Below, one piece after another: positions 1 to 64,000 of a stretch of DNA of 64,000 nt (the first letter of the stretch is position 1; every line of letters begins with the position of its first letter). The position numbers and the translations under genes were made by a program. A model generated the notes under the pieces. That model saw nothing but the letters and a program-made list of their open reading frames with translations. It made no database searches and was not told the DNA's origin. The DNA comes from Methylocystis sp. MJC1. Its GTDB lineage: Bacteria; Pseudomonadota; Alphaproteobacteria; Rhizobiales; Beijerinckiaceae. The stretch lies in contig NZ_CP107558.1 in assembly GCF_026427715.1 (NCBI RefSeq), positions 1,215,001 to 1,279,000 of the forward strand, written 5' to 3'.

Positions 1-352
1 GACGCGGGGCGGCGAACAGTCCGGAATGCGGCAAGCGGCCGAGCAGGATGACATCCGAGACAAGATAAGGGAAAGGCGTCGTATGCCCTTGCGGGACATA
101 GGCGACGTGCTTCGCGAGCTGACGACGCGCCAGTTGCGCCAAGGGGCGGCCGTCGAGTTCGACGCCGCCGCTTTGCGGCTTCAACAGGCCGAGTAGAATC
201 CGGAACAATGTGCTTTTGCCAGCGCCATTCGCGCCGAGAAGCGCGACAATCTCTCCGGGAGCGACCGACATATCGACGCCCGCGAGCACCGAGCGCTCGC
301 CGCGCGAAAAGACAATCTCACGGGCAATCAACGCAGCAGTTGGCGACGTCAC
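1..352 (-). CDS. ABC transporter ATP-binding protein, FecE/BtuD type (3' end cut by window)
   Basis: Cytoplasmic ATPase of an iron-complex/cobalamin-type importer. The visible N-terminal part reads MTSPTAALIAREIVFSRGE and contains the Walker A motif GANGAGKST followed by the Q-loop region AYVPQGH. The LSGGQ signature and Walker B lie beyond the window edge. The GTG start overlaps the TGA stop of the upstream permease gene (GTGA), the usual sign of translational coupling. The substrate cannot be read from this part; siderophore, haem or corrinoid are all possible. Confidence 0.88.
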   Translation of the reverse strand, partial: MTSPTAALIAREIVFSRGERSVLAGVDMSVAPGEIVALLGANGAGKSTLFRILLGLLKPQSGGVELDGRPLAQLARRQLAKHVAYVPQGHTTPFPYLVSDVILLGRLPHSGLFAAPR

Positions 353-1350
353 AACCAACCCCTCCGCGCATGCCGCAGGACAAGGATAAAGGCCGGCACG
401 CCGAGGAGTTCCGTGATAACTCCGATGGGGATTTCCGCATAAGCGATCGTGCGGGAGAGACAATCGGCGAGAATGAGAAAGATCGCGCCGAGCAAAGCGC
501 TCGCGGGAATGAGGCGACGGTTGAGCGGTCCAATCAAGAGCCGCGCGACATGCGGCACGACAAGGCCGATCCAGCCGACCATGCCGGCGAGAGAGACCGA
601 CAGCGAAGAGATGAGCGTGGCAAGGCCAATCACGCCATATCTCACAGCGGTCACGGACACGCCGAGCGAGGCGGCCTCGTCGTCGCCCATGGTCATCGCA
701 TCCAGCGCACGACCGAGCGCGCAGAGAAGCGCGACACCCACAAGAATCGGCGCGGAGGCAAAGGTAAGCTGCGAAAGATCGAGCGCGCCGAGACTGCCCA
801 TCAGCCAATAGACGATGGCGGGCAGGCGATCGGCGGGGTCCGCGGCATATTTCACGAGCGACAGAAGCGCGCTGAAAAAAGCCCCCGAGATCATGCCGCC
901 GAGAACCAGCACGATGATCGAGGCCCGCCCATAGAGATTGGCGATGAGCCCGCCAAGAAAGACGGCGGCGACGCCCATCACGAAAGCCGCGAGCTGCACG
1001 ACGAGCCAATGGCCCGAAATCAGCACGCCCAATGCGGCGCCAAAGCTCGCGCCGCCGAGCACGCCGAGAATCCCCGGCGAGACGAGCGGATTGCGGAAGA
1101 TTGCCTGGAAAGACGCGCCCGAAGCCGACAGAGCGGCGCCGATGAGCGCGGCGCCGAGCACGCGCGGCAGACGGATTTCGACAAGGAGATTGTGCAGGAG
1201 ATCAGCGCGCTCGGGCGGGAGATCGACAAGGCCGAGCATCGACGCGAGGTAGGCAAGAATATCGACTGGCGGGAGCGGATAGCGCCCGACGCCGAGCGCC
1301 AACAGCAGCGTGGCGAGCAGGGCGGGGACGAGAAGAAAGAGGGGGCTCAA
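349..1350 (-). CDS. FecCD-family ABC transporter permease
   Basis: Inner-membrane permease of the iron-complex importer (FecCD/BtuC family), about 333 residues, with the many hydrophobic helices expected. It has the conserved RLPRVLGAALIGAALSASGA segment near the N-terminus and a GMVGWIGLVVPHVAR segment near the C-terminus that contacts the ATPase. I chose the TTG at 1350 because it follows AAGGAC at good spacing and gives the usual family length. A longer reading frame upstream runs into the binding-protein gene. The stop of the preceding gene lies only a few bases before this start. Confidence 0.9.
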   Translation of the reverse strand: MSPLFLLVPALLATLLLALGVGRYPLPPVDILAYLASMLGLVDLPPERADLLHNLLVEIRLPRVLGAALIGAALSASGASFQAIFRNPLVSPGILGVLGGASFGAALGVLISGHWLVVQLAAFVMGVAAVFLGGLIANLYGRASIIVLVLGGMISGAFFSALLSLVKYAADPADRLPAIVYWLMGSLGALDLSQLTFASAPILVGVALLCALGRALDAMTMGDDEAASLGVSVTAVRYGVIGLATLISSLSVSLAGMVGWIGLVVPHVARLLIGPLNRRLIPASALLGAIFLILADCLSRTIAYAEIPIGVITELLGVPAFILVLRHARRGWL

Positions 1351-1352
1351 CT

Positions 1353-2396
1353 TTAGTCCTTGCCGAGGATTCGCTCGACATCCGCGTCGTCTATGTCCAC
1401 GCCGAGAAAGAGCGCGTAGAATTTCTTCGTCTCGCTCTTCACGTCGAATGGGTAGCGCGACGGATAGAAAAGATTGGCGAGCCATTGAATGCCGAGCGCG
1501 CGCATATAGCTCGGCGGCCGATCGAGCCAGTTGAAGGGGTCATGCGGGACGTAGAAAACGCGCCCCGACTTTGCCGCCGGCACGTTTCGCCAGGCGGGAT
1601 TGGTTTTGGCGGCGGTTGCAAAGCCCTTATCCTGGGAAAGGATGATCGCGGGCGCCAGGGCGACGATCTGCTCGAGACTGATCTTCTCCATGCCCATATG
1701 GGTCGCCTGCTCGCAGTGATAGACATTGTCGCCGCCCGCGAGAAGGATGGGCTCCGCGTGGAAGCTCTTGTCGCAATCGGTGGCGAGCCCGTCGGCGCTT
1801 TCGGCGCAATAGACCCTTGCCTTTTCTGCGGCTGGAATATCCCCAACGGCTTTACGCACGCGCGTTTGCGCATCTTCAATATAGGTCGCAAGCGCTTCGG
1901 CTTTTTCCTTTCGTCCGAACAGATCGCCAAGGAAGCGAAAAGCGGCAGGATAATCGGCGAGCGTGTCGAGCCGCACGAAGACGACCGGCATGCCCATTTT
2001 CGCAAAGCTAGCTTCGGCCTTCGCGTTGTCGACGAAGCGGTCGAGCCAGGCGATCACAAGGTCCGGATGGCGGCTCATGACTTCTTCGGGATTCAACGCC
2101 CGGCCGAATCCGGCCTGGCTGCCGAGCGTCGGTAGAGCCGCAATCTCCTTGCGAAGAAGTGGTTTTTCTCCGGCCTGATAGGGCGTGTTGAGCCCGATCA
2201 TCAAATCCGGGGCCAAAGCGTAGAGCGTGAGGGTTGCGGGTGGAGACGAACCATAGACCCGCGCGATCTTGTTGGGGATGACAACGTGGCGGCCCGCCAT
2301 ATCGACAATCTCGCGCGCCGCCGCCAAACAGGGCAGCGTTATCATCAGCAGCGACAAAAGGATGATATGGATTCCGCTCGATCGGTTCTTTGTCAT
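1353..2396 (-). CDS. Periplasmic iron-complex ABC transporter substrate-binding protein
   Basis: Class-III (helical backbone) binding protein that delivers a metal chelate to the permease encoded next. A hydrophobic signal segment (IILLSLLMITLPCLAAA) is followed by REIVDMAGRHVVIPNKIARV, the usual start of the fold, and by the DLVIAW motif. Two cysteines near the middle (YCAES and TDCDKS) are unusual. The ATG at 2396 lies inside the terminal GGGAATGAC of a repeat of family A, so the repeat seems to provide the start codon. A longer frame runs through the repeat to 2615 but would put a long non-signal stretch first. Confidence 0.82.
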   Translation of the reverse strand: MTKNRSSGIHIILLSLLMITLPCLAAAREIVDMAGRHVVIPNKIARVYGSSPPATLTLYALAPDLMIGLNTPYQAGEKPLLRKEIAALPTLGSQAGFGRALNPEEVMSRHPDLVIAWLDRFVDNAKAEASFAKMGMPVVFVRLDTLADYPAAFRFLGDLFGRKEKAEALATYIEDAQTRVRKAVGDIPAAEKARVYCAESADGLATDCDKSFHAEPILLAGGDNVYHCEQATHMGMEKISLEQIVALAPAIILSQDKGFATAAKTNPAWRNVPAAKSGRVFYVPHDPFNWLDRPPSYMRALGIQWLANLFYPSRYPFDVKSETKKFYALFLGVDIDDADVERILGKD

Positions 2397-2496
2397 TCCC
2401 GACGCTCGCGAAGCGAGCGATCTGGAATCCAGAGCAGAACCTGCGCTCTTGTGACTCTGGATTCCCGGTCGGGCTTCCAGCCCGCCGGGAATGACA
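2392..2496. repeat. Family A palindromic repeat, copy 1
   Basis: About 105 bp, built as two hairpins: one arm with GACGCTCGCGAAGCGAGCG, the other with GGTCGGGCTTCCAGCCCGCC. They are bounded by GTCATTCCC and GGGAATGAC and joined through GGAATCCAGAGC / CTCTGGATTCCC. This copy lies between the broken monooxygenase gene and the binding-protein gene and overlaps the probable start codon of the latter. Confidence 0.9.
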
Positions 2497-2542
2497 CGCT
2501 CGAATGCGTGCTGCACAAGCGTGAGAGAGCTGTCTTGGCGGA

Positions 2543-3479
2543 TCATGAAATCGACTGCCCTTCGAGCGTCTCTGCACATGCCTTCACATAAGGTCGAATA
2601 CGGTCGGCAAAACAATCGAGCGCGCGCAGATTGCGGTCTTCGTCAAGTGACGCCGGTTTGAGAATCAGAGAGCGACAACCCGTGCGTTCGCGCAGCTCTT
2701 CGATCTTGTCCCTTACCTCGGTGATGCTTCCGATCAGCGAGCGCTCGATCAGATCAGTTGGATCGAAGGCTGGACCTTTTTCGCCGCGCGCGAGTAAAAT
2801 GCCCTGCATACGCTCGGAGAAGCGATGGATGAAGGGCAGGGCCTCGGCGAGGGCCTCTTCCCGTGTTGGCGCGGCAAAATAGAAACGCGCGAGAACGAGG
2901 CGCGGGTCTGCGTCGGAGACGCTGCGATAGGCCTTGACGGCCTGCACGATGCGTTCGATCGGAAAAGGCGAGGCGCCCATGATGCCAAAGCCGTTCCTCG
3001 CCGCATAAGCGATCGCATCCCGCGTCCTAATAGGCGCCCTGGAAGCTGACGCACTCGTCATAGAGAAGGCGATTGATCAGCTCCAGCGCCTCTATTGTCA
3101 TGGCGCGCGTGTCTGCCTCCGCCACGGCAAAATGCTTGTTCTGGCGCCAGAACGGGCCGCCCTTTGCGACGCCGAAGTCGAAGCGCCCATTAGTGAGAAG
3201 ATCGACGGTCGCGACGTCTTCCGCGACCTGGATGGGGTTGCGGAAGGCGAGAAGAACCGCTGCGGAGCCACGACGAATATGCGTCGTGACGCCTGCGAGA
3301 TAGCCGATCAGGGGAAATATCGACGGGCTTGCGGCGTCCGGGTCGAAGTGGTGTTCGGCGACCCAAGCCTCGTCGAACCCCAAGAATTCGGCGCGCCGCA
3401 CGATGCGCGACTGCGCCGCATAACAACGGACATAGTCGCCGGCCGGATTTTCATAGGTGCAGAAAACGCCAAATTTCAT
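2543..3479 (-). pseudogene. Luciferase-like (LLM class) flavin monooxygenase, disrupted by internal deletion and frameshift
   Basis: The N-terminal half (MKFGVFCTYENPAGDY through LLYDECVSFQGAY) stops at 3027. The C-terminal half (RDAIAYAARNGFGIMGAS onward) continues in another frame to 2543. Together they match a bacterial-luciferase-like FMN-dependent oxidoreductase. In intact relatives some 30-40 residues (the substrate loop and a Pro-rich strand) lie between these two blocks, so the junction near 3025-3035 is a deletion that also shifts the frame. A programmed frameshift would not explain the missing residues. Downstream on the same strand is the ABC importer, which may once have been co-transcribed. 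Confidence 0.8.
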
Positions 3480-3745
3480 TTCCAACCCAGACGCCGCTTC
3501 ACGTCGCAGTGGGAGGGAAGTCCCTGCTGACGATATGTAATAGATACATATAGCGAAAGCATAGCCCGAGGGTAACGAAGCGCAAGCTTGAAACTTAGGC
3601 AGCAGCGCAGCCTTGCGTCGGCATGGCGCCGAAGGCGCATGCAAACATCGACGCCGAGCCTCGAAGAGGCTGAGCGCCGCCCTACTTAACAGCCGCCCCC
3701 AGAATGGAGGCTGGCCCGATCAGGCCGCGACGTTGGAGGGAGCAG

Positions 3746-3952
3746 ATGAAGATTTCCGCGCGCAACGCGCTCGACGGCACGGTCAAGGACATCAAGAAGG
3801 GCGCGACCACCTCCCATGTCACGATCGACGTCGGCGGGCAGACAGTCACCGCTTCGATCACCAATGAGTCAGTCGACGAGCTAGGCTTGAAAGCCGGCGC
3901 GAAGGTCAAGGCCGTCATCAAATCGTCAGACGTGATGATCGCCACCCTTTAA
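3746..3952 (+). CDS. Molbindin (Mop/TOBE domain), molybdate-binding protein
   Basis: A 68-residue single Mop (TOBE) domain, MKISARNALDGTVKDIKKGA and so on, ending in the SSDVMIATL motif typical of molbindins. Such proteins form small rings that bind molybdate or tungstate in the cytoplasm and buffer its supply to cofactor synthesis. The start is set by GGAGGGAGCAG just upstream. No modABC genes lie next to it; the neighbouring ABC importer is of another family. Confidence 0.9.
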   Translation: MKISARNALDGTVKDIKKGATTSHVTIDVGGQTVTASITNESVDELGLKAGAKVKAVIKSSDVMIATL

Positions 3953-4033
3953 CGGGCATGCGCCCGGGCCAGACCTAAAATCTGAAGCGCCTCTTCAGCA
4001 ACGCCGCTCGACGCTGTTACGAGCCGCGCGGCG

Positions 4034-4459
4034 TCAATGCGCTTTGTCGTGCGCGTTGTCGGGATCGTTACGCATCCAGTCGGCGAGCTTGGCGAGCGCC
4101 TCTGCAATCGATCCTCGCGGCGCCGGGTCGGTTATGCACTCTTCCAGTGCCGCGTTCATGCAGATGAGCCAGGCGTCGCGTTCCGCGGGGCCGATGGGGA
4201 AACGCGCGTGCCGCATTCTGAGCCGCGGATGGCCGCGCTTCGCCGAGTAGTTCTTGGGGCCGCCAAGCCATTCGGTGAGATAGAGCTTCAGGATCGCCTT
4301 GGTCGGGCCGAGGTCTGTCGTATGCATGGCGCGTATCCCACGCGCCGCCTCCATCGTGTCCATGTTGCGGTAGAACGCTTCGACGAGCCGGTCCACCGTG
4401 GGCGCGCCGCCGATATGGTCGTAGAGGGTGGTCGCGTTCTGCGCGTTATTCGTCGTCAT
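4034..4459 (-). CDS. Group II truncated haemoglobin
   Basis: 141-residue 2-on-2 globin. It shows the LYDHIGGAPTVDRLVEAFYRNM start, the YLTEWLGGP block, the GHPRLRMRHARFPIG block containing the proximal histidine, and the ERDAWLICM helix with the conserved Trp of group II. Likely binds oxygen or detoxifies NO/peroxide in the cytoplasm. The C-terminus carries extra charged, His-containing residues (NAHDKAH). It stands alone, convergent with the molbindin gene. Confidence 0.92.
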   Translation of the reverse strand: MTTNNAQNATTLYDHIGGAPTVDRLVEAFYRNMDTMEAARGIRAMHTTDLGPTKAILKLYLTEWLGGPKNYSAKRGHPRLRMRHARFPIGPAERDAWLICMNAALEECITDPAPRGSIAEALAKLADWMRNDPDNAHDKAH

Positions 4460-4577
4460 ATCCGACTTCCAGCAACATGGGCGCCAGGGCGAGGCTCTCT
4501 TATGCGTCAGCCATGCCTACAATCAAGCAACGGCACAAGGCGACGGAATGAGGGCAATTTGCTCCCCTAAAAGAAAA

Positions 4578-4605
4578 ACGGATCGAGACCCTTGTCTCGA
4601 TCCGT
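4578..4605 (-). terminator. Rho-independent terminator of the Gly/His-rich protein gene
   Basis: An 11-bp perfect stem (ACGGATCGAGA / TCTCGATCCGT) with a 6-base loop. On the minus strand it is followed by TTTTTCTTTT. It lies about 55 bases after the stop of the gene ending at 4662. Confidence 0.88.
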
Positions 4606-4661
4606 ATCTTTAGTGCGCTTTGCGCGCGCATTTCGTCATGCGAGCGGCTGCGGCGTTCGGC

Positions 4662-5015
4662 TTACCAGTGGCCGCCGTGATGACCGCCGTGCCCGCCCCC
4701 TCCGTGGTGGCCGCCATGTCCGCCCCAGCCACCATGGCCTCCCCAGCCGCCGTGATGGCCCCATCCGCCGTGATGGCCCCAGCCATAACCGCCGCCCCAG
4801 CCGTAGCCGCCGTGGTAGTGGCCGGAATGGCTCCACCAACATCTGCCGTAGCGGCAGACCCAGACCGCATGAGCCTGTTGCAGTCCCGTAGCGTCGTTCG
4901 ACTGCGCGACCGCGTCCTTGGAGGCCGCGGGCATGGCCGAGGCGGTGAGCGGATTGCCGGCGAGCGCCGCGATCGCGATAAGCGGCGCAGCCATCTTTTT
5001 GGCGTAAGCGTTCAT
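4662..5015 (-). CDS. Exported Gly/His/Trp-rich repeat protein
   Basis: 117 residues. A signal peptide (MNAYAKKMAAPLIAIAALAGNPLTASAM) is followed by a short region with two Cys (VCRYGRC), then a low-complexity tail of repeated GHHGGW and GGHGGW units ending GGHHGGHW. Dense His in Gly-rich repeats suggests metal binding at or outside the cell surface; that is inference. It is followed by a strong terminator. A long open frame on the opposite strand is only its shadow. The YARHG-domain gene lies about 50 bases upstream on the same strand, so the two may be co-transcribed. Confidence 0.85.
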   Translation of the reverse strand: MNAYAKKMAAPLIAIAALAGNPLTASAMPAASKDAVAQSNDATGLQQAHAVWVCRYGRCWWSHSGHYHGGYGWGGGYGWGHHGGWGHHGGWGGHGGWGGHGGHHGGGGHGGHHGGHW

Positions 5016-5063
5016 GTAAATCCTCTCGGTTACGGGGTTGAAAAAAGCAGAGCCGTCCGGCCG

Positions 5064-5360
5064 CTAGTTGCAGCCGTTGCGGCTTTCCCACATCTGGATT
5101 TCATTCACCCTGCGACGCTCCCATCCGCGCAGGTCGCCATAGGGCGGGAAACAGCCGCGGCCGAATTCGGCGCGGGCTCGTTCGGTCTTGAAGCAGTATC
5201 CATTGCGCGCATAAATCTTGTTGCGCTCATGCCAGAGCTGGCCGCAGGACATTTCTGACGGATGCTGCGCTTTCGCCGGCGCCATCGCCGCAACGAGCGC
5301 CGCTCCGGCGACTACGGCCGCAAAGCTCACGCGCGCGCAAGAGAACCAAAATCTCTTCAT
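5064..5360 (-). CDS. YARHG domain-containing exported protein
   Basis: 98 residues: signal peptide (MKRFWFSCARVSFAAVVAGAALVAA) then a YARHG domain. The pattern is CGQLWHERNKIYARNGYCFKT, a paired Cys, and a C-terminal ERRRVNEIQMWESRNGC. The domain is found in periplasmic or secreted proteins and its biochemical role is unknown. The start follows AGGAGCAAGC on the minus strand. Confidence 0.88.
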   Translation of the reverse strand: MKRFWFSCARVSFAAVVAGAALVAAMAPAKAQHPSEMSCGQLWHERNKIYARNGYCFKTERARAEFGRGCFPPYGDLRGWERRRVNEIQMWESRNGCN

Positions 5361-5786
5361 GCTTGCTCCTTCATGCGCCCCCGAAGAGCAGCCAAAGGAC
5401 CATCGTAACTCTATATTTCTAAAGCATTTTCTTCTGTCGCGGCCTGTGGGGGCATGACCGGACGACGCAATAGTATATCACGCAATGCTAACGAATGGTT
5501 TAAAAACCTCAGCTGTTTTGAACATTGCCCACAAGAGATCGCAGCCCTGCACGAGGCGGAGAGCTGCGCACGCATGCGCGAGATCCGGAGATGGAGAAGG
5601 TAATTGGCGCTCCCTAGGGCCGGCGAGCTATTTAGCTGAGTTGCGGACCCGCATGATCACTGTGTGAGAAACTAATACCGCCCTCGGGAGCGAGAGCGTG
5701 TATTGCTTTCCATCTTTGAAGAAGTGGGTTATTCCCCCGAAGCTATCTGTTGACAACGGATACCTCGCATTGGGGTTGTGGAATAT
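5361..5786. other. Gene-free stretch containing the left end of the tRNA-Glu island
   Basis: About 425 bases with lower GC than the surroundings. It holds the presumed promoter of the YARHG gene and, at 5605-5619, a 15-bp copy of the 3' end of tRNA-Glu. No convincing ORF or RNA seen. Confidence 0.6.
5605..5619. repeat. att-like direct repeat, distal copy (TGGCGCTCCCTAGGG)
   Basis: Identical over 15 bases to 7200-7214, which is the 3' end (CCA, acceptor strand and start of the T arm) of tRNA-Glu. This is the arrangement left by integrase-mediated insertion into a tRNA gene. Confidence 0.65.
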
Positions 5787-7112
5787 TTATAGCTCGTCGG
5801 ACCAGAATTCTTCATAGCCATCAGCCGTCACCTCCTCAGAGAACGGAATGCCGTGGATAACATTCGGGTCTGGATTTTGGCGAAGGCCGTAGCGCAAGTA
5901 TCGATGGTCCTCAAGGTCGAAGCCCGCGATAACTCCCATCCTGTCGAATTTCGCTAGCGTTCCGGCATTTGAGAAAATGACTGCAGAAACATTTTCGGCT
6001 CCCGGAAGATCAAAGAAACCCGATGGGATGGTCTTGTCGCCAAACGTGTGAAACTCGTTCTTCACTGCGCGTGTAATCAACTCTCCGTCAACGATCTCAA
6101 ACTCAATCCTATGTCCATATAGGTATGGCCAGAGAGCTGATTGCGTGTAGGTCATCGAGCCAAGCTCTTCCTCGCTGCTCGGCTTGTGATAGTCAGCAAC
6201 CGCAATAATGAATGGCTTGTTCGCTGTCTTTCCGCGCTCCCAGTAATTCTCGCCGTTTTTGTTCTTTTTGTGCAGTTTGCTCGTGAGGGCAGAACCGAAC
6301 TTCATCGGCATGTAGTCAGCCAAGAACGCCCTCATTTCTTCAGGCGTCTTTGGATTGGGATGCTCGGCGAGGACTCCTGATGTCGACGGGGCGGTTGTGG
6401 TCGCCTCGACTGTGAATGTAATCCCTGGCGCAGAGCAGAGAAAGTCCGGCGCTTCTGGTTGCTCGATATCGAAACCAAGCTCTCTGAAGCTCGCCCACAG
6501 ATATAGCTCCCAGAGGCGCTGGTCGAAAGCACTCCGTTGGAATTCTTTAACGAAATGCGGGTCGCTCGGTGTCAGCCATGGGCCAATCTCTTTAAAAACC
6601 GCACGCGCAGGCTCTCGCCCTGGTGTTTCGATCAATAGCTTGAAATACGGATGCAGGACGGCTGGGTCCGTTCCATCAGGAACTCGTAACAGGTCGATGG
6701 GATAATTAGTCTCGTCGCCTTGATCCCCAAGCGCAACGAAGTCGCCTTCCTCGACGGCGCGCGCGATCCGCTCTCGCAGCGCCTCGGTCGCTCGTGGCTG
6801 GGTTTGGATGCTTGCGTGAATATCGGAGCAACGAAATCGTCCGATTTTGTCCCTGGCAAAGAGCACCCAACCGAAGTCGTTGTCGACACGGTCTCTGAAC
6901 ACAAGGCCCAGCACTCGCTCTTCCGGATCGCTCCAGCAGGAAAGCTCGTCCGAAAGAAGCCGGACATACGCCAGCCGGGCTCCTATCGAAAAGAGATCAA
7001 ACCTAGCCGGGTTCATAGGTTGGCTGAATTTGGCGATCTTAGCGAGACGCTTCGCGCGCTGCTGCGCCTCTCCCATATCCCACCCATTTACGCTTTTTCG
7101 GATTGGCGGCAT
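5787..7112 (-). CDS. Protein of unknown function, possible PD-(D/E)XK nuclease-like core
   Basis: 441 residues, soluble, no signal peptide or membrane segment. I do not recognise a named family with certainty. The middle part (residues about 195-240) reads FDQRLWELYLWASFRELGF, then APDF, then FTVEATTTA: a Glu in a helix, a PD pair and a Glu in a strand, like the restriction-endonuclease fold. The usual catalytic Lys after the last Glu is replaced by Thr. The N-terminal 180 residues and the C-terminal domain have no motif I can name. The start may instead be the ATG 12 codons later (MGEAQQRAKR), which has GGGTGGGAT before it. Lower GC and the att-like flanks point to horizontal transfer. Confidence 0.75.
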   Translation of the reverse strand: MPPIRKSVNGWDMGEAQQRAKRLAKIAKFSQPMNPARFDLFSIGARLAYVRLLSDELSCWSDPEERVLGLVFRDRVDNDFGWVLFARDKIGRFRCSDIHASIQTQPRATEALRERIARAVEEGDFVALGDQGDETNYPIDLLRVPDGTDPAVLHPYFKLLIETPGREPARAVFKEIGPWLTPSDPHFVKEFQRSAFDQRLWELYLWASFRELGFDIEQPEAPDFLCSAPGITFTVEATTTAPSTSGVLAEHPNPKTPEEMRAFLADYMPMKFGSALTSKLHKKNKNGENYWERGKTANKPFIIAVADYHKPSSEEELGSMTYTQSALWPYLYGHRIEFEIVDGELITRAVKNEFHTFGDKTIPSGFFDLPGAENVSAVIFSNAGTLAKFDRMGVIAGFDLEDHRYLRYGLRQNPDPNVIHGIPFSEEVTADGYEEFWSDEL

Positions 7113-7199
7113 CCGATGGCGTGCGCCGATGCCTTTTCCGTATAATTTCCGTATGGGTAGAGATTCCCTACCGAGATCTATTTAATCTCTTGATTTTAA

Positions 7200-7214
7200 T
7201 GGCGCTCCCTAGGG
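7200..7214. repeat. att-like direct repeat, tRNA copy (TGGCGCTCCCTAGGG)
   Basis: The part of the tRNA-Glu gene from the encoded CCA through the acceptor strand into the T stem. Matches 5605-5619 exactly. Confidence 0.65.
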
Positions 7215-7275
7215 GACTCGAACCCCTGTTTTCGCCGTGAGAGGGCGACGTCCTAGACCGCTAGACGAAGGGAGC
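7200..7275 (-). tRNA. tRNA-Glu (anticodon CUC)
   Basis: On the minus strand the acceptor stem GCTCCCT pairs with AGGGAGC. The anticodon loop is CTCTCAC (anticodon CTC), the T arm is AGGGGTTCGAGTCCCCT, and CCA is encoded after discriminator G. All cloverleaf arms can be drawn. Its 3' end is duplicated at 5605-5619. Confidence 0.95.
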
Positions 7276-7378
7276 GGGGAGCCGCTCTATAGACCGCCGA
7301 GTGCGGCTCGGCAAGGGCCTCGCAACGACTTTCGCGCTTTCTTTCGTCGTGATAGCCATCGGGCCTGATTTTGGGACG

Positions 7379-8680
7379 ATGACGATGATAGAGATCCTGA
7401 CCAAAGAAACGCCCGAGGCGCAAAGCCTTGAGACTGCGCTTGCCGCCCTGGGGCGCGCCGCCCGCAAGGCCGCGCGGGCCGTGGCGCTTGCGCCAGCGCA
7501 GGTCAAGGATGAGGCGCTGCGCGTCGCGGCGAGCGAAATCCGTCGTCAGAGCGGCGCGATTCTCGCCGCCAACGCCCTCGACGTCGCGGATGCGCAGGCG
7601 CGCGGAACGGCGGGCTCCTTCATCGATCGGCTGACGCTCGACCCTAGCCGCGTCGAGGCCATCGCGCGGGGCGTCGAGGAGATCGTGGATTTGCCGGACC
7701 CGGTCGGCCGGCTGCTCGCGCGATTCGAGCGGCCGAACGGCCTTGTCATCGAGCGCGTCGCGACGCCGCTCGGCGTCATCGGCGTGATCTATGAGAGCCG
7801 ACCCAATGTCACCGCCGACGCCGGCGCTTTGTGCCTCAAGGCCGGCAACGCCGCGATTCTGCGCGGCGGCTCGGAGAGCCTGCGCACGTCGCGGGCGATC
7901 CATGCCTGTCTCGTCGCGGGGCTGAAGGCCGCCGAGCTGCCGGAGGCGTCGATCTCGCTCATCGAGACCAGCGACCGCGCCGCCGTCGGCGCCATGCTCG
8001 CCGGCCTCGACGGCAATATCGACGTGATCGTGCCGCGCGGCGGCAAGAGCCTTGTCGCGCGCGTCCAGCATGAGGCGCGCGTGCCGGTCTTCGCGCATCT
8101 CGAAGGCATTGTGCATGTCTTCGTCCATAAGGACGCCGATCTCGACATGGCCAAGCGCGTCCTGCTCAACGCCAAGATGCGCCGCACCGGCGTTTGCGGC
8201 GCAGCCGAGACGCTGCTCGTCGACAAGGCTTGCGCGGGGACGCATCTCGCGCCGCTTATTGCCATGCTGATCGACGCCGGCTGCGAAGTGCGCGGCGACG
8301 CGGCGGCGCAGGCCGGGGATGCGCGCGTGAAACCGGCGACGGAGGAGGACTGGCGCGCCGAATATCTCGACGCGATCATCGCCGCGAAAGTGGTCGACGG
8401 CGTCGAGGCGGCGATCGAACATATCGAGACCTATGGCTCGCATCACACCGACTGCATCATCACGCGCGACAACGCTGTGGCGCAGCGTTTCATGCAGGAA
8501 GTCGACTCCGCGATCGTGCTGCACAACGCCTCGACGCAATTTGCGGATGGCGGCGAGTTCGGCTTCGGGGCGGAAATCGGCATCGCGACGGGCCGTATGC
8601 ATGCGCGTGGGCCGGTGGGCGTGGAGCAGCTGACGTCGTTCAAATATCGCGTGCATGGCGAGGGGCAGGTGCGGGGGTAG
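7379..8680 (+). CDS. proA: Gamma-glutamyl phosphate reductase
   Basis: Second step of proline synthesis, reducing gamma-glutamyl phosphate with NADPH to glutamate semialdehyde. 433 residues, aldehyde-dehydrogenase fold, with [22 protein letters not shown], the VPRGGKSL segment and the catalytic Cys near residue 273 in [11 protein letters not shown]. The start at 7379 (MTMIEIL) gives the usual length; a frame open to 7301 adds a stretch not seen in the family. proB is not in the window. nadD follows after a repeat-rich gap with a nuclease gene, so an ancestral proA-nadD cluster has probably been invaded. Confidence 0.95.
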
Positions 8681-8735
8681 GAGGCGATCCTGCGGCGACG
8701 GCGGTAGGATCTCTACTTCGGGGCAAGCCGCAGCT

Positions 8736-8845
8736 GCCCTGGATTCCCGGTTTCGCGGGAATGACATTCAGGCTCTTTTGCGGGAATGTCGCTGTGGGCC
8801 GCTGTCATTCCCGGCGCGCGGAGCGCAACCGGGAATCCAGAGCCG
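8736..8845. repeat. Family A-like hairpins upstream of the GIY-YIG gene
   Basis: Two hairpin units: TGGATTCCCGGTTTCGCGGGAATGAC, split here as CTGGATTCCCGG with GCGGGAATGAC, and GTCATTCCCGGCGCGCG with ACCGGGAATCCAGAG. They share the GTCATTCCC and GGAATCCAG ends of family A. Confidence 0.8.
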
Positions 8846-8912
8846 CAACGGCCGCCCTGGAGGTTGAGGCGGTTCCCGATCGCCCGCGAGTGGCGGGCGC
8901 GTGAGCAGCGTG

Positions 8913-9206
8913 ATGGAACGAATCTATTTTGTCTATATGCTTGCCAGCCAGCGCAACGGGACGCTCTATATTGGCGTCACAAATGATCTCGCGCGACGGG
9001 TTTACCAACACAAGACGAAGCAGCTTCCCGGTTTTACGTCCAAGTATAACGTGCACATGCTTGTTTGGTACGAGACCTATGCCGACATCAACGAAGCCAT
9101 CACCCGAGAGAAGCAGCTGAAGAAATGGGAGCGCCGCTGGAAGCTCGAACTCATCGAGAGGATGAATCCGGTGGGGCGGGATCTGTATCTGGATCTCAAT
9201 TGCTGA
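8913..9206 (+). CDS. GIY-YIG nuclease superfamily protein
   Basis: 97 residues. It contains the GIY-YIG core in the form FVYMLAS..NGTLYIGVTNDLARRVYQHK, with catalytic Arg in the LARR helix and Glu in NEAITREKQLKKWERRWK. Same family as the small YhbQ/UPF0213-like nucleases. GTG codons slightly upstream (8901) could also start it. Family A-like repeats lie immediately on both sides, and its TGA stop is the first base triplet of the downstream repeat unit. The closeness suggests the gene and the repeats move or are kept together; that is inference. Confidence 0.88.
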   Translation: MERIYFVYMLASQRNGTLYIGVTNDLARRVYQHKTKQLPGFTSKYNVHMLVWYETYADINEAITREKQLKKWERRWKLELIERMNPVGRDLYLDLNC

Positions 9207-9558
9207 GCGTGGCGTTGCGGCTCTGGATTCCCGCTTTCGCGGGAATGACAGCGGGCGTTTTTCGCGGGTATGGGGCCGGGCGCGCCTGTCATTCCCGGCG
9301 GGCCGAAGGCCTGACCGGGAATCCAGAGTCGCCACGACGATCTCAGAGATTGCTCTGGATTTTCGAACGCGCGCTGAAGCCGGCAAAGGGACTGAAGAGA
9401 TTCCAATTTCCGAGCGTGGCGTTGCGGCTCTGGATTCCCGCTTTCGCGGGAATGACAGGGGGCGTCTTTCGCGGGTATGGCGCTGGGGGCGCCTGTCATT
9501 CCCGGCGGGCCGGAGGCCCGACCGGGAATCCAGGGCCGCGACGACGATCCCAGAGATT
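9205..9558. repeat. Tandem compound repeat, period 207 bp, two copies
   Basis: A unit of about 147 bp starts at 9205 and again at 9412. Each copy starts GAGCGTGGCGTTGCGG and carries a hairpin ATTCCCGCTTTCGCGGGAAT, then GTCATTCCCGGCGGGCC and GACCGGGAATCCAG. The copies differ at scattered positions, and about 60 bp of unrelated sequence lies between them. Together with the leader of nadD this fills the gap between the nuclease gene and nadD. Confidence 0.85.
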
Positions 9559-9598
9559 GTTCCCTAGTCCCCGAGCGCCGGGCGCGGGGCTGTAAACT

Positions 9599-10204
9599 TT
9601 GAGCCCGCCGCCTCGCCTCCCACCCCACACGCCCGGCATGCGCATAGGCCTCTTCGGCGGCTCCTTTGACCCGCCGCATGAAGGCCACGCGCTTGTTTCC
9701 CACATTGCTCTGACGCGGCTGCGGCTCGATCGGCTGTGGTGGCTCGTCACGCCCGGAAATCCGCTGAAAGACACGCAGGGGCTGGCGTCGCTCGACGCGC
9801 GCATGGCGGCGGCGCGCAAGACCGCGCGCGATCCGCGCATCGTCGTCACGGGACTCGAGGCGGACATCGGCGCGCGCTACACCGCCGACACGCTGCGCTT
9901 TCTGCACAGGCGCTGTCCCGGCGTGCGGTTCGTCTGGATCATGGGGGCGGATAATCTCCTGCAGTTCCATCGCTGGCGGCGCTGGGAGGAGATCATGCGC
10001 ACGACGCCGGTCGCGGTGATCGACCGGCCGGGCGCAACGCTGAAGGTCGCCAACGCCAGGGCGGCGCAGCGCTTTCCCGGCGCCCGCATGAAAGAGCGGG
10101 AGGCGCCGCTGCTCGCGAAGGCGACGCCGCCGGCGCTCGTCTATCTGCACGGGCCGCGCAGCCCGTCCTCCTCGACGGCGCTGCGGCGGAAGGCCGGGCG
10201 CTGA
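9599..10204 (+). CDS. nadD: Nicotinate-nucleotide adenylyltransferase
   Basis: Transfers AMP to nicotinate mononucleotide in NAD synthesis. 201 residues with the nucleotidyltransferase motif GLFGGSFDPPHEGH and, near the C-terminus, the SSTALR motif (ISSTxIR in other members). The TTG start at 9599 adds LPPHTPGMRIG, a short N-terminal extension common in Hyphomicrobiales NadD. The ATG at 9638 is the alternative. It ends exactly where the convergent gene on the other strand ends. The rsfS gene that usually follows nadD is missing here. Confidence 0.93.
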   Translation: MSPPPRLPPHTPGMRIGLFGGSFDPPHEGHALVSHIALTRLRLDRLWWLVTPGNPLKDTQGLASLDARMAAARKTARDPRIVVTGLEADIGARYTADTLRFLHRRCPGVRFVWIMGADNLLQFHRWRRWEEIMRTTPVAVIDRPGATLKVANARAAQRFPGARMKEREAPLLAKATPPALVYLHGPRSPSSSTALRRKAGR

Positions 10205-10510
10205 TTACTTCTTCTCGAAGAGCGGCAGAATCCAGCGCTTATAGGCCCAGAAGCTCGCCGGGATGCCGACGAAGATCGCGAGCCACATCATGGCGGAATT
10301 GTCGATGCCGTTCTCGTAGAAGCTGCCGCCTTCCTGGACAGATTGCGTGTAGGGATTTCGGACGAAGAGCGTTAGCACGAAAGAGCCGACGATGATCGCG
10401 CCGGTGACATAGAAAAAGCTTTTCGGAATGAGGAGCGTCGGCGGCGGATTGCGTCCGGGCTTTTGGTTCTGCTGCGGCTGCGGCCGCTCGGCCTTGGGGT
10501 CTTCCGACAT
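10205..10510 (-). CDS. Small membrane protein of unknown function
   Basis: 101 residues. A hydrophilic Pro/Gln-rich N-terminus (MSEDPKAERPQPQQNQKPGR) is followed by two membrane helices (about IPKSFFYVTGAIIVGSFVL and MMWLAIFVGIPASFWAY) and a basic tail. I do not recognise a family. Start at 10510 rather than 10540 because the ATG follows AAAGAAAA and begins a typical cytoplasmic tail. It converges with nadD without any gap; rimO is further upstream on the same strand. Confidence 0.75.
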   Translation of the reverse strand: MSEDPKAERPQPQQNQKPGRNPPPTLLIPKSFFYVTGAIIVGSFVLTLFVRNPYTQSVQEGGSFYENGIDNSAMMWLAIFVGIPASFWAYKRWILPLFEKK

Positions 10511-10591
10511 TTTCTTTTGCTCCCTGAGCGTTTTCCTCACGCTCTCAATATGGGCCAGGGCGCAGGCTTACGCCATAGGCCCGCCCGCGGC

Positions 10592-11938
10592 TCAGCCGGC
10601 TGCGCCGTAGACATCGTAAGCGTCGGCGCGCTCGACCTTCATCGTCACAATGTCGCCCGGCCGCAGGGGGCGGCGGGCGGCGACGAAGGCGGTTCCGTCG
10701 ATCTCCGGCGCGTCGGCCTTGGTGCGGCCCTTGGCGAGCACGCCCGCGGGGCCGCCGCCCGCCTCGTCGATGATGACCTGAAGGCGCTTGCCAACCTTGC
10801 GCTTCATCAGCCGGGCGGAGACCGCCTGCTGCTTCTCCATGAAGCGCTTCCAGCGGTTTTCCTTCACCTCGTCCGGCACGGGCGTAAGGCCGAGGTCATT
10901 CGCCGGGGCGCCGGCGACGGGCTCATATTTGAAGGCGCCGGCGCGGTCGATCTCGGCCTCGTCCAGCCACTGCAGCAGCGTTTCGAAATCCTCCTCGGTC
11001 TCGCCGGGGAAGCCGACGATGAAGGTCGAGCGTAGCGTGAGGTCCGGGCAGGCGGCGCGCCAGCTTTTTATGCGCGCGAGCGTCTTCTCTTCATTGGCGG
11101 GGCGCTTCATGGCCTTCAGAACATTGGGCGCGGCGTGCTGGAAGGGAATGTCGAGATAGGGAAGGACTTTTCCCTCCGCCATCAGGCCGATCGCCTCGTC
11201 GACATGGGGGTAGGGGTAGACGTAATGCAGCCGCACCCAGATCCCGAGCTCGCCGAGCTCCTTGGCAAGATCGAGGAAACGCGCGCGCACGGCGCGGTCG
11301 CCGAACATGCTTTCCGCATAGCGCAGGTCGCGCCCATAGGCGCTCGTGTCCTGCGAGATCACCAGCAATTCCTTCACGCCGGCGCGCGCGAGCTTCTCGG
11401 CCTCGCGCAGCACATCGGCGGCCGGGCGCGAGACGAGCGGCCCACGCAGATGCGGAATGATGCAGAAGGAGCAGCTGTTGTCGCAGCCCTCGGAGATTTT
11501 CAGATAGGCGTAATGGCGCGGCGTGAGCTTCACGCCTTGCTCGGGCACGAGATCGACGAAGGGATCATGCGCGGGCGCGGCGGCGCGGTGCACGGCCTCG
11601 ACGACGCTCTCATATTGCTGCGGGCCGGTGACGGCGAGAACGCCGGGAAAGCGCTCGGTGATGGCCTCGGGCTCGGCGCCCATGCAGCCCGTGACGATGA
11701 CCTTGCCGTTCTCGGCGAGCGCCGCACCGATCGCCTCGAGCGACTCGGCCTTGGCGCTATCGAGAAAGCCGCAGGTGTTGACGACGACGACATCGGCGCC
11801 GGCGTGATGGCGCGCGAGCTCATAGCCCTCGGCGCGCAATCTGGTGACGATGCGCTCGCTGTCGACGAGCGCCTTGGGGCAGCCCAGCGAGACGAAGGAA
11901 ACGCGCGGGGCGGCGGCCGGTTTCTGGTTTTCCTGCAT
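10592..11938 (-). CDS. rimO: Ribosomal protein S12 methylthiotransferase RimO
   Basis: Radical-SAM enzyme adding a methylthio group to an aspartate of ribosomal protein S12. 448 residues. The N-terminal MTTase domain has Cys20 ([12 protein letters not shown]), Cys56 (NTCGF) and Cys85 (GCMG), which hold one 4Fe-4S cluster. The radical-SAM cluster motif is Cys151-x3-Cys155-x2-Cys158 (CDNSCSFC). A TRAM domain lies at the C-terminus. The [12 protein letters not shown] signature separates RimO from MiaB. Confidence 0.95.
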
Positions 11939-12008
11939 CGCGCCCGATTGCCATGGCGCGCGGCGGAAGGCAATGAAAACCGCGCGCCTTTGGGCTCGCT
12001 GGAAAAAT

Positions 12009-12026
12009 GCGCGCCGGAAGGCGCGC
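12009..12026 (-). terminator. Rho-independent terminator after the 21-codon ORF
   Basis: Stem GCGCGCC / GGCGCGC with a 4-base loop, followed on the minus strand by ATTTTTCC. It starts 12 bases after the micropeptide stop. The sequence also resembles part of repeat family E (GCGCGCGGTCCGAA). Confidence 0.75.
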
Positions 12027-12037
12027 GGTCCGAAGGA

Positions 12038-12103
12038 TCAGACCGTCAGGGCGCCGACGAGGGCGTAAATGGCGACGAGCGCGAAAACGAGGGCGTGGAT
12101 CAT
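12038..12103 (-). CDS. Putative 21-residue membrane micropeptide
   Basis: Too short for usual ORF calling. It reads MIHALVFALVAIYALVGAL plus Thr-Val: a single hydrophobic helix. AGGAG lies 9 bases before the ATG, and a stem-loop with T-run lies just after the stop, so the unit looks like a complete small transcript. I cannot assign a function; small one-helix peptides often sit beside larger membrane complexes or act as type-I toxins. Confidence 0.55.
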   Translation of the reverse strand: MIHALVFALVAIYALVGALTV

Positions 12104-12461
12104 GGACGCAAACTCCTACTGGCGCGCGGAAAGCTGCGCGGCAAGGCGATCGAAATTTTCTATTATGGGAACCGGACGGCGGCGCGCCGCTCTGGCTTCT
12201 TGTTAATAGTTTCAGGAGCTTAAGAAAAAGTTTCCATGGGGCCGAATTGAGGGGGTGAAAATTGGACGTCTGCGCCCGCGATGCCGCGTCAAAAACTTTT
12301 TTATCTCGCTGAAACAATAGCTTGATAAGCCTCGGCAAAAATCCTTTGCGCTTCTTGCGCGCGCCACTATGAATAGCCGCGCCGGAGCCTTCCGGGCGCG
12401 AGGGACGCCTTGGCTCGTTAACGCTTGGCGCGCCGCCTCAGCCTTTCAGAAAGACCTGACC
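12104..12461. other. Gene-free stretch between micropeptide and fabH
   Basis: About 360 bases with a local AT-rich patch around 12295-12325 (AAAAACTTTTTTATC). It presumably holds the promoters of the micropeptide (minus) and fabH (plus). An in-frame ATG at 12369 upstream of fabH is discussed under that gene. Confidence 0.5.
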
Positions 12462-13445
12462 TTGCCGAATTCCATTGTTCTCGGGACTGGATCCTATGCG
12501 CCCGAGCGCGTCCTCTCCAACGCCGATCTGGAGAAGATGGTCGCCACCAACAGCGAGTGGATCGTCAGCCGCACGGGCATCAAGGAGCGGCATATCGCCG
12601 CCGACCATGAGGCGACCTCTGACCTCGCAGCGGCGGCCGCGCGCAAGGCGCTGGATTTTGCGGGCGTCAGCGCGGCTGAAGTGGATATGATCGTCGTCGG
12701 CACAGTCACCGGCGACACGCCGACGCCCTCTTGCGCCGCCTATGTGCAGGAGCTGCTCGGCGCGCGGAACGCCTTCTGTTTCGACGTCGCCGCCGCCTGC
12801 GCGGGCTCGCTCTATGGGCTCACCATCGCCGACCAATTTATCCGCACCGGCATGGTCAAGCGCGCGCTGGTCATCGGCGCCGAGACACTGAGCCGCTATG
12901 TGGACTGGACCAACCGCGAGACCTGCGTGCTCTTCGGCGACGCGGCGGGCGCGATCCTGCTCGGCGCGACGGAGGAGGCGGGCCACGGCCTGTTGGCGGC
13001 GACGCTCCGCACGGATGGCTCTTTGACGAAAATTCTCGGCATCCCCGGCGGCGGCAGCCGTCTTCCGCTGTCGGAAGAGATGCTCGCGACCAAAGACAGC
13101 AAGATCAAAATGCGCGGCCGCGAAGTCTATAGGGTCGCAACAAGGCTGCTGCCAGAGGTGGTGGCGGAGACCCTGGCCAAGGCCGGGCTTTCTCCGGATG
13201 ACGTGACCCACGTCATCGCGCACCAAGCCAATCAGCGCATCATCGAGTCCGCGCTCGACAATCTCGGCGTGCCCCGCGACAAATGCTGGATCAACATCGA
13301 CCGCTTCGGCAATACGTCGAGCGCCTCCATGCCGATCACGCTGGACGAGGCCAATCGCGCCGGCAAGCTGAAGAAGGGCGACATCATCGCCATGATGGCG
13401 ATCGGCGCCGGCATGACCTGGGGCGGCGCCGTTCTGCGCTGGTGA
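12462..13445 (+). CDS. fabH: Beta-ketoacyl-[acyl-carrier-protein] synthase III
   Basis: Starts fatty-acid synthesis by condensing acetyl-CoA with malonyl-ACP. From the TTG at 12462 the protein has 327 residues, the family length, with catalytic Cys near residue 113 (VAAACAGSLYGL), His in VIAHQANQRI and Asn in FGNTSSASMP. The frame is open to an ATG at 12369 that would add 31 residues without family support. It is not preceded by plsX or followed by an IHF gene as in many relatives. A KASIII paralogue cannot be excluded. Confidence 0.9.
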   Translation: MPNSIVLGTGSYAPERVLSNADLEKMVATNSEWIVSRTGIKERHIAADHEATSDLAAAAARKALDFAGVSAAEVDMIVVGTVTGDTPTPSCAAYVQELLGARNAFCFDVAAACAGSLYGLTIADQFIRTGMVKRALVIGAETLSRYVDWTNRETCVLFGDAAGAILLGATEEAGHGLLAATLRTDGSLTKILGIPGGGSRLPLSEEMLATKDSKIKMRGREVYRVATRLLPEVVAETLAKAGLSPDDVTHVIAHQANQRIIESALDNLGVPRDKCWINIDRFGNTSSASMPITLDEANRAGKLKKGDIIAMMAIGAGMTWGGAVLRW

Positions 13446-13548
13446 GAAGGCTCGGGCAGGCGAACTTTTACGTCCGCCCGCCCTCGAAGGGCCATACGGC
13501 ATACACGCCGCCGCAACGCGCCCCCGTAACATCTAGGCGCGCGCCTAC

Positions 13549-13578
13549 TTGAAAAAAGCTTGGCATAGCAACTATTTA
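13549..13578 (+). promoter_or_regulatory. Possible sigma-70-type promoter of ftsY
   Basis: TTGAAA at 13549-13554 and TATTTA at 13573-13578, spaced 18 bases, about 90 bases before the ftsY start in an AT-rich patch. Confidence 0.35.
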
Positions 13579-13669
13579 AAGTGAAGTTTGCAATATTGGC
13601 GTAATCAGTTCGCGTCCTGCTGGCCCTTTATGCCCGACTGGTGTAGGCATTTTGCCAACTGAGGGACGC

Positions 13670-14749
13670 ATGAGCACGGACGCAGACGGGTCTAAAAAGC
13701 GGGGCATGTTCGCCCGCCTCTTCGGCAGGGGCGGCGCGGAGCCGACGGCGGAGGCGCCCGAGGCGCCGGTTGAGGAGAAGGCGCCCGAAGAAGCGCCGAA
13801 GCGCTCCTGGTGGCAGCGGCTCACCGGCGGCCTTTCCCGAACCTCGCAGGCGATCAGCCAGGGCGTCGCCGACATCTTCACCAAGCGCAAGCTCGACGCG
13901 CTGAAGCTCGAAGAGCTGGAAGATGTGCTGCTGCGCGCCGACCTTGGCGTCGGGGCCACGTCGCGCATCATCGAGGCTGTGGGCAAGGCCCGTTACGAGA
14001 AGGACATCGCGCCCGACGAGGTGCGCGCGATCCTCGCCCGTGAGGTCGAGGCGGTTCTCACGCCCGTCGCCCAGCCCCTGGACATCGACGAGACGAAGAA
14101 GCCTTTCGTTTTCCTGGTTGTGGGCGTCAACGGCTCGGGCAAGACGACGACCATCGCCAAGCTTGCCGCGAAATGGCGGAACGAGGGCAAGAAGGTGGTG
14201 CTCGCGGCGGGCGACACGTTCCGCGCCGCCGCCGTCGACCAGCTCAAGATCTGGGGCGATCGGCTTGGCGCCGAGGTCGTCGCGGGCAAGGAGGGGGCGG
14301 ACGCCGCCGGCCTCGCGTTCGACGCCATCAAGCGCGCCCGCGAGACAGGCGCCGATATTCTCCTGATGGACACCGCGGGGCGCTTGCAGAACCGCGCCGA
14401 GCTGATGGCCGAGCTTGAAAAAATCGTCCGGGTCATGAAAAAAGCCGACCCGGAAACCCCACATTCGGTGCTGCTGGTGCTCGACGCCACCGTGGGCCAG
14501 AACGCGCTCCAGCAAGTCGAAATCTTTGGTCGCATCGCCGGGGTCACTGGCCTTGTGATGACAAAGCTCGACGGCACTGCCCGCGGCGGCATATTAGTGG
14601 CGATCGCCGAGGCCCATGGGCTGCCGATCCACTTCATCGGCGTCGGCGAAGGCCAGGACGACCTCGAGCCCTTTACCGCCCGCGATTTCGCCCGCGCGAT
14701 CGCCGGCCTGAATGAGGAAGACGCGCCTGAGGCGGCGCCGGAAAGCTGA
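13670..14749 (+). CDS. ftsY: Signal recognition particle receptor FtsY
   Basis: GTPase that docks SRP-ribosome complexes at the membrane. 359 residues: an acidic N-terminal A region rich in Glu/Ala/Pro, the helical N domain (LDALKLEELEDVLLRADLGV), then the G domain with GVNGSGKTTTIAKLA, DTFRAAAVDQL, DTAGR and TKLDGTARGG. The start at 13670 is set by GAGGGACGC just upstream. yciB follows after 5 bases. Confidence 0.95.
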   Translation: MSTDADGSKKRGMFARLFGRGGAEPTAEAPEAPVEEKAPEEAPKRSWWQRLTGGLSRTSQAISQGVADIFTKRKLDALKLEELEDVLLRADLGVGATSRIIEAVGKARYEKDIAPDEVRAILAREVEAVLTPVAQPLDIDETKKPFVFLVVGVNGSGKTTTIAKLAAKWRNEGKKVVLAAGDTFRAAAVDQLKIWGDRLGAEVVAGKEGADAAGLAFDAIKRARETGADILLMDTAGRLQNRAELMAELEKIVRVMKKADPETPHSVLLVLDATVGQNALQQVEIFGRIAGVTGLVMTKLDGTARGGILVAIAEAHGLPIHFIGVGEGQDDLEPFTARDFARAIAGLNEEDAPEAAPES

Positions 14750-14754
14750 CAGGA

Positions 14755-15387
14755 ATGACGCAGGAAACGACGACCGCACCCGGCCTGGAACAGCCGGCGG
14801 CTCCAAAGAAGAAGCTTGACCCGAGATTGAAAGTCGCCCTGGAGCTTGGGCCTCTCATCATCTTCTTCATCGTCAACAGCAAGTTCGGGATCTTCTACGC
14901 CACCGGCGTGCTGATGGTCGGCGTGCTGGTGACGCTCGCCGTCTCCTGGTCGGTGACGCGGCATCTGCCGGCCATGCCGGTTGTGACGGCCGTATTGGTT
15001 CTGGTCTTCGGCGGGCTGACCGTCTTCCTGCAGAACGAGACCTTCATCAAGCTGAAGGTGACGATCCTCTATTCGATGTTCGGCGCGACGCTCATCGGCG
15101 CGCTCTACTTCGGCAAGCTCCTCCTGCCGATCGTATTCGACATGGCGATCCATATCGACGACGCGGGGTGGCGCAAGCTCACCTGGCGCTGGGGCTTTTT
15201 CTTCTTCTTCCTCGCCGGCCTCAACGAGGTGGTGCGGCGTGTCGTCACCACGGACGAGTGGGTGAACTTCAAGGTCTTCGGCATTCTGCCGCTGACGCTT
15301 CTCTTCGCCATCGCCCAGGCGCCGCTGATCTTGAAGCACCAGATTCCGGAAGAAGAGGATACGCCGGAATCGGAGTCGCATTTCTAG
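14755..15387 (+). CDS. yciB: Inner membrane septation protein A (YciB/IspA family)
   Basis: 210 residues with five or six hydrophobic helices. It has the family marks ELGPLIIFFIVN near the N-terminus and WRKLTWRWGFFFFFLAGLNE followed by W.NFKVFG. Involved in envelope organisation and cell division; exact role not settled. A ribosome site (CAGGA) overlaps the end of ftsY, so the two are probably one operon. Confidence 0.92.
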   Translation: MTQETTTAPGLEQPAAPKKKLDPRLKVALELGPLIIFFIVNSKFGIFYATGVLMVGVLVTLAVSWSVTRHLPAMPVVTAVLVLVFGGLTVFLQNETFIKLKVTILYSMFGATLIGALYFGKLLLPIVFDMAIHIDDAGWRKLTWRWGFFFFFLAGLNEVVRRVVTTDEWVNFKVFGILPLTLLFAIAQAPLILKHQIPEEEDTPESESHF

Positions 15388-15484
15388 ACCCGCGCTGCAG
15401 GAGACCAGAACGGGCGCGTGCAGTTGCGCACGGATTTGGTCCGCGACACTCCCTAACGTCTCTCCCGAGAAAAGGGAGGGTTCG

Positions 15485-15859
15485 ATGTTCAAAGGGACAG
15501 CCAAACGCGGCGCGCTTATCGGCGCCGCCGTTCTTGCTCTGTCGAGCGTTGCTATATCGGCGGCGTCCGCCGAAGACGATCACGGCGGCGTGGCCCGCAG
15601 CATCGCTCTGGCGAAAGCGTTGAAGTCTGTCTGCGCGACAGAGTTTCACGTCAACGGGCGCGAGATCGATCAGATGATCTGGATGCTCAAACACGCATTT
15701 CCGCCCAAGGACGCGACCGCTTTTCAAGCAAGCCTCGCAGGCGAGGAAGCAAAGGTTCGCGCCGAAATCAATGCGGCCGGCGCCGGCGATTGGTGCGCCG
15801 CTCAAAAGGACAAATTCACGCGCGCCAATGGCGGGCGCACGCCTTTAATGTTCCGATAA
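15485..15859 (+). CDS. Small exported protein of unknown function
   Basis: 124 residues. Signal peptide (MFKGTAKRGALIGAAVLALSSVAISAASA) with a probable cleavage after SAASA. The mature part is mostly helical with two Cys (SVCATEF and DWCAAQ) that may form a disulfide in the periplasm. AGGGAGGGTTCG lies upstream of the ATG. No family recognised. Confidence 0.8.
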   Translation: MFKGTAKRGALIGAAVLALSSVAISAASAEDDHGGVARSIALAKALKSVCATEFHVNGREIDQMIWMLKHAFPPKDATAFQASLAGEEAKVRAEINAAGAGDWCAAQKDKFTRANGGRTPLMFR

Positions 15860-15900
15860 GCCGCGGTTCCTTTCCGGCCGAACGGCTCGGATTGGGGCGC

Positions 15901-16003
15901 GTCATTCCCGGGGCTGGAGGCCAGACCGGAAATCCAGAGCGGAAAGAGTGTTGGTTTTGCTCTGGATTCCCGATCGCTCGCTTTGCGAGCGTCGGGAATG
16001 ACA
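15901..16003. repeat. Family A palindromic repeat, copy 2
   Basis: GTCATTCCCGGGGCTGGAGG with AATCCAGAGC, then CTCTGGATTCCCGATCGCTCG with GCGAGCGTCGGGAATGAC. Lies between two genes on the plus strand. Confidence 0.88.
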
Positions 16004-16066
16004 GCCGACCCCATCGAGCGGACTCCGTCTCAACCCATTTTTCACTATTAATATTCACTGGCGCCT

Positions 16067-16117
16067 AACCAAGTATTGGTTGACGTTTTCTCATTGATAA
16101 CCACGAGAACTGGTTAG
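16067..16117. promoter_or_regulatory. Two AACCA/TGGTT dyads upstream of the L,D-transpeptidase gene
   Basis: AACCAAGTATTGGTT at 16067-16081 and AACCACGAGAACTGGTT at 16100-16116 lie in an AT-rich leader. Two dyads with the same half-site are consistent with an operator; no regulator is known. Confidence 0.3.
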
Positions 16118-16208
16118 TATTTACCGTAAAATTTGATGGTATATCATCATGACCGTCGCCAATCGCGTCATCTGAAAAGCAATGACGCGCTCGCAGTGGT
16201 TTTTCGTC

Positions 16209-16928
16209 ATGCGTAAACGCACCTTCTTTTTCGGCTGCGCGGTTTGGGCCGCGTCCGCCGCGCTTCTTGTCGCCTCGGCTCGGGCAAATCCGGTCATTAC
16301 CGCCGCGCCGCCCTATCCCGGCTATTATCAGCAGCAGAGTCCGCTCGGCGGCGGTCTGATCGAGGCGCTTGTCGGCGGCGACCCGAGGCCGGTGCGCTAC
16401 GCCGCGCCGCCGGCGGCCTATCCGAACCCGCGCACGCAAACGGCGGCTTACGCGCCGCAGTCCGTGGAGATGGAGCGCGCGGCCGACCCGAGATATATGC
16501 GGGCCGACGTCGAATACAGCGGCGCCGAGGCGCCCGGCACCATCGTCGTCGATACGTCGAACAAGTTCCTCTATCTGGTTCACGGCCGAGGCCACGCCAC
16601 GCGTTATGGCATCGGCGTGGGCCGGCCGGGCTTCGAGTGGTCTGGCGTCAAGACCGTCAGCCGCAAGGCGGAATGGCCCGATTGGACGCCGCCGGCCGAA
16701 ATGCTCGCCCGCCGTCCCGACCTGCCGCGTCATATGGAGGGCGGCCCGGCCAATCCGCTCGGCGCCCGCGCGCTCTACCTCGGCTCGTCGCTCTACCGTA
16801 TTCACGGCACCAATGAGCCACATACGATCGGCCAGAACGTCTCGTCCGGCTGCATCCGCATGATGAACGACGATGTGGTCGACCTTTATAATCACGTGGG
16901 CGTGGGCACGCGGGTGGTCGTCCGTTGA
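16209..16928 (+). CDS. L,D-transpeptidase (YkuD domain), exported
   Basis: 239 residues. Signal peptide MRKRTFFFGCAVWAASAALL, a Pro/Tyr/Gln-rich linker, then a YkuD domain (residues about 105-239) with the catalytic motif IHGTNEPHTIG...SSGCIRM. Such enzymes make 3-3 cross-links in peptidoglycan or attach proteins to it in the periplasm. The ATG at 16182 would add nine residues before the signal peptide; I prefer 16209 because the basic n-region begins there. Confidence 0.9.
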   Translation: MRKRTFFFGCAVWAASAALLVASARANPVITAAPPYPGYYQQQSPLGGGLIEALVGGDPRPVRYAAPPAAYPNPRTQTAAYAPQSVEMERAADPRYMRADVEYSGAEAPGTIVVDTSNKFLYLVHGRGHATRYGIGVGRPGFEWSGVKTVSRKAEWPDWTPPAEMLARRPDLPRHMEGGPANPLGARALYLGSSLYRIHGTNEPHTIGQNVSSGCIRMMNDDVVDLYNHVGVGTRVVVR

Positions 16929-16944
16929 TCCGAGAGCAGGACTT

Positions 16945-17090
16945 CCTCGTTCTGAGGAGCCGCCGAAGGCGGCGTCGCGAAGGGCGCGGGAGTCCGTTCG
17001 CGGCTTGTTTTCCGCTTCTTCGTCCTTCGAGACGGCCTCTTCGAGGCCTCCTCAGGATGAAGAAGCGGAAAACAAGCGTTTGCCGATTGC
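16945..17090. repeat. Inverted-repeat region between ldt and xerD
   Basis: A 24-bp arm at 17003-17026 is repeated inverted at 17054-17077 with one mismatch (core GCTTGTTTTCCGCTTCTTC). Inside and before it lie TTCTGAGGAGCCGCCGAAGG and CCTTCGAGACGGCC, typical of a palindromic repeat widespread in Hyphomicrobiales genomes. Confidence 0.7.
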
Positions 17091-17173
17091 CCAGGTCCGC
17101 TGAGCGCCCACGGTTGCAATCGCAGGCGCTTCGGGCGATAGCTCGGAGCAATCATTGACCAAGAGTCGCCGCC

Positions 17174-17317
17174 TTGCCGAGCCTCATCCGCTTTCTCGTG
17201 ATCGTCGCCGCCCTCGTCGCGCTGGTCTATGGCGCGATGATCGCGGTCGTCTCCTTTGTCACGCCGCAGCCGCGCGAGATGACCTATTCGATCCCGGCGC
17301 AGCGCCTGAACAAATAG
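17174..17317 (+). CDS. Small single-helix membrane protein (47 residues)
   Basis: Starts at TTG and reads MPSLIRFLVIVAALVALVYG, one membrane helix, then FVTPQPREMTYSIPAQRLNK. The PREMT.RIP..RL tail is, to my memory, conserved in a small protein of Hyphomicrobiales that often lies near xerD. It ends 10 bases before xerD, so the two are probably co-transcribed. Function unknown. Confidence 0.7.
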   Translation: MPSLIRFLVIVAALVALVYGAMIAVVSFVTPQPREMTYSIPAQRLNK

Positions 17318-17327
17318 GCTTGCGCCA

Positions 17328-18281
17328 ATGAGCGCTCCGTCCGCCGCGCTTCTGCTCGACGCCTTCCTCGACATGCAGGCGGCCGAACGCGGCGCGGCGC
17401 ACAACACGCTGGACGCCTATCGGCGCGATCTGACGGACTATACCGATTTCCTTCGCGACCAGGGCCGGGGTCCGGTCGGCGCCACCATCGAGGATTTGCG
17501 CGCCTATCTCGTGGCGCTCGACGCGCGCGGTATGGCGCGCGCCACAGTGGCGCGGCGGCGCTCGGCGCTGCGGCAGTTCCACAAATTCCTCTATGTCGAC
17601 CGCCATCGCGGCGATGATCCGGCCGCTGCGCTGGAAGGTCCCCGGCTGGTGCGCAATGCGCCCGGGGTGATGTCGGTCGACGAGGTCGACCGCCTGCTCG
17701 CCACGGCGCGTGAGGGATTGGATGACGAAAAGCGCCCCCTGCGCGAGCGGCTGCGCGCCGCGCGTCTCTACGCGCTTCTGGAGACGCTTTACGCCACCGG
17801 ACTGCGCGTGTCGGAGCTGGTGTCGCTGCCCAAAAGCGCGGCGCGGGCGCGCGATCCCTTTGTCACGATCAAGGGCAAGGGCGGGCGCGAGCGGCTGGCG
17901 CCCTTGACCCAGCGTGCCAAGCGCGCGCTCGTCGATTACCGCAAGCTCCTTGAGGCCGTTTCGCCTGCGCTCGCGGAAGGGCCTTTTCTCTTCCCGGCCG
18001 ACAGCGACAGCGGTCATCTGACCCGGCAGGCTTTCGCGCGCGAGCTCAAAACGCTCGGCGTCGCGGCCGGATTATCCGCGGCGCAGGTCCATCCGCATGC
18101 GCTGCGCCATGCTTTCGCCAGCCACCTGCTGCAGAACGGCGCGGATTTACGGGTGGTGCAGGAGTTGCTCGGCCATGCCGATATTGCGACCACGCAAATC
18201 TATACGCATGTGCTCGACGAAAGAATGCGGGCCATGGTTCGCGACCTGCATCCGCTCACTGATGAGTCTCGTTCAGAGTAA
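17328..18281 (+). CDS. xerD: Tyrosine recombinase XerD
   Basis: Site-specific recombinase that with XerC resolves chromosome dimers at dif. 317 residues: N-terminal SAM-like core-binding domain, then the catalytic domain with Arg in TGLRVSEL, Lys in KGKGGRER, HALRHAFA, GHAD and the nucleophile Tyr in TTQIYTHV. xerC is at 49927-50919. The chromosomal context speaks against a phage integrase. Confidence 0.93.
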   Translation: MSAPSAALLLDAFLDMQAAERGAAHNTLDAYRRDLTDYTDFLRDQGRGPVGATIEDLRAYLVALDARGMARATVARRRSALRQFHKFLYVDRHRGDDPAAALEGPRLVRNAPGVMSVDEVDRLLATAREGLDDEKRPLRERLRAARLYALLETLYATGLRVSELVSLPKSAARARDPFVTIKGKGGRERLAPLTQRAKRALVDYRKLLEAVSPALAEGPFLFPADSDSGHLTRQAFARELKTLGVAAGLSAAQVHPHALRHAFASHLLQNGADLRVVQELLGHADIATTQIYTHVLDERMRAMVRDLHPLTDESRSE

Positions 18282-18450
18282 GGGTAGATTCGTCAGCTTT
18301 GTTGGTAAGACGAACGGCCGACAAGCGTAGTCACGCTTGGCGCCGCTTCTCGGCCTAATTGTCGTCAGCCCATTTTTTATTGTGGTAAGGCTTCTGTTAA
18401 CGTATGGTCGCCGCAAGCCAATATTATGGCTCAGCTTCAGAGGGACGGAA

Positions 18451-19029
18451 ATGGCTGCCAACGCGATTGCCGGTTTCAGGCCGGAGCAGGAAAACGTCGT
18501 CTATATCGGCGCCGGCGTGACGGTGAAGGGCGAGTTCTCCGTTCCCGACCTGCTCGTCGTGGACGGCGTGGTCGAGGGCGACGTCACGGCGCGCGGCGTT
18601 GTCGTGGGACAATCGGGCGTGATCCGCGGCCATGTCGCTGCCGAAGAGGCCGACGTTAGCGGCTCGATCAGCGACCATGTCGAAATCTCGGAGCTTCTCA
18701 CCGTCCGGTCGACCGGCCGCGTCGAGGGGCGGGTGATCTATCGGGAGATGGAGCTGGAGAAGGGCGCCGTCGTCACGGGCGATCTTTCCGCCATGAATGA
18801 GGAGCGCGCCGTCGCCAGGCCCACTCCCGCCGCCAAGATCGTGCCGCAGGCTCGCGCCGAGCCGGTTGCGGTTGCGCCGGTCGGGAAGACGAGCGCTTCC
18901 CTCGAACGGCTGAGCGAGGCGGCGCGCGCCGCCAGAAAAAGCGCGGCGAAGAGCGTTGCGAGTGAAATCGCCGCCGAGCGCCGCAATGTCTTGCGCGCGC
19001 CGATGTCGAGCCGCAAAGGCCGCGGCTGA
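18451..19029 (+). CDS. Bactofilin family cytoskeletal protein
   Basis: 192 residues. The central DUF583 beta-helix (about residues 15-115) is recognisable from YIGAGVTVKGEF, VDGVVEGDV, VVVGQSGVIRGHV and AEEADVSGSISDHV. It is followed by a basic Ala-rich tail. Bactofilins form membrane-linked filaments that position cell-wall enzymes. The start at 18451 follows GAGGGACGG; a longer frame from 18337 has no support. Confidence 0.93.
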   Translation: MAANAIAGFRPEQENVVYIGAGVTVKGEFSVPDLLVVDGVVEGDVTARGVVVGQSGVIRGHVAAEEADVSGSISDHVEISELLTVRSTGRVEGRVIYREMELEKGAVVTGDLSAMNEERAVARPTPAAKIVPQARAEPVAVAPVGKTSASLERLSEAARAARKSAAKSVASEIAAERRNVLRAPMSSRKGRG

Positions 19030-19055
19030 TTTTTTTTGCCGGTCACGACAAGAAC

Positions 19056-19088
19056 AACGCTCGCTTTTCTGAAGCGGGCGTTTTCTTT
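19056..19088 (+). terminator. Rho-independent terminator of the bactofilin gene
   Basis: Stem AACGCTCGCTT / AAGCGGGCGTT (one G-U pair), 5-base loop, then TTTTCTTT. Confidence 0.85.
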
Positions 19089-19170
19089 GTGGGCTTCTGC
19101 GAAGCCTCTGCGCATCGCGCATGGCGCCTTATGTAAAGGCCATCCCAAACTGCGCGTGCAGGAGCGAGTG

Positions 19171-20094
19171 ATGGCCGAGTCGGCGCGCACCTTCTGGAAG
19201 GGCTATTTGCGTCTGGCCCTTGTCTCCATCCCCGTCCGGCTGGTGGCGGCGGAAAAGGCCGAGTCGGAGATCCGCTTCCACCAGGTCGACCGCAACTCCA
19301 AGCAACGCATCCGCTACCTCAAGGTCGCGCCCGGCAAAGGCGAGGTCAAGAAGGAGGACATCGTCCTCGGTTACGAGGTCGAGCCGGGAAATTACGTCTT
19401 CATGGAAGACGAGGAGCTTGATTCACTGAAGCTTTCGACGCGGCATACGATCGACCTCCTGCAATTTGTCGACGCCGAGGAGATCGAGCCGCTTTACTTC
19501 AATCGGCCTTACTATGTTCTGCCGGACGGCGAAGTCGCCGAGGAGGGCTATCGCGTCCTGCGCGACGCGCTCTGGGCCAAGCATAAGGTCGGCATCGGTC
19601 AGCTCACCCTGCGCGGGCGGGAGCATCTCGTCGCCTTGTTCCCAATGGGCGAAGGGCAGGGGCTCGTGCTCGATACGCTGCGCTATGACAGCGAGTTGAA
19701 AAACGCAGACGACATCTTCTCCGCGATTGGCCGCGAGAAGCCGCGCGAAGACATGGTGCAGATGGCCGAGGATCTGATCGAACGGCGCAGCGAGCCTTTC
19801 GATCCGGCGAAATTCCGCAACCACTATGCCGAAGCCTTGCGCGAGCTTGTGAAGGCGAAGCTCGGGCGCGGCGAGAACGTGCCGGTCGAGGAGCAGGTCG
19901 AGCCGGGCGCCAAGGTGCTCGATTTCATGGAGGCGCTGAAACGCTCGGTCGCCGCGAGCGGTGGTGGCGGGGGCGAGGCGCCGCCGGAGCCGCCGAAGAG
20001 GGGCAAGCGGCCGGCTTCCCCGCCGGCGAAGAAACCCCCGGCCGCGAAATCCTCCAAGGCTGCGAAGGCGCCGGCGCGGCGTCGGACCGGATAA
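19171..20094 (+). CDS. ku: Non-homologous end joining protein Ku
   Basis: Binds double-strand DNA ends and recruits LigD. 307 residues with the bacterial Ku core (FWKGYLRLALVSIPVRL, FHQVDRNSKQRIRY, VLGYEVEPGNYV) and a Lys/Pro/Ala-rich C-terminal tail (residues about 260-307), which in other Ku proteins contacts LigD or DNA. The start follows CAGGAGCGAGTG. ligD begins right after its stop codon, so the two are one operon. Confidence 0.96.
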   Translation: MAESARTFWKGYLRLALVSIPVRLVAAEKAESEIRFHQVDRNSKQRIRYLKVAPGKGEVKKEDIVLGYEVEPGNYVFMEDEELDSLKLSTRHTIDLLQFVDAEEIEPLYFNRPYYVLPDGEVAEEGYRVLRDALWAKHKVGIGQLTLRGREHLVALFPMGEGQGLVLDTLRYDSELKNADDIFSAIGREKPREDMVQMAEDLIERRSEPFDPAKFRNHYAEALRELVKAKLGRGENVPVEEQVEPGAKVLDFMEALKRSVAASGGGGGEAPPEPPKRGKRPASPPAKKPPAAKSSKAAKAPARRRTG

Positions 20095-22722
20095 ATGCCG
20101 ACGCGCGCCAGGAAGGACGATAGCGCGCTCGCCGCCTATCGCGCCCGGCGCGATTTTTCGGTCACGCCGGAGCCGAAGGGAGGGGTTTCGCAGGGCGGCG
20201 CGGCGCGTCTCGTCGTGCAGCGGCATTTCGCGCGGCGCGAGCATTTCGACCTGCGGCTCGAGATGGATGGCGTGCTCAAGAGCTGGGCCGTCGCGCGCGG
20301 TCCGTCGTTAAACCCGGCCGACAAGCGTCTGGCTGTCCGCACCGAGGACCATCCGCTCGATTACGGCGATTTCGAAGGGCTGATCCCCAAAGGCGAATAT
20401 GGCGGCGGGACGGTGATGCTGTGGGAGGACGCGACTTTCACGCCGCAGAATGGCGATCCGCTCGAGGCGCTGGAGAAGGGGGAAATCAAGTTCCTGGCCC
20501 AGGGCGCGCGCATGAAGGGCGGCTGGGTTCTGGTGCGCATGAAGACGCGCGACAAAGGGGAAAACTGGCTCCTGATAAAGGAGCGGGACGAATACGCCGA
20601 TAAGGACGAGGACCTCGCCGGGCAACATGTGACGAGCGTCACGACCGGCCGCACGCGCGAGGAGATCGAACGAGGCGCGAAGGCGAAGCGCGTAAATCGA
20701 GTAAATGGGGATGCGGCGTCATTAGCCACCCATACCTCCCCTTTACGGGGAGGTCGGCGGCCGAAGGCCGCCGGGTGGGGTCCAAGCCGCGACGACGATG
20801 ACGGGGCCGGGCCCCACCCGACCCCGCTTCGCGGGGCCACCCTCCCCGTAAAGGGGAGGGATAAGAGCCCCGAGGTTCCTCGATCACGGGCCAAGGCGGC
20901 CTATTGGTCGGACAAGCCCATCGCCTCCGCGCCCACGCCGAAATTCATCGCGCCACAACTCTGCGAGACAGCCGAACAGCCCTCCTCCGTGGGCGACTGG
21001 ATTTTCGAACTGAAATATGACGGCTACCGGCTGGAGCTTGCGACCGGCGTCGACGGCGCGCGCGTCTATACGCGCACGGGGCTCGACTGGACCGAGCGCT
21101 TTTCCGGCCTGGCGCGCGCGGCTTTCGCGCTGCCCTGTCGCAATGCGCTTCTCGACGGCGAGGCGGTCGTCTTCGACGAGAAGGGGCTCTCCGATTTCGC
21201 CATGCTGGTCTCGGCGCTGGAAGCCGGACGCAGCGAGCGCGTCGAGTTCGTCGCGTTCGATCTGCTGATGCTGGACGAGAAGGATCTGCGCCGCGAACCA
21301 TTGCGGAAACGCAAGGAGCAGCTCGAGCAGCTTCTCGCCAAAAGCGACGGCGCCATTCGCTATGGCGATTATATCGAAGGCGACGGGCAGACTGTCTTTG
21401 CGCAGGCGACGCGCGCCGGCGCGGAAGGGATCATCGCAAAACGCGGGGACAGGCCCTATCGCAGCGGGCGCTTTTCGGATTGGCTGAAGATCAAGGGCGA
21501 CTTTCGCGAGGACGTGCGGATCGTCGGCTACCGCCCTTCCGAGAAGGGCGAGTCATTCGCCTCGCTCGTCGCCGCGAAAGAAACGCCGGAGGGGCTGCGT
21601 TATGTCGGACGCATCGGCACGGGCTATGACGCGGCCACAAGGCGCAGGCTCGCGCCTCTATTGGCCAAGCGCGCGAAAAAGGGCAACGGCCCAAAGCTCC
21701 TTGCGGCGGACAAGATTCCAAAAGGCGTCGTGCTGCTCGAAACGCCTTTTCCGGCGGAAGTGCGCTTCGGCGGCTGGACGTTGGATGGGCAATTGCGGCA
21801 GGCGCGCTTTCTCGGCGTGCGGGAAGACATGACGACGCAAGCGCCCTCGCAAAAGGAGCCGCCGAAGCTCTCGCGCATCACTCATGCGAGCCGCGTCGTC
21901 TTTCCCGCCGATGGGATCACCAAGGGCGAGATCGCCGCCTATTACGACGCCGTTGCGCCGCGCATGGCGCCCCATCTCGCCGATCGGCCGATCAGCCTGT
22001 TGCGCGCGCCGGAGACGGTCGAGGAGCTGTTCTTCCAGCGCCATCCGCTGAAAGGGATGAGCAAGGGCATTCTTACCGTCGAGAATGAAGACGAGCCCTA
22101 TATTGCGCTCGACGGCGCGCTTGGCCTGCATACGGCGGCGCAATTCGGCGCCATTGAAATTCACGGCTGGATGTCGCTTGCAAGTGATCTCGACCGCCCG
22201 GATCGGATGGTTTTCGATCTCGATCCGGATGAGGACCTGCCCTTTCGCGACACCTGCAAAGCCGCTGCGGATATTCGTGATTATCTGAAGTCGATTGGTC
22301 TGCAATCCTGGCCGCTGCTGACGGGGGGCAAGGGCATTCATATCGTGCTGCCGCTCGATCGCTCGCTGACTTACGCCGATACGGAAGTCTTTGCGGCGGG
22401 CTTTGCACGCGGCCTCGCGCGTCAGGAGCCTCAACGCTTCGTCGCGACAATGAGCAAGCGGCGCCGGGCTGGGCGCATCTTCATCGATTGGCTGCGTAAC
22501 AAAAAATCGGCGACGGCGATCCTGCCGTGGTCGCTGCGCGCCCGCCCCGGCGTGACGGTGGCGGCGCCTCTGTCATGGAAGACGCTGACGGACGCAGATA
22601 GCGCCAGCGACTTCGACATCAAAACCGCGCTCGGCTTGAAGGATGAGTGGCGCGGGTTCTTCGAGACGCGGCAGATGATTGCGCCTGGGGCGCTGGATTT
22701 TATAAAGGCGAGCGGCGCCTGA
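20095..22722 (+). CDS. ligD: DNA ligase D (3'-phosphoesterase, ATP-dependent ligase and polymerase)
   Basis: Processes and seals broken DNA ends with Ku. 875 residues in the order phosphoesterase (about 30-170, with RHFARREHFDLRLEMDG), ligase (about 285-590, lysine in FELKYDGYRLE at residue 307) and AEP-type primase-polymerase (about 610-870, with FDLDPDED and a GGKGIHIVLP motif). Residues about 213-256 in the first linker are encoded by a repeat of family C (20733-20860) inserted in frame: SPLRGGRRPKAAGWGPSR and so on. The domains on both sides look intact, so the enzyme should still work. Confidence 0.95.
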   Translation: MPTRARKDDSALAAYRARRDFSVTPEPKGGVSQGGAARLVVQRHFARREHFDLRLEMDGVLKSWAVARGPSLNPADKRLAVRTEDHPLDYGDFEGLIPKGEYGGGTVMLWEDATFTPQNGDPLEALEKGEIKFLAQGARMKGGWVLVRMKTRDKGENWLLIKERDEYADKDEDLAGQHVTSVTTGRTREEIERGAKAKRVNRVNGDAASLATHTSPLRGGRRPKAAGWGPSRDDDDGAGPHPTPLRGATLPVKGRDKSPEVPRSRAKAAYWSDKPIASAPTPKFIAPQLCETAEQPSSVGDWIFELKYDGYRLELATGVDGARVYTRTGLDWTERFSGLARAAFALPCRNALLDGEAVVFDEKGLSDFAMLVSALEAGRSERVEFVAFDLLMLDEKDLRREPLRKRKEQLEQLLAKSDGAIRYGDYIEGDGQTVFAQATRAGAEGIIAKRGDRPYRSGRFSDWLKIKGDFREDVRIVGYRPSEKGESFASLVAAKETPEGLRYVGRIGTGYDAATRRRLAPLLAKRAKKGNGPKLLAADKIPKGVVLLETPFPAEVRFGGWTLDGQLRQARFLGVREDMTTQAPSQKEPPKLSRITHASRVVFPADGITKGEIAAYYDAVAPRMAPHLADRPISLLRAPETVEELFFQRHPLKGMSKGILTVENEDEPYIALDGALGLHTAAQFGAIEIHGWMSLASDLDRPDRMVFDLDPDEDLPFRDTCKAAADIRDYLKSIGLQSWPLLTGGKGIHIVLPLDRSLTYADTEVFAAGFARGLARQEPQRFVATMSKRRRAGRIFIDWLRNKKSATAILPWSLRARPGVTVAAPLSWKTLTDADSASDFDIKTALGLKDEWRGFFETRQMIAPGALDFIKASGA
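20733..20860. repeat. Family C repeat inserted in the ligD reading frame
   Basis: 128 bp with ends CCTCCCCTTTACGGGGAGG and CCTCCCCGTAAAGGGGAGGG, and internal GCCGGGTGGGG and GGCCCCACCCGACCCCGCTT. A related copy lies at 36095-36217 outside genes. All 128 bases are read through without a stop in the ligD frame. Confidence 0.88.
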
Positions 22723-22756
22723 CGCGATTTCTGCTACCGCTTGCGCTGGGGCTTTT

Positions 22757-22859
22757 GTCATTCCCGGCGGGCTGAACACCCGACCGGGAATCCAGAGCCA
22801 AAATAAGCGTGTTTGCTCTGCATTCCCGATCGCTCGCTGCGCGAGCGTCGGGAATGACA
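22757..22859. repeat. Family A palindromic repeat, copy 3
   Basis: GTCATTCCCGGCGGGCTGAA at one end and GCGAGCGTCGGGAATGAC at the other. Lies between the convergent ends of ligD and the Cys-rich protein gene. Confidence 0.9.
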
Positions 22860-22887
22860 GCGAGCCGATGCACTGTTCCAAACACCA

Positions 22888-23166
22888 TTAGTCGTCACAC
22901 GTCGGTTGACACCGATTCCAATCCGAACAGCATCCGCTGCATGTGCAATCGTCGTTGCTGTTGCAGACGATTGGCAACTGAACGCAGGCCACCTTGTTCT
23001 TTTGCAGCCGTATCGAGCTGCTCGATTTCGCGCAGCACTTTACGCATTCGCCCGTGCCGCCGATGTCATGCCGGCAGCACCATTGGTCCGACCCGCATGT
23101 GATGGCGTAAGCGGCATTGGCCGCGCCAATGAATGCAAGCGCCATCAATAAACGCATCCATCTCAT
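22888..23166 (-). CDS. Small exported Cys-rich protein (14 cysteines)
   Basis: 92 residues. Signal peptide MRWMRLLMALAFIGAANAAYA, then about 70 mature residues with 14 Cys, including pairs (WCC, KCC, GCC) and CNSNDDCTCSGCC. The spacing resembles disulfide-rich secreted peptides or metal clusters. I know no matching family. AAGGAGC precedes the ATG. It lies back to back with two further small Cys-rich genes on the plus strand. Confidence 0.8.
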   Translation of the reverse strand: MRWMRLLMALAFIGAANAAYAITCGSDQWCCRHDIGGTGECVKCCAKSSSSIRLQKNKVACVQLPIVCNSNDDCTCSGCCSDWNRCQPTCDD

Positions 23167-23416
23167 GAAATTGCTCCTTCGCGATTCCACGCGCTGTTAA
23201 CGCGAAGATCGCGGCGGGAGTTCCATTCAAGCCAAATCGTTTTTCTTTGCGCGCGCCTTTGCCACGCGCGCTATTCTTGAACATTTTGAATAGAAGACTT
23301 GAACGATGCGACGACATGCCGCGAATTTCCGGCTGGTCCGCTTGCCGGCATGGAACCTAAATTAGCGCCAAGCGCTAATGCATTGTGGCGCACGCCTGAC
23401 CAGAAGGAAGGGCAAA

Positions 23417-23719
23417 ATGAAAGCCAATAACGTCGACATTGGATGGTTGTTGAACGTACATGCCGCAGAGACCGTTATGGCGATGGTTGCCGCCGCTATA
23501 TTCTTCGGTGGCGCCCAGGCGGATGCATCGCAGGCTTGTTTTTTGCGCTGCGAGGCTATTCGAGCAGAAACATGCGCGGGGCTGGACGAAGCTTCCAACA
23601 ATTTTTGTCTTATGAGCAAGGAGCCAAGATACGCCGATTGCCGGGCGCGTTGCCAGATCGAGGAAGGAAGCCGAAAGACCGAGCGCCACCGGTCCGATCG
23701 ACGTGATGGCAGGCGGTAG
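23417..23719 (+). CDS. Small exported protein with six cysteines
   Basis: 100 residues. An N-terminal hydrophobic segment (VMAMVAAAIFFGGAQADAS) serves as signal peptide, although the n-region before it is long. The mature part has Cys in ACFLRCEAIRAETC, NFCLMS and DCRARC, and a charged C-terminus. GGAAGGGCAAA precedes the ATG. The C-x3-C pattern (FLRCEA, RARCQI) also occurs in the next gene. Confidence 0.72.
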   Translation: MKANNVDIGWLLNVHAAETVMAMVAAAIFFGGAQADASQACFLRCEAIRAETCAGLDEASNNFCLMSKEPRYADCRARCQIEEGSRKTERHRSDRRDGRR

Positions 23720-23768
23720 TTTCGGTTTCTTTTCCTATGGCTCGGTTTCGTTTGTCTAGGAGGGGCCA

Positions 23769-24053
23769 ATGCATTCTATGAAAACGATCAGCACAATCTC
23801 GCTGTGCGTCGCCATGGCGACACTCGCAACAGGCGCCGCTGCGGCGCTCCCTTCGGCCGGTCCGCTAAAGGCCGAAAACGCGCAAATCCAGAGAATAGAT
23901 TATTGGACGTGCTACGATAACTGCAACAACCAGCGCCTTCGGTGCGACGCCGGTTGTCCCTATGACGATCCAAACACCAGCTGGGATGAAAACCAGATTT
24001 GCGTGGATAGATGCGAATCCGCTGGCGAGGCTTGCGAGGCGCGGTGCCAATAA
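23769..24053 (+). CDS. Small exported Cys-rich protein (eight cysteines in the mature part)
   Basis: 94 residues. Signal peptide MHSMKTISTISLCVAMATLATGAAAA. The mature part has repeated C-x3-C pairs: TCYDNC, RCDAGC, ICVDRC and ACEARC, spaced like a two-helix hairpin held by disulfides (twin CX3C). AGGAGGGGCCA precedes the ATG. Probably related to the preceding gene. Its TAA stop touches a family A repeat. Confidence 0.8.
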   Translation: MHSMKTISTISLCVAMATLATGAAAALPSAGPLKAENAQIQRIDYWTCYDNCNNQRLRCDAGCPYDDPNTSWDENQICVDRCESAGEACEARCQ

Positions 24054-24155
24054 TCATTCCCGACGCTCGCGCAGCGAGCGATCGCGAATTCAAAGCAGCA
24101 TTACGTTATTTTGGCTCTGGATTCCCGGTCGGGCTTTCAGCCCGCCGGGAATGAC
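24054..24155. repeat. Family A palindromic repeat, copy 4
   Basis: TCATTCCCGACGCTCGCGCA at one end, GGGCTTTCAGCCCGCCGGG near the other. Begins directly after a stop codon and separates two convergent genes. Confidence 0.9.
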
Positions 24156-24180
24156 AACCCCCATGCGAGCACGGAAAGCC

Positions 24181-25347
24181 TTACGCCGCCAAATCCGCCA
24201 CCACTGCGTCGAGCACCGGAAAGCCTTCCGAGCTCACGCGGAGCCTGTTCTCGCGCGTGACCTCGACGAGCCCGTCGCCGATCAGCTCGGAAATGCGCGA
24301 CTGCGAGAGCTTCTTTCCCGTCAGCAGGAAATAACGCTGCGGATCGACGCCTTCACGCAGGCGCAGGCCCATCAGCAGGAATTCGTCGCCCTCCTGCTCC
24401 GGATTGAGCAACTCGTCCTCGACGAGGCCATGACCTTCGGTCTCGACGCAGGTGAGCCACATTTCCGGGTGGCGCTCGCAGGCCTGGGCGCGGCGGCCGC
24501 GCGTCGTGACGATGCGGCCATGCGCGCCGGGGCCGACGCCAATATATTCGCCGTAGCGCCAATAGACGAGATTATGCCGGCATTCCGCGCCGGTTCGCGC
24601 ATGGTTGGAGACCTCATAGGCCGGCAGGCCGTGGCGCGCGGTGACTTCCTGCGTCACGTCCCACAACGCGCGCTGCGTATCGGGGTCGGGAAGCGTCATC
24701 TTGCCCGTGTTCACCAGGCGCTCGAACATGGTCTCCGGCTCGATGGTGAGCTGATAGAGCGAAATATGCTCTGGCGCGCGGGCCAGAGCGAGGTCCAGCT
24801 CCTTGCGCCAGGCGGCGGGCGTCTGGCCGGTGCGGCCGTAGATGAGATCGAAAGAGGCGCGCTCGAAGACGGAGGTGGCGACGTCGAGCGCCATCAGCGC
24901 CTCGGCCACCGAATGCTGGCGGCCAAGCGCCTTGAGGTCGATGTCGTTCAAGGCCTGCAGGCCGAGCGAGACGCGGTTGATCCCCGCCGCCTTGAAGCCC
25001 TTGAAGCGCGACGCCTCGACGCTCGTCGGATTGGCTTCGAGCGTGATCTCCACATCCTTGGCCATGGTCCAATGCTTGGCGATCTCGCCGAGGATCGCTC
25101 CGGCCGTCGAGGGAGACATCAGCGAGGGGGTGCCGCCGCCGAAGAACACCGAACGAACCTCCCGGCCCGGGACCAGCCGCGCGCGATGCTTGAGCTCCAC
25201 CGCGAAGGCCTCGACAAAGCGATCCTCATCCACGTCGCCGCGGCGCACGTGGCTGTTGAAATCGCAATAGGGGCATTTCGACAGACAGAACGGCCAATGG
25301 ATGTAAACGCCAAAGCCGGGGTCGAATGCATTACGAATCGTCGCCAT
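24181..25347 (-). CDS. hemW: Radical SAM family haem chaperone HemW
   Basis: Binds haem and passes it to membrane proteins; related to HemN but not a coproporphyrinogen oxidase. 388 residues with the radical-SAM cluster Cys21-x3-Cys25-x2-Cys28 (CLSKCPYC), the following CDF, FGGGTPSL and a HemN C-terminal domain. The extra upstream Cys of true HemN is absent. Converges with the Cys-rich gene across a repeat. Confidence 0.92.
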   Translation of the reverse strand: MATIRNAFDPGFGVYIHWPFCLSKCPYCDFNSHVRRGDVDEDRFVEAFAVELKHRARLVPGREVRSVFFGGGTPSLMSPSTAGAILGEIAKHWTMAKDVEITLEANPTSVEASRFKGFKAAGINRVSLGLQALNDIDLKALGRQHSVAEALMALDVATSVFERASFDLIYGRTGQTPAAWRKELDLALARAPEHISLYQLTIEPETMFERLVNTGKMTLPDPDTQRALWDVTQEVTARHGLPAYEVSNHARTGAECRHNLVYWRYGEYIGVGPGAHGRIVTTRGRRAQACERHPEMWLTCVETEGHGLVEDELLNPEQEGDEFLLMGLRLREGVDPQRYFLLTGKKLSQSRISELIGDGLVEVTRENRLRVSSEGFPVLDAVVADLAA

Positions 25348-25449
25348 GCCTCTTTATCGCACGAATCGGCCTAAAACGCAGGGCCGGGCCGCGCCAGTTT
25401 CCTATATTGTTGGCGGCGGAGTGCTTGCTTGCTGAAACGGAGGGCGCAT

Positions 25450-26703
25450 TTGGCCCGCATCCTGATCGTCGGCGGGACCGGCTTCATCGGCCGGCATATC
25501 GCCGGGCGGCTCATCGCTGAGGGGCATGCGGTTACGGCCGCCGGGCGCGCCGAGGTGGACCTCGCCCGCGACGACGTCGAAAAGCTGGAGATCAAGCTGG
25601 CCTGCTTCGAGGTCGTCGTCAATTGCGCCGGCCTCGTCCGAAATCAAGGCGCCAACACCATGGACGCCGTGCACGCCGAGGGCCCCGTGCGGCTTTTCAC
25701 GGCCTGCATCGACGCCGGGGTAAAGCGCTTCATCCATATCTCGGCGCTGGGCGCCGCGCCCCAGGGCGAGACCGACTATCAGCGCAGCAAAGGGACGGCG
25801 GAGGCATTCTTCGTCGACGCCGACCCTTATGGGCGCCGCCTCGACTGGCGCGTGCTGCGCCCCTCCGTGGTGGTCGGCCGAGGAGGGGCGAGCACGACCT
25901 GGCTTCTGGCCTCGGCGGCGCTGCCCATACTGCCTCGTATCGGCGCCGATGATTGGCGGTTTCAGCCCATCCATGTCGACGATCTCGCCGAGGTCGTGGC
26001 GCGGCTCGTCGAGGGCGTAGAGTCGGCGCGCATGATCGACGCCGTGGGCCCGGAGCCGATGACGGCCTATGAGCTGACCCGCATCTTGCGCAGCTGGCTT
26101 GGGCTGCAGCCGACGGGCGCCATCCGCATCCCCGACCGCCTGTTGGCCCTCGTCACGGAGATCGGCGGACGGTTCACCAGCGGGCCGCTCAATCCGGACG
26201 TGATGAAAATGCTCGCGCGCGGCAATGTCTCCGATCCCGGCCCGCTGACGATGGCGCTCGGCCGCCCGCCGCGCGATCTGCGCAGCGCGTTGGCGCGGGA
26301 GCCGGCGTCATACGCGGACCGTGTGGCGGCGCGGCTCTTCTTCGTGCGGCCTGCGCTGCGCTGGAGCCTCGCGCTGCTATGGATCGTCACCGGGCTGCTT
26401 TCCTTCGGGCTTTACCCGATCGACAAGAGCTACGAACTGCTCGCCGCTATCGGTCTTTACGGGCCGCTCGCCTCCGCAGCGCTCTATGGCGGCGCGGCGC
26501 TCGATCTTGCGCTCGGCGCGGCACTATTGGGCGGCTTCCGACCGGTCCTCGTCGGTTGGCTGCAGCTCGCGAGCATGGCCGCCTTCACGCTTCTCGCGCT
26601 TGGCCTTCCCGCCGATTATTGGTTACATCCCTTCGCCCCGATCCTGAAGAATTTGCCGATCGCGGCGGCCGTTCTCGTCATGATCGCCATGGAGGCGGGG
26701 TGA
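25450..26703 (+). CDS. NAD(P)-binding SDR/epimerase-like protein fused to a DoxX-like membrane domain
   Basis: 417 residues. The N-terminal two thirds are an atypical short-chain dehydrogenase with ILIVGGTGFIGRHIAG, NCAGLVRNQG and YQRSKG. The C-terminal third (from about residue 290) has four hydrophobic helices of DoxX-like type. The TTG at 25450 is preferred because GGAGGGCG stands at good distance; 25429 is the alternative. The next gene starts directly after its stop, so they form an operon. Such fusions are seen in other proteobacteria; substrate unknown. Confidence 0.85.
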   Translation: MARILIVGGTGFIGRHIAGRLIAEGHAVTAAGRAEVDLARDDVEKLEIKLACFEVVVNCAGLVRNQGANTMDAVHAEGPVRLFTACIDAGVKRFIHISALGAAPQGETDYQRSKGTAEAFFVDADPYGRRLDWRVLRPSVVVGRGGASTTWLLASAALPILPRIGADDWRFQPIHVDDLAEVVARLVEGVESARMIDAVGPEPMTAYELTRILRSWLGLQPTGAIRIPDRLLALVTEIGGRFTSGPLNPDVMKMLARGNVSDPGPLTMALGRPPRDLRSALAREPASYADRVAARLFFVRPALRWSLALLWIVTGLLSFGLYPIDKSYELLAAIGLYGPLASAALYGGAALDLALGAALLGGFRPVLVGWLQLASMAAFTLLALGLPADYWLHPFAPILKNLPIAAAVLVMIAMEAG

Positions 26704-27174
26704 ATGTTCGATCCCACGTTTCTCAAATGGATTCATATCATCAGTTCGACGGTTCTGTTCGGCACCGGGCTGGGCACGGCTTTTCACGGTCTCGCGACCA
26801 ATATTCGCGGCGATCTGCGTGGCATCGTCGCCGGCAATAAGAATGTGGTGCTGGCGGATTGGATCTTCACTACGCCGGCCGTGATTATTCAACCCGCGAC
26901 AGGCGTAGGACTCATGCTCGAAGAGGGCTGGCCGTTCGACACGCATTGGATATTGGCGTCGGTCGCGCTTTACATTTTTGTCGGCGCCTGCTGGCTTCCG
27001 GTAGTGTGGCTGCAGGTGAGGATGGCGCGCATCGCCGAGGAATGTCTTGCCGCCGGCCAATCCTTGCCGCCGCAATATAAGCGCTATTTCTGGTGGTGGT
27101 TCGCGCTCGGCTGGCCCGCCTTTATTTCCATGCTCGTGATCTTCTGGCTGATGGTGGCGAAACCGGATTTCTAA
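26704..27174 (+). CDS. DUF2269 family integral membrane protein
   Basis: 156 residues with four membrane helices. It begins KWIHIISSTVLFGTGLGTAF with a conserved His in the first helix and continues ADWIFTTPAVIIQPATG. This is the DUF2269 pattern. It directly follows the SDR-DoxX gene (TGA then ATG), which suggests a common role at the membrane. Confidence 0.88.
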   Translation: MFDPTFLKWIHIISSTVLFGTGLGTAFHGLATNIRGDLRGIVAGNKNVVLADWIFTTPAVIIQPATGVGLMLEEGWPFDTHWILASVALYIFVGACWLPVVWLQVRMARIAEECLAAGQSLPPQYKRYFWWWFALGWPAFISMLVIFWLMVAKPDF

Positions 27175-27210
27175 AGGGCCGTACCGTTTGAACGGCTTGC
27201 ATTGGAGGTT

Positions 27211-27314
27211 GTCATTCCCCGCGGGCTGAAAGCCCCACCGGGAATCCAGAGCCACAGAAGCGCTGGTTTTGCTCTGGATTCCCGATCCCTCGCTTTGCGA
27301 GCGTGGGGAATGAC
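27211..27314. repeat. Family A palindromic repeat, copy 5
   Basis: GTCATTCCCCGCGGGCTGAA at one end, GCGAGCGTGGGGAATGAC at the other. Between the convergent DUF2269 and L,D-transpeptidase genes. Confidence 0.9.
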
Positions 27315-27340
27315 GCCGAACCAATCAATCGGATTTCGTA

Positions 27341-28657
27341 TCACCTGCGGCGCGCGCGCTGATGCTTTCCATGCGCCGGCGGCCGCGCGCCCTTGTCGAG
27401 GTTATAGATATCGTGGCGGAAATAGGCGGGGCCGTCGTCCTCCGCCCAACCTGTCATATAGACCCAGACGACGGGGACAGGCTTGCGCAGCCTGATCTTT
27501 TCGCTACGGCCGTTCTCGACCTCGTCGCGTAGCGCGGCGGCACTCCAATCGCGCGAGGTTTCGTCGAGAAGCCAGGCGGCGAGATCGTAGACGCCCTCGA
27601 CGCGCACGCAGCCATGCGAAAGGAAGCGGTAGTCCCTGTCGAAAAGCTTCTTGTTCGGCGTGTCGTGCATATACACGTCGTGATTATTTGGCATGGAGAT
27701 GCGTAGGGAGCCCAATGCGTTTTTCGGTCCCGGCTCCTGACGGAAAGTGAAATGCGCCGCGCGCTTATTCGAGACGCGCCGCAGTTTCAGCGGATCGATT
27801 TCATGGCCGCGTGCGTCGAGAATGCGGATGTTTTCGCGCTCGAAATAATGCGGATTGCGTTTGAGCTTCGGCGCAAGCTCCTTCTTGATGATCGAGGCCG
27901 GCACCGTCCATGTCGGATTGATGTCGATCGCAATGATCCTTGCGACCACTTGCGGCGAGGGGTGGCGGCGTCCGCCGACGACGGCCGTGAAGCGTTCGAT
28001 CGCATTGCCGTCTTCCACGGCTTCGACGGAGGCCGCTGGAATGTTGACGTCGACATAGCGGTCGCTGAAGCGAAAATGCATCTTCGCAAGACGCGCCGCC
28101 GTCATCTCGAGCTCACGCGCGCGGTTTGCGGCGGGGACGTTCAATTCCCGCAATGTCTCGCGCGAGACGTCGCCTGTTTGCTCGAGGCCCATATGCGCCT
28201 GGAAACGGCGCAAAGCGTCGCTCAGCGCATCATCCCATGCGCTGTCGCCGCTGTCTTGCGCGTTGGGGAGATAGCCTTCGATGGCGAGCCTGCGGCGCAG
28301 CAGCGCGACCGGCTTGCCGCTGGCGTTGGCGCCGAACGGCTTGGCGATGCGCGGCCAGCCGCCGGACGCCGCGATTGTCGCGTAACGCCGTAAGGCCTCG
28401 GCGGTGGCGTTCGCTGTTTCGGGGCCATAAGCAGGAGAAACGCGCCGGGGCTGTTCGACCCGTGGCGGTGCTTCTTGAGGTTGTTCGTCTCTAGGCTGAT
28501 CCACTTGGGGCGGCGGCGCGACGGGGCCATTTTCTGGGCGCTCGTAGCCCGGCTGCGGCGCGTCTGTTCCTTGCTGCGCGCCCGCCGGCGCGAGGGTGAG
28601 GAAAATCGCGGCGGACGCCAGGAGCTTCAAAGCGCTGGCGCAAGGCAGTCTTATCAT
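27341..28657 (-). CDS. L,D-transpeptidase, YcbB/LdtD type, exported
   Basis: 438 residues. Signal peptide MIRLPCASALKLLASAAIFL, a Pro/Gln-rich linker (to about residue 75), a peptidoglycan-binding domain (LRRRLAIEGYLP..., LRRFQAHMGLEQTG) and the YkuD catalytic domain with MHDTPNKKLF...SHGCVRVE. Makes 3-3 cross-links in the periplasm. The ATG at 28657 is chosen because the signal peptide begins there; an in-frame GTG nine codons earlier is possible. Ends in a basic tail (GKHQRARRR). Confidence 0.92.
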   Translation of the reverse strand: MIRLPCASALKLLASAAIFLTLAPAGAQQGTDAPQPGYERPENGPVAPPPQVDQPRDEQPQEAPPRVEQPRRVSPAYGPETANATAEALRRYATIAASGGWPRIAKPFGANASGKPVALLRRRLAIEGYLPNAQDSGDSAWDDALSDALRRFQAHMGLEQTGDVSRETLRELNVPAANRARELEMTAARLAKMHFRFSDRYVDVNIPAASVEAVEDGNAIERFTAVVGGRRHPSPQVVARIIAIDINPTWTVPASIIKKELAPKLKRNPHYFERENIRILDARGHEIDPLKLRRVSNKRAAHFTFRQEPGPKNALGSLRISMPNNHDVYMHDTPNKKLFDRDYRFLSHGCVRVEGVYDLAAWLLDETSRDWSAAALRDEVENGRSEKIRLRKPVPVVWVYMTGWAEDDGPAYFRHDIYNLDKGARPPAHGKHQRARRR

Positions 28658-28740
28658 TGGAATGTCTCGCTGCGCCGGGATCACGGCGCCGGCGCGTCGC
28701 CCCTCTACCTAGCGCGCGCGGAGCTGGCGGGGATTGGCAG

Positions 28741-29013
28741 CTAACGCAGCGCCGCCGAAACCTCGTGGATCAGCTCGTCAACATCGGGGTCGGAGAAGGC
28801 GTCGCCCGAAGGCTCCAGCCGCACCACGGGATCGCGCGTGCAGAGCCGCAGGCACTGGCGTGTCGAGATTTTGAGGCGGCCGTCGGCGAGCGCGTCGGGA
28901 AAGGTGGCGGAAAGCGCCGCTTGAACCTCGGCCAGCAAGGCGCGCCCGCGGCCATGAGCATCGCAGTTCGGGCCGACGCAGACAATGAGGCGGGCGGGCG
29001 GTTTGTTACTCAC
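28741..29013 (-). CDS. Thioredoxin-like (2Fe-2S) ferredoxin family protein
   Basis: 90 residues from GTG at 29013 (MSNKPPARLIVCVGPNCDAHG). Two Cys in CVGPNC and two in RQCLRLC, with the following TRDPVVRLEP, match small thioredoxin-fold 2Fe-2S proteins. An earlier TTG at 29052 is possible. Electron-transfer partner unknown. Confidence 0.8.
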   Translation of the reverse strand: MSNKPPARLIVCVGPNCDAHGRGRALLAEVQAALSATFPDALADGRLKISTRQCLRLCTRDPVVRLEPSGDAFSDPDVDELIHEVSAALR

Positions 29014-29066
29014 GGCTGCGATGGCTATGCGGCGTTTCACCAGGAGATGCAACGCCGCTTGCCTTG

Positions 29067-29573
29067 CTACATCGTCTTGGTCAAGATCGCTTGTTCTTTT
29101 TCAAGCAATTCATGCGCCGATGCGTTGTCCCTGCGCTGAAATGTCGACCGTAGGACGCTGATCGCCCCTCCGCCGAAGCCATAGGTCGCGGTCGGCAGGC
29201 TGATCATCAGATAGACACGGAAAAACAACGGCAGAAGCCCATCCGCGGGAACAGGGGAATCCAGGAGCGGAAAAATCGCTTGCAGTAGGAAAAGGCTCGG
29301 ATTTGTGAAAGCGCCAACGACCATCAACCAGCGTACGGACCAATGCAAGGGAACCCGTGCGGCATAGAAGCCAAAAATCAATGCGCTCATCAACAGATAG
29401 TCGATGTGGGCCTGCACCAGTCTCGACTGTTTGCCAGCAAAGATCGCCTTCAGGAGCGGGACGCCGAAATTCAGCCCCACGAGGCAAAAGGCCAGGAGCA
29501 GCGCGACGAGAAGCCATAAGGCCGCCGCTCTTAGGAGCAGAACATTGGTCTCTTCGGGCGTGCGTTGCGTCAT
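29067..29573 (-). CDS. Four-helix membrane protein, possibly related to HabA/styrene-oxide isomerase
   Basis: 168 residues, start set by AAGGAA before the ATG at 29573 (MTQRTPEET). Four hydrophobic helices; between the first and second lies LVQAHIDYLLMSALIFGFY, with a His in the position of the HLEG motif of hydroxylaminobenzene mutase and styrene-oxide isomerase. That link is weak. It is divergent from the AraC regulator at 29727, which may control it. Confidence 0.7.
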   Translation of the reverse strand: MTQRTPEETNVLLLRAAALWLLVALLLAFCLVGLNFGVPLLKAIFAGKQSRLVQAHIDYLLMSALIFGFYAARVPLHWSVRWLMVVGAFTNPSLFLLQAIFPLLDSPVPADGLLPLFFRVYLMISLPTATYGFGGGAISVLRSTFQRRDNASAHELLEKEQAILTKTM

Positions 29574-29726
29574 TTCCTTGTGTCCTCGGCCAGCAGTTAT
29601 CTCGTGTGCGCCCACCATAGATACGCGGCGGGCGTCTGCTCGACCGAGACGGAACGATAATTTGACTGGGACGGCGCTCGCTGTGTTAGCGTTCAAGGAG
29701 TGAAAGGAAAGGCCCGGGCAAACGTA

Positions 29727-30698
29727 ATGACCACGCGACTGCCGAGTCCAATGGTCCTGTCGACGGATCATCTTCCCATCAAGCAACGCGAAGAATGGTT
29801 GCGCGAAATGATCGGGAGAGAGTTCGCCGATGTCGAGATCAGTCCGCCGACGGAAGGGCGCTTGTTCAATGAAACGACGATCTACCCGTGGGAGGAGCTT
29901 CGCCTTTCGTCGATCAGATCGAACGCCATCGCGATCGAACGATTGCCCAAGGAGCCAGCCAAGATCAGTCAGGACGTTTATCTCGCGGTCGTTCTTCTTT
30001 CGGGACGCTATTCATTGGAGCAGGACGGCCGCGCGGTCGTGCTGCGTCCAGGGGATATGACGATCTATGACGCGACGCGTCCGCATCGCATCGATTGCCC
30101 GGGAAGTTTCTCGAAACTGATCGTTTCCATTCCTCGCGGAAAACTCAAAGAGAGAGTCGGCGGCGTCGAGCGTTGCTCGGCTGTGCAAATTGCTGGAGAT
30201 CGGGGCGTGGGCGCTGTGGCTGCCGCATTCCTGCGATCCTGCGCCGAGCAGGCGCAGGAATTATCCGCGCCCCAATTTGCCGCGCTTTCTGAAAATTGCA
30301 TGGATCTTTTGGCTCTGGCGTTGGCGGCGACCGGGCTGCCTGTGGAGGCCGCCTCATTCGTGCGCTCCAAGTCGCTTACGAGAATCAAGAATTTCATCGA
30401 TCGGAACCTGCGGAATCCAGAACTCGACGCCCCCATGGTGGCCTCTGGAGTGGGCATGTCGTCGCGCTACGTCAACGACCTTCTATCGGACGAAGGGGCC
30501 TCTCTCATGCGCTATGTCTTGAGGCTCAGACTGGAAAAATGCCGGCGGGAGCTTTCCTCCCGAGCCGGAGCCCCGATCACCGACATCGCGTTTCGCTGGG
30601 GCTTCAATGACATTTCGCATTTCAGCCGCAGCTTCAAACAAAAATTCGGTTGCTCGCCGCGCGACTATCGGCGGATGTTTGCCGACCGACCCGAGTGA
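29727..30698 (+). CDS. AraC/XylS-family transcriptional regulator
   Basis: 323 residues. N-terminal ligand-sensing cupin-like domain of the AraC_binding_2 type (LSGRYSLEQDGRAVVLRPGDM, YDATRPHRI). C-terminal double helix-turn-helix (about residues 225-318) with GMSSRYVNDLL and ITDIAFRWGFNDISHFSRSFKQKFGCSPRDYR. A GTG nine codons upstream (29700) is an alternative start, but AAGGA is then too close. Divergent to the membrane protein gene ending at 29067. Confidence 0.9.
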   Translation: MTTRLPSPMVLSTDHLPIKQREEWLREMIGREFADVEISPPTEGRLFNETTIYPWEELRLSSIRSNAIAIERLPKEPAKISQDVYLAVVLLSGRYSLEQDGRAVVLRPGDMTIYDATRPHRIDCPGSFSKLIVSIPRGKLKERVGGVERCSAVQIAGDRGVGAVAAAFLRSCAEQAQELSAPQFAALSENCMDLLALALAATGLPVEAASFVRSKSLTRIKNFIDRNLRNPELDAPMVASGVGMSSRYVNDLLSDEGASLMRYVLRLRLEKCRRELSSRAGAPITDIAFRWGFNDISHFSRSFKQKFGCSPRDYRRMFADRPE

Positions 30699-30745
30699 GC
30701 GAGGTAACGAGAAAACGTGCGGGAAATCTGCTCGATCCGTTCAGG

Positions 30746-30846
30746 GTCATTCCCGACGCTCGCGCAGCGAGCGATCGGGAATCCAGAGCAAAGCCAGCTA
30801 CTCTGGCTCTGGATTCCCGGTCGGGCTTTCAGCCCGCCGGGAATGA
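30746..30846. repeat. Family A palindromic repeat, copy 6
   Basis: GTCATTCCCGACGCTCGCGC at one end, TTTCAGCCCGCCGGGAATGAC near the other. Between the convergent ends of the AraC gene and gyrB. Confidence 0.9.
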
Positions 30847-30883
30847 CAAAACCCAATGCGAGCCGCCCCAACCGGAAATAGCG

Positions 30884-33445
<2,562 letters not shown>

Positions 33446-33499
33446 CTAAACGCCTAACTGCACTGCCGCCAAGCCCTGGCGGCTGCGGCTTTGTCGCCC

Positions 33500-34105
33500 T
33501 CAGCGATAGCCTTCCTCGGCGAGCACCTGGCGCACGGCGGGCCGGGTCTTCATGCGGGCGTAATGGGCGGCGCAATTGGCCGGCAGGTCCATGCCGATCT
33601 TATCCGCCCAGAACTCCACATAGAACAGCGCGGCGTCGGCGATGGAGAAGGCCCCGGCCGCATAATCCCGCCCGGCGATCTCGCGATCGATCGCCTCGAA
33701 GGCCGAGGCGGCGATGGCGCGCCCCTCGGCGATGGTGGCTTCCCGGTTCGCGCCATAGCGCTCGGGCGTGAAGACGCGCCGGAAGCCTTCGCCGTGGATA
33801 TGGCGCGTGCAGAAATCGAGCATGGCGCGGGCCTCGTCGGCCAAAACCGGGTCGTCGGGCAGAAGCTGGCGGCGTGGATATTTTTGCGCCAGCCATGTCG
33901 CGATGCTGACGAAGTCCGTCAAAGCGGTTCCGTCGTCGCGCAGCAGCGTCGGGATCGTGCCATTGGGGTTGATGGCGAGATATTCGGGCTTCAAATGATC
34001 GCCGCGCGGCAGATTGAGCACATAGGCCTCGAAAACAAGGCCGATTTCCTCGAGCAAAATATGGATGCCGGTCGAGCAGGAGCCCGGCGTCATGTAGAAT
34101 TTCAT
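33500..34105 (-). CDS. Glutathione S-transferase family protein
   Basis: 201 residues. N-terminal thioredoxin-like domain beginning MKFYMTPGSCSTGIHILLEE with the beta-class Ser/Cys pattern SCS, then NPNGTIPTLLRDDG and SIATWLAQKYP. A helical C-terminal domain contains AGAFSIADAALFYVEFW. Likely conjugates or reduces small electrophiles with glutathione. gshB lies in the same window, far downstream. Confidence 0.92.
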   Translation of the reverse strand: MKFYMTPGSCSTGIHILLEEIGLVFEAYVLNLPRGDHLKPEYLAINPNGTIPTLLRDDGTALTDFVSIATWLAQKYPRRQLLPDDPVLADEARAMLDFCTRHIHGEGFRRVFTPERYGANREATIAEGRAIAASAFEAIDREIAGRDYAAGAFSIADAALFYVEFWADKIGMDLPANCAAHYARMKTRPAVRQVLAEEGYR

Positions 34106-34156
34106 TTGGGCGCGCCTTTCGGTTGAAGCTGTTGTGCAACGGGGGCGCCAGCCGCC

Positions 34157-34184
34157 GTCATTGCTTCGCTTCGCTCGCAATGAC
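34157..34184. repeat. Family B palindrome (short copy)
   Basis: GTCATTGC, then TTCGCTTCGCTC, then GCAATGAC: a simple dyad between recQ and the GST gene on the minus strand. Confidence 0.8.
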
Positions 34185-34194
34185 GGGGTCGTCT

Positions 34195-35994
34195 CTACCG
34201 CAACGCCTCTTCCAGCGCCTCCAGAAAGGCGTCGCCATAACGCGCGACCTTTCTTTCGCCGACGCCATGCACGGCGAGCATCTCATCGAGCGTCGCCGGC
34301 CGCTTCTCGGCCATGTCGATCAGCGTGCGGTCGGCAAAGATCACGTAAGCGGGCACGCCTTCCTCCTGCGCCAGATCGCGCCGCTTGCGTTTCAAGGCGG
34401 AGAGGATGCGGTCCGTCGCCTCGTCGAGATTGGCCGCCGCCTTCTCGCGGCGCTCGCGGCGCCGCAAGGGGTCGCTGCGCAGCAGGATCGTCTCGCGGCC
34501 CAAGAGAATATCCTCGCCCTTGGCCGTCAGCGCGAAACCGCCATGCTCCGCGCTCGCCGTCCGCAAGGCGCCGGCGGCGAAGAGCTGGCGCAGGATCGAG
34601 GCCCATTCCGTCTTGGAATGTTCCTTGCCGACGCCGAAGGTCTTGATCGCGTCATGGCCATGGCGGCGCACGGTCTCCGTGGCCTCGCCCGTCAGCACGT
34701 CGGCAAGATGGTTCGCGCCAAAGCGCTGGCCGGTGCGATAGACCGCCGAAAGCGCCTTTTGCGCGGGGATGACGCCGTCGAAGACGGAGACCTTGCCCAG
34801 GCAGACGTCGCAGCTCCCGCAGGGGCCCGCTTCCTCGGCGAAATAGGCGAGCAGCGTCTGACGCCGGCAGCGCGGCGTCTCGCAGAGCATGGCGAGCGCC
34901 GAGAAGCGGTCGTGCTCGATGCGGCGCCGTTCCTCGTCGATATCCTTTGCGTCGATCTGCCGACGACGAAAGGCCATGTCGTCGAGGCCATAGAGCGTCA
35001 GCGTGTCGGCGGGCAGGCCGTCGCGCCCGGCGCGGCCGATCTCCTGATAATAGCTTTCGACCGACGAGGGGATGTCGGCATGCGCCACGAAGCGCACGTC
35101 CGGCTTGTTGACGCCCATGCCGAAAGCGATGGTCGCGACGGCGATGACGCCGTCCTCGCGCAGGAAGCGGTCGCCATTGCGATTGCGCGTCTCCTGGGCG
35201 AGCCCCGCGTGATAGGGCAGCGCATCATAGCCCTGCTCGGCGAAATAGGCCGCGAGGTCCTCGGTGCGCTGGCGCGACGAGCAATAGACGATGCCGCTTT
35301 CGCCCTTGTGGCGTTCGAGAAAGCGCGACAATTGCCGGCGCGGCTGATCCTTCAGCGCGAAATTGAGCGCGATGTTCGGCCGGTCGAAACTATGCAGGAA
35401 GAGGCGCGGCGGCGCGGGGAAGAGGCGGCGCGCAATGTCGTCGCGGGTCGCGGCGTCGGCGGTGGCGGTGAGGCCGACGACCTGGATATTGCCCAGCGCC
35501 TCCGCCGCGCGGCCGATCTCGCGATATTCGGGGCGGAAATCATGCCCCCATTCCGAGACGCAATGGGCTTCGTCGATGGCGAGGCGGCGGGGCTTGGCGC
35601 GTTTCAGCTCCGCAAGGAGGCCATCCATCATCAGCCGCTCCGGCGAGACGAAGAGAAGCCGCAGCCCGCCCTCGCGCATGGCGCGGCGGGCCTCCTCGTT
35701 TTCCTCCGGGCCATTCATGGAATTGAGCGTCGCGACGCCGACGCCGAGCGCGCGCATCTGGCGCACCTGGTCGCGCATCAGTGCGATGAGCGGCGACACC
35801 ACGACGGTGAGCGCCTCCTCCATGATCGCCGGCAGCTGATAGCACATGGATTTGCCGCTGCCGGTCGGCATGACCGCGAGCACCGGGGCGCCGTCGAGCA
35901 CGGCCGCGATGATCTCCGCCTGACCGGGGCGGAAATCGTCATAGCCGAAGACGGATTTGAGCAGCGCGCGCGCTTGCGGGGGCAGGGAGGGCAT
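34195..35994 (-). CDS. recQ: ATP-dependent DNA helicase RecQ
   Basis: 3'-5' helicase of DNA repair. 599 residues: Walker [19 protein letters not shown] box in [19 protein letters not shown], helicase C domain with [18 protein letters not shown] and [10 protein letters not shown]. Then the RecQ zinc-binding region ([22 protein letters not shown]), winged helix and a single HRDC domain at the end. Length and order are those of the E. coli enzyme. Confidence 0.95.
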
Positions 35995-36094
35995 GCGGAG
36001 GGCATAGCATGGGCGGGGCGGCCGGGGCCAATGGGGCAGGCGTCCCTGTCGAGCGCCATTGGGAGAGCGGCGATCTCACTCGTTACCCCCCCAA

Positions 36095-36217
36095 TACCTC
36101 CCCTTTACGGGGAGGTCGGTGGCCAAAGCCCGCCGGGTGGGGTTCGTGCAGCAACCACGGTGGAGGCGGCTGGGCCCCACCCGACCCCGCTTCGCGGGGC
36201 CATCTTCACGGTAAAGG
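36095..36217. repeat. Family C repeat, intergenic copy
   Basis: TACCTCCCCTTTACGGGGAG at one end, GGCCCCACCCGACCCCGCTT and GGTAAAGG at the other. Same family as the insert in ligD, with small differences in the middle. Confidence 0.85.
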
Positions 36218-36245
36218 CTAGCGTATGCACACATCTTCATGACGG

Positions 36246-36269
36246 CCCCGAAATGTGTGACTCCCTTAG
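36246..36269. repeat. 24-bp exact dispersed repeat (first copy)
   Basis: Starts CCCCGAAATGTGTGACTCCC and matches 55155-55178 exactly. In both places ATGACG plus one base comes directly before it. Confidence 0.8.
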
Positions 36270-36314
36270 CCGTAAAGGGGCAGGATTGGCTCGCGCTGAG
36301 GGTTCTAGCCGCCG

Positions 36315-38015
<1,701 letters not shown>

Positions 38016-38024
38016 TTAAAAAAA

Positions 38025-38048
38025 CGGCGGCGCGCTTTCGCGCCGCCG
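38025..38048 (-). terminator. Rho-independent terminator of the Gly/Tyr-rich protein gene
   Basis: 10-bp stem CGGCGGCGCG / CGCGCCGCCG with a 4-base loop. On the minus strand it is followed by seven T. Confidence 0.9.
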
Positions 38049-38082
38049 CCGCTGATTTCTGGGGGGAAAGCTAGAGAGCCGC

Positions 38083-38478
38083 TCACCAGCCCCAATAATT
38101 GTAGGCAGGATAGGCGTAGCCATATCCGTAGGGATAATAGCCGCCGCCGTAATAGCCGCCGCCGTAATAGGGGTAGTAGCCGCCGTAATAGCCGCTGCTC
38201 GAGGCGGCGAGGCCCGCGCCCAGGAGGCCGAGGCCCACGCCCGCCGCGACCGCAGCGCCGGGATTATAGCCGCGGCGATAATAGCCCCCGTAATAGGGCC
38301 GGCGATAGCCATAGCCATTGCCGCGGCGGTACCAGACCTGATCGACCGGGGCCGAGAGGCCCACCGTCGCAGGCGGGGCGACGCCCATCGGACCCGCCAG
38401 AACCTCGGTCGGGATCGCCGTCATCGCCATGGCACCGATCACAGCGCCGGAAAGCGCTAAATTCAGGATCTTACGCAT
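38083..38478 (-). CDS. Exported Gly/Tyr-rich protein
   Basis: 131 residues. Signal peptide MRKILNLALSGAVIGAMAMT, a short region with QVWYRRGNGYGYRR, an Ala/Gly hydrophobic stretch (AAVAAGVGLGLLGAGLAA) that may insert in a membrane, then repeats of YYGGGYYP. Similar low-complexity proteins are common in the alphaproteobacterial envelope; function unknown. GGGAGGTGCAT precedes the ATG at 38478, and a strong terminator follows. Confidence 0.82.
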   Translation of the reverse strand: MRKILNLALSGAVIGAMAMTAIPTEVLAGPMGVAPPATVGLSAPVDQVWYRRGNGYGYRRPYYGGYYRRGYNPGAAVAAGVGLGLLGAGLAASSSGYYGGYYPYYGGGYYGGGYYPYGYGYAYPAYNYWGW

Positions 38479-38624
38479 ATGCACCTCCCAATTTGCGGGC
38501 GACGCGGCGAAGACGCGACGCAGCCGGCCCGCGAAGCTCGAGCGTCAATACACTCGAATCTAAACCTGAATCGTCGCCCGTCGAGTGGGGCGCGCCTCTT
38601 TTCGCAAGTGGCGTAAATTCGGTT

Positions 38625-39077
38625 TTACTCGCTTGCCGAAAGTCCCGTCATTGCATGGCGGGTGAAATCGACAAGGCGGTCACGGAAAAAGTCCCGAGTC
38701 CGCGCCGCAGTCGCCGGATATTGTTCGAGAATTTGATGGAACATGGCGCGCCCGATTTTGAGCGCCGTGGTCGGCTCCATCGCGCGCGCCGTAACCGGCC
38801 GCCGAGACGCGGCCACCAGAGCAGTCTCGCCGATCAGCGCCCAGGGGCGCAGAACATGGGTCGGCGGGCGATCGTCGTAAGGCAAGAGACCGACCGAACC
38901 CATCGCAAGGATATACCCGCCGTCGGACTCTTCGCCGCGACGAAAAAGCGTGTCGCCCGAACGAAAAAGGCGCGTCTCCGAAGAGAGCGCCAATTTTCGC
39001 AGCGCGCCTGCTTCGAAGATCGCAAAAAGCGGAATGCGCGTCAGATGGTCGAGATCGTCTTCCGGAGTCATTTGCAT
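38625..39077 (-). CDS. Cyclic nucleotide-binding domain protein (no DNA-binding domain)
   Basis: 150 residues forming one CRP-like cNMP-binding domain: RIPLFAIFEAGALRKLAL, FRSGDTLFRRGEESDGGYIL, PWALIGETALVAASRRPVTARA. The C-terminal helix-turn-helix of Crp/Fnr proteins is missing, so it is probably a sensor acting by protein contact. The conserved phosphate-binding Arg is present in the loop (SRRPVTA), but the usual Gly-Glu arrangement is GET. A response-regulator gene lies just upstream on the same strand. Confidence 0.85.
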   Translation of the reverse strand: MQMTPEDDLDHLTRIPLFAIFEAGALRKLALSSETRLFRSGDTLFRRGEESDGGYILAMGSVGLLPYDDRPPTHVLRPWALIGETALVAASRRPVTARAMEPTTALKIGRAMFHQILEQYPATAARTRDFFRDRLVDFTRHAMTGLSASE

Positions 39078-39103
39078 TTAAAAGCGCGACTTATGCCGCT
39101 TTT

Positions 39104-39685
39104 TTATGGCGAGAAATTCGCTTCGTCCCAATTCTCGATCCGATAGCCGCCGTCTTCGGTCCGCAATTTTCGCGGGCGTCGGGGATCGCGTTCCACTTTC
39201 TTTCGCAGACGATGAATATGGGTTTCCAACGTTCGCGTCGAGACGTTGGGGCCATAGCCCCAAACATCGGCCAGCAATTCCGCCTTCGAGACCGCCGCGC
39301 CCCTTGCCTGCATGAGGCGATCGAGAATGGCCGTCTCCTTTTCCGTAAGCCTCGCGCCAGACGCTTCCGTCGCTTGCGGTTTCAATGGCGTCGGCTCCAG
39401 GGCGGCGAGGAGGTCCGCGAAGCGGAAGGGGCGGGCGAGCGCCGTGTCGGCGTCGGGCGCCTTGTCCCCGATAATCACGATTGCGCCGGCAAAGCCTGCC
39501 TCACGCAGTCCTCGCGCCAGTGCGGGGGCGTCGCAAAACGCGCCGTCGAGCACGGCTGCATCCGCTCTGTCATTCCCGGCGCTCTCATCGAGCGGGCGCA
39601 ACTCGTGTCCCCCGAGCGCTGCGAATTGCTGCGCGAGGCTTGCAAAGAGCCGCGGACTGGCGGCGATGAGCAGGCGTAGAACCAT
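39104..39685 (-). CDS. Response regulator-like transcription factor with OmpR-type winged helix
   Basis: 193 residues. The N-terminal half is receiver-like but short and degenerate (MVLRLLIAASPRLFASLAQQ, IVIIGDKAPDADTALARPFR). The C-terminal half is a clear OmpR/PhoB DNA-binding domain (LTEKETAILDRLMQARGAAV, ADVWGYGPNVSTRTLETHIHRLRKKVE). No canonical phospho-acceptor Asp can be pointed out, so activity may not depend on phosphorylation. No sensor kinase is next to it. The start at 39685 removes a long tail overlapping the divergent gene. Confidence 0.87.
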   Translation of the reverse strand: MVLRLLIAASPRLFASLAQQFAALGGHELRPLDESAGNDRADAAVLDGAFCDAPALARGLREAGFAGAIVIIGDKAPDADTALARPFRFADLLAALEPTPLKPQATEASGARLTEKETAILDRLMQARGAAVSKAELLADVWGYGPNVSTRTLETHIHRLRKKVERDPRRPRKLRTEDGGYRIENWDEANFSP

Positions 39686-39740
39686 GAAATGCGTGCGATC
39701 TTTGCTATAGAGCGGGAAAAGGGAAAGGCGATCTTGGTCT

Positions 39741-40271
39741 ATGCCTCGATTTTGCGCAACGCGCCTCTCGATCCTCCGCGTCGCCCGACGTATCGGCGGC
39801 AAGCCGCATGAAGGGCGCCTGATCGCCGGCGCGCTGGTGATCCCCTGCGCCTTGGGCCGCGCGGGCGTCACGCATCACAAGCGCGAGGGCGACAGCGCGA
39901 CCCCGGCCGGGCGCTGGCGGATTTTGGGCTTCTATCTGAGGAAGCCCACGCCCTTGCGTGCGCCCTGGCGGCTGACGCGGCGCGACGACGTTTGGTGCGA
40001 CGACCCAGGCAGCTTTCTCTACAACCGCCCGCTCCGGGCGCCGGCGCGCCTGAGCCATGAGGAGATGTGGCGCAAGGACCGGCTCTACGACCTGGTCGGG
40101 GTAATGGATTACAACATTGTCCCGCGCGTGCGGGGCAGGGGCAGCGCGATTTTCTTTCACATTGCGACGGAAGAACTCGGCCCGACGGCCGGCTGCGTGG
40201 CGCTGCGGGCGCGCGACATGGCGCGGCTGGCGCCCAGGTTGGGTCGGAAGGCGATAATCTTTGTGGATTGA
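39741..40271 (+). CDS. L,D-transpeptidase catalytic domain protein without signal peptide
   Basis: 176 residues consisting almost only of a YkuD domain. GRAGVTHHKREGDSATPAGRW is the usual opening, and IFFHIATEELGPTAGCVAL contains the catalytic His and Cys. There is no clear signal peptide, in contrast to the two other transpeptidases of this window. Divergent from the response-regulator gene. Confidence 0.88.
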   Translation: MPRFCATRLSILRVARRIGGKPHEGRLIAGALVIPCALGRAGVTHHKREGDSATPAGRWRILGFYLRKPTPLRAPWRLTRRDDVWCDDPGSFLYNRPLRAPARLSHEEMWRKDRLYDLVGVMDYNIVPRVRGRGSAIFFHIATEELGPTAGCVALRARDMARLAPRLGRKAIIFVD

Positions 40272-40278
40272 TGCGCGG

Positions 40279-40434
40279 CCCCCTCCCCAACCCTCCCTCG
40301 CTTCGCGGGAGAAGGGGCGGATTGGCGCCTTCATCCAGAAGGTTGATCGTGAGCGTCCCCTCTCCCGCCATAGCCCGTCGAGAGAGGGGCGTCTTGCAGA
40401 CGCCCTATGGCGGGGGAGGGACAGGGTGGGGGTC
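40279..40434. repeat. Family D low-complexity repeat (CCCTCCC/GAGAGGG type)
   Basis: CCCCCTCCCCAACCCTCCCT near one end, GGGGGAGGGACAGGG near the other, with GCGTCTTGCAGACGCC inside. Related copies lie at 45259-45296, 46350-46481, 59922-60043, 60609-60649 and 60719-60760. Confidence 0.75.
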
Positions 40435-41107
40435 AAGCTTGCGGATATTCCCGCGTCCCCATGATCGCCGACCCCACGCGCACATAGGTGGCGCCGAGCT
40501 GGATCGCGAGCTCATAGTCCGAGCTCATGCCCATGGAGAGCTCCGGCACACCATTGCGCCTGGCGATATCCGCGAGCAGCGCGAAATGCGGCGAGGCCTG
40601 CTCGTCCACCGGCGGCACGCACATGAGCCCGGAAATCTCGAGCCCATATTTGTCGCGGCAGGCGACGATGAAGGCGTCGGCGTCCTGCGGCAAGACGCCC
40701 GCCTTCTGGGGCTCGGCGCCGGTGTTGACCTGAATGAAAAGACGCGGGCGCTTGCCCTGTTTCGCCATCTCCTCGGCGAGCGCCTGCGCGATCTTCTCGC
40801 GGTCGACGCTCTGGATCACGTCGAAGGTCTCGACGGCTTCCTTGGTCTTGTTGGATTGCAGCGGTCCGATGAGATGCAGCTCGACGCCTGGAAATTTCTC
40901 GCGTAGCGCCGGCCATTTGCCCATGGCCTCCTGCACGCGGTTCTCGCCGAAGACGCGGTGGCCGGCGTCGAGCAGCGGCAGCACGTCCTCGGCCGGGAAG
41001 GTCTTGGTCACGCAGACCAGCGTGACGGTCGCGGGGTCGCGGCCGCAATCCGAGGCGGCGCGCGCGATGGCGTCCTTGGTGTCGTTGAGGCGTTCGGTGA
41101 TGCTCAT
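40433..41107 (-). CDS. YggS family pyridoxal phosphate homeostasis protein
   Basis: Cytoplasmic PLP-binding protein (alanine-racemase N-terminal fold). 224 residues with VCVTKTFPAEDVLPLLDAG (PLP lysine in VTKTF), FGENRVQE, LHLIGPLQSNK, QVNTGAEPQKAG and the final SMGMSSDYELAI...VRVGSAIMG. The start at 41107 (MSITERLND) is the family start. Divergent from the HdeD-like gene. Confidence 0.95.
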   Translation of the reverse strand: MSITERLNDTKDAIARAASDCGRDPATVTLVCVTKTFPAEDVLPLLDAGHRVFGENRVQEAMGKWPALREKFPGVELHLIGPLQSNKTKEAVETFDVIQSVDREKIAQALAEEMAKQGKRPRLFIQVNTGAEPQKAGVLPQDADAFIVACRDKYGLEISGLMCVPPVDEQASPHFALLADIARRNGVPELSMGMSSDYELAIQLGATYVRVGSAIMGTREYPQA

Positions 41108-41229
41108 AGCCGCCACATCGGAGATTTGACGCCGAGGGTCAAGCCGGAACCCGATGGGACCGTCCGCCGTTACCTTTGGGGTCACGCGCCGGGCGCAAGC
41201 TCGGCGATCACGCGGCGGAGATCAAACCC

Positions 41230-41814
41230 ATGACCAGCGCCAATACTTTTCCAACCCGTTCCACCGAATTCCATACCGCGCATTGCCGGGCCAAGTGGGG
41301 CTGGATCGTCGCCCTAGGCGCACTCTTCATCGTCGGCGGCATATTCGCGCTTTTCAACGTGTTCGCGGCCACGATCGTCACCGTGATTTATATCGCCGCG
41401 GCTATGGTCATTGCGGGCGCCTGGGAGATTGTCACCGCCTTCCACATCAAACCTTGGGGGCGCGCCGTGCTCTGGGGCGTGGTGGGCGCGATCACCGTCT
41501 TCGCGGGATTAGCGACCGCACGCTATCCGCTCGTCGCGGCCATGTCGCTGACTGCGCTGGTCGGCGCGCTGCTGATCGCGGGCGGGATCATGAAGCTTGT
41601 CCTTGCGTATCAATTGCGCGACTTGAGCCGCTGGCAGTTGATCGCGCTCTCGGGGGCTCTAAGCTTCCTGCTCGGCATCCTGATTCTCGCCGAGTGGCCC
41701 GCGTCGGGGCTTTACATTCTGGGCATTTTCCTCGGCGTGAACCTGCTCTTCGAGGGCGTCGGCTGGGTGGCGATGGGGCTCGCGGCGAAGCCGGCGGAGA
41801 GGATAGCAGCGTAA
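41230..41814 (+). CDS. HdeD family membrane protein
   Basis: 194 residues with six membrane helices in three pairs, beginning KWGWIVALGALFIVGGIFAL. This is the DUF308 repeat typical of HdeD, a protein linked to acid resistance in E. coli. The start at 41230 fits the family; a frame open from 41176 adds an uncoordinated N-terminus. It stands alone ahead of leuS. Confidence 0.88.
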   Translation: MTSANTFPTRSTEFHTAHCRAKWGWIVALGALFIVGGIFALFNVFAATIVTVIYIAAAMVIAGAWEIVTAFHIKPWGRAVLWGVVGAITVFAGLATARYPLVAAMSLTALVGALLIAGGIMKLVLAYQLRDLSRWQLIALSGALSFLLGILILAEWPASGLYILGIFLGVNLLFEGVGWVAMGLAAKPAERIAA

Positions 41815-41910
41815 CGCGGCTTTAGCGGCGCGGTCTCCCTTTGACATCCCCCCTCCCGCCCGGCATTTAGAGGCGCAAATCCATCGCCTCCCACCGGACA
41901 GCCGCCAAAG

Positions 41911-44544
41911 ATGAGACCCGACCGCTATAATTTCGCCGAATCCGAGCCGCGCTGGCAGAAGATCTGGGAGGGGGCGCAAGTCTTCAAGGCGGGGACGAAG
42001 CCTGAGGCGCCTAAATATTACGTGCTGGAGATGTTCCCCTATCCGTCGGGGCGTCTCCACATGGGCCATGTCCGCAACTATTCCATGGGCGACGTCATCG
42101 CCCGCTACATGCGCGCCAAGGGCTTCGACGTTCTGCATCCGATGGGCTGGGACGCCTTCGGCCTGCCGGCGGAAAACGCCGCGGCGCAGACCGGCGCGCA
42201 TCCGGCCAAATGGACCTACGCCAATATCGCCGCCATGCGCGCCCAGCTCAAAACGCTGGGCCTGTCGCTCGATTGGTCGCGCGAGATCGCCACGTGCGAC
42301 CCGGAATATTACGGGCGCCAGCAGAAGCTCTTCCTGGATTTCCTGAAGGCGGGCATCGTCGACCGCAAGAAATCCAAGGTGAATTGGGACCCGGTCGATA
42401 TGACCGTGCTCGCCAATGAGCAGGTCATCGACGGGCGCGGCTGGCGCTCGGGCGCGCTTGTCGAGCAGCGCGAGCTGACCCAGTGGTTCTTGAAGATCAC
42501 CAGCTATTCCGTCGAGCTTCTCGAAGCGCTCGATACGCTGGAGCGCTGGCCCGACAAGGTGCGCCTCATGCAGCGCAACTGGATCGGCCGCTCGGAAGGC
42601 ATGCTGGTGCGTTTTGCGCTCGCGCAGCCGCTCGACGACGCGCGCGAGGTCGAGGTCTTCACCACGCGACCGGATACGCTCTTTGGCGCGAAGTTTGTCG
42701 CGCTCGCCGCCGATCATCCGCTGGCCAAAGCCGCCGCCGCGAAGAACCCCGAACTCGCCGCCTTCTGCGACGAATGCCGTCGCGGCGGCACCTCGGCGGA
42801 GGCGATCGAGACCGCCGAGAAGCAGGGCTTCGATACCGGGCTGCGTGTCGCGCACCCCTTCGACCCCTCATGGACTCTGCCGGTCTATGTCGCGAATTTC
42901 ATTCTGATGGACTATGGCACGGGCGCGATCTTCGGCTGCCCGGCGCATGACCAGCGCGACCTCGATTTCGCGACCAAATATGGCCTGGGCTTCACGCCTG
43001 TGGTGTGCCCTGAAGGCGTCCATGAGGGCGACCTCCAAGCTAAAATCCTGCACAGCGGCGAAGCCTTCGATGGCGACGGCAAGCTCGTGAATTCGTCCTT
43101 CCTCGACGGCTTCACCGTCGAGCAGGCCAAGGAGGAAGTCGCCAACCGTCTGGAGACGACGGCGCTGTTCAACGCGCCGCAGGGCGTCCGTAAGGTGAAT
43201 TACAAGCTGCGCGACTGGGGCGTCTCGCGCCAGCGCTATTGGGGCTGCCCGATCCCCATCATCCATTGCGAGACCTGCGGCCCCGTTCCCGTGCCGGACG
43301 CCGATCTGCCGGTGAAGCTGCCCGAGGACGTCACTTTCGATCAGCCCGGCAATCCGCTCGATCGCCATCCGACCTGGAAGAACGTCCCCTGTCCCTCCTG
43401 CGGCAAGCCCGCGCGCCGCGAGACCGACACGATGGACACATTCGTCGATTCGTCCTGGTATTACGCGCGCTTCACCGACCCGCATAACACTGAGGCCCCG
43501 GCGGCGCCGGAAGCGCTGAAGCGCTGGCTGCCGGTCGACCAATATATTGGCGGGATCGAGCACGCGATCCTGCATCTGCTCTATTCGCGCTTCTTCGCCC
43601 GCGCCATGCGCGACAGCGGCCATGCGGCCGTCTCTGAGCCCTTCGCCGGCCTCTTTACGCAGGGCATGGTGGTGCACGAGACCTACCGCGCCCATGGGCA
43701 GTGGGTTTCGCCCGCCGCGATCCGTATCGAAAGCGGGGAGGGGGGCCGCCGCGCCTTCCTGCTCGACAGCGGCGCGGAAGTCGACATCGGCCCCATCGAG
43801 AAGATGTCGAAGTCGAAGAAGAACACGGTCGACCCCGACGACATCGTGGCGAGCTATGGCGCCGACACTGCCCGGCTCTTCGTGCTCTCCGATAGCCCGC
43901 CCGACCGCGACGTGATCTGGTCGGACGAAGGCGCTCAAGGAGCGTGGCGCTTCGTCCAGCGCCTGTGGCGCATCACCGGCGAGCTCGGCCGCGTCGCCGC
44001 GCCTCTGGGGGCGGAAGCGCCGGCGGAAATCGGGGCCGAGGCGCTCAAAGTTCGCAAGGCGACACACAAGACCGTCGCCCAGGTGAGCGACAACATCGAG
44101 CGTCTGCGCTTCAACAGCGCCATCGCCCGCATCCGCGAATATGTGAATGAGCTGACGGCGGCGCTCGACGCCGTGACGGAAACCCCTGTCGGCGCCGATC
44201 TCGCTTTCGCCTTCCGCGAGGCGGCGGATGCGCTCGCGCGTCTCGTCGCGCCGATGACGCCGCATGTGGCCGAGGAGTGTTGGGCCGATCTCGGTCACAA
44301 AGGCCTGGTATCTGAGGCGTCATGGCCCATTGCCGAGCCGGCGCTGGTCGCGCAGGATATGATCAGCCTCCCCGTTCAGGTGAACGGCAAGAAGCGTGCG
44401 GAAATTCTCGTGGCGCATGACGCCGACGAGGAATCCATTCGCAAGGAGGCGCTGGCTCAGGAGGGCGTCATCCGCGCCATCGAGGGCAAGCCTTTGAAGA
44501 AGTTCATTCTCGTGCCGAAGAGGATCGTCAATGTGGTCGTTTGA
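41911..44544 (+). CDS. leuS: Leucyl-tRNA synthetase
   Basis: Charges tRNA-Leu. 877 residues, class I: HIGH-like motif [12 protein letters not shown], editing (CP1) domain with [25 protein letters not shown] motif as [15 protein letters not shown], anticodon-binding and C-terminal domains ([14 protein letters not shown]). First gene of the leuS-lptE-holA operon; lptE starts inside its last codons. Confidence 0.97.
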
Positions 44545-45133
44545 GCGACTCTGGACCGCGAGCCTTCAGGCTCGCCCGACGCAATGCGCGCCTGAAAGCG
44601 CGCGGTCCGAACGGCTGCGGGGCGTTTTTCTAATGCTGGCCGCCGCCCTTCCGCTCGGCGGCTGCATCGAGCCGCTCTACGGCGCAAATGGGGCTTTCGA
44701 TTCCTCGCCGCTCGCCTCGGAGCTTCAGGCGATCGAAGTCGACGAGATTCAGGGCCGCATGGGCCACTATCTCCACAACGAGCTGATCTACGCCTTCAAC
44801 GGCACAGGCTCGACGGTTCAGCCGCGCTATCGGCTCTCCATCACGCTGCGTGAGCGCGTGCAGACGCCGATCCTCGACACGGTCACCGGCCGCGCGACAT
44901 CCGCCACCGTCATCGCCGACGCCGACTACCGCCTCGTCACCTTGCCGCAGAATGTGGAAGTGACCAAGGGCACGGCCTTCAACATCGCAAGCTACGACCG
45001 CTTCTCGAACCGCTTCGCCAACGTCCGCGCGGCGCGCGACGCCGAGATACGCGACGCCAAAGTAATCGCGGATTCGATCCGCACGCGCGTCGCGACAGAG
45101 ATGGCGGCGCGGGCCCCGGGCCTCGCCCGCTGA
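44531..45133 (+). CDS. lptE: LPS-assembly lipoprotein LptE
   Basis: Outer-membrane lipoprotein that plugs LptD. 200 residues. The lipobox LPLGGC ends at Cys45, followed by IEPLYG and a domain with [13 protein letters not shown] and [12 protein letters not shown]. The ATG at 44531 overlaps leuS by 14 bases. Residues 8-29 ([18 protein letters not shown] and neighbours) come from a repeat of family E. Without it the protein would begin [20 protein letters not shown], a normal lipoprotein signal. The added stretch may hinder export unless translation starts inside at 44633. Confidence 0.88.
44549..44617. repeat. Family E repeat inserted in the lptE signal-peptide region
   Basis: Inverted ends CTGGACCGCG and CGCGGTCCGAACGG, with internal small hairpins GAGCCTTCAGGCTC and GCGCGCCTGAAAGCGCGC. 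About 66 bp, read in frame. Related pieces lie at 11984-12034 and 49773-49798. Confidence 0.8.
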
Positions 45134-45175
45134 CGCGGGAGCGGGGAGTGGGTAGGCGCATTTATCCACATTGCT

Positions 45176-45256
45176 GTCATTGCGAGAGGCGTAGCTACGA
45201 AGCAATCCAGAGCCGCGGGCGTTGCTCTGGATTGCTTCGCTGCGCTCGCAATGACG
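45176..45256. repeat. Family B repeat, lptE-holA gap
   Basis: GTCATTGCGAGAGGCGTAGC at one end and TGCGCTCGCAATGACG at the other, with GAAGCAATCCAGAGC / GCTCTGGATTGCTTC inside. A family D piece (GCGGGAGAGGGACAGG) follows up to the holA start. Confidence 0.88.
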
Positions 45257-45299
45257 GTCGTCCCCGTTAGCGGGAGAGGGACAGGGAGGGGGCTGAACC

Positions 45300-46322
45300 T
45301 TGGTCGCCGTCTCGAGCCGCGAGGCTGAGCGCTTCATTGCGTCTCCGCCCGAGAATATCTTTCTCTTTCTCGTCCATGGCGCCGACGCGGGCATGGTGCG
45401 CGAGCGGGCGCTCGCCATCATCGGTAAGCGCGTCGATGATCGCCACGATCCCTTCCAATTCGTCGAGCTTTCGGGCGACGCGGTATCCGCCGATCCGCTG
45501 ACCCTCCTCGATGAAGCCAACACCACGCCGCTCTTTGGCGGGCGGCGCGCCATTCTCGTGGAGACAGGCGCGAAATCCGTCATACCTGCCGTTACCTCGC
45601 TCATCTCGGCCCCGCCTGCCGCCTGCGCAGTGGTCCTCACCGCCAGCGCGCTGAAGAAGGATGCGCCGCTACGCAAGCTGGTCGAGGGGGCGAAGCAGGG
45701 GGCGGGGATCGAATGCCTGCCCGACACCGAGCAGGATATTCACGCGCTCGTCGATCGCACGCTGCGTGAGGCCAATCTCGTTGCGACGCCGGAAGCGCGC
45801 GCGCTTCTTCTCGCGGCGCTGGGCGAGGACCGGCTGATGAGTCGCGCCGAGCTCGCCAAGCTCGTTCTCTATATGCATGGGCGCGAGCATGTCGAAGCGG
45901 CGGATGTCGAAGCGATCGTGGCGCATGCCTCGAGCATTGCTTCCGATCGGGTCGTGGCGGCGGCCTTCGCCGGCGACGCGGGCGAGACGCTCGATGCTTA
46001 TTTCGCGCAAGGGGGCGATGCGGGCGCGATCCTCTTCGGCGCGCTGCGTTACGCCGTGGCGCTGCATCGCGCGCGGCTCGCCATGGAGCGCGAGAGCGGA
46101 CGCACGGACGCGGGGGTCACGGCGCTGTTTCGCGCCGGCTTCGGCTTCATGCATCGCGCGCTGATGGAGGAGCAGCTCAAGGCCTGGACCTCGGCGCGTC
46201 TCGCCGCGCTGATCGAGCCGCTGCGCGAGGCCCAAACCCGCGTCCGCGCCAATGCGGCAAGCGCGCAAATGGAGGCCGAGCGGGCATTGTGGCGGGTGGC
46301 GAAGGCGGCGCGGAGAAGGTGA
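45300..46322 (+). CDS. holA: DNA polymerase III subunit delta
   Basis: Clamp-loader subunit that opens the sliding clamp. 340 residues. N-terminal part has FLFLVHGADAGMVRERA, then SLISAPPAACAVVLTASAL and KKDAPLRKLVEGAK. The lid domain reads DRLMSRAELAKLVLYM and the C-terminal collar RALMEEQLKAWTSARL. The start is TTG (MVAVSSREAERFIA), lying directly after repeat sequence, so the native leader of the gene has been replaced. Third gene of the leuS operon. Confidence 0.93.
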   Translation: MVAVSSREAERFIASPPENIFLFLVHGADAGMVRERALAIIGKRVDDRHDPFQFVELSGDAVSADPLTLLDEANTTPLFGGRRAILVETGAKSVIPAVTSLISAPPAACAVVLTASALKKDAPLRKLVEGAKQGAGIECLPDTEQDIHALVDRTLREANLVATPEARALLLAALGEDRLMSRAELAKLVLYMHGREHVEAADVEAIVAHASSIASDRVVAAAFAGDAGETLDAYFAQGGDAGAILFGALRYAVALHRARLAMERESGRTDAGVTALFRAGFGFMHRALMEEQLKAWTSARLAALIEPLREAQTRVRANAASAQMEAERALWRVAKAARRR

Positions 46323-46349
46323 TCGCGGGCGGGCAACGATCTAGATTGT

Positions 46350-46481
46350 CGACCCCCACCCCCTAGCCCCTCCCCGCAAGGGGAAGGGGGACGTGATCCC
46401 GCCCTTGGCTGGCGATGACGGCTACGCTGATGATTGATCCCCTCCCTCCCCCTCGCGGGGAAGGCAGGGTGGGGGGAGCCG
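46350..46481. repeat. Family D repeat pair between holA and purQ
   Basis: CCCCCACCCCCTAGCCCCTC with CAAGGGGAAGGGGG, and CCCTCCCTCCCCCTCGCGGG with GAAGGCAGGGTGGGG, between convergent genes. Confidence 0.75.
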
Positions 46482-46508
46482 CGGCGACAAGCTGGAAAGT
46501 TATCCCGC

Positions 46509-47198
46509 TTAAGCCGCGCTGGCGAGGCTCTCGAACAGCGCGCGGCCGTCGACGCCGCCCACCAGCGGATCGATGAGATTCTCGGGATGCGGCATCAGGC
46601 CGAGCACATTGCGCTGCTCCGAATAGATCCCGGCAATGTCGTTGCGGGAGCCATTCGGATTCGCGGCGCCGCCTACGCCGCCTGCCGAATCGCAGTAGCG
46701 GAATGCGACGAGCCCTTCGCCCTCCATCCGCTCGATGGTCGCGTCGTCGGCTTCGTAATTGCCCTCGCCATGGGCGATGCAGACCTCGATCACCTGTCCC
46801 TTGGCGTATTGCCGGGTGAAGGCCGTGTCGTTCCGCTCGACGCGCAAATGCTGCATCTTACAAACGAAGCGCAGATTGGCGTTGCGCATCAGCACGCCGG
46901 GCAGCAGGCCGCTCTCGCAGAGAATCTGGAAGCCGTTGCAGACGCCGAGCACCAGGCCGCCGCGCGCGGCATGCGCTTGCACCGCGTCCATGATGGCGGC
47001 GCGGCCGGCGATGGCGCCGCAGCGCAGATAGTCGCCATAAGAGAAGCCGCCGGGCAGAACGACAAGATCCGTGCCTGCCGGCAGCTCATGGTCGGCGTGC
47101 CAGAGCATGGTGGGCTTCTTCCCCGTCGCCTGCTCGAGCGCGTGCGCCATGTCGCCCTCGCGATTGGAGCCGGGGAATACGATGACGGCGGCTTTCAT
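46509..47198 (-). CDS. purQ: Phosphoribosylformylglycinamidine synthase subunit PurQ
   Basis: Glutaminase subunit of FGAM synthetase in purine synthesis. 229 residues with VFPGSNREGDM, the oxyanion loop LPGGFSYGDYLRCGAIAG, nucleophile Cys in GVCNGFQ and the GLMPHPE His-Glu pair. Works with PurS (47317-47553) and PurL, which is not in the window. A family B repeat separates it from purS. Confidence 0.96.
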   Translation of the reverse strand: MKAAVIVFPGSNREGDMAHALEQATGKKPTMLWHADHELPAGTDLVVLPGGFSYGDYLRCGAIAGRAAIMDAVQAHAARGGLVLGVCNGFQILCESGLLPGVLMRNANLRFVCKMQHLRVERNDTAFTRQYAKGQVIEVCIAHGEGNYEADDATIERMEGEGLVAFRYCDSAGGVGGAANPNGSRNDIAGIYSEQRNVLGLMPHPENLIDPLVGGVDGRALFESLASAA

Positions 47199-47223
47199 AT
47201 CGGCTCTTCTTCTTCTCAGCGTG

Positions 47224-47304
47224 CGTCATTGCGAAGAGCGGAGCGACGAAGCAATCCAGAGCCCCGGTGTGGTTCTGGATTGCTTCGCTGCGCTCGCAAT
47301 GACG
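47224..47304. repeat. Family B repeat, purS-purQ gap
   Basis: GTCATTGCGAAGAGCGGAGC at one end, GCTGCGCTCGCAATGACG at the other, with GAAGCAATCCAGAGC inside. Confidence 0.88.
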
Positions 47305-47316
47305 GGAAAGCGAATG

Positions 47317-47553
47317 TCACAGATCGATCTGGTAGTTCTCGATAACGGTGTTGGCGAGGAGCTTCTCGCAGGCGGCGGTGAGCTGCGCCTTGGCGGCGGC
47401 GGGGTCGGCGCCCGCCATCTCCACGTCGAACACCTTGCCCTGACGGACGCTGGCGACGCCCTCGACGCCGAGCGAGTTCAACGCGCCTTCGATTGCCTTG
47501 CCTTGCGGATCGAGGACGCCGTTTTTCAGGGTGACGACGACACGTGCTTTCAT
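47317..47553 (-). CDS. purS: Phosphoribosylformylglycinamidine synthase subunit PurS
   Basis: 78 residues, small subunit bridging PurQ and PurL. Begins MKARVVVTLKNGVLDPQGKA and has the SLGVEGVASVRQGKVFDVEM core and a C-terminal CEKLLANTVIENYQID. Complete and of normal length. A frame open to 47604 adds unrelated residues. Confidence 0.95.
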   Translation of the reverse strand: MKARVVVTLKNGVLDPQGKAIEGALNSLGVEGVASVRQGKVFDVEMAGADPAAAKAQLTAACEKLLANTVIENYQIDL

Positions 47554-47634
47554 GGGGCTCGATTTCCGTTTCTTTGGCGACACGGTTAGCGGTCTTGCGC
47601 GCAAAGGGCAAGCGTTCCGCGTGGGGCGCGCCCG

Positions 47635-48202
47635 TTAGAGGAGGCCCGTGTCGCGATAGATGTCGCGAAGCGACAATCGCGCGCCGATGATCGGCAGTTC
47701 CAGCTCGGCGTCCGCCGTCTCGAAACGGCGCTCGGCGAAGCCCGTCTTGCGGTCGTAGGAGACGAGTTCGACGGCGTCCTGAGCGACGACAATATACTGT
47801 GACAGGGACGGCAGCGTCGCATAGGCCTTACGCTTCCAGCGCAGGTCCTTGTTTGGCGGTCGAGGGAGAAAGGACCTCGAAAGCGACCATCATGTCGCTG
47901 CATTCGACGCCCTTGAGATCGTCATTGGGCCGGATCAGGAGGTCAGGAACGGGGACGCTGATCTCGGATAAACGAACGCCCAAGCCTGGCAGAACTTCCC
48001 AAGCACCATTGCCGCCTCGGGCGAGCGCTCCAAGCAAGAGCGATAGGTTGAGAAGGATCTTCTGGTGCAGGCGGCTTGCGGACGCGTTCAAGACCGGCTC
48101 CCCCTCGATCAGCTCCCATTTTTCGTCGTTTGGGCGCGCGGCGGTGAACGCGAAGAATTCCTCCGCGTTCATCGGTCGAGGGTCGAGAAAAGGGACGCCC
48201 AT
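47635..48202 (-). pseudogene. Uma2 family endonuclease (DUF820), frameshifted
   Basis: The frame from 48202 reads MGVPFLDPRPMNAEEFFAFT through VPVPDLLIRPNDD and AFEVLSPSTAK, then runs out of frame and stops. The next frame carries on with DLRWKRKAYATLPSLSQYIV to IYRDTGLL at 47635. One extra base near 47851 explains it. PD and E of the PD-(D/E)XK site are in the first part, and the catalytic Lys region (AKKDLRWK in relatives) falls exactly at the shift. Uma2 genes often occur in mobile or toxin-like settings; here it splits purC from purS. Confidence 0.85.
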
Positions 48203-48226
48203 GGCCTCCTCTTTCTGGTCGGTCTC

Positions 48227-48991
48227 CTACTGCACCAGCTTGGGCGCGCCGACGCGGACGGTTTCGCCTTCCTGCATGATGCCGAGCCGGCGGGCGACCT
48301 CGGTATAGGCCTCCACCAGCCCGCCGAGATCACGGCGGAAGCGGTCCTTGTCCAGCTTGTCGTTGGACTTGATGTCCCACAGACGGCAGCTGTCGGGGGA
48401 GATTTCGTCGGCGACGACGATCCGCATCATGTCGCCTTCCCACAGGCGGCCGCACTCCATCTTGAAATCGACGAGGCGGATGCCGACGCCCAGGAACAAG
48501 CCGGACAGGAAATCGTTGACGCGAATGGCGAGCGCCATGATGTCGTCGATCTCCTGGGGCGTCGCCCAGCCGAAGGCGGTGATATGCTCTTCCGACACCA
48601 TCGGATCGTCGAGCGCGTCGTTCTTGTAATAGAACTCGATGATCGAGCGCGGCAGCTGCGTGCCTTCCTCGATGCCGAGGCGCTTGGCCAGCGAGCCCGC
48701 GGCCACGTTGCGCACGACGACTTCCAGCGGAACGATCTCGACCTCGCGGATGAGCTGCTCGCGCATGTTCAACCGGCGGATGAAATGCGTCGGCACCCCA
48801 ATGTTGTTGAGGTTCTGGAAGATATATTCCGAGATGCGGTTGTTGAGGACGCCTTTGCCATCGATGACTTCATGCTTTTTGGCGTTGAAGGCGGTGGCGT
48901 CATCCTTGAAATGCTGAATCAACGTGCCAGGCTCCGGGCCCTCGTAGAGGACCTTGGCCTTGCCTTCGTAGATACGGCGACGGCGGTTCAT
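48227..48991 (-). CDS. purC: Phosphoribosylaminoimidazole-succinocarboxamide synthase
   Basis: SAICAR synthetase of purine synthesis. 254 residues beginning [20 protein letters not shown], with [30 protein letters not shown] and [10 protein letters not shown]. The start at 48991 is the common one; an ATG ten codons before is possible. Upstream it is divergent from the ATPase zeta gene, as in many Hyphomicrobiales. Confidence 0.96.
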
Positions 48992-49382
48992 TGGGATCAA
49001 CCGGGGCTTGAGAAAGTCCATGGGGTCGGCCGCGGCTCCTCCGATATGGTCCCGCGACCGGGATTCGTCCAGGGAGCGGGAGGCTAAGGTGACCGACCGC
49101 AACGATGCGCGGTCGTAACGTCTTTGGGGGCCAGTGACAAGCCAGTGGCCGCCTTAGAAAGGCGACGCCTCACTTTATCCGAAACGGAAAGGCGATACAA
49201 CGCGCTATTTTTGGGCGGGTTTCAGCTTTTTTGGCGACGCATGCCCCAATATGTTGCAAAAGCGGCTTGGCATTGGCGCCGGGCGCAGTTTTCGCCTATA
49301 TGCGTGCGGCGCATTCAAATGCGGCGCGCGGCGGATTCGCCGCCAGATTCCAGCAAAGACAAAAACCGGCCGAGGAATGGAC
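48992..49382. other. Divergent intergenic region purC / ATPase zeta
   Basis: About 390 bases without a gene. It must hold both promoters. A small hairpin GGCGGATTCGCCGCC at 49330-49344 lies in the leader of the zeta gene. I see no riboswitch pattern. Confidence 0.5.
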
Positions 49383-49706
49383 ATGAGCACTTTCGACCAG
49401 CGCGAAGATTCGTTCGAGAAACGCTACGTCCACGACGAGGAGCTGCGGTTCCGCGCCGAGGCGCGCCGCAACAAGCTCATCGGACTCTGGGCGGCGGAGA
49501 AGCTCGGCAAGACGGGCGCGGACGCCCAGGCCTACGCCGAGGCCCTGGTGGTGGCGGAAGTCTCCGCGCATGCCGACGAGCAGGTCGTCGCGACGGTGAA
49601 GAAGGACTTCGAGGCCGCCGGCGTCGACCAGTCCGAACATCAGATCCGTCGCACGATGGAAGAAATGCTCGCCAAGGCCAAGGCGGAAATCCAGGCGGGC
49701 GAGTAA
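49383..49706 (+). CDS. F1F0-ATPase inhibitor subunit zeta (DUF1476)
   Basis: 107 residues, begins MSTFDQREDSFEKRYVHDEE, the inhibitory N-terminus of alphaproteobacterial zeta subunits, followed by a four-helix bundle (RFRAEARRNKLIGLWAAEKL and so on). It blocks ATP hydrolysis by the F1 motor. GAGGAATGGAC sets the start. The position next to purC is the usual one. Confidence 0.93.
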   Translation: MSTFDQREDSFEKRYVHDEELRFRAEARRNKLIGLWAAEKLGKTGADAQAYAEALVVAEVSAHADEQVVATVKKDFEAAGVDQSEHQIRRTMEEMLAKAKAEIQAGE

Positions 49707-49772
49707 GGAAGCGCCCACGGAACAGATGACGATCGCACGCCTCCCTTTCATGGGGAGGCAATCACCGCTATG

Positions 49773-49884
49773 CTCTGGACCGCGAGCCTAAGGCTCCCCG
49801 TCATTGCGAGCGGAGCGAAGCAATCCAGGGCCGCTATAGCTGCCCTGGATTGCTTCGTCGCTTTGCTCCTCGCAATGACGAGCG
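49773..49884. repeat. Family E half plus family B repeat upstream of xerC
   Basis: TCTGGACCGCGAGCC with AAGGCTC at 49773-49798 is followed by a family B unit (GTCATTGCGAGCGGAGCGAA to CTCGCAATGAC, 49800-49880). GCGGTCC follows at 49882, as if family B had inserted into a family E element. Confidence 0.75.
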
Positions 49885-49926
49885 GTCCTAGGCGTTCCTT
49901 TAAGCTTTGCGCGCCAAGCTTCGCCC

Positions 49927-50919
49927 ATGCGCCAACCCTCCTCTCGAAACGCCCGTCCGGCTCCAAAGCCTTTGCCCGACGCCGCGCGGTTTTCCGCCGC
50001 GCCGCAAATCGCGCGAGAGGCCGGTTTTTGGCTGCAGGCGCTCGCGGGCGAAAAACGCGCCTCGCGCCACACGATCGACGGCTATACGCGCGACGTCGCA
50101 GGCTTTCTGGCCTTTCTCACGGAACATCTCGGCGCGAAGCCAGATTCCGCGGCGCTCATCGCATTGCAGCCGGCGGATTTGCGCGCCTATCTGGCGAAGC
50201 GCCGCAATGAGGGGCTGGAGAACCGCTCGCTGCTGCGGGCGCTCGCGGCCATCCGCAATTTCCTGCGGTTCCTGGAGAAGAAGGGACTCGCCAAAACCGA
50301 CCTCTTCGGCGCCGTGCGCGCGCCCAAGAAGCCGCACAGCCTGCCCAAGGCGCTCGCCGTCCAAGACGCCCGCGATCTCATCGACCCGGAGCAGCGGGCG
50401 GGCGAGGCGCGTGAACCCTGGGTGCTGGCGCGAGACGCCGCCGTGCTCGCTTTGCTCTATGGCGTGGGGCTGCGCATCTCCGAGGCGCTGTCGATCGCGC
50501 ACGCCGAGGCGCCTATTGGCCGCATCGACCGGATGACGATCACCGGCAAGGGGAACAAGACGCGCACGCTTCCCGTGATCGAGCCCGTGCGGCGGGCGAT
50601 CGAAGCCTATCTTGCGATCTGCCCCTATGAACTCTCCGGCGGCCCGCTGTTCGTGGGCGTCAAGGGCGGGCCGTTGTCGCCGCGAATCGTGCAACTCGCC
50701 GTTCAGCGCCTGCGCGGGGCGCTGGGCCTGCCCGACAGCGCGACGCCGCATGCGCTACGCCACTCTTTCGCGACGCATCTTCTCGGGCGCGGCGGCGATC
50801 TGCGCACGATCCAGGAGCTTCTGGGGCACGTCTCGTTGTCGACGACGCAGATTTATACGGCCGTCGACAAGAAGCGCCTGCTCGATGCTTATAAGTCAGC
50901 ACATCCGAGAGCGGATTAA
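49927..50919 (+). CDS. xerC: Tyrosine recombinase XerC
   Basis: Partner of XerD in chromosome-dimer resolution. 330 residues with core-binding domain (ASRHTIDGYTRDVAGFLAFL) and catalytic residues Arg (YGVGLRISEAL), Lys (TGKGNKTR), HALRHSFATHLL, LLGHVSLSTTQIYT with the Tyr nucleophile. The N-terminal basic extension (MRQPSSRNARPAPKP) is long, so a later start is possible. Preceded by repeats. Confidence 0.92.
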   Translation: MRQPSSRNARPAPKPLPDAARFSAAPQIAREAGFWLQALAGEKRASRHTIDGYTRDVAGFLAFLTEHLGAKPDSAALIALQPADLRAYLAKRRNEGLENRSLLRALAAIRNFLRFLEKKGLAKTDLFGAVRAPKKPHSLPKALAVQDARDLIDPEQRAGEAREPWVLARDAAVLALLYGVGLRISEALSIAHAEAPIGRIDRMTITGKGNKTRTLPVIEPVRRAIEAYLAICPYELSGGPLFVGVKGGPLSPRIVQLAVQRLRGALGLPDSATPHALRHSFATHLLGRGGDLRTIQELLGHVSLSTTQIYTAVDKKRLLDAYKSAHPRAD

Positions 50920-50948
50920 CGCCGGCGCTCATCGGCGTTTGGTTCCCT

Positions 50949-51050
50949 GTCATTCCCGACGCTCGCGTAGCGAGTGATCGGAAATCCGGGGCAAAGCCAG
51001 CCTACTTGGCTCTGGATTCCCGAGCGGGCCTCCGGCCCGTCGGGAATGAC
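50949..51050. repeat. Family A palindromic repeat, copy 7
   Basis: GTCATTCCCGACGCTCGCGT at one end, CTCCGGCCCGTCGGGAATGAC at the other. Between the convergent ends of xerC and the ribB gene. Confidence 0.9.
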
Positions 51051-51087
51051 ATGCCCAGCGTGAGCGGTTTATGCAAAACGCCTGATA

Positions 51088-52182
51088 TTACTCCACCGGC
51101 TCCACCGCCGTAATCTCGATCCCGAACCCCGACAGCCCCACAAACGCCCGCGGCTTGGCCGAAGACGAACGCAGCCGGATCGACGACACGCCGATGTCCT
51201 TCAAAATCTGTGCGCCGAGGCCGACGTCGAGCCATTGCCGCTTGCGCGTTTCTTCGGCGTTCTCATCCGAGAGGCCGACGACATTGGTCGGCACGCCGGC
51301 CGCGCCGTCGCGCAAATAAACCAGCACGCCATGGCCTTCGCGGGCGAAGCGCGCGAGCGTCTTCTTGATGGTCGGCGCGCCGCCCATGACGTCGGCGAGA
51401 ATATCGGCGCGGTGCAGCCGCGCCGGCACGTCGCGGCCGTCGCCAATCGCGCCCATCACAAAGGCGAAATGCTGGACGCTGTCGAAGGGCGTGACATAGG
51501 CGTGGCCGGTGAAATCGCCATATTCCGTATGCACGGGGAAGGTGGCGACGCGCTCGACGAGCTTTTCGCGCGCCTGGCGATAGGCGATGAGATCGGCGAC
51601 CGAGACAAGCTTGAGGCCGTGCTTTTGCGCGAATTCGACGATCTGCGACCCGGTCATCACCGTGCCGTCGTCATTGGCCAATTCGCAGATCACGCCGACC
51701 GGCGGCAGGCCGGCGAGCCGGCACAGATCCACGGCGGCTTCCGTATGGCCGGAGCGCATCAGCACGCCGCCGTCCTTGGCGATGAGCGGGAAGACATGGC
51801 CCGGCCGCACGAAATCGCCCGCGCCCATATTGCCGTTGGCCAGCGCCCGCACCGTATTGCAGCGCTGCTCGGCGGAAATGCCGGTGGTGAGCCCATGGCG
51901 CACGTCGACGGAGACGGTGAAGGCCGTGCCGAGCGGGGCGTCGTTCTGCGCCACCATGGGCGCAAGATGGAGCCGCCGCGCCTCTTCGAGCGTCAAGGGC
52001 GCGCAGACGATGCCGCAGCAATTGCGGATGATGAAGGCCATTTTCTCGGGCGTGCAGAGCGACGCCGCTATGACGAGATCGCCTTCATTCTCGCGGTCGT
52101 CGTCGTCGGTGACGACGACGATCTCGCCGCGCGCAATGGCCTCGATGGCCTCAGTGATGGAGTGGGACAAGCGGGTCTCCAA
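51088..52182 (-). CDS. ribB: 3,4-dihydroxy-2-butanone-4-phosphate synthase with degenerate GTP cyclohydrolase II domain
   Basis: Riboflavin synthesis. 364 residues. The N-terminal 200 residues are a full RibB domain (VVVTDDDDRENEGDLVIAAS, GHVFPLIAKDGGVLMRSGHTEAAVDL). The C-terminal part has the RibA fold but not the zinc-binding cysteines: where RibA has the GECLTSEVFGSLRCDC type motif, this protein has DVPARLHRADILADVMGG. GTP cyclohydrolase activity is thus unlikely, and a separate RibA would be needed. No FMN riboswitch fits into the 60-base leader. Confidence 0.93.
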   Translation of the reverse strand: METRLSHSITEAIEAIARGEIVVVTDDDDRENEGDLVIAASLCTPEKMAFIIRNCCGIVCAPLTLEEARRLHLAPMVAQNDAPLGTAFTVSVDVRHGLTTGISAEQRCNTVRALANGNMGAGDFVRPGHVFPLIAKDGGVLMRSGHTEAAVDLCRLAGLPPVGVICELANDDGTVMTGSQIVEFAQKHGLKLVSVADLIAYRQAREKLVERVATFPVHTEYGDFTGHAYVTPFDSVQHFAFVMGAIGDGRDVPARLHRADILADVMGGAPTIKKTLARFAREGHGVLVYLRDGAAGVPTNVVGLSDENAEETRKRQWLDVGLGAQILKDIGVSSIRLRSSSAKPRAFVGLSGFGIEITAVEPVE

Positions 52183-52245
52183 AAGGCGCCGGACGGCGCC
52201 GCTCCCGCATATGTAGCGGCGCAGGCGCGCCGATTCAAATCGCGG

Positions 52246-52635
52246 TCATTCGCTCGGCGGGGCGCCTGCGATGCGCGGCGCGCCGCAGTTGGTGCAGGGG
52301 AGGAAGCGAAGCTGCCCTGCCGGAAGGCCCTCGGTCGGCTCGCGGCGGGCAGGGGCGTCGACGGCGTCGGTGGAAACGAGCTTGATCCGGATGTCGTCGC
52401 CGATATGCAGGCCCGTATCCTCGATCCATTCGACGCTCTGCTCCCCGGCGGGATCGGAGGCGTCGATGCCGCCCACGCGCAGATCGAGGCCCTCGATGGC
52501 AGGGCCGTCGGCCAGGAGGGAAGGAGCCCCGGCTCCCTTGCCGACCCAGGTGAGCATGAAGGAAATCACGCCGTTCTCGTTGACGCCAGCCGTTGCGAGC
52601 TTCTCGCCGTTCTTCCAAATCTCGAAGCCGAGCAA
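52246..52635 (-). CDS. Conserved-looking protein of unknown function
   Basis: 129 residues from TTG at 52635 with GGGAGG just upstream. Reads MLGFEIWKNGEKLATAGVNE; the first part is beta-rich, and the C-terminus has a CTNCGAPR pair that could bind a metal. No family recognised. Located upstream of ribB on the same strand, separated by about 60 bases. Confidence 0.65.
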   Translation of the reverse strand: MLGFEIWKNGEKLATAGVNENGVISFMLTWVGKGAGAPSLLADGPAIEGLDLRVGGIDASDPAGEQSVEWIEDTGLHIGDDIRIKLVSTDAVDAPARREPTEGLPAGQLRFLPCTNCGAPRIAGAPPSE

Positions 52636-52761
52636 TCTAGCCTCCCACCGTTGTCCTCCCGCAATGAATAGCGCCCATATCTTGACAATTCGAAACGGTT
52701 TTTCCGAAAAACTTTATCGAAACGCGGGCCTTGCCCGTTTCGTCGAGCTGGAAAGGGTTTC

Positions 52762-53520
52762 ATGCGCATCGCTAATCGACGGTTAACCACAGCGCTTGCG
52801 CTGACCCTGATCTGCGCCGCGCCGCGAGCCGCCGACGCCGCCTGTGTGGAGATGTCGCAAGCGGGCGCCTCCTATACGGTCTGCGACTATGACGCGCGGC
52901 GATCGTCGATCAGGCTGTTTCTGCGTGACGCGAAGGGCGAAATCTATGGCGCTTTCTCACGCCTAGCGGACGATCTTTCTGCGAAGGGGCAAAGCCTCAT
53001 CTTCGCGATGAACGCGGGGATGTATGGCGAAGATTTTTCGCCCGTGGGCCTTTATGTCGAAGCGGGCAAAATGTCGCATGCCGCCAATACCGCGAATGGC
53101 GCGGGCAATTTTCACCTGAAGCCCAATGGGGTCTTTTGGATCGATGGCGCGCGCGCCGGCGTGACGGAGACGAGCCGATTCTTGAGATCGGGCGCGCATC
53201 CCACCTACGCCACGCAGTCGGGGCCGATGCTGCTGATGGGCGGGCGGATCAATCCGCATATTCACGAGAGCGGGACGTCGGAGAAGTTTCGCAATGGCGT
53301 CGGCGTTTTCGGCGGGCATGTCGTGCGCTTCGCCATCTCGAACCAACCGGTGACCTTCCACCAATTCGCGTCGCTCTTTCGCGATCGGCTGAAGTGTCCA
53401 GACGCACTCTTTCTCGACGGCGGCTCTGCTTCGGCGCTCTACGCGCCGTCGATCTCGCGCCACGATCGCTTTCACCCGATGGGACCGCTGGTTGGCGTCG
53501 TGGAGAATGCGGCGCGTTGA
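52762..53520 (+). CDS. Phosphodiester glycosidase family protein (NAGPA domain), exported
   Basis: 252 residues. Signal peptide MRIANRRLTTALALTLICAA with cleavage near AADA. The NAGPA-like domain is marked by FAMNAGMYGEDFSPVGLYVE, NFHLKPNGVFWID, TQSGPMLLMGG and ALFLDGGSASALYAP. Relatives remove sugars from phosphodiesters; here it acts in the periplasm, substrate unknown. Confidence 0.9.
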   Translation: MRIANRRLTTALALTLICAAPRAADAACVEMSQAGASYTVCDYDARRSSIRLFLRDAKGEIYGAFSRLADDLSAKGQSLIFAMNAGMYGEDFSPVGLYVEAGKMSHAANTANGAGNFHLKPNGVFWIDGARAGVTETSRFLRSGAHPTYATQSGPMLLMGGRINPHIHESGTSEKFRNGVGVFGGHVVRFAISNQPVTFHQFASLFRDRLKCPDALFLDGGSASALYAPSISRHDRFHPMGPLVGVVENAAR

Positions 53521-53523
53521 GGT

Positions 53524-53841
53524 CTATTTTTTCTTCGGCTCGGTGACGCAGCGGCGCGCCTCGCAGGAAGCGGCCACATCGTCCACCGCCGAGCCGAGGC
53601 AGAAGAAATATGTATGGTTCAACCTATCCTGCGCTTCCTCGGCATAAGTGGCGCTCACAGCGAGGCCCGATTGGCAAGGCACGGAGACGAGCGCGCAATC
53701 GTCGTTCGTCTTGCAGGCGAACCATGCTGCGGGGAGGCTGGCTTCGGCGCGGATGCGCGCGTCGTAGTCGTCGAGGTGGTGGGCTTGCGCCGTTGGCGGA
53801 AGGAAGGCGACCAGCAACGACAGGGCGAAAGCTTTTTTCAT
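53524..53841 (-). CDS. Small exported protein with five cysteines
   Basis: 105 residues. Signal peptide MKKAFALSLLVAFLPPTAQA. The mature part has ACKTNDDCALVSVPCQSG, FFCLG and SCEARRCV, suggesting disulfides in the periplasm. Ends in Lys (EPKKK). No family recognised. Follows the deacetylase-fold gene on the same strand with a 10-base gap, so probably the same transcript. Confidence 0.78.
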   Translation of the reverse strand: MKKAFALSLLVAFLPPTAQAHHLDDYDARIRAEASLPAAWFACKTNDDCALVSVPCQSGLAVSATYAEEAQDRLNHTYFFCLGSAVDDVAASCEARRCVTEPKKK

Positions 53842-53851
53842 ATGACCCTCT

Positions 53852-54856
53852 TCAGGCGCTCATCAGCGCGCCGACATGCGCCGCGACGGAGGCCGCGAGA
53901 TCGGGCGGACGATAGCCGCCTTCGAGCAGCGATACGATGCGCCCGTCGCAGCGCCGCGCAGCGACCTCCATTATGCGCAGCGTCGCCTCGCGGAAATCCG
54001 GTTCCACGAGACGCAGCCCGCCGAGCGGGTCGTGAAGATGCGCGTCGAAGCCTGCGCAGATGATGACAATATCCGGCCGGAAGGCGTCGAGCCGGGGAAG
54101 GATGCGGGTCTTGATCGCGGCGCGAAAAGCCTCGCCCCCGTCTCCCTTGCGCAGCGGCGCATTGACGATGTTGTCGTAAGCGCCTGTCTCCGTAACGGCG
54201 CCCGTGCCGGGGTAATGCGGCATCTGATGCGTCGAGCAATAAAGGACGTTCTTCTCGCTCCAGAAAATTTCCTGCACGCCGTTGCCGTGATGCACATCGA
54301 AATCGACGATGCCGACGCGCTCGGCGCCGAGCGCCGCAAGTGCGTGACGCGCCGCGATGGCGGCGTTGTTGAAGAAGCAGAAGCCCATCGGCGCTTCGAC
54401 GCGCGCATGATGGCCGGGCGGGCGCGCAGCGACGAAGGCGTTGCGCGCTTGTTTTGTCATGACGGCGTCGATCGCTGCGACGGCGCCGCCGGCCGCAAGA
54501 TATGCGGCGCGTAGCGTTCCAGCGCTCATGACGAGGTCATTGCCGAGGCGCGCCTGGCCCTCCTTCGGCGCGGCTTGCTCCAGATGCGCAAGATGCGCGG
54601 CCGAATGAACGCGCAGCAGCGCCTCTCGCGGCGCTTCGCTCGCTTCGAGACGCGAGAGCGCGGCGAAGCTGGGTTCGCCCAGCCGCGAGAAGAGCGCCGT
54701 CAGCCGCGCGGGACTGTCGGGGAAGCCGGGGCCGGGGTCGTGTTCGAGTTCGGCGGGGTGGGAGACGAAGAGGGTGGAAGAGGCCCCTGCCTGCGCGCCG
54801 ACGGCGGCGAGGCTTGCGGCGCCGGCGAGGGCGGCGCGGCGGGTGATCGAGGCCAT
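53852..54856 (-). CDS. Histone-deacetylase-fold hydrolase with Tat-like signal peptide
   Basis: 334 residues. The N-terminus ITRRAALAGAASLAAVGAQA carries a twin-arginine pair and hydrophobic segment, so export by Tat is likely. The catalytic domain has ARPPGHHARVEAPMGFCFFN, the zinc ligands in DFDVHHGNGVQEIFW and ICAGFDAHLHDPLGG, and a conserved Tyr in LEGGYRP. Bacterial members deacetylate polyamines or other small amides. Export of such an enzyme is unusual. Confidence 0.9.
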   Translation of the reverse strand: MASITRRAALAGAASLAAVGAQAGASSTLFVSHPAELEHDPGPGFPDSPARLTALFSRLGEPSFAALSRLEASEAPREALLRVHSAAHLAHLEQAAPKEGQARLGNDLVMSAGTLRAAYLAAGGAVAAIDAVMTKQARNAFVAARPPGHHARVEAPMGFCFFNNAAIAARHALAALGAERVGIVDFDVHHGNGVQEIFWSEKNVLYCSTHQMPHYPGTGAVTETGAYDNIVNAPLRKGDGGEAFRAAIKTRILPRLDAFRPDIVIICAGFDAHLHDPLGGLRLVEPDFREATLRIMEVAARRCDGRIVSLLEGGYRPPDLAASVAAHVGALMSA

Positions 54857-55202
54857 GATCGACGCTCCCCTTTGGAAATTTCCGCTGCGCTTATCGATTG
54901 TGTTCGTGGCAGGCAAGGGCGGCGACCCCCTACCTCCTTGTAAAGGGCTACCGCATGCTACCCCGTCATGGCCGGGCTCGTCCCGGCCATCCACGCCGCG
55001 CAGTGACGGCTCATGTTAGGCGGCTGGACCCCACCCTCGAAAAATACTCCATTAGGAACGTCGCCCGGGTCGGTCTTTGGCGCAGAGCCGGTCCTGTCCG
55101 TGGCAGGGCTGTGCCCGTTGGCGTGGGTGGCCGGGACAAGCCCGGCCATGACGTCCCCGAAATGTGTGACTCCCTTAGGCCTCGTTAAATGGAGGGATTC
55201 GC
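54857..55202. other. Repeat-filled gap upstream of the deacetylase-fold gene and downstream of aroC
   Basis: About 345 bases without a gene. CCGTCATGGCCGGGCTCGTC at 54963 and GTGGCCGGGACAAGCCCGGC near 55125 are inverted ends of a palindromic repeat common in alphaproteobacteria. At 55155-55178 it ends in the 24-bp sequence also found at 36246. Confidence 0.7.
55155..55178. repeat. 24-bp exact dispersed repeat (second copy)
   Basis: Begins CCCCGAAATGTGTGACTCCC; identical to 36246-36269. Lies just outside the CCCGGCCATGACG end of a palindromic element. Confidence 0.8.
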
Positions 55203-56276
55203 TCAGCCGATCTGCCCCCTGTGCCGCAGAAAGTGGTCCGCCAGCACGCAGGCCATCATCGCTTCGCCCACCGGCACGGCGCGGATGCCGACGCAGGGAT
55301 CGTGGCGGCCCTTGGTGACGATTTTCGTCTCATTGCCCGCGCGGTCGATGGTGCGGCGGGGCGTTAGGATCGAGGAGGTCGGCTTCACCGCGAAGCGCAC
55401 AACGATCGGCTGCCCCGTCGAGAGCCCGCCGAGCACGCCGCCGGCGTGGTTCGAGAGAAATGTCGGACCGGCGCGCATTTCGTCGGCGTTTTCCTCGCCC
55501 GTCAGCTCCGCGGCGGCGAAGCCGTCGCCGATCTCGACGCCCTTCACAGCGTTGATCGACATCATGGCCGAAGCAAGATCGGCGTCGAGCTTGCCATAGA
55601 GCGGCGCGCCCCAGCCGGCCGGCGCGCCTTCCGCGACAACCTCCACCACGGCGCCGATGGAGGAGCCGGCCTTGCGCACGCTGTCGAGATAGTCGGCCCA
55701 TTGCGCGGCCATGACGGCGTCGGGGCAGAAGAGCGGATTGCGCTCGACCTCCGCCCAGTCGAAGCGGGCGCGGTCGATCTTGTGCGGGCCGACCTGCACC
55801 AGGGCGCCGCGCATCGTCACGCCCGGGATCACTTTGCGCGCCACCGCGCCGGCCGCGACGCGCGCGGCGGTTTCGCGCGCCGATGAGCGCCCGCCGCCGC
55901 GATAGTCGCGAATGCCGTATTTCGCCTCATAGACAAAGTCGGCGTGGCCGGGACGGTATTTATTGGCGATCTCGCCGTAATCCTTCGAGCGCTGGTCGGT
56001 GTTCTCGATCATGAGCGCGATCGGCGTGCCGGTCGTGACCTGCCGGCCCTCGGTGTCAGTGAAGACGCCGGACAGAATTTTCACTTCATCCGCCTCGCGC
56101 CGCTGCGTGGTGAAGCGCGATTGACCGGGCTTCCGCTTGTCGAGAAAACCCTGGATGTCGGCCTCCGTCAACGCGATCCCGGGCGGGCAGCCGTCGACGA
56201 TCGCGCCAAGCGCGATTCCATGGCTTTCGCCGAAAGTGGTGACGCGGAAAAGGTGGCCGAAGCTGTTGTGGGACAT
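55203..56276 (-). CDS. aroC: Chorismate synthase
   Basis: Last step of the shikimate route, FMN-dependent. 357 residues with the three family signatures: [19 protein letters not shown], then [20 protein letters not shown], and [20 protein letters not shown]. Full length. Followed upstream on the same strand by an unknown exported protein and sixA. Confidence 0.96.
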
Positions 56277-56320
56277 GGGCGCGTTCTAAGTCGCGCGGGC
56301 GGGCGGGTCAAACGGGTGCC

Positions 56321-57433
56321 TCATCGCCGCGAGGTCGCTTCGGGCGCCCCCGCGCCGGGCGTCGCTGGTTGATCCAAAAGCCGCTTCAGCTGCGCGACAG
56401 CCGCCGTCACCAGTCCCCCGCGCGGTCGGGCGGGGCCGATTTCGACGGCGGCCATATTGACGAGCGCCTTGGCGAGATTGTCCGTCGGCTGTCCGTCGGC
56501 GTCGAACAGCGCGAGGTCGTCGTTCGGCGTCGCGGCGATTCCCTCCGAGACATGCGCGGCGTAATTGCCGATGCGCGCCAGCTCGCCCGAGCAGTCGACC
56601 GAGCCAATCGAGGGCAGGGGTGGAAGCGGCGGCGGAAGGGCGGCGAGCGAGGCTGTCGCGTTGAGGTTGGGCTCGGGCAACGGCGCCGGCAGTGGTTTGG
56701 CGCGCTTGGGCAGCGCCTCGGACACGCCCGCCATGATCGACGGAGCCGGGATGAGATCCGGCGTCCCGGGGCGGGCGCGTCGCGCTCCCCAGCCGACGTC
56801 GCCGCGGCCATGGGCGGCAAGCCAGCGGGCGCGCAGCGTATTCTGCAAGCCGCGCGGCGCGAGCCCCATCGGCACGATGCGCTGTGGCAGCATGCGCATC
56901 ATGCCGGCGCGAGACGCCGGCGTCACTTTCGCCGTCTGGCCGGCCGCCACGATCGGAGTCGACCGGGGCGCTGCGGGGGGCGTCGCGCGTGCGATCACAA
57001 GCGAGCATTGCGCCGGCGCCCATCGCTCGACGATGGCGCGGGCGCTGTGGCGCTTGTAATCGACGTAATAGCGCCGCAGCAGCAAAGCCGCGACGGCGGC
57101 GCCTTCCTCGGCCGAGGCGAAAGCGACATGCCCGTCTGCGTCGGCGGCGATCTCGCCGTTCCAGCCGGCGCTTTTCACGCACCAATAATTATTGAGCTTC
57201 ACGCAGCGCGCCGGTTCGCCATCCTCGGCGTCGAGGGCGCGTCTCGCGGCGTCGAGCGGCTTCATGTCGAGCCAGAGGGCGCTTTCGACGCGCCAATTGT
57301 CGACGGCGCGCTTTTCGGGCGCATAGGCGGGCGTCGGCGTGCGCCAAAAGAGCGAGGCGGGGGCGATCGCCAGCGGCGGCGGCTTGGCGGGCGCGGCGGC
57401 GGCGATGAGCGTCACGAGCGTTTCGATCAGCAT
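56321..57433 (-). CDS. Protein of unknown function with a phage-structural-like domain
   Basis: 370 residues, Pro/Ala-rich. The N-terminal hydrophobic stretch may be a signal peptide (MLIETLVTLIAAAAPAKPPP). Residues about 75-145 read CVKLNNYWCVKSAGWNGEIA, FASAEEGAAVAALLLRRYYV and DYKRHSARAIVERWAP. This resembles the domain found in phage structural or lysis proteins (FdspeaGiRAlarlLrrYy...IinrWAP). The rest is low-complexity Pro linker and a helical C-terminus. Not a clear enzyme. Confidence 0.7.
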   Translation of the reverse strand: MLIETLVTLIAAAAPAKPPPLAIAPASLFWRTPTPAYAPEKRAVDNWRVESALWLDMKPLDAARRALDAEDGEPARCVKLNNYWCVKSAGWNGEIAADADGHVAFASAEEGAAVAALLLRRYYVDYKRHSARAIVERWAPAQCSLVIARATPPAAPRSTPIVAAGQTAKVTPASRAGMMRMLPQRIVPMGLAPRGLQNTLRARWLAAHGRGDVGWGARRARPGTPDLIPAPSIMAGVSEALPKRAKPLPAPLPEPNLNATASLAALPPPLPPLPSIGSVDCSGELARIGNYAAHVSEGIAATPNDDLALFDADGQPTDNLAKALVNMAAVEIGPARPRGGLVTAAVAQLKRLLDQPATPGAGAPEATSRR

Positions 57434-57457
57434 CTGCCCCTGCGACTTAGGTAAAGC

Positions 57458-57991
57458 TCAGTCCGGATCGTCCGCGTCGCCGCCCAATGTCGAGGGCGTC
57501 ACGAAGCGCTGGAGCCGGCCGGCGCCTCTGCGCACCTCTGCCCAATGTTCGGTATCGAAATCGAGAATGGCAAGCGCGGCTGTTGGAAAGCTCGAGCGCA
57601 TATGAGCGAGCTCTTTCTCCTCGCCGCTCCCCGCGAGCCAGACAGCAAGCTCGGCGAAACCCGGATTATGGCCCACCGCCAGCAGGGTTTGCGCCTTGTC
57701 GGGCGTTTGCCGCAGCACGTCCACGAGATGGTCGGCCTCGGCAAGATAGATCGTATTCTCGACGACATGCGTGACATGGCCGGGAAAGGCCTTGAGCGTC
57801 AGCTCCATCGTCTGCTTGGCGCGGCGCGCGTTGGAGGCGACGGCGAGATCGGGGGTAATTCCCGCCTCGCGCAAAAAGGCTCCCATGCGGCGGGAGTCGT
57901 CCTCGCCGCGCCGCGTGAGCGGGCGCTCGCGGTCTCCCCCAGCTGAGTGTCGATCGGCTTTGCCGTGGCGCAGAAGAAGCAGTCGTCGCAT
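57458..57991 (-). CDS. sixA: SixA-type histidine phosphatase
   Basis: 177 residues. Phosphoglycerate-mutase fold with RHG motif in LLLRHGKADRHSAGG, PLTRRGEDDSRRMGAFL, SNARRAKQTMEL and the second His in AVGHNPGFAELA. SixA enzymes remove phosphate from His of phosphorelay proteins or PTSNtr. C-terminal tail acidic (GGDADDPD). Confidence 0.9.
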   Translation of the reverse strand: MRRLLLLRHGKADRHSAGGDRERPLTRRGEDDSRRMGAFLREAGITPDLAVASNARRAKQTMELTLKAFPGHVTHVVENTIYLAEADHLVDVLRQTPDKAQTLLAVGHNPGFAELAVWLAGSGEEKELAHMRSSFPTAALAILDFDTEHWAEVRRGAGRLQRFVTPSTLGGDADDPD

Positions 57992-58150
57992 GGCGCCTCT
58001 GTAGCACGCATTCGAAAGTTGGGGCTAATCTCGCGCGGGCGATTTACCACCGTGCGCCCCTTGGAATGCGGGGATTACTCATCGAGGCTTTACCCGGCCT
58101 CGCGCGCCGTGCAAGCTCCGTCCGCCACCTGCCCCGCTAAGGATCTTCAA

Positions 58151-59884
58151 GTGACGATCATGCAAGAGCTTAGACAACGGAAGGCGGCTCTGGCGCGCGT
58201 TGTTTTTTCTGGCCTTGTCGCTGCGGCGTGCCTCGCCCCGCTGGCCCCGCTGGCGGGCGAGAGCGACATCGCTTTGGAAAATGTGAGCTTCACGGTCGGC
58301 GCCACGACCTATCGCATTCCCCGTCTTGAGCTCAAAGGCGCTTCTTTTTCGGCGATGGATTTCGCCGATCTCTTCAAGGGCGACGAAAAGGCCGTCGACG
58401 GTCGGCTCGCGCGTCTTTCCGCGAAAAGCCTGCGTATTCCCGCGCTTACGACCGAGACCAGGGCCGGCGGGATCGTGGAGCGAAGCGCCTATCGCGACAT
58501 AGAAGTTGCCGACATCGTCGCCGGCAGAATCGCCCTCCTGCGCGCGGCGGGCGCCGAGCAGACGGTGGAAAAGCCCGATGGCGGCGCGCAGCGCTATCTC
58601 TGGGGCGCGAGCCTCGCCAAGGGGATCGACTTGCGTCAGCTCGTCCATCTCTCGCTCGCGACGCGGCTCGATCCGCAGGAGACGGCAAAGCCGCTCGTCG
58701 ATGAGGAAAGCGTCGAATCGCTTAGGATCGAAGATAAAGCCGAGCGGATGACCACCACGATCGGCCGTCTCGCCGTCACCGGAGTGAAGGGCAGGGCGCT
58801 GCCGTTTCCCCTCGCGGAGCTTCGCGAGCGGCTTGCGAAATTCGATCCCGACAAGGCGGAGGCGGACCCGGCGCTGCTGAAGGGCGTCATCGACGCGCTT
58901 GCTTCCGTCGACGTGGGTTCGTTGGAGATTCGCGAGATCGCCGCCACCGGCAAAGGCGAGCCTTCTGACAGTCCTTACACGGTAAAAATCGGCCGCGTCG
59001 CCGCTGGCGGCATGGCCAACGCCAATGTCGGGAACGTTGTGCTGGAGGATGTCTCGCTCGTCGCCTCGGACGGCGGACGCCTGTCGCTGAAGCGCTTCGG
59101 CCTGCGCGACGCGCGTCTGTCCTCCCTTGTCGAACGTCCCTTTCCGCAGGTCGGGCATTTTGAAGCCAAGGGCCTCGAAGGCGACCTCCCCGACGCACGG
59201 CTGGGCGAGAGCTCGCGCACGAAATTCAGCCTTGGTTCTATCGAGGCGAATTTCGCCGACTTCCGCGAGATTGCGCCGACGAAGCTTACGGCGCGAGTGG
59301 ATCGGCTCGCCATTGATCTCGCGTCGCGGGGCGAGGCGCCCTCGACGGCGCAATTCCAGGCGCTGGGCTATCGCGGTCTCGACCTCTCGGCCTCGCTCGC
59401 CGGGGAATGGCGCGAGAAGACCCAGGAGGCGGTTTTCTCGCCCGTGCGCGTCGAGGGGAAGGATATGGGCGCGGCGACGCTCGACGTGACCTTTGCCGGC
59501 GTATCGGGCGCCGCCTTTTCTCCCCTGGCGATCGTCTCCAAGGCCGCGTTGCTGGCGTCGTCGTTGAAATCGGCGGAGCTGACGCTCGAGGGCGGCGCCC
59601 TTGTGGAGCGGGTGCTGGCGCTCGAATCCAAAACCGAGAAGAAGCCGGTCGACAAGCTGCGCGCGGACTATGCCAGAACGGCGGCGGGGGCCGTCGCGGC
59701 CGTGTTCGGGGGCGGTGAGAAGGCGCGCAGGATCGCCGACGCTGTGGCGGCCTATGTCATGAAGCCCAAGCGGCTGCATGTGCGTCTCGCTTCCGAGAAG
59801 GGCGTCAATGCGCTCGACGCGATGGCGCACAGGCCGGGGGATATATTGGAGAGCATGGAGGTGGAGGCGATTGCCGACAAATAG
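58151..59884 (+). CDS. Large exported protein of unknown function
   Basis: 577 residues. The start is GTG at 58151, with AAGGAT at good distance; the ATG three codons later is too far from it. Signal peptide ALARVVFSGLVAAACLAPLA. The mature part is beta-rich with repeated units of the kind VSFTVGATTYRIPRLELKGA, VEDLSLVA-like strands and GLRDARLSSLVERPF, suggesting a long beta-sheet or AsmA-like surface. I do not recognise a family. No Cys in the mature part. Confidence 0.8.
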   Translation: MTIMQELRQRKAALARVVFSGLVAAACLAPLAPLAGESDIALENVSFTVGATTYRIPRLELKGASFSAMDFADLFKGDEKAVDGRLARLSAKSLRIPALTTETRAGGIVERSAYRDIEVADIVAGRIALLRAAGAEQTVEKPDGGAQRYLWGASLAKGIDLRQLVHLSLATRLDPQETAKPLVDEESVESLRIEDKAERMTTTIGRLAVTGVKGRALPFPLAELRERLAKFDPDKAEADPALLKGVIDALASVDVGSLEIREIAATGKGEPSDSPYTVKIGRVAAGGMANANVGNVVLEDVSLVASDGGRLSLKRFGLRDARLSSLVERPFPQVGHFEAKGLEGDLPDARLGESSRTKFSLGSIEANFADFREIAPTKLTARVDRLAIDLASRGEAPSTAQFQALGYRGLDLSASLAGEWREKTQEAVFSPVRVEGKDMGAATLDVTFAGVSGAAFSPLAIVSKAALLASSLKSAELTLEGGALVERVLALESKTEKKPVDKLRADYARTAAGAVAAVFGGGEKARRIADAVAAYVMKPKRLHVRLASEKGVNALDAMAHRPGDILESMEVEAIADK

Positions 59885-59921
59885 GCTGTGCTCGCGTCGG
59901 AGTTCGGTCATTGCTGCGTGG

Positions 59922-60043
59922 GCCCCCTCCCTGTCCCTCCCCCGCTAAAGCGGGAGAGGGGACGCTCGCGATCAGCATTCTCGGTGAAGGCGCCAGCCTG
60001 CTCCCTCTCCCGCGAAGCGGGGGGAGGGTTGGGGAGGGGGCGT
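59922..60043. repeat. Family D repeat
   Basis: CCCCCTCCCTGTCCCTCCCC at one end, GGGGGGAGGGTTGGGGAGGG at the other; GAAGGCGCC.AGCCTGCTCC inside. Same family as 40279-40434, inverted. Confidence 0.75.
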
Positions 60044-60608
60044 TCAGCGCCACGACTCCCGCCGCCGTTTCCGACGCAGGTTGATCCAGGAAGCCGGGAC
60101 GCCCCGGCCCCGTTCGGCCGGTAGCGTGAGAAAATAAGCGCGTCGGAACCAAGGCGTCCCGGCTGCGGTCTTTATTCGCGCGCACCTTTCCGGGCCGAAG
60201 TAGCGCCATCCTGTGGCGGTTCCTCCGTCCAGCACGACCGCCAGGCGGCGGCCGCTTCTTTCCCGAAGGCTCGATCGCCTTCGAGCGCGTCGCAAGGGGG
60301 CAACATGCGCCGCCTCCGGCCCGCCGGCGCTTTCCCTTTCGGTACTCGGGCCGCGTGTCGCGGACACGAAAACTATGCCCAGCCTTTGCGTGACTTGCGC
60401 CACGCAATCTCCCCACGAAGGAGAGACCCGGCGGGCGGCGCCGGACTCCCGCGCGGAACGAGGGTCGTCGCCCCACGCTTAACCGACCCCGCCGGCGCCG
60501 CCGATCCTGACGGCGCCCCTGCAAGTTGGCGAGGCGAGGGAAGCATAAGGGAGGTTTGGAGGGTGGGGATAAATTAGGCGGCGAGATTCTTGATGAAGGC
60601 CGCGCTCT

Positions 60609-60760
60609 ACCCCTCTCCCCGCGCGGGGAGAGGTTGGGTGAGGGGCTTGGGGGATGAGTGGAAGCGATAAACTTAGCAGGGCGCACGGGTTTTTAATGAA
60701 CGCCCGGGCTCCGGCACCGGCCCCTCACCCAGCCTCTCCCCGCAAGCGGGGAGAGGGGCA
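60609..60760. repeat. Family D-like repeat pair
   Basis: CCCCTCTCCCCGCGCGGGGA with GGTTGGGTGAGGGGC at 60609-60649, and CCCCTCACCCAGCCTCTCCC with GCGGGGAGAGGGGC at 60719-60760, facing each other. Confidence 0.75.
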
Positions 60761-60861
60761 GGCCGCTACTCAGCGTCGAGGTAACAGAACGGCCCGGAAA
60801 GAAGGGTGACAGTCTTCTCGGCACCGGACGGGCCAGCCGATGCCTTGGCGGACATAAAAAA

Positions 60862-60882
60862 CGGGCGCCCCGGAGGCGCCCG
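60862..60882 (-). terminator. Rho-independent terminator of the chemoreceptor gene
   Basis: 8-bp stem CGGGCGCC / GGCGCCCG with 5-base loop; on the minus strand followed by TTTTTTATG. Confidence 0.88.
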
Positions 60883-60909
60883 CCGACAGCTTCGTTTGTT
60901 GATGGCGCC

Positions 60910-62232
60910 TCAGCTCGCGAGGCTTTTCGCCAGCTCGCCCGTATGGGCCTGCATGGCCCGAGCCATCTGGTCGATCTCGCGCGCCATCGACACCATCGAT
61001 TCGACGCCCGCGCCGGTCTGCGCCATCGCGTCCGCCACTTGGCCGGCATGGGCGGACATGGACTGCGCGCTCGTCGCCGCCGAGCGGACGCTACGGGCGA
61101 TTTCCTTGGTCGCCGTATCCTGCTCGTGAACCGCCTGGGTGATGATCGCGGAAATATGCTCGACCTCGGCGATCTTCGCCTTGATCTTATCCATCGAGGC
61201 CACCGACATATTGGTCGCCGCCTGGATTTCGGCGATCTGATCGGCGATGTCCTGCGTCGCCTTGCCGGTCTGGGTCGCAAGGCTTTTGACCTCCTGCGCC
61301 ACGACGGCGAATCCGCGTCCCGCCTCGCCGGCGCGGGCGGCCTCGATCGTGGCGTTCAGCGCGAGGAGGTTGGTCTGGGCGGCGATTTTCGAGATCAAGT
61401 TCACGACATCGCCGACGCGATTGGCCGCCGCGGAAAGGCGCAGCATCTCGGCGGAGGAGCCGTTCGTTTCGACCACGGCCTGGCGCACAACGGCCGTCGA
61501 TTCCACCGCCTGCTTGCTGATCTCGCCGATGGCCGCAAGAAGATGCTCGGAGGCGGTCGCGACCGAGCCGACGTCGGCGGCGGCCTGGGTGGAGGCGGTG
61601 CGGGCAAAATCGCTGTCGGCGCGGGCGCTGCGTTCGTGCACGATCATTTCCTCGGATGCGGCGGCCATGCGCTTGGTCATGTCGCCCAGCTTGGCGGTGG
61701 TGGCCGAAAGTTCGACCGAATAATGCTCGACCTTTTCGCGGATCGCGGCCTCGCGCCGCAACCGCTCCTCGCGGTCGTCTCGCGCCTTGATTTCGGCCGC
61801 CATTTCATTGTTGGCTCGCACCGCGTCGCGAAGCACGACGAGCGCGCGGGAGATGTCGCCGATCTCATCGGCGCGGTCGGTGTCGCTGACGTCCAGGCTG
61901 GTGTCGCCGGCGGCGAGGTCGGTCATCTGCCGGGCGACATTCTTTATCGGCACCGCGACTGTGCGATGCATGGTCGGCACCGAGACGCCGACGATCAGAA
62001 AGCTCGAGATCAGCGTGCCGATAAAAAGCTCGATGGAAAGGGAGCTTGCCGAGTCATGCGCCGCCCTGGTGAGAGCCGCCATCTGCGCATGATCGACGGC
62101 CCCGGCTGCCGCCGCCGTCAGATCGCGCACATTCGCGGCGCCGAAATAGGCGGCTGCCCCCATAATGAGCAGTAGCGCGAGGAACAGGAATTGGCGAAAG
62201 ACCAGGCCGGCGCCGATGGAAAAATTGCGCAT
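60910..62232 (-). CDS. Methyl-accepting chemotaxis protein
   Basis: 440 residues. Two membrane helices (about 12-32 and 67-88) enclose a very short periplasmic segment of about 35 residues, too small for a classical ligand domain. Then come a HAMP domain (about 89-142) and the cytoplasmic signalling domain with the tip [20 protein letters not shown] and [15 protein letters not shown]. Signals to CheA/CheW, not encoded here. A short periplasmic loop suggests sensing at the membrane or through another protein. Confidence 0.93.
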
Positions 62233-62360
62233 GTGCTCGATTGTCCTGCTAATGATCCCCGACGGCCCGGAAATTGGTTCGGGTAGGTTAATTCACACTC
62301 TTTCACAGTCGGTTAACGGCGGCGGCATAGGCGCGTATAAAGCGTTGGCGGGAGCGAGAA

Positions 62361-63317
62361 ATGCTGGAAATCGCAGTGCAGATGGACCCCCTCGAGCGGA
62401 TCAATTTCGCCGGGGATTCGACCTTCGCCCTCATGCTGGAGGCCAAGCGGCGCGGACATCGCCTCTGGTTCTACACGCCTGACCAGCTTTCCCTCGAAGG
62501 GGGTACGCTCACGGCGCGGGCCCATCATATCGACGTCTTCGACGACCCCTCCCGCTATTATGCGCTTGGCGAGGCGAGGGAGCTCGATCTCATCAAGATG
62601 GACGTCGTTTTGCTGCGGCAGGACCCGCCCTTCGATCTTGCTTATATCACCTCGACGCATTTCCTCGAGCGCATCCAAACGCGCGTGCTGGTGGTGAACG
62701 ACCCCGGCCATGTGCGCAATGCGCCGGAAAAGGTCTTCGTGATGGAGTTCGCGGACCTCATGCCGCCGACGCTCATCACCCGCGACCGCGCGGCGATCGA
62801 GCGCTTCCGGGCGACGCATGGCGACATCGTCATGAAACCGCTTTACGGCCACGGCGGCGCGGCGGTCTTTAAAGTTACGCCGCGCGACCCCAATTTCGGC
62901 TCGCTCTTCGACATGTTCAGCGCGAGCTTCCGCGAGCCCTGGGTGGTGCAACAGTTTTTGCCGGAGGTCGCCAAGGGCGACAAGCGCATCATCTTCGTCG
63001 ACGGCGAGGCGATGGGCGCCATCAACCGCGTGCCGGCGCAGGACGACATTCGCTCCAATATGGTGCGCGGCGGCGCGGCGGCGGCGACCGAGCTCGATCC
63101 GCGCGAGCAGGAGATTTGCGCAAGACTGGGGCCGGAGCTCAAGGCGCGCGGACTGGTCTTTGTGGGTATCGACGTGATCGACGGCCGTTTGACCGAAATA
63201 AACGTGACCTCGCCAACGGGGCTGCGCGCGCTGAAAAGGGTCGGCGGCCCGGATCTTGCCGCGCCCCTCTTCGAGGCGATCGAGCGGCGGCTCATGGCGT
63301 TGCGCGCCGCAGGATGA
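62361..63317 (+). CDS. gshB: Glutathione synthase
   Basis: Adds glycine to gamma-glutamylcysteine. 318 residues, ATP-grasp fold, with MDPLERINFAGDSTFALMLE, RQDPPFDLAYITSTHFLE, MKPLYGHGGAAVFKV and EINVTSPTGLRAL. GGAGCGAGAA precedes the ATG. Its TGA overlaps the ATG of glnD (ATGA), so the two are translationally coupled. gshA is not in the window. Confidence 0.95.
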   Translation: MLEIAVQMDPLERINFAGDSTFALMLEAKRRGHRLWFYTPDQLSLEGGTLTARAHHIDVFDDPSRYYALGEARELDLIKMDVVLLRQDPPFDLAYITSTHFLERIQTRVLVVNDPGHVRNAPEKVFVMEFADLMPPTLITRDRAAIERFRATHGDIVMKPLYGHGGAAVFKVTPRDPNFGSLFDMFSASFREPWVVQQFLPEVAKGDKRIIFVDGEAMGAINRVPAQDDIRSNMVRGGAAAATELDPREQEICARLGPELKARGLVFVGIDVIDGRLTEINVTSPTGLRALKRVGGPDLAAPLFEAIERRLMALRAAG

Positions 63318-64000
63318 GCGTGATGGATCAGACGTTGAACGCAAGCATTTTCGACGACCTCGAGCCGGCGACGGGCTTTCTCGGGCTGCGCGCTGCGCTC
63401 GCGGCCCCGATCGCGCAAATTTGCAAGGCGGAGAAGGGCCATGCGCGGCGGACGGCGGTCGTCGATCTTTTCCGTTCGATCCTCGCCGAGGGACGCGACC
63501 GCGCGCGCACCGGGCTGGAGGCCAGGGGATCGGGACTTGCTTGCGCGCGGTTGATTTCGCAGCTCGAGGACGAGCTGATCGGCGCGATCTATGATTACGT
63601 CGTCGCTTACGTTTATCCCGCCGACAATCCGACCTTCGCGGAGCGGCTGACCATCGTCGCCGTCGGCGGCTATGGGCGCGGCATGCTGGCGCCGGGCTCC
63701 GACATCGATCTCCTCTTTCTGCTGCCCTACAAGCAGACGCCGTGGGGCGAGAGCGTTGTCGAAGCTATCCTCTATGTTTTGTGGGATCTGCGTCAGAAAG
63801 TCGGCCACGCCACGAGATCCGTTGCGGAATGCATGCGCCAGGCGCGCGCCGATATGACGATCCGCACCACGCTGCTGGAGGCGCGCTTCATCCTCGGCAG
63901 CGCCGAGCTTTTCACCGAATTGCAGGACGCCTTCGACCGCGAGGTGGCGCGTTCTGACGCGCGCGAATTCGTGGCGGCGAAGCTTGCCGAACGCGACACG
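63314..64000 (+). CDS. glnD: [Protein-PII] uridylyltransferase GlnD (3' end cut by window)
   Basis: Senses glutamine and modifies PII in nitrogen control. The visible 229 residues include the nucleotidyltransferase motif AVGGYGRGMLAPGSDIDLLF and the following LPYKQTPWGESVVEAILYVLWDLRQKVGH, which is typical GlnD. The HD and ACT domains lie beyond the window. The start at 63314 overlaps the gshB stop. Confidence 0.94.
   Translation, partial: MSVMDQTLNASIFDDLEPATGFLGLRAALAAPIAQICKAEKGHARRTAVVDLFRSILAEGRDRARTGLEARGSGLACARLISQLEDELIGAIYDYVVAYVYPADNPTFAERLTIVAVGGYGRGMLAPGSDIDLLFLLPYKQTPWGESVVEAILYVLWDLRQKVGHATRSVAECMRQARADMTIRTTLLEARFILGSAELFTELQDAFDREVARSDAREFVAAKLAERDT

Follow-up and report, generated by a model that had tools for sequence, protein, structure and literature searches.

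An integrase-free one-gene island at a Methylocystis tRNA-Glu, probably the remnant of a phage-like element that kept its defence cargo

Overall layout of the island

The sequence analysed here, termed the window, is a stretch of 64,000 nucleotides from Methylocystis sp. MJC1 (contig NZ_CP107558.1, positions 1,215,001 to 1,279,000), in which a short island of low GC content adjoins an intact tRNA-Glu. Its features are listed below in window coordinates, with G numbers denoting genomes.

4500–5604, no strand: left chromosomal flank, syntenic with G187 (empty site) and G212 (45-kb island)
5605–5619, minus strand: displaced 3' end of tRNA-Glu, attR-like, left island edge, reading TGGCGCTCCCTAGGG on the plus strand and placed by comparison with the empty site of G187
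5628–5786, minus strand: same-frame continuation of the gene beyond its stop, 52 codons, recognisable as the C-terminal tail of the family
5787–7112, minus strand: PD-T7-1-family gene, 441 residues as called, with an in-frame stop that precedes the conserved C-terminus of the family
7134–7143 and 7145–7154, plus strand: paired repeats TTTTCCGTAT and ATTTCCGTAT, proposed arm-type integrase sites, common to P0122-type elements
7190–7199, plus strand: TTGATTTTAA, adjoining the tRNA copy and resembling what several other islands at this tRNA have at their tRNA side
7200–7275, minus strand: intact tRNA-Glu(CTC), the last 15 bases of which (7200–7214) form the attL-like copy and the right island edge

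The 15-mer occurs as exact copies at 5605–5619 and 7200–7214, 1,595 bp from repeat to repeat, with no other exact copy in the window. A count over the whole genome (4,538,495 bases, at most one mismatch) gave these two copies alone, compared to none for a reversed control pattern. The repeat reported by the first-pass annotation is thus a unique pair, and a chance origin is ruled out by its being confined to two copies in 4.54 Mb at this tolerance. An intact tRNA and a displaced 3' fragment in the same orientation bound a low-GC stretch, which is the arrangement that defines a tRNA-targeting island. The GC content of the island is 53.2%, compared to 61.4% and 65.9% in the 5 kb to its left and right, respectively.

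The same annotation had described a single lower-GC gene between the copies and the lack of an integrase, both of which hold. The island contains one long minus-strand gene (5787–7112), which the shorter open reading frames in other frames overlap, and none of the 12 PF00589 matches of the genome, the signature of tyrosine recombinases, falls inside it. No integration or transfer gene was found, the sole gene belonging to the PD-T7-1 family and having no Pfam or NCBIfam match above cut-off. This gene lies downstream of tRNA-Glu and runs in the same direction, an orientation suggesting that it may be transcribed with the tRNA or from just behind it; a promoter scan of 5560–7400 returned no candidate.

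The PD-T7-1-family gene and its premature stop

PADLOC assigned the product of 5787–7112 to PD-T7-1 with an E-value of 7.2e-127 over profile positions 3–399 of 452, in addition to a weaker second assignment to PD-T7-5. The intact homologue P0002, 89% identical to the window protein, matches the same profile over positions 3–448. The only Pfam match of the window product, to the putative nuclease YbcO, is below cut-off (E 0.028); NCBIfam gave no match, and PHROGs gave phrog_8571, of which the function is not known. A structural model of P0002 (pLDDT 89.7) retrieved nothing below 1e-3 in a Foldseek search. The C-terminal half of this model weakly resembles restriction-endonuclease-like structures, among unrelated structures of similar score, and a PD-(D/E)XK nuclease fold in this half may serve as a lead only.

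The closest homologues have 483–484 residues, or 464 with a later start. Their start codon corresponds to the window codon at 7076, from which the window frame ends after residue 429 (441 as called), i.e. at an in-frame stop about 52 codons short of the usual end of the family. Beyond this stop the frame stays open for 52 more codons, to a second stop at 5628–5630 that lies 8 bp from the left repeat. In an alignment of 44 proteins, the near-invariant P0002 residues Q430, F432–P435, A437 and P440 all fall beyond the window's stop.

The homologues P0002, P0003, P0005 and P0006 are 80–89% identical to the window protein. Identity to P0002 is 75.0% in the window's tail beyond the stop and 88.6% in the body. 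The intact homologues P0003, P0005 and P0006, the last assigned to Methylocystis sp. in its source, show tail and body identities to P0002 of 69.8 and 83.9%, 65.4 and 81.8%, and 64.2 and 82.4%, respectively. Against the same three proteins the window tail reaches 59.6, 59.6 and 57.7%, which is 6–10 points under the values of the P0002 tail. Since the tails of intact homologues fall off likewise, the window tail is not clearly relaxed, and the premature stop could be of recent origin. Judged from its reading frame, the gene has begun to decay. The product is a presumed anti-phage effector, whose defence function is probably weakened or lost because the conserved C-terminus is missing.

PD-T7-1 of E. 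coli is described as giving stronger protection from T-even phages than from T7, and its homologues are placed in a defence island or prophage (excerpt of PMC9519451). Similar to that system, the family match spans nearly the whole window gene; unlike it, as far as the excerpt describes it, the window gene stands alone and has lost its C-terminus to the stop.

Relatives of the gene are rare. They were found in three of the 39 genus genomes, the window's own included; the other two are 52% and 35% identical, so that no other genus genome has the gene at more than 52% identity. Thirteen of 298 family genomes contain relatives, some of them weak partial matches. A protein scan of viral contigs gave two loci, at 61 and 63% identity, neither with a tRNA or with a match to the integrases used as queries, and a scan of viral contigs for the end signature gave no match. 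Among the contexts of 19 PD-T7-1 loci, two include a tRNA and two give a hit with any of the six integrases used as queries, one of these hits being weak (E 8e-4). At L037 (5663–8465), a homologue of 60% identity sits 258 bp behind a tRNA-Ser, has the same orientation and precedes a DUF4238 gene; no second copy of the tRNA-Ser end was found within this 13.3-kb locus.

Empty and occupied sites in related genomes

Comparison with related genomes revealed both an empty and a differently occupied form of the junction. In G187 the left flank of the window runs directly into an intact tRNA-Glu, with one 15-mer among the matches listed, and the window without its insert is 91.2% identical to G187 over 1,531 bp spanning the junction. 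In G212 the flank is followed at the same junction by the 15-mer and then by an integrase-bearing island that extends for about 45 kb up to the tRNA. The left flank near the junction is about 82–87% identical to both genomes. Among the first 40 relatives, which do not include these two, the left flank gave scattered gene matches without synteny at tRNA-Glu. Because G187 is empty, G212 is filled differently and the gene is rare in genus and family genomes, we conclude from these comparisons that the 1.6-kb stretch is an insertion.

The first-pass annotation had inferred such an insertion and proposed to look in relatives for an empty site and for other cargo; G187, with its single 15-mer and the same left flank, and G212 provide the two, and the empty site supports the inferred history. 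It had also named a 15-mer upstream of the locus in strains without the gene as a sign against insertion. Second copies of this kind do occur, in G212, in G021 and in G302 away from its 52% homologue. They do not speak against the insertion, since they edge other integrase-bearing islands.

Other islands and two integrase families at the same tRNA-Glu

A search of 397 family genomes for the 15-mer showed, by hand count, at least 16 genomes with two same-strand 15-mers on one contig, at spacings of 1.6–45 kb. Among the matches listed, the window has the shortest spacing (1,595 bp), the next being 6,862 bp. Repeat length was measured in all 16 listed genomes. G347 was dropped as an island at tRNA-Glu, its two copies having no intact tRNA in the stretch.

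Two integrase types recur at this tRNA. P0121-type integrases adjoin the tRNA in G021, G302 and G212, each with a repeat of 15 bp, to which G212 adds two matching outer bases. In G018, the flank that immediately adjoins the tRNA matches the outer flank of the G021 island, which gives a second empty site. P0122-related integrases, 48–86% identical to one another, start at a distance of 100–181 bp from where the far copy begins, and the repeats of P0122-type elements measure 44–48 bp in G182, G008, G020, G323 and G017; in the last, the tRNA is on one contig and the far copy on another. The G182 element spans 25.4 kb within 26.6 kb and has a 44-bp repeat, and G140 has a P0122-related integrase with an imperfect far copy. 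The remaining repeats are 17 bp in G301, 16 bp in G051 and 46–50 bp in G359, G406, G076 and G220.

The gene content of several of these islands is phage-like. The G021 island (L065, 203–10736; 10.5 kb), bounded by the exact 15-mer, encodes an integrase, a fused head protease-capsid protein, a CBASS pair of a patatin-like effector and a nucleotidyltransferase, and a small gene whose matches, to MerR and small terminase, are weak. The G302 island (L106, 1025–11450; 10.4 kb), bounded likewise, encodes an integrase, a portal, a prohead protease, a capsid protein fused to HNH and a large terminase. Besides the integrase, seven open reading frames were scanned in each, several matching nothing and none matching a tail family. 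In G017, two partial tRNA copies and the tRNA lie on three separate contigs, which suggests stacked elements; the contig beside the tRNA encodes a small terminase, a Holliday junction resolvase and a helicase-like fragment. Judged from these genes, phage-satellite-like islands occupy the tRNA-Glu site, and one of these carries a defence system. The G021 and G302 islands encode an integrase and head genes, as do phage satellites including the capsid-forming PICI (excerpts of PMC11389934 and PMC9122126); unlike these satellites, the window island has no satellite gene at all.

A further short stretch is found in G016 (L072, about 11895–13083), where 1.2 kb separates the flank from the same tRNA without a second 15-mer. 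No integrase was recognised by eye among the open reading frames listed for it. Its tRNA side contains paired ATTCGACG repeats and TTATTGATTTTAC, an end resembling other tRNA-side ends. This suggests a second small leftover, and that such decay recurs at this tRNA.

The two ends of the window island differ in type

At its tRNA side, the window island has the sequence TTTTCCGTATAATTTCCGTATG ... TTGATTTTAA, which then passes into the tRNA copy. This end carries paired TTTCCGTAT repeats, similar to those found at both ends of P0122-type elements, and this pair is proposed to consist of arm-type integrase sites. Nine of the 397 family genomes, the window's own included, have TTCCGTAT 40–56 bases before the tRNA copy; in one of the nine, G140, it lies outside the far copy. 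Within the 26.6 kb of G182, the 8-mer TTCCGTAT occurs on that strand at the two element ends only, and the integrase start has TTTTCCGTATAA next to it in both G182 and G017. In 20000 base shuffles of the last 100 bp of the island, the paired motif never appeared and a single TTCCGTAT appeared 69 times.

At the far end of the window island there is no copy of TTTCCGTAT-type repeats. The other P0122-type traits are missing there too, the repeat being 15 bp compared to 44 bp and no integrase being present. The island shares the 15-bp tRNA repeat of P0121-type elements. These also have the end repeat GTTTGGG, which G021 shows at both +54 and -68, G212 at +54 and G302 at -68. Neither GTTTGGG nor its reverse complement is present in the window island. 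Since the pair lies at the tRNA side only and GTTTGGG is absent, the near end is of P0122 type and the far end a bare 15 bp.

Elsewhere, other paired repeats lie near the same place, e.g. TTACACA pairs in G020 and G323, and several elements (e.g. G301, G021 and G302) have no clear repeat pair near the tRNA-side end. Between the paired repeats and the tRNA copy (7155–7189), the window has hairpin-like sequences, GGTAG..CTACC and GAGAT..ATCTC; by eye, other elements have seemingly different hairpin-like sequences there.

Integrases elsewhere in the genome

No close relative of the P0121 or P0122 integrases was found in the genome of the window. The nearest P0121-type gene is 36% identical, has an internal stop and lies beside tRNA-Cys, and the nearest P0122-type match has an E-value of 2.4e-6. 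Ten PF00589 matches exist besides two probable Xer genes, the comparison of integrases having covered the two families at this tRNA. The two strongest tyrosine-recombinase matches of the genome lie in the window, at 17670–18221 and 50428–50874, and have matches of like score in relatives; they are probably XerC and XerD.

Proposed origin of the island

We propose that the island is probably a deletion remnant of a phage-like element, a prophage or phage satellite, that targeted tRNA-Glu with a P0122-type integrase and of which the defence cargo was kept. Such an element would integrate into tRNA-Glu and restore the tRNA, leaving the displaced 44-bp tRNA fragment at its far end, as seen in relatives. 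A later single deletion would then have run from inside this fragment to just behind the defence gene, taking the integrase, the far-end binding sites and all other genes. What would be left is the tRNA-side end with its paired TTTCCGTAT, one PD-T7-1-type gene and 15 bases of the fragment.

This account explains why the outer edge is exact, why the near end is of P0122 type, why the integrase and the far sites are missing and why the repeat is short. The deletion itself was not observed, as the searches gave no longer parent element in which PD-T7-1 adjoins the tRNA; the genomic sites of P0002 and P0006 were outside the comparison. Two observations argue against a deletion remnant: 15 of 44 bp would have been left by chance alone, exactly the length measured in three P0121-type elements, and the far edge lies 8 bp behind the natural end of the frame, which is tidy for a random deletion. 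A simple P0121-type element was ruled out, as the integrase and the GTTTGGG ends are missing.

A composite origin, which we consider unlikely, would account for the repeat length differently. A P0121-type element with PD-T7-1 at its far end would have been followed by a P0122-type element inserted between it and the tRNA, before a deletion fused both, so that the far edge derives from the former and the tRNA-side end from the latter. Repeats of 15 bp do mark the P0121-type elements of G021, G302 and G212, the last at the very same junction; the G021 island bears defence cargo in the form of CBASS, and the G017 contigs suggest that elements can stack. The absence of the P0121-type end repeat GTTTGGG from the window island and the larger number of events required both weigh against it.

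The first-pass annotation had offered two origins, a remnant with kept cargo and a satellite moved by a foreign integrase, of which the former is favoured here and the latter disfavoured. A compact one-gene unit with attachment ends of its own, moved in trans by an integrase encoded elsewhere, would fit the tidy anatomy (15-bp edges, 8 bp to the natural end of the gene, paired putative sites at one end) and the precise empty site of G187, and Dehalococcoides offers a precedent of islands that share a site and have no integrase (excerpt of PMC3146451). We nevertheless find this quite unlikely: the far end has no repeats of either integrase family, the 15 bp fall short of the 44-bp identity of the family whose sites the island bears, the genome has no close relative of either integrase, and among the 39 genus genomes none besides the window's own carries the gene above 52% identity. 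The remnant is preferred over a satellite because, compared to matching elements, the far end is short of 29 of the 44 tRNA bases and has none of the repeats, and because the genome has no close integrase of the two families compared. By this reading the 15-bp repeat may be the leftover of a longer duplication.

A bolder version, in which a minimal one-gene defence cassette at tRNA-Glu is moved in trans by the integrases of resident phage satellites, seems to us decidedly improbable; if true, the cassette would be the tRNA counterpart of MITEs or integron cassettes, and would have been overlooked because island finders such as Islander require an integrase and at least 2 kb. An unrelated event, i.e. 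a tRNA-Glu region imported by homologous recombination from a different strain, or the action of a recombinase outside those considered, with the repeat incidental, is very improbable: local exchange is possible given that the left flank near the junction is only about 82–87% identical to G212 and G187, and the genome does encode tyrosine recombinases besides the two families compared, but the edges fall exactly at the tRNA 3' end and at the junction used in G212.

Under the preferred deletion account, the remnant is probably immobile now, because the genome has no close integrase of the P0121 or P0122 family.

Comparison with known elements and significance

Elements without integration genes but with their att sites kept have been termed CIMEs (PMC5704250), and fifteen ssrA islands of Dehalococcoides have no integration module (PMC3146451). 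As described in the excerpts of both sources, the window island resembles these elements in its position at a tRNA or tmRNA 3' end, in the loss of integration genes and in the flanking direct repeats that were kept. It differs from both in its size of 1.6 kb and its single gene, and in that the annotated islands at tRNA-Glu are phage-like and not conjugative. Of the att sites by which CIMEs are recognised, the 15-bp repeats are retained at both edges and the paired putative sites at the tRNA side only; unlike in a CIME, one edge has no integrase-type sites, and mobilization may therefore be doubtful. On this comparison, the window island is a CIME-like remnant, of a known kind and unusually small.

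Islander rejects candidates that have no integrase or are shorter than 2 kb, and separates anticodon-centred sites from those in the T-stem region (excerpt of PMC4383910). Similar to the islands that Islander reports, the window island ends in an intact tRNA and a displaced 3' fragment in the same orientation; unlike them, it has no integrase and is below 2 kb, and is thus invisible to Islander as the excerpt describes it. A partial literature search, covering titles and the starts of abstracts, found no paper on one-gene tRNA islands.

Read as such a remnant, the island is a sequence-level case of a mobile element able to shrink to its defence cargo, for which related genomes supply an unoccupied site, an entire element at that junction and the end signature of the likely parent. 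As leftovers this small are filtered out by at least one island catalogue (Islander, excerpt of PMC4383910), their number would have to be counted directly, which is feasible. Altogether, one tRNA emerges as a hot spot common to at least two integrase families and to phage-satellite-like islands, one of which carries a defence system.
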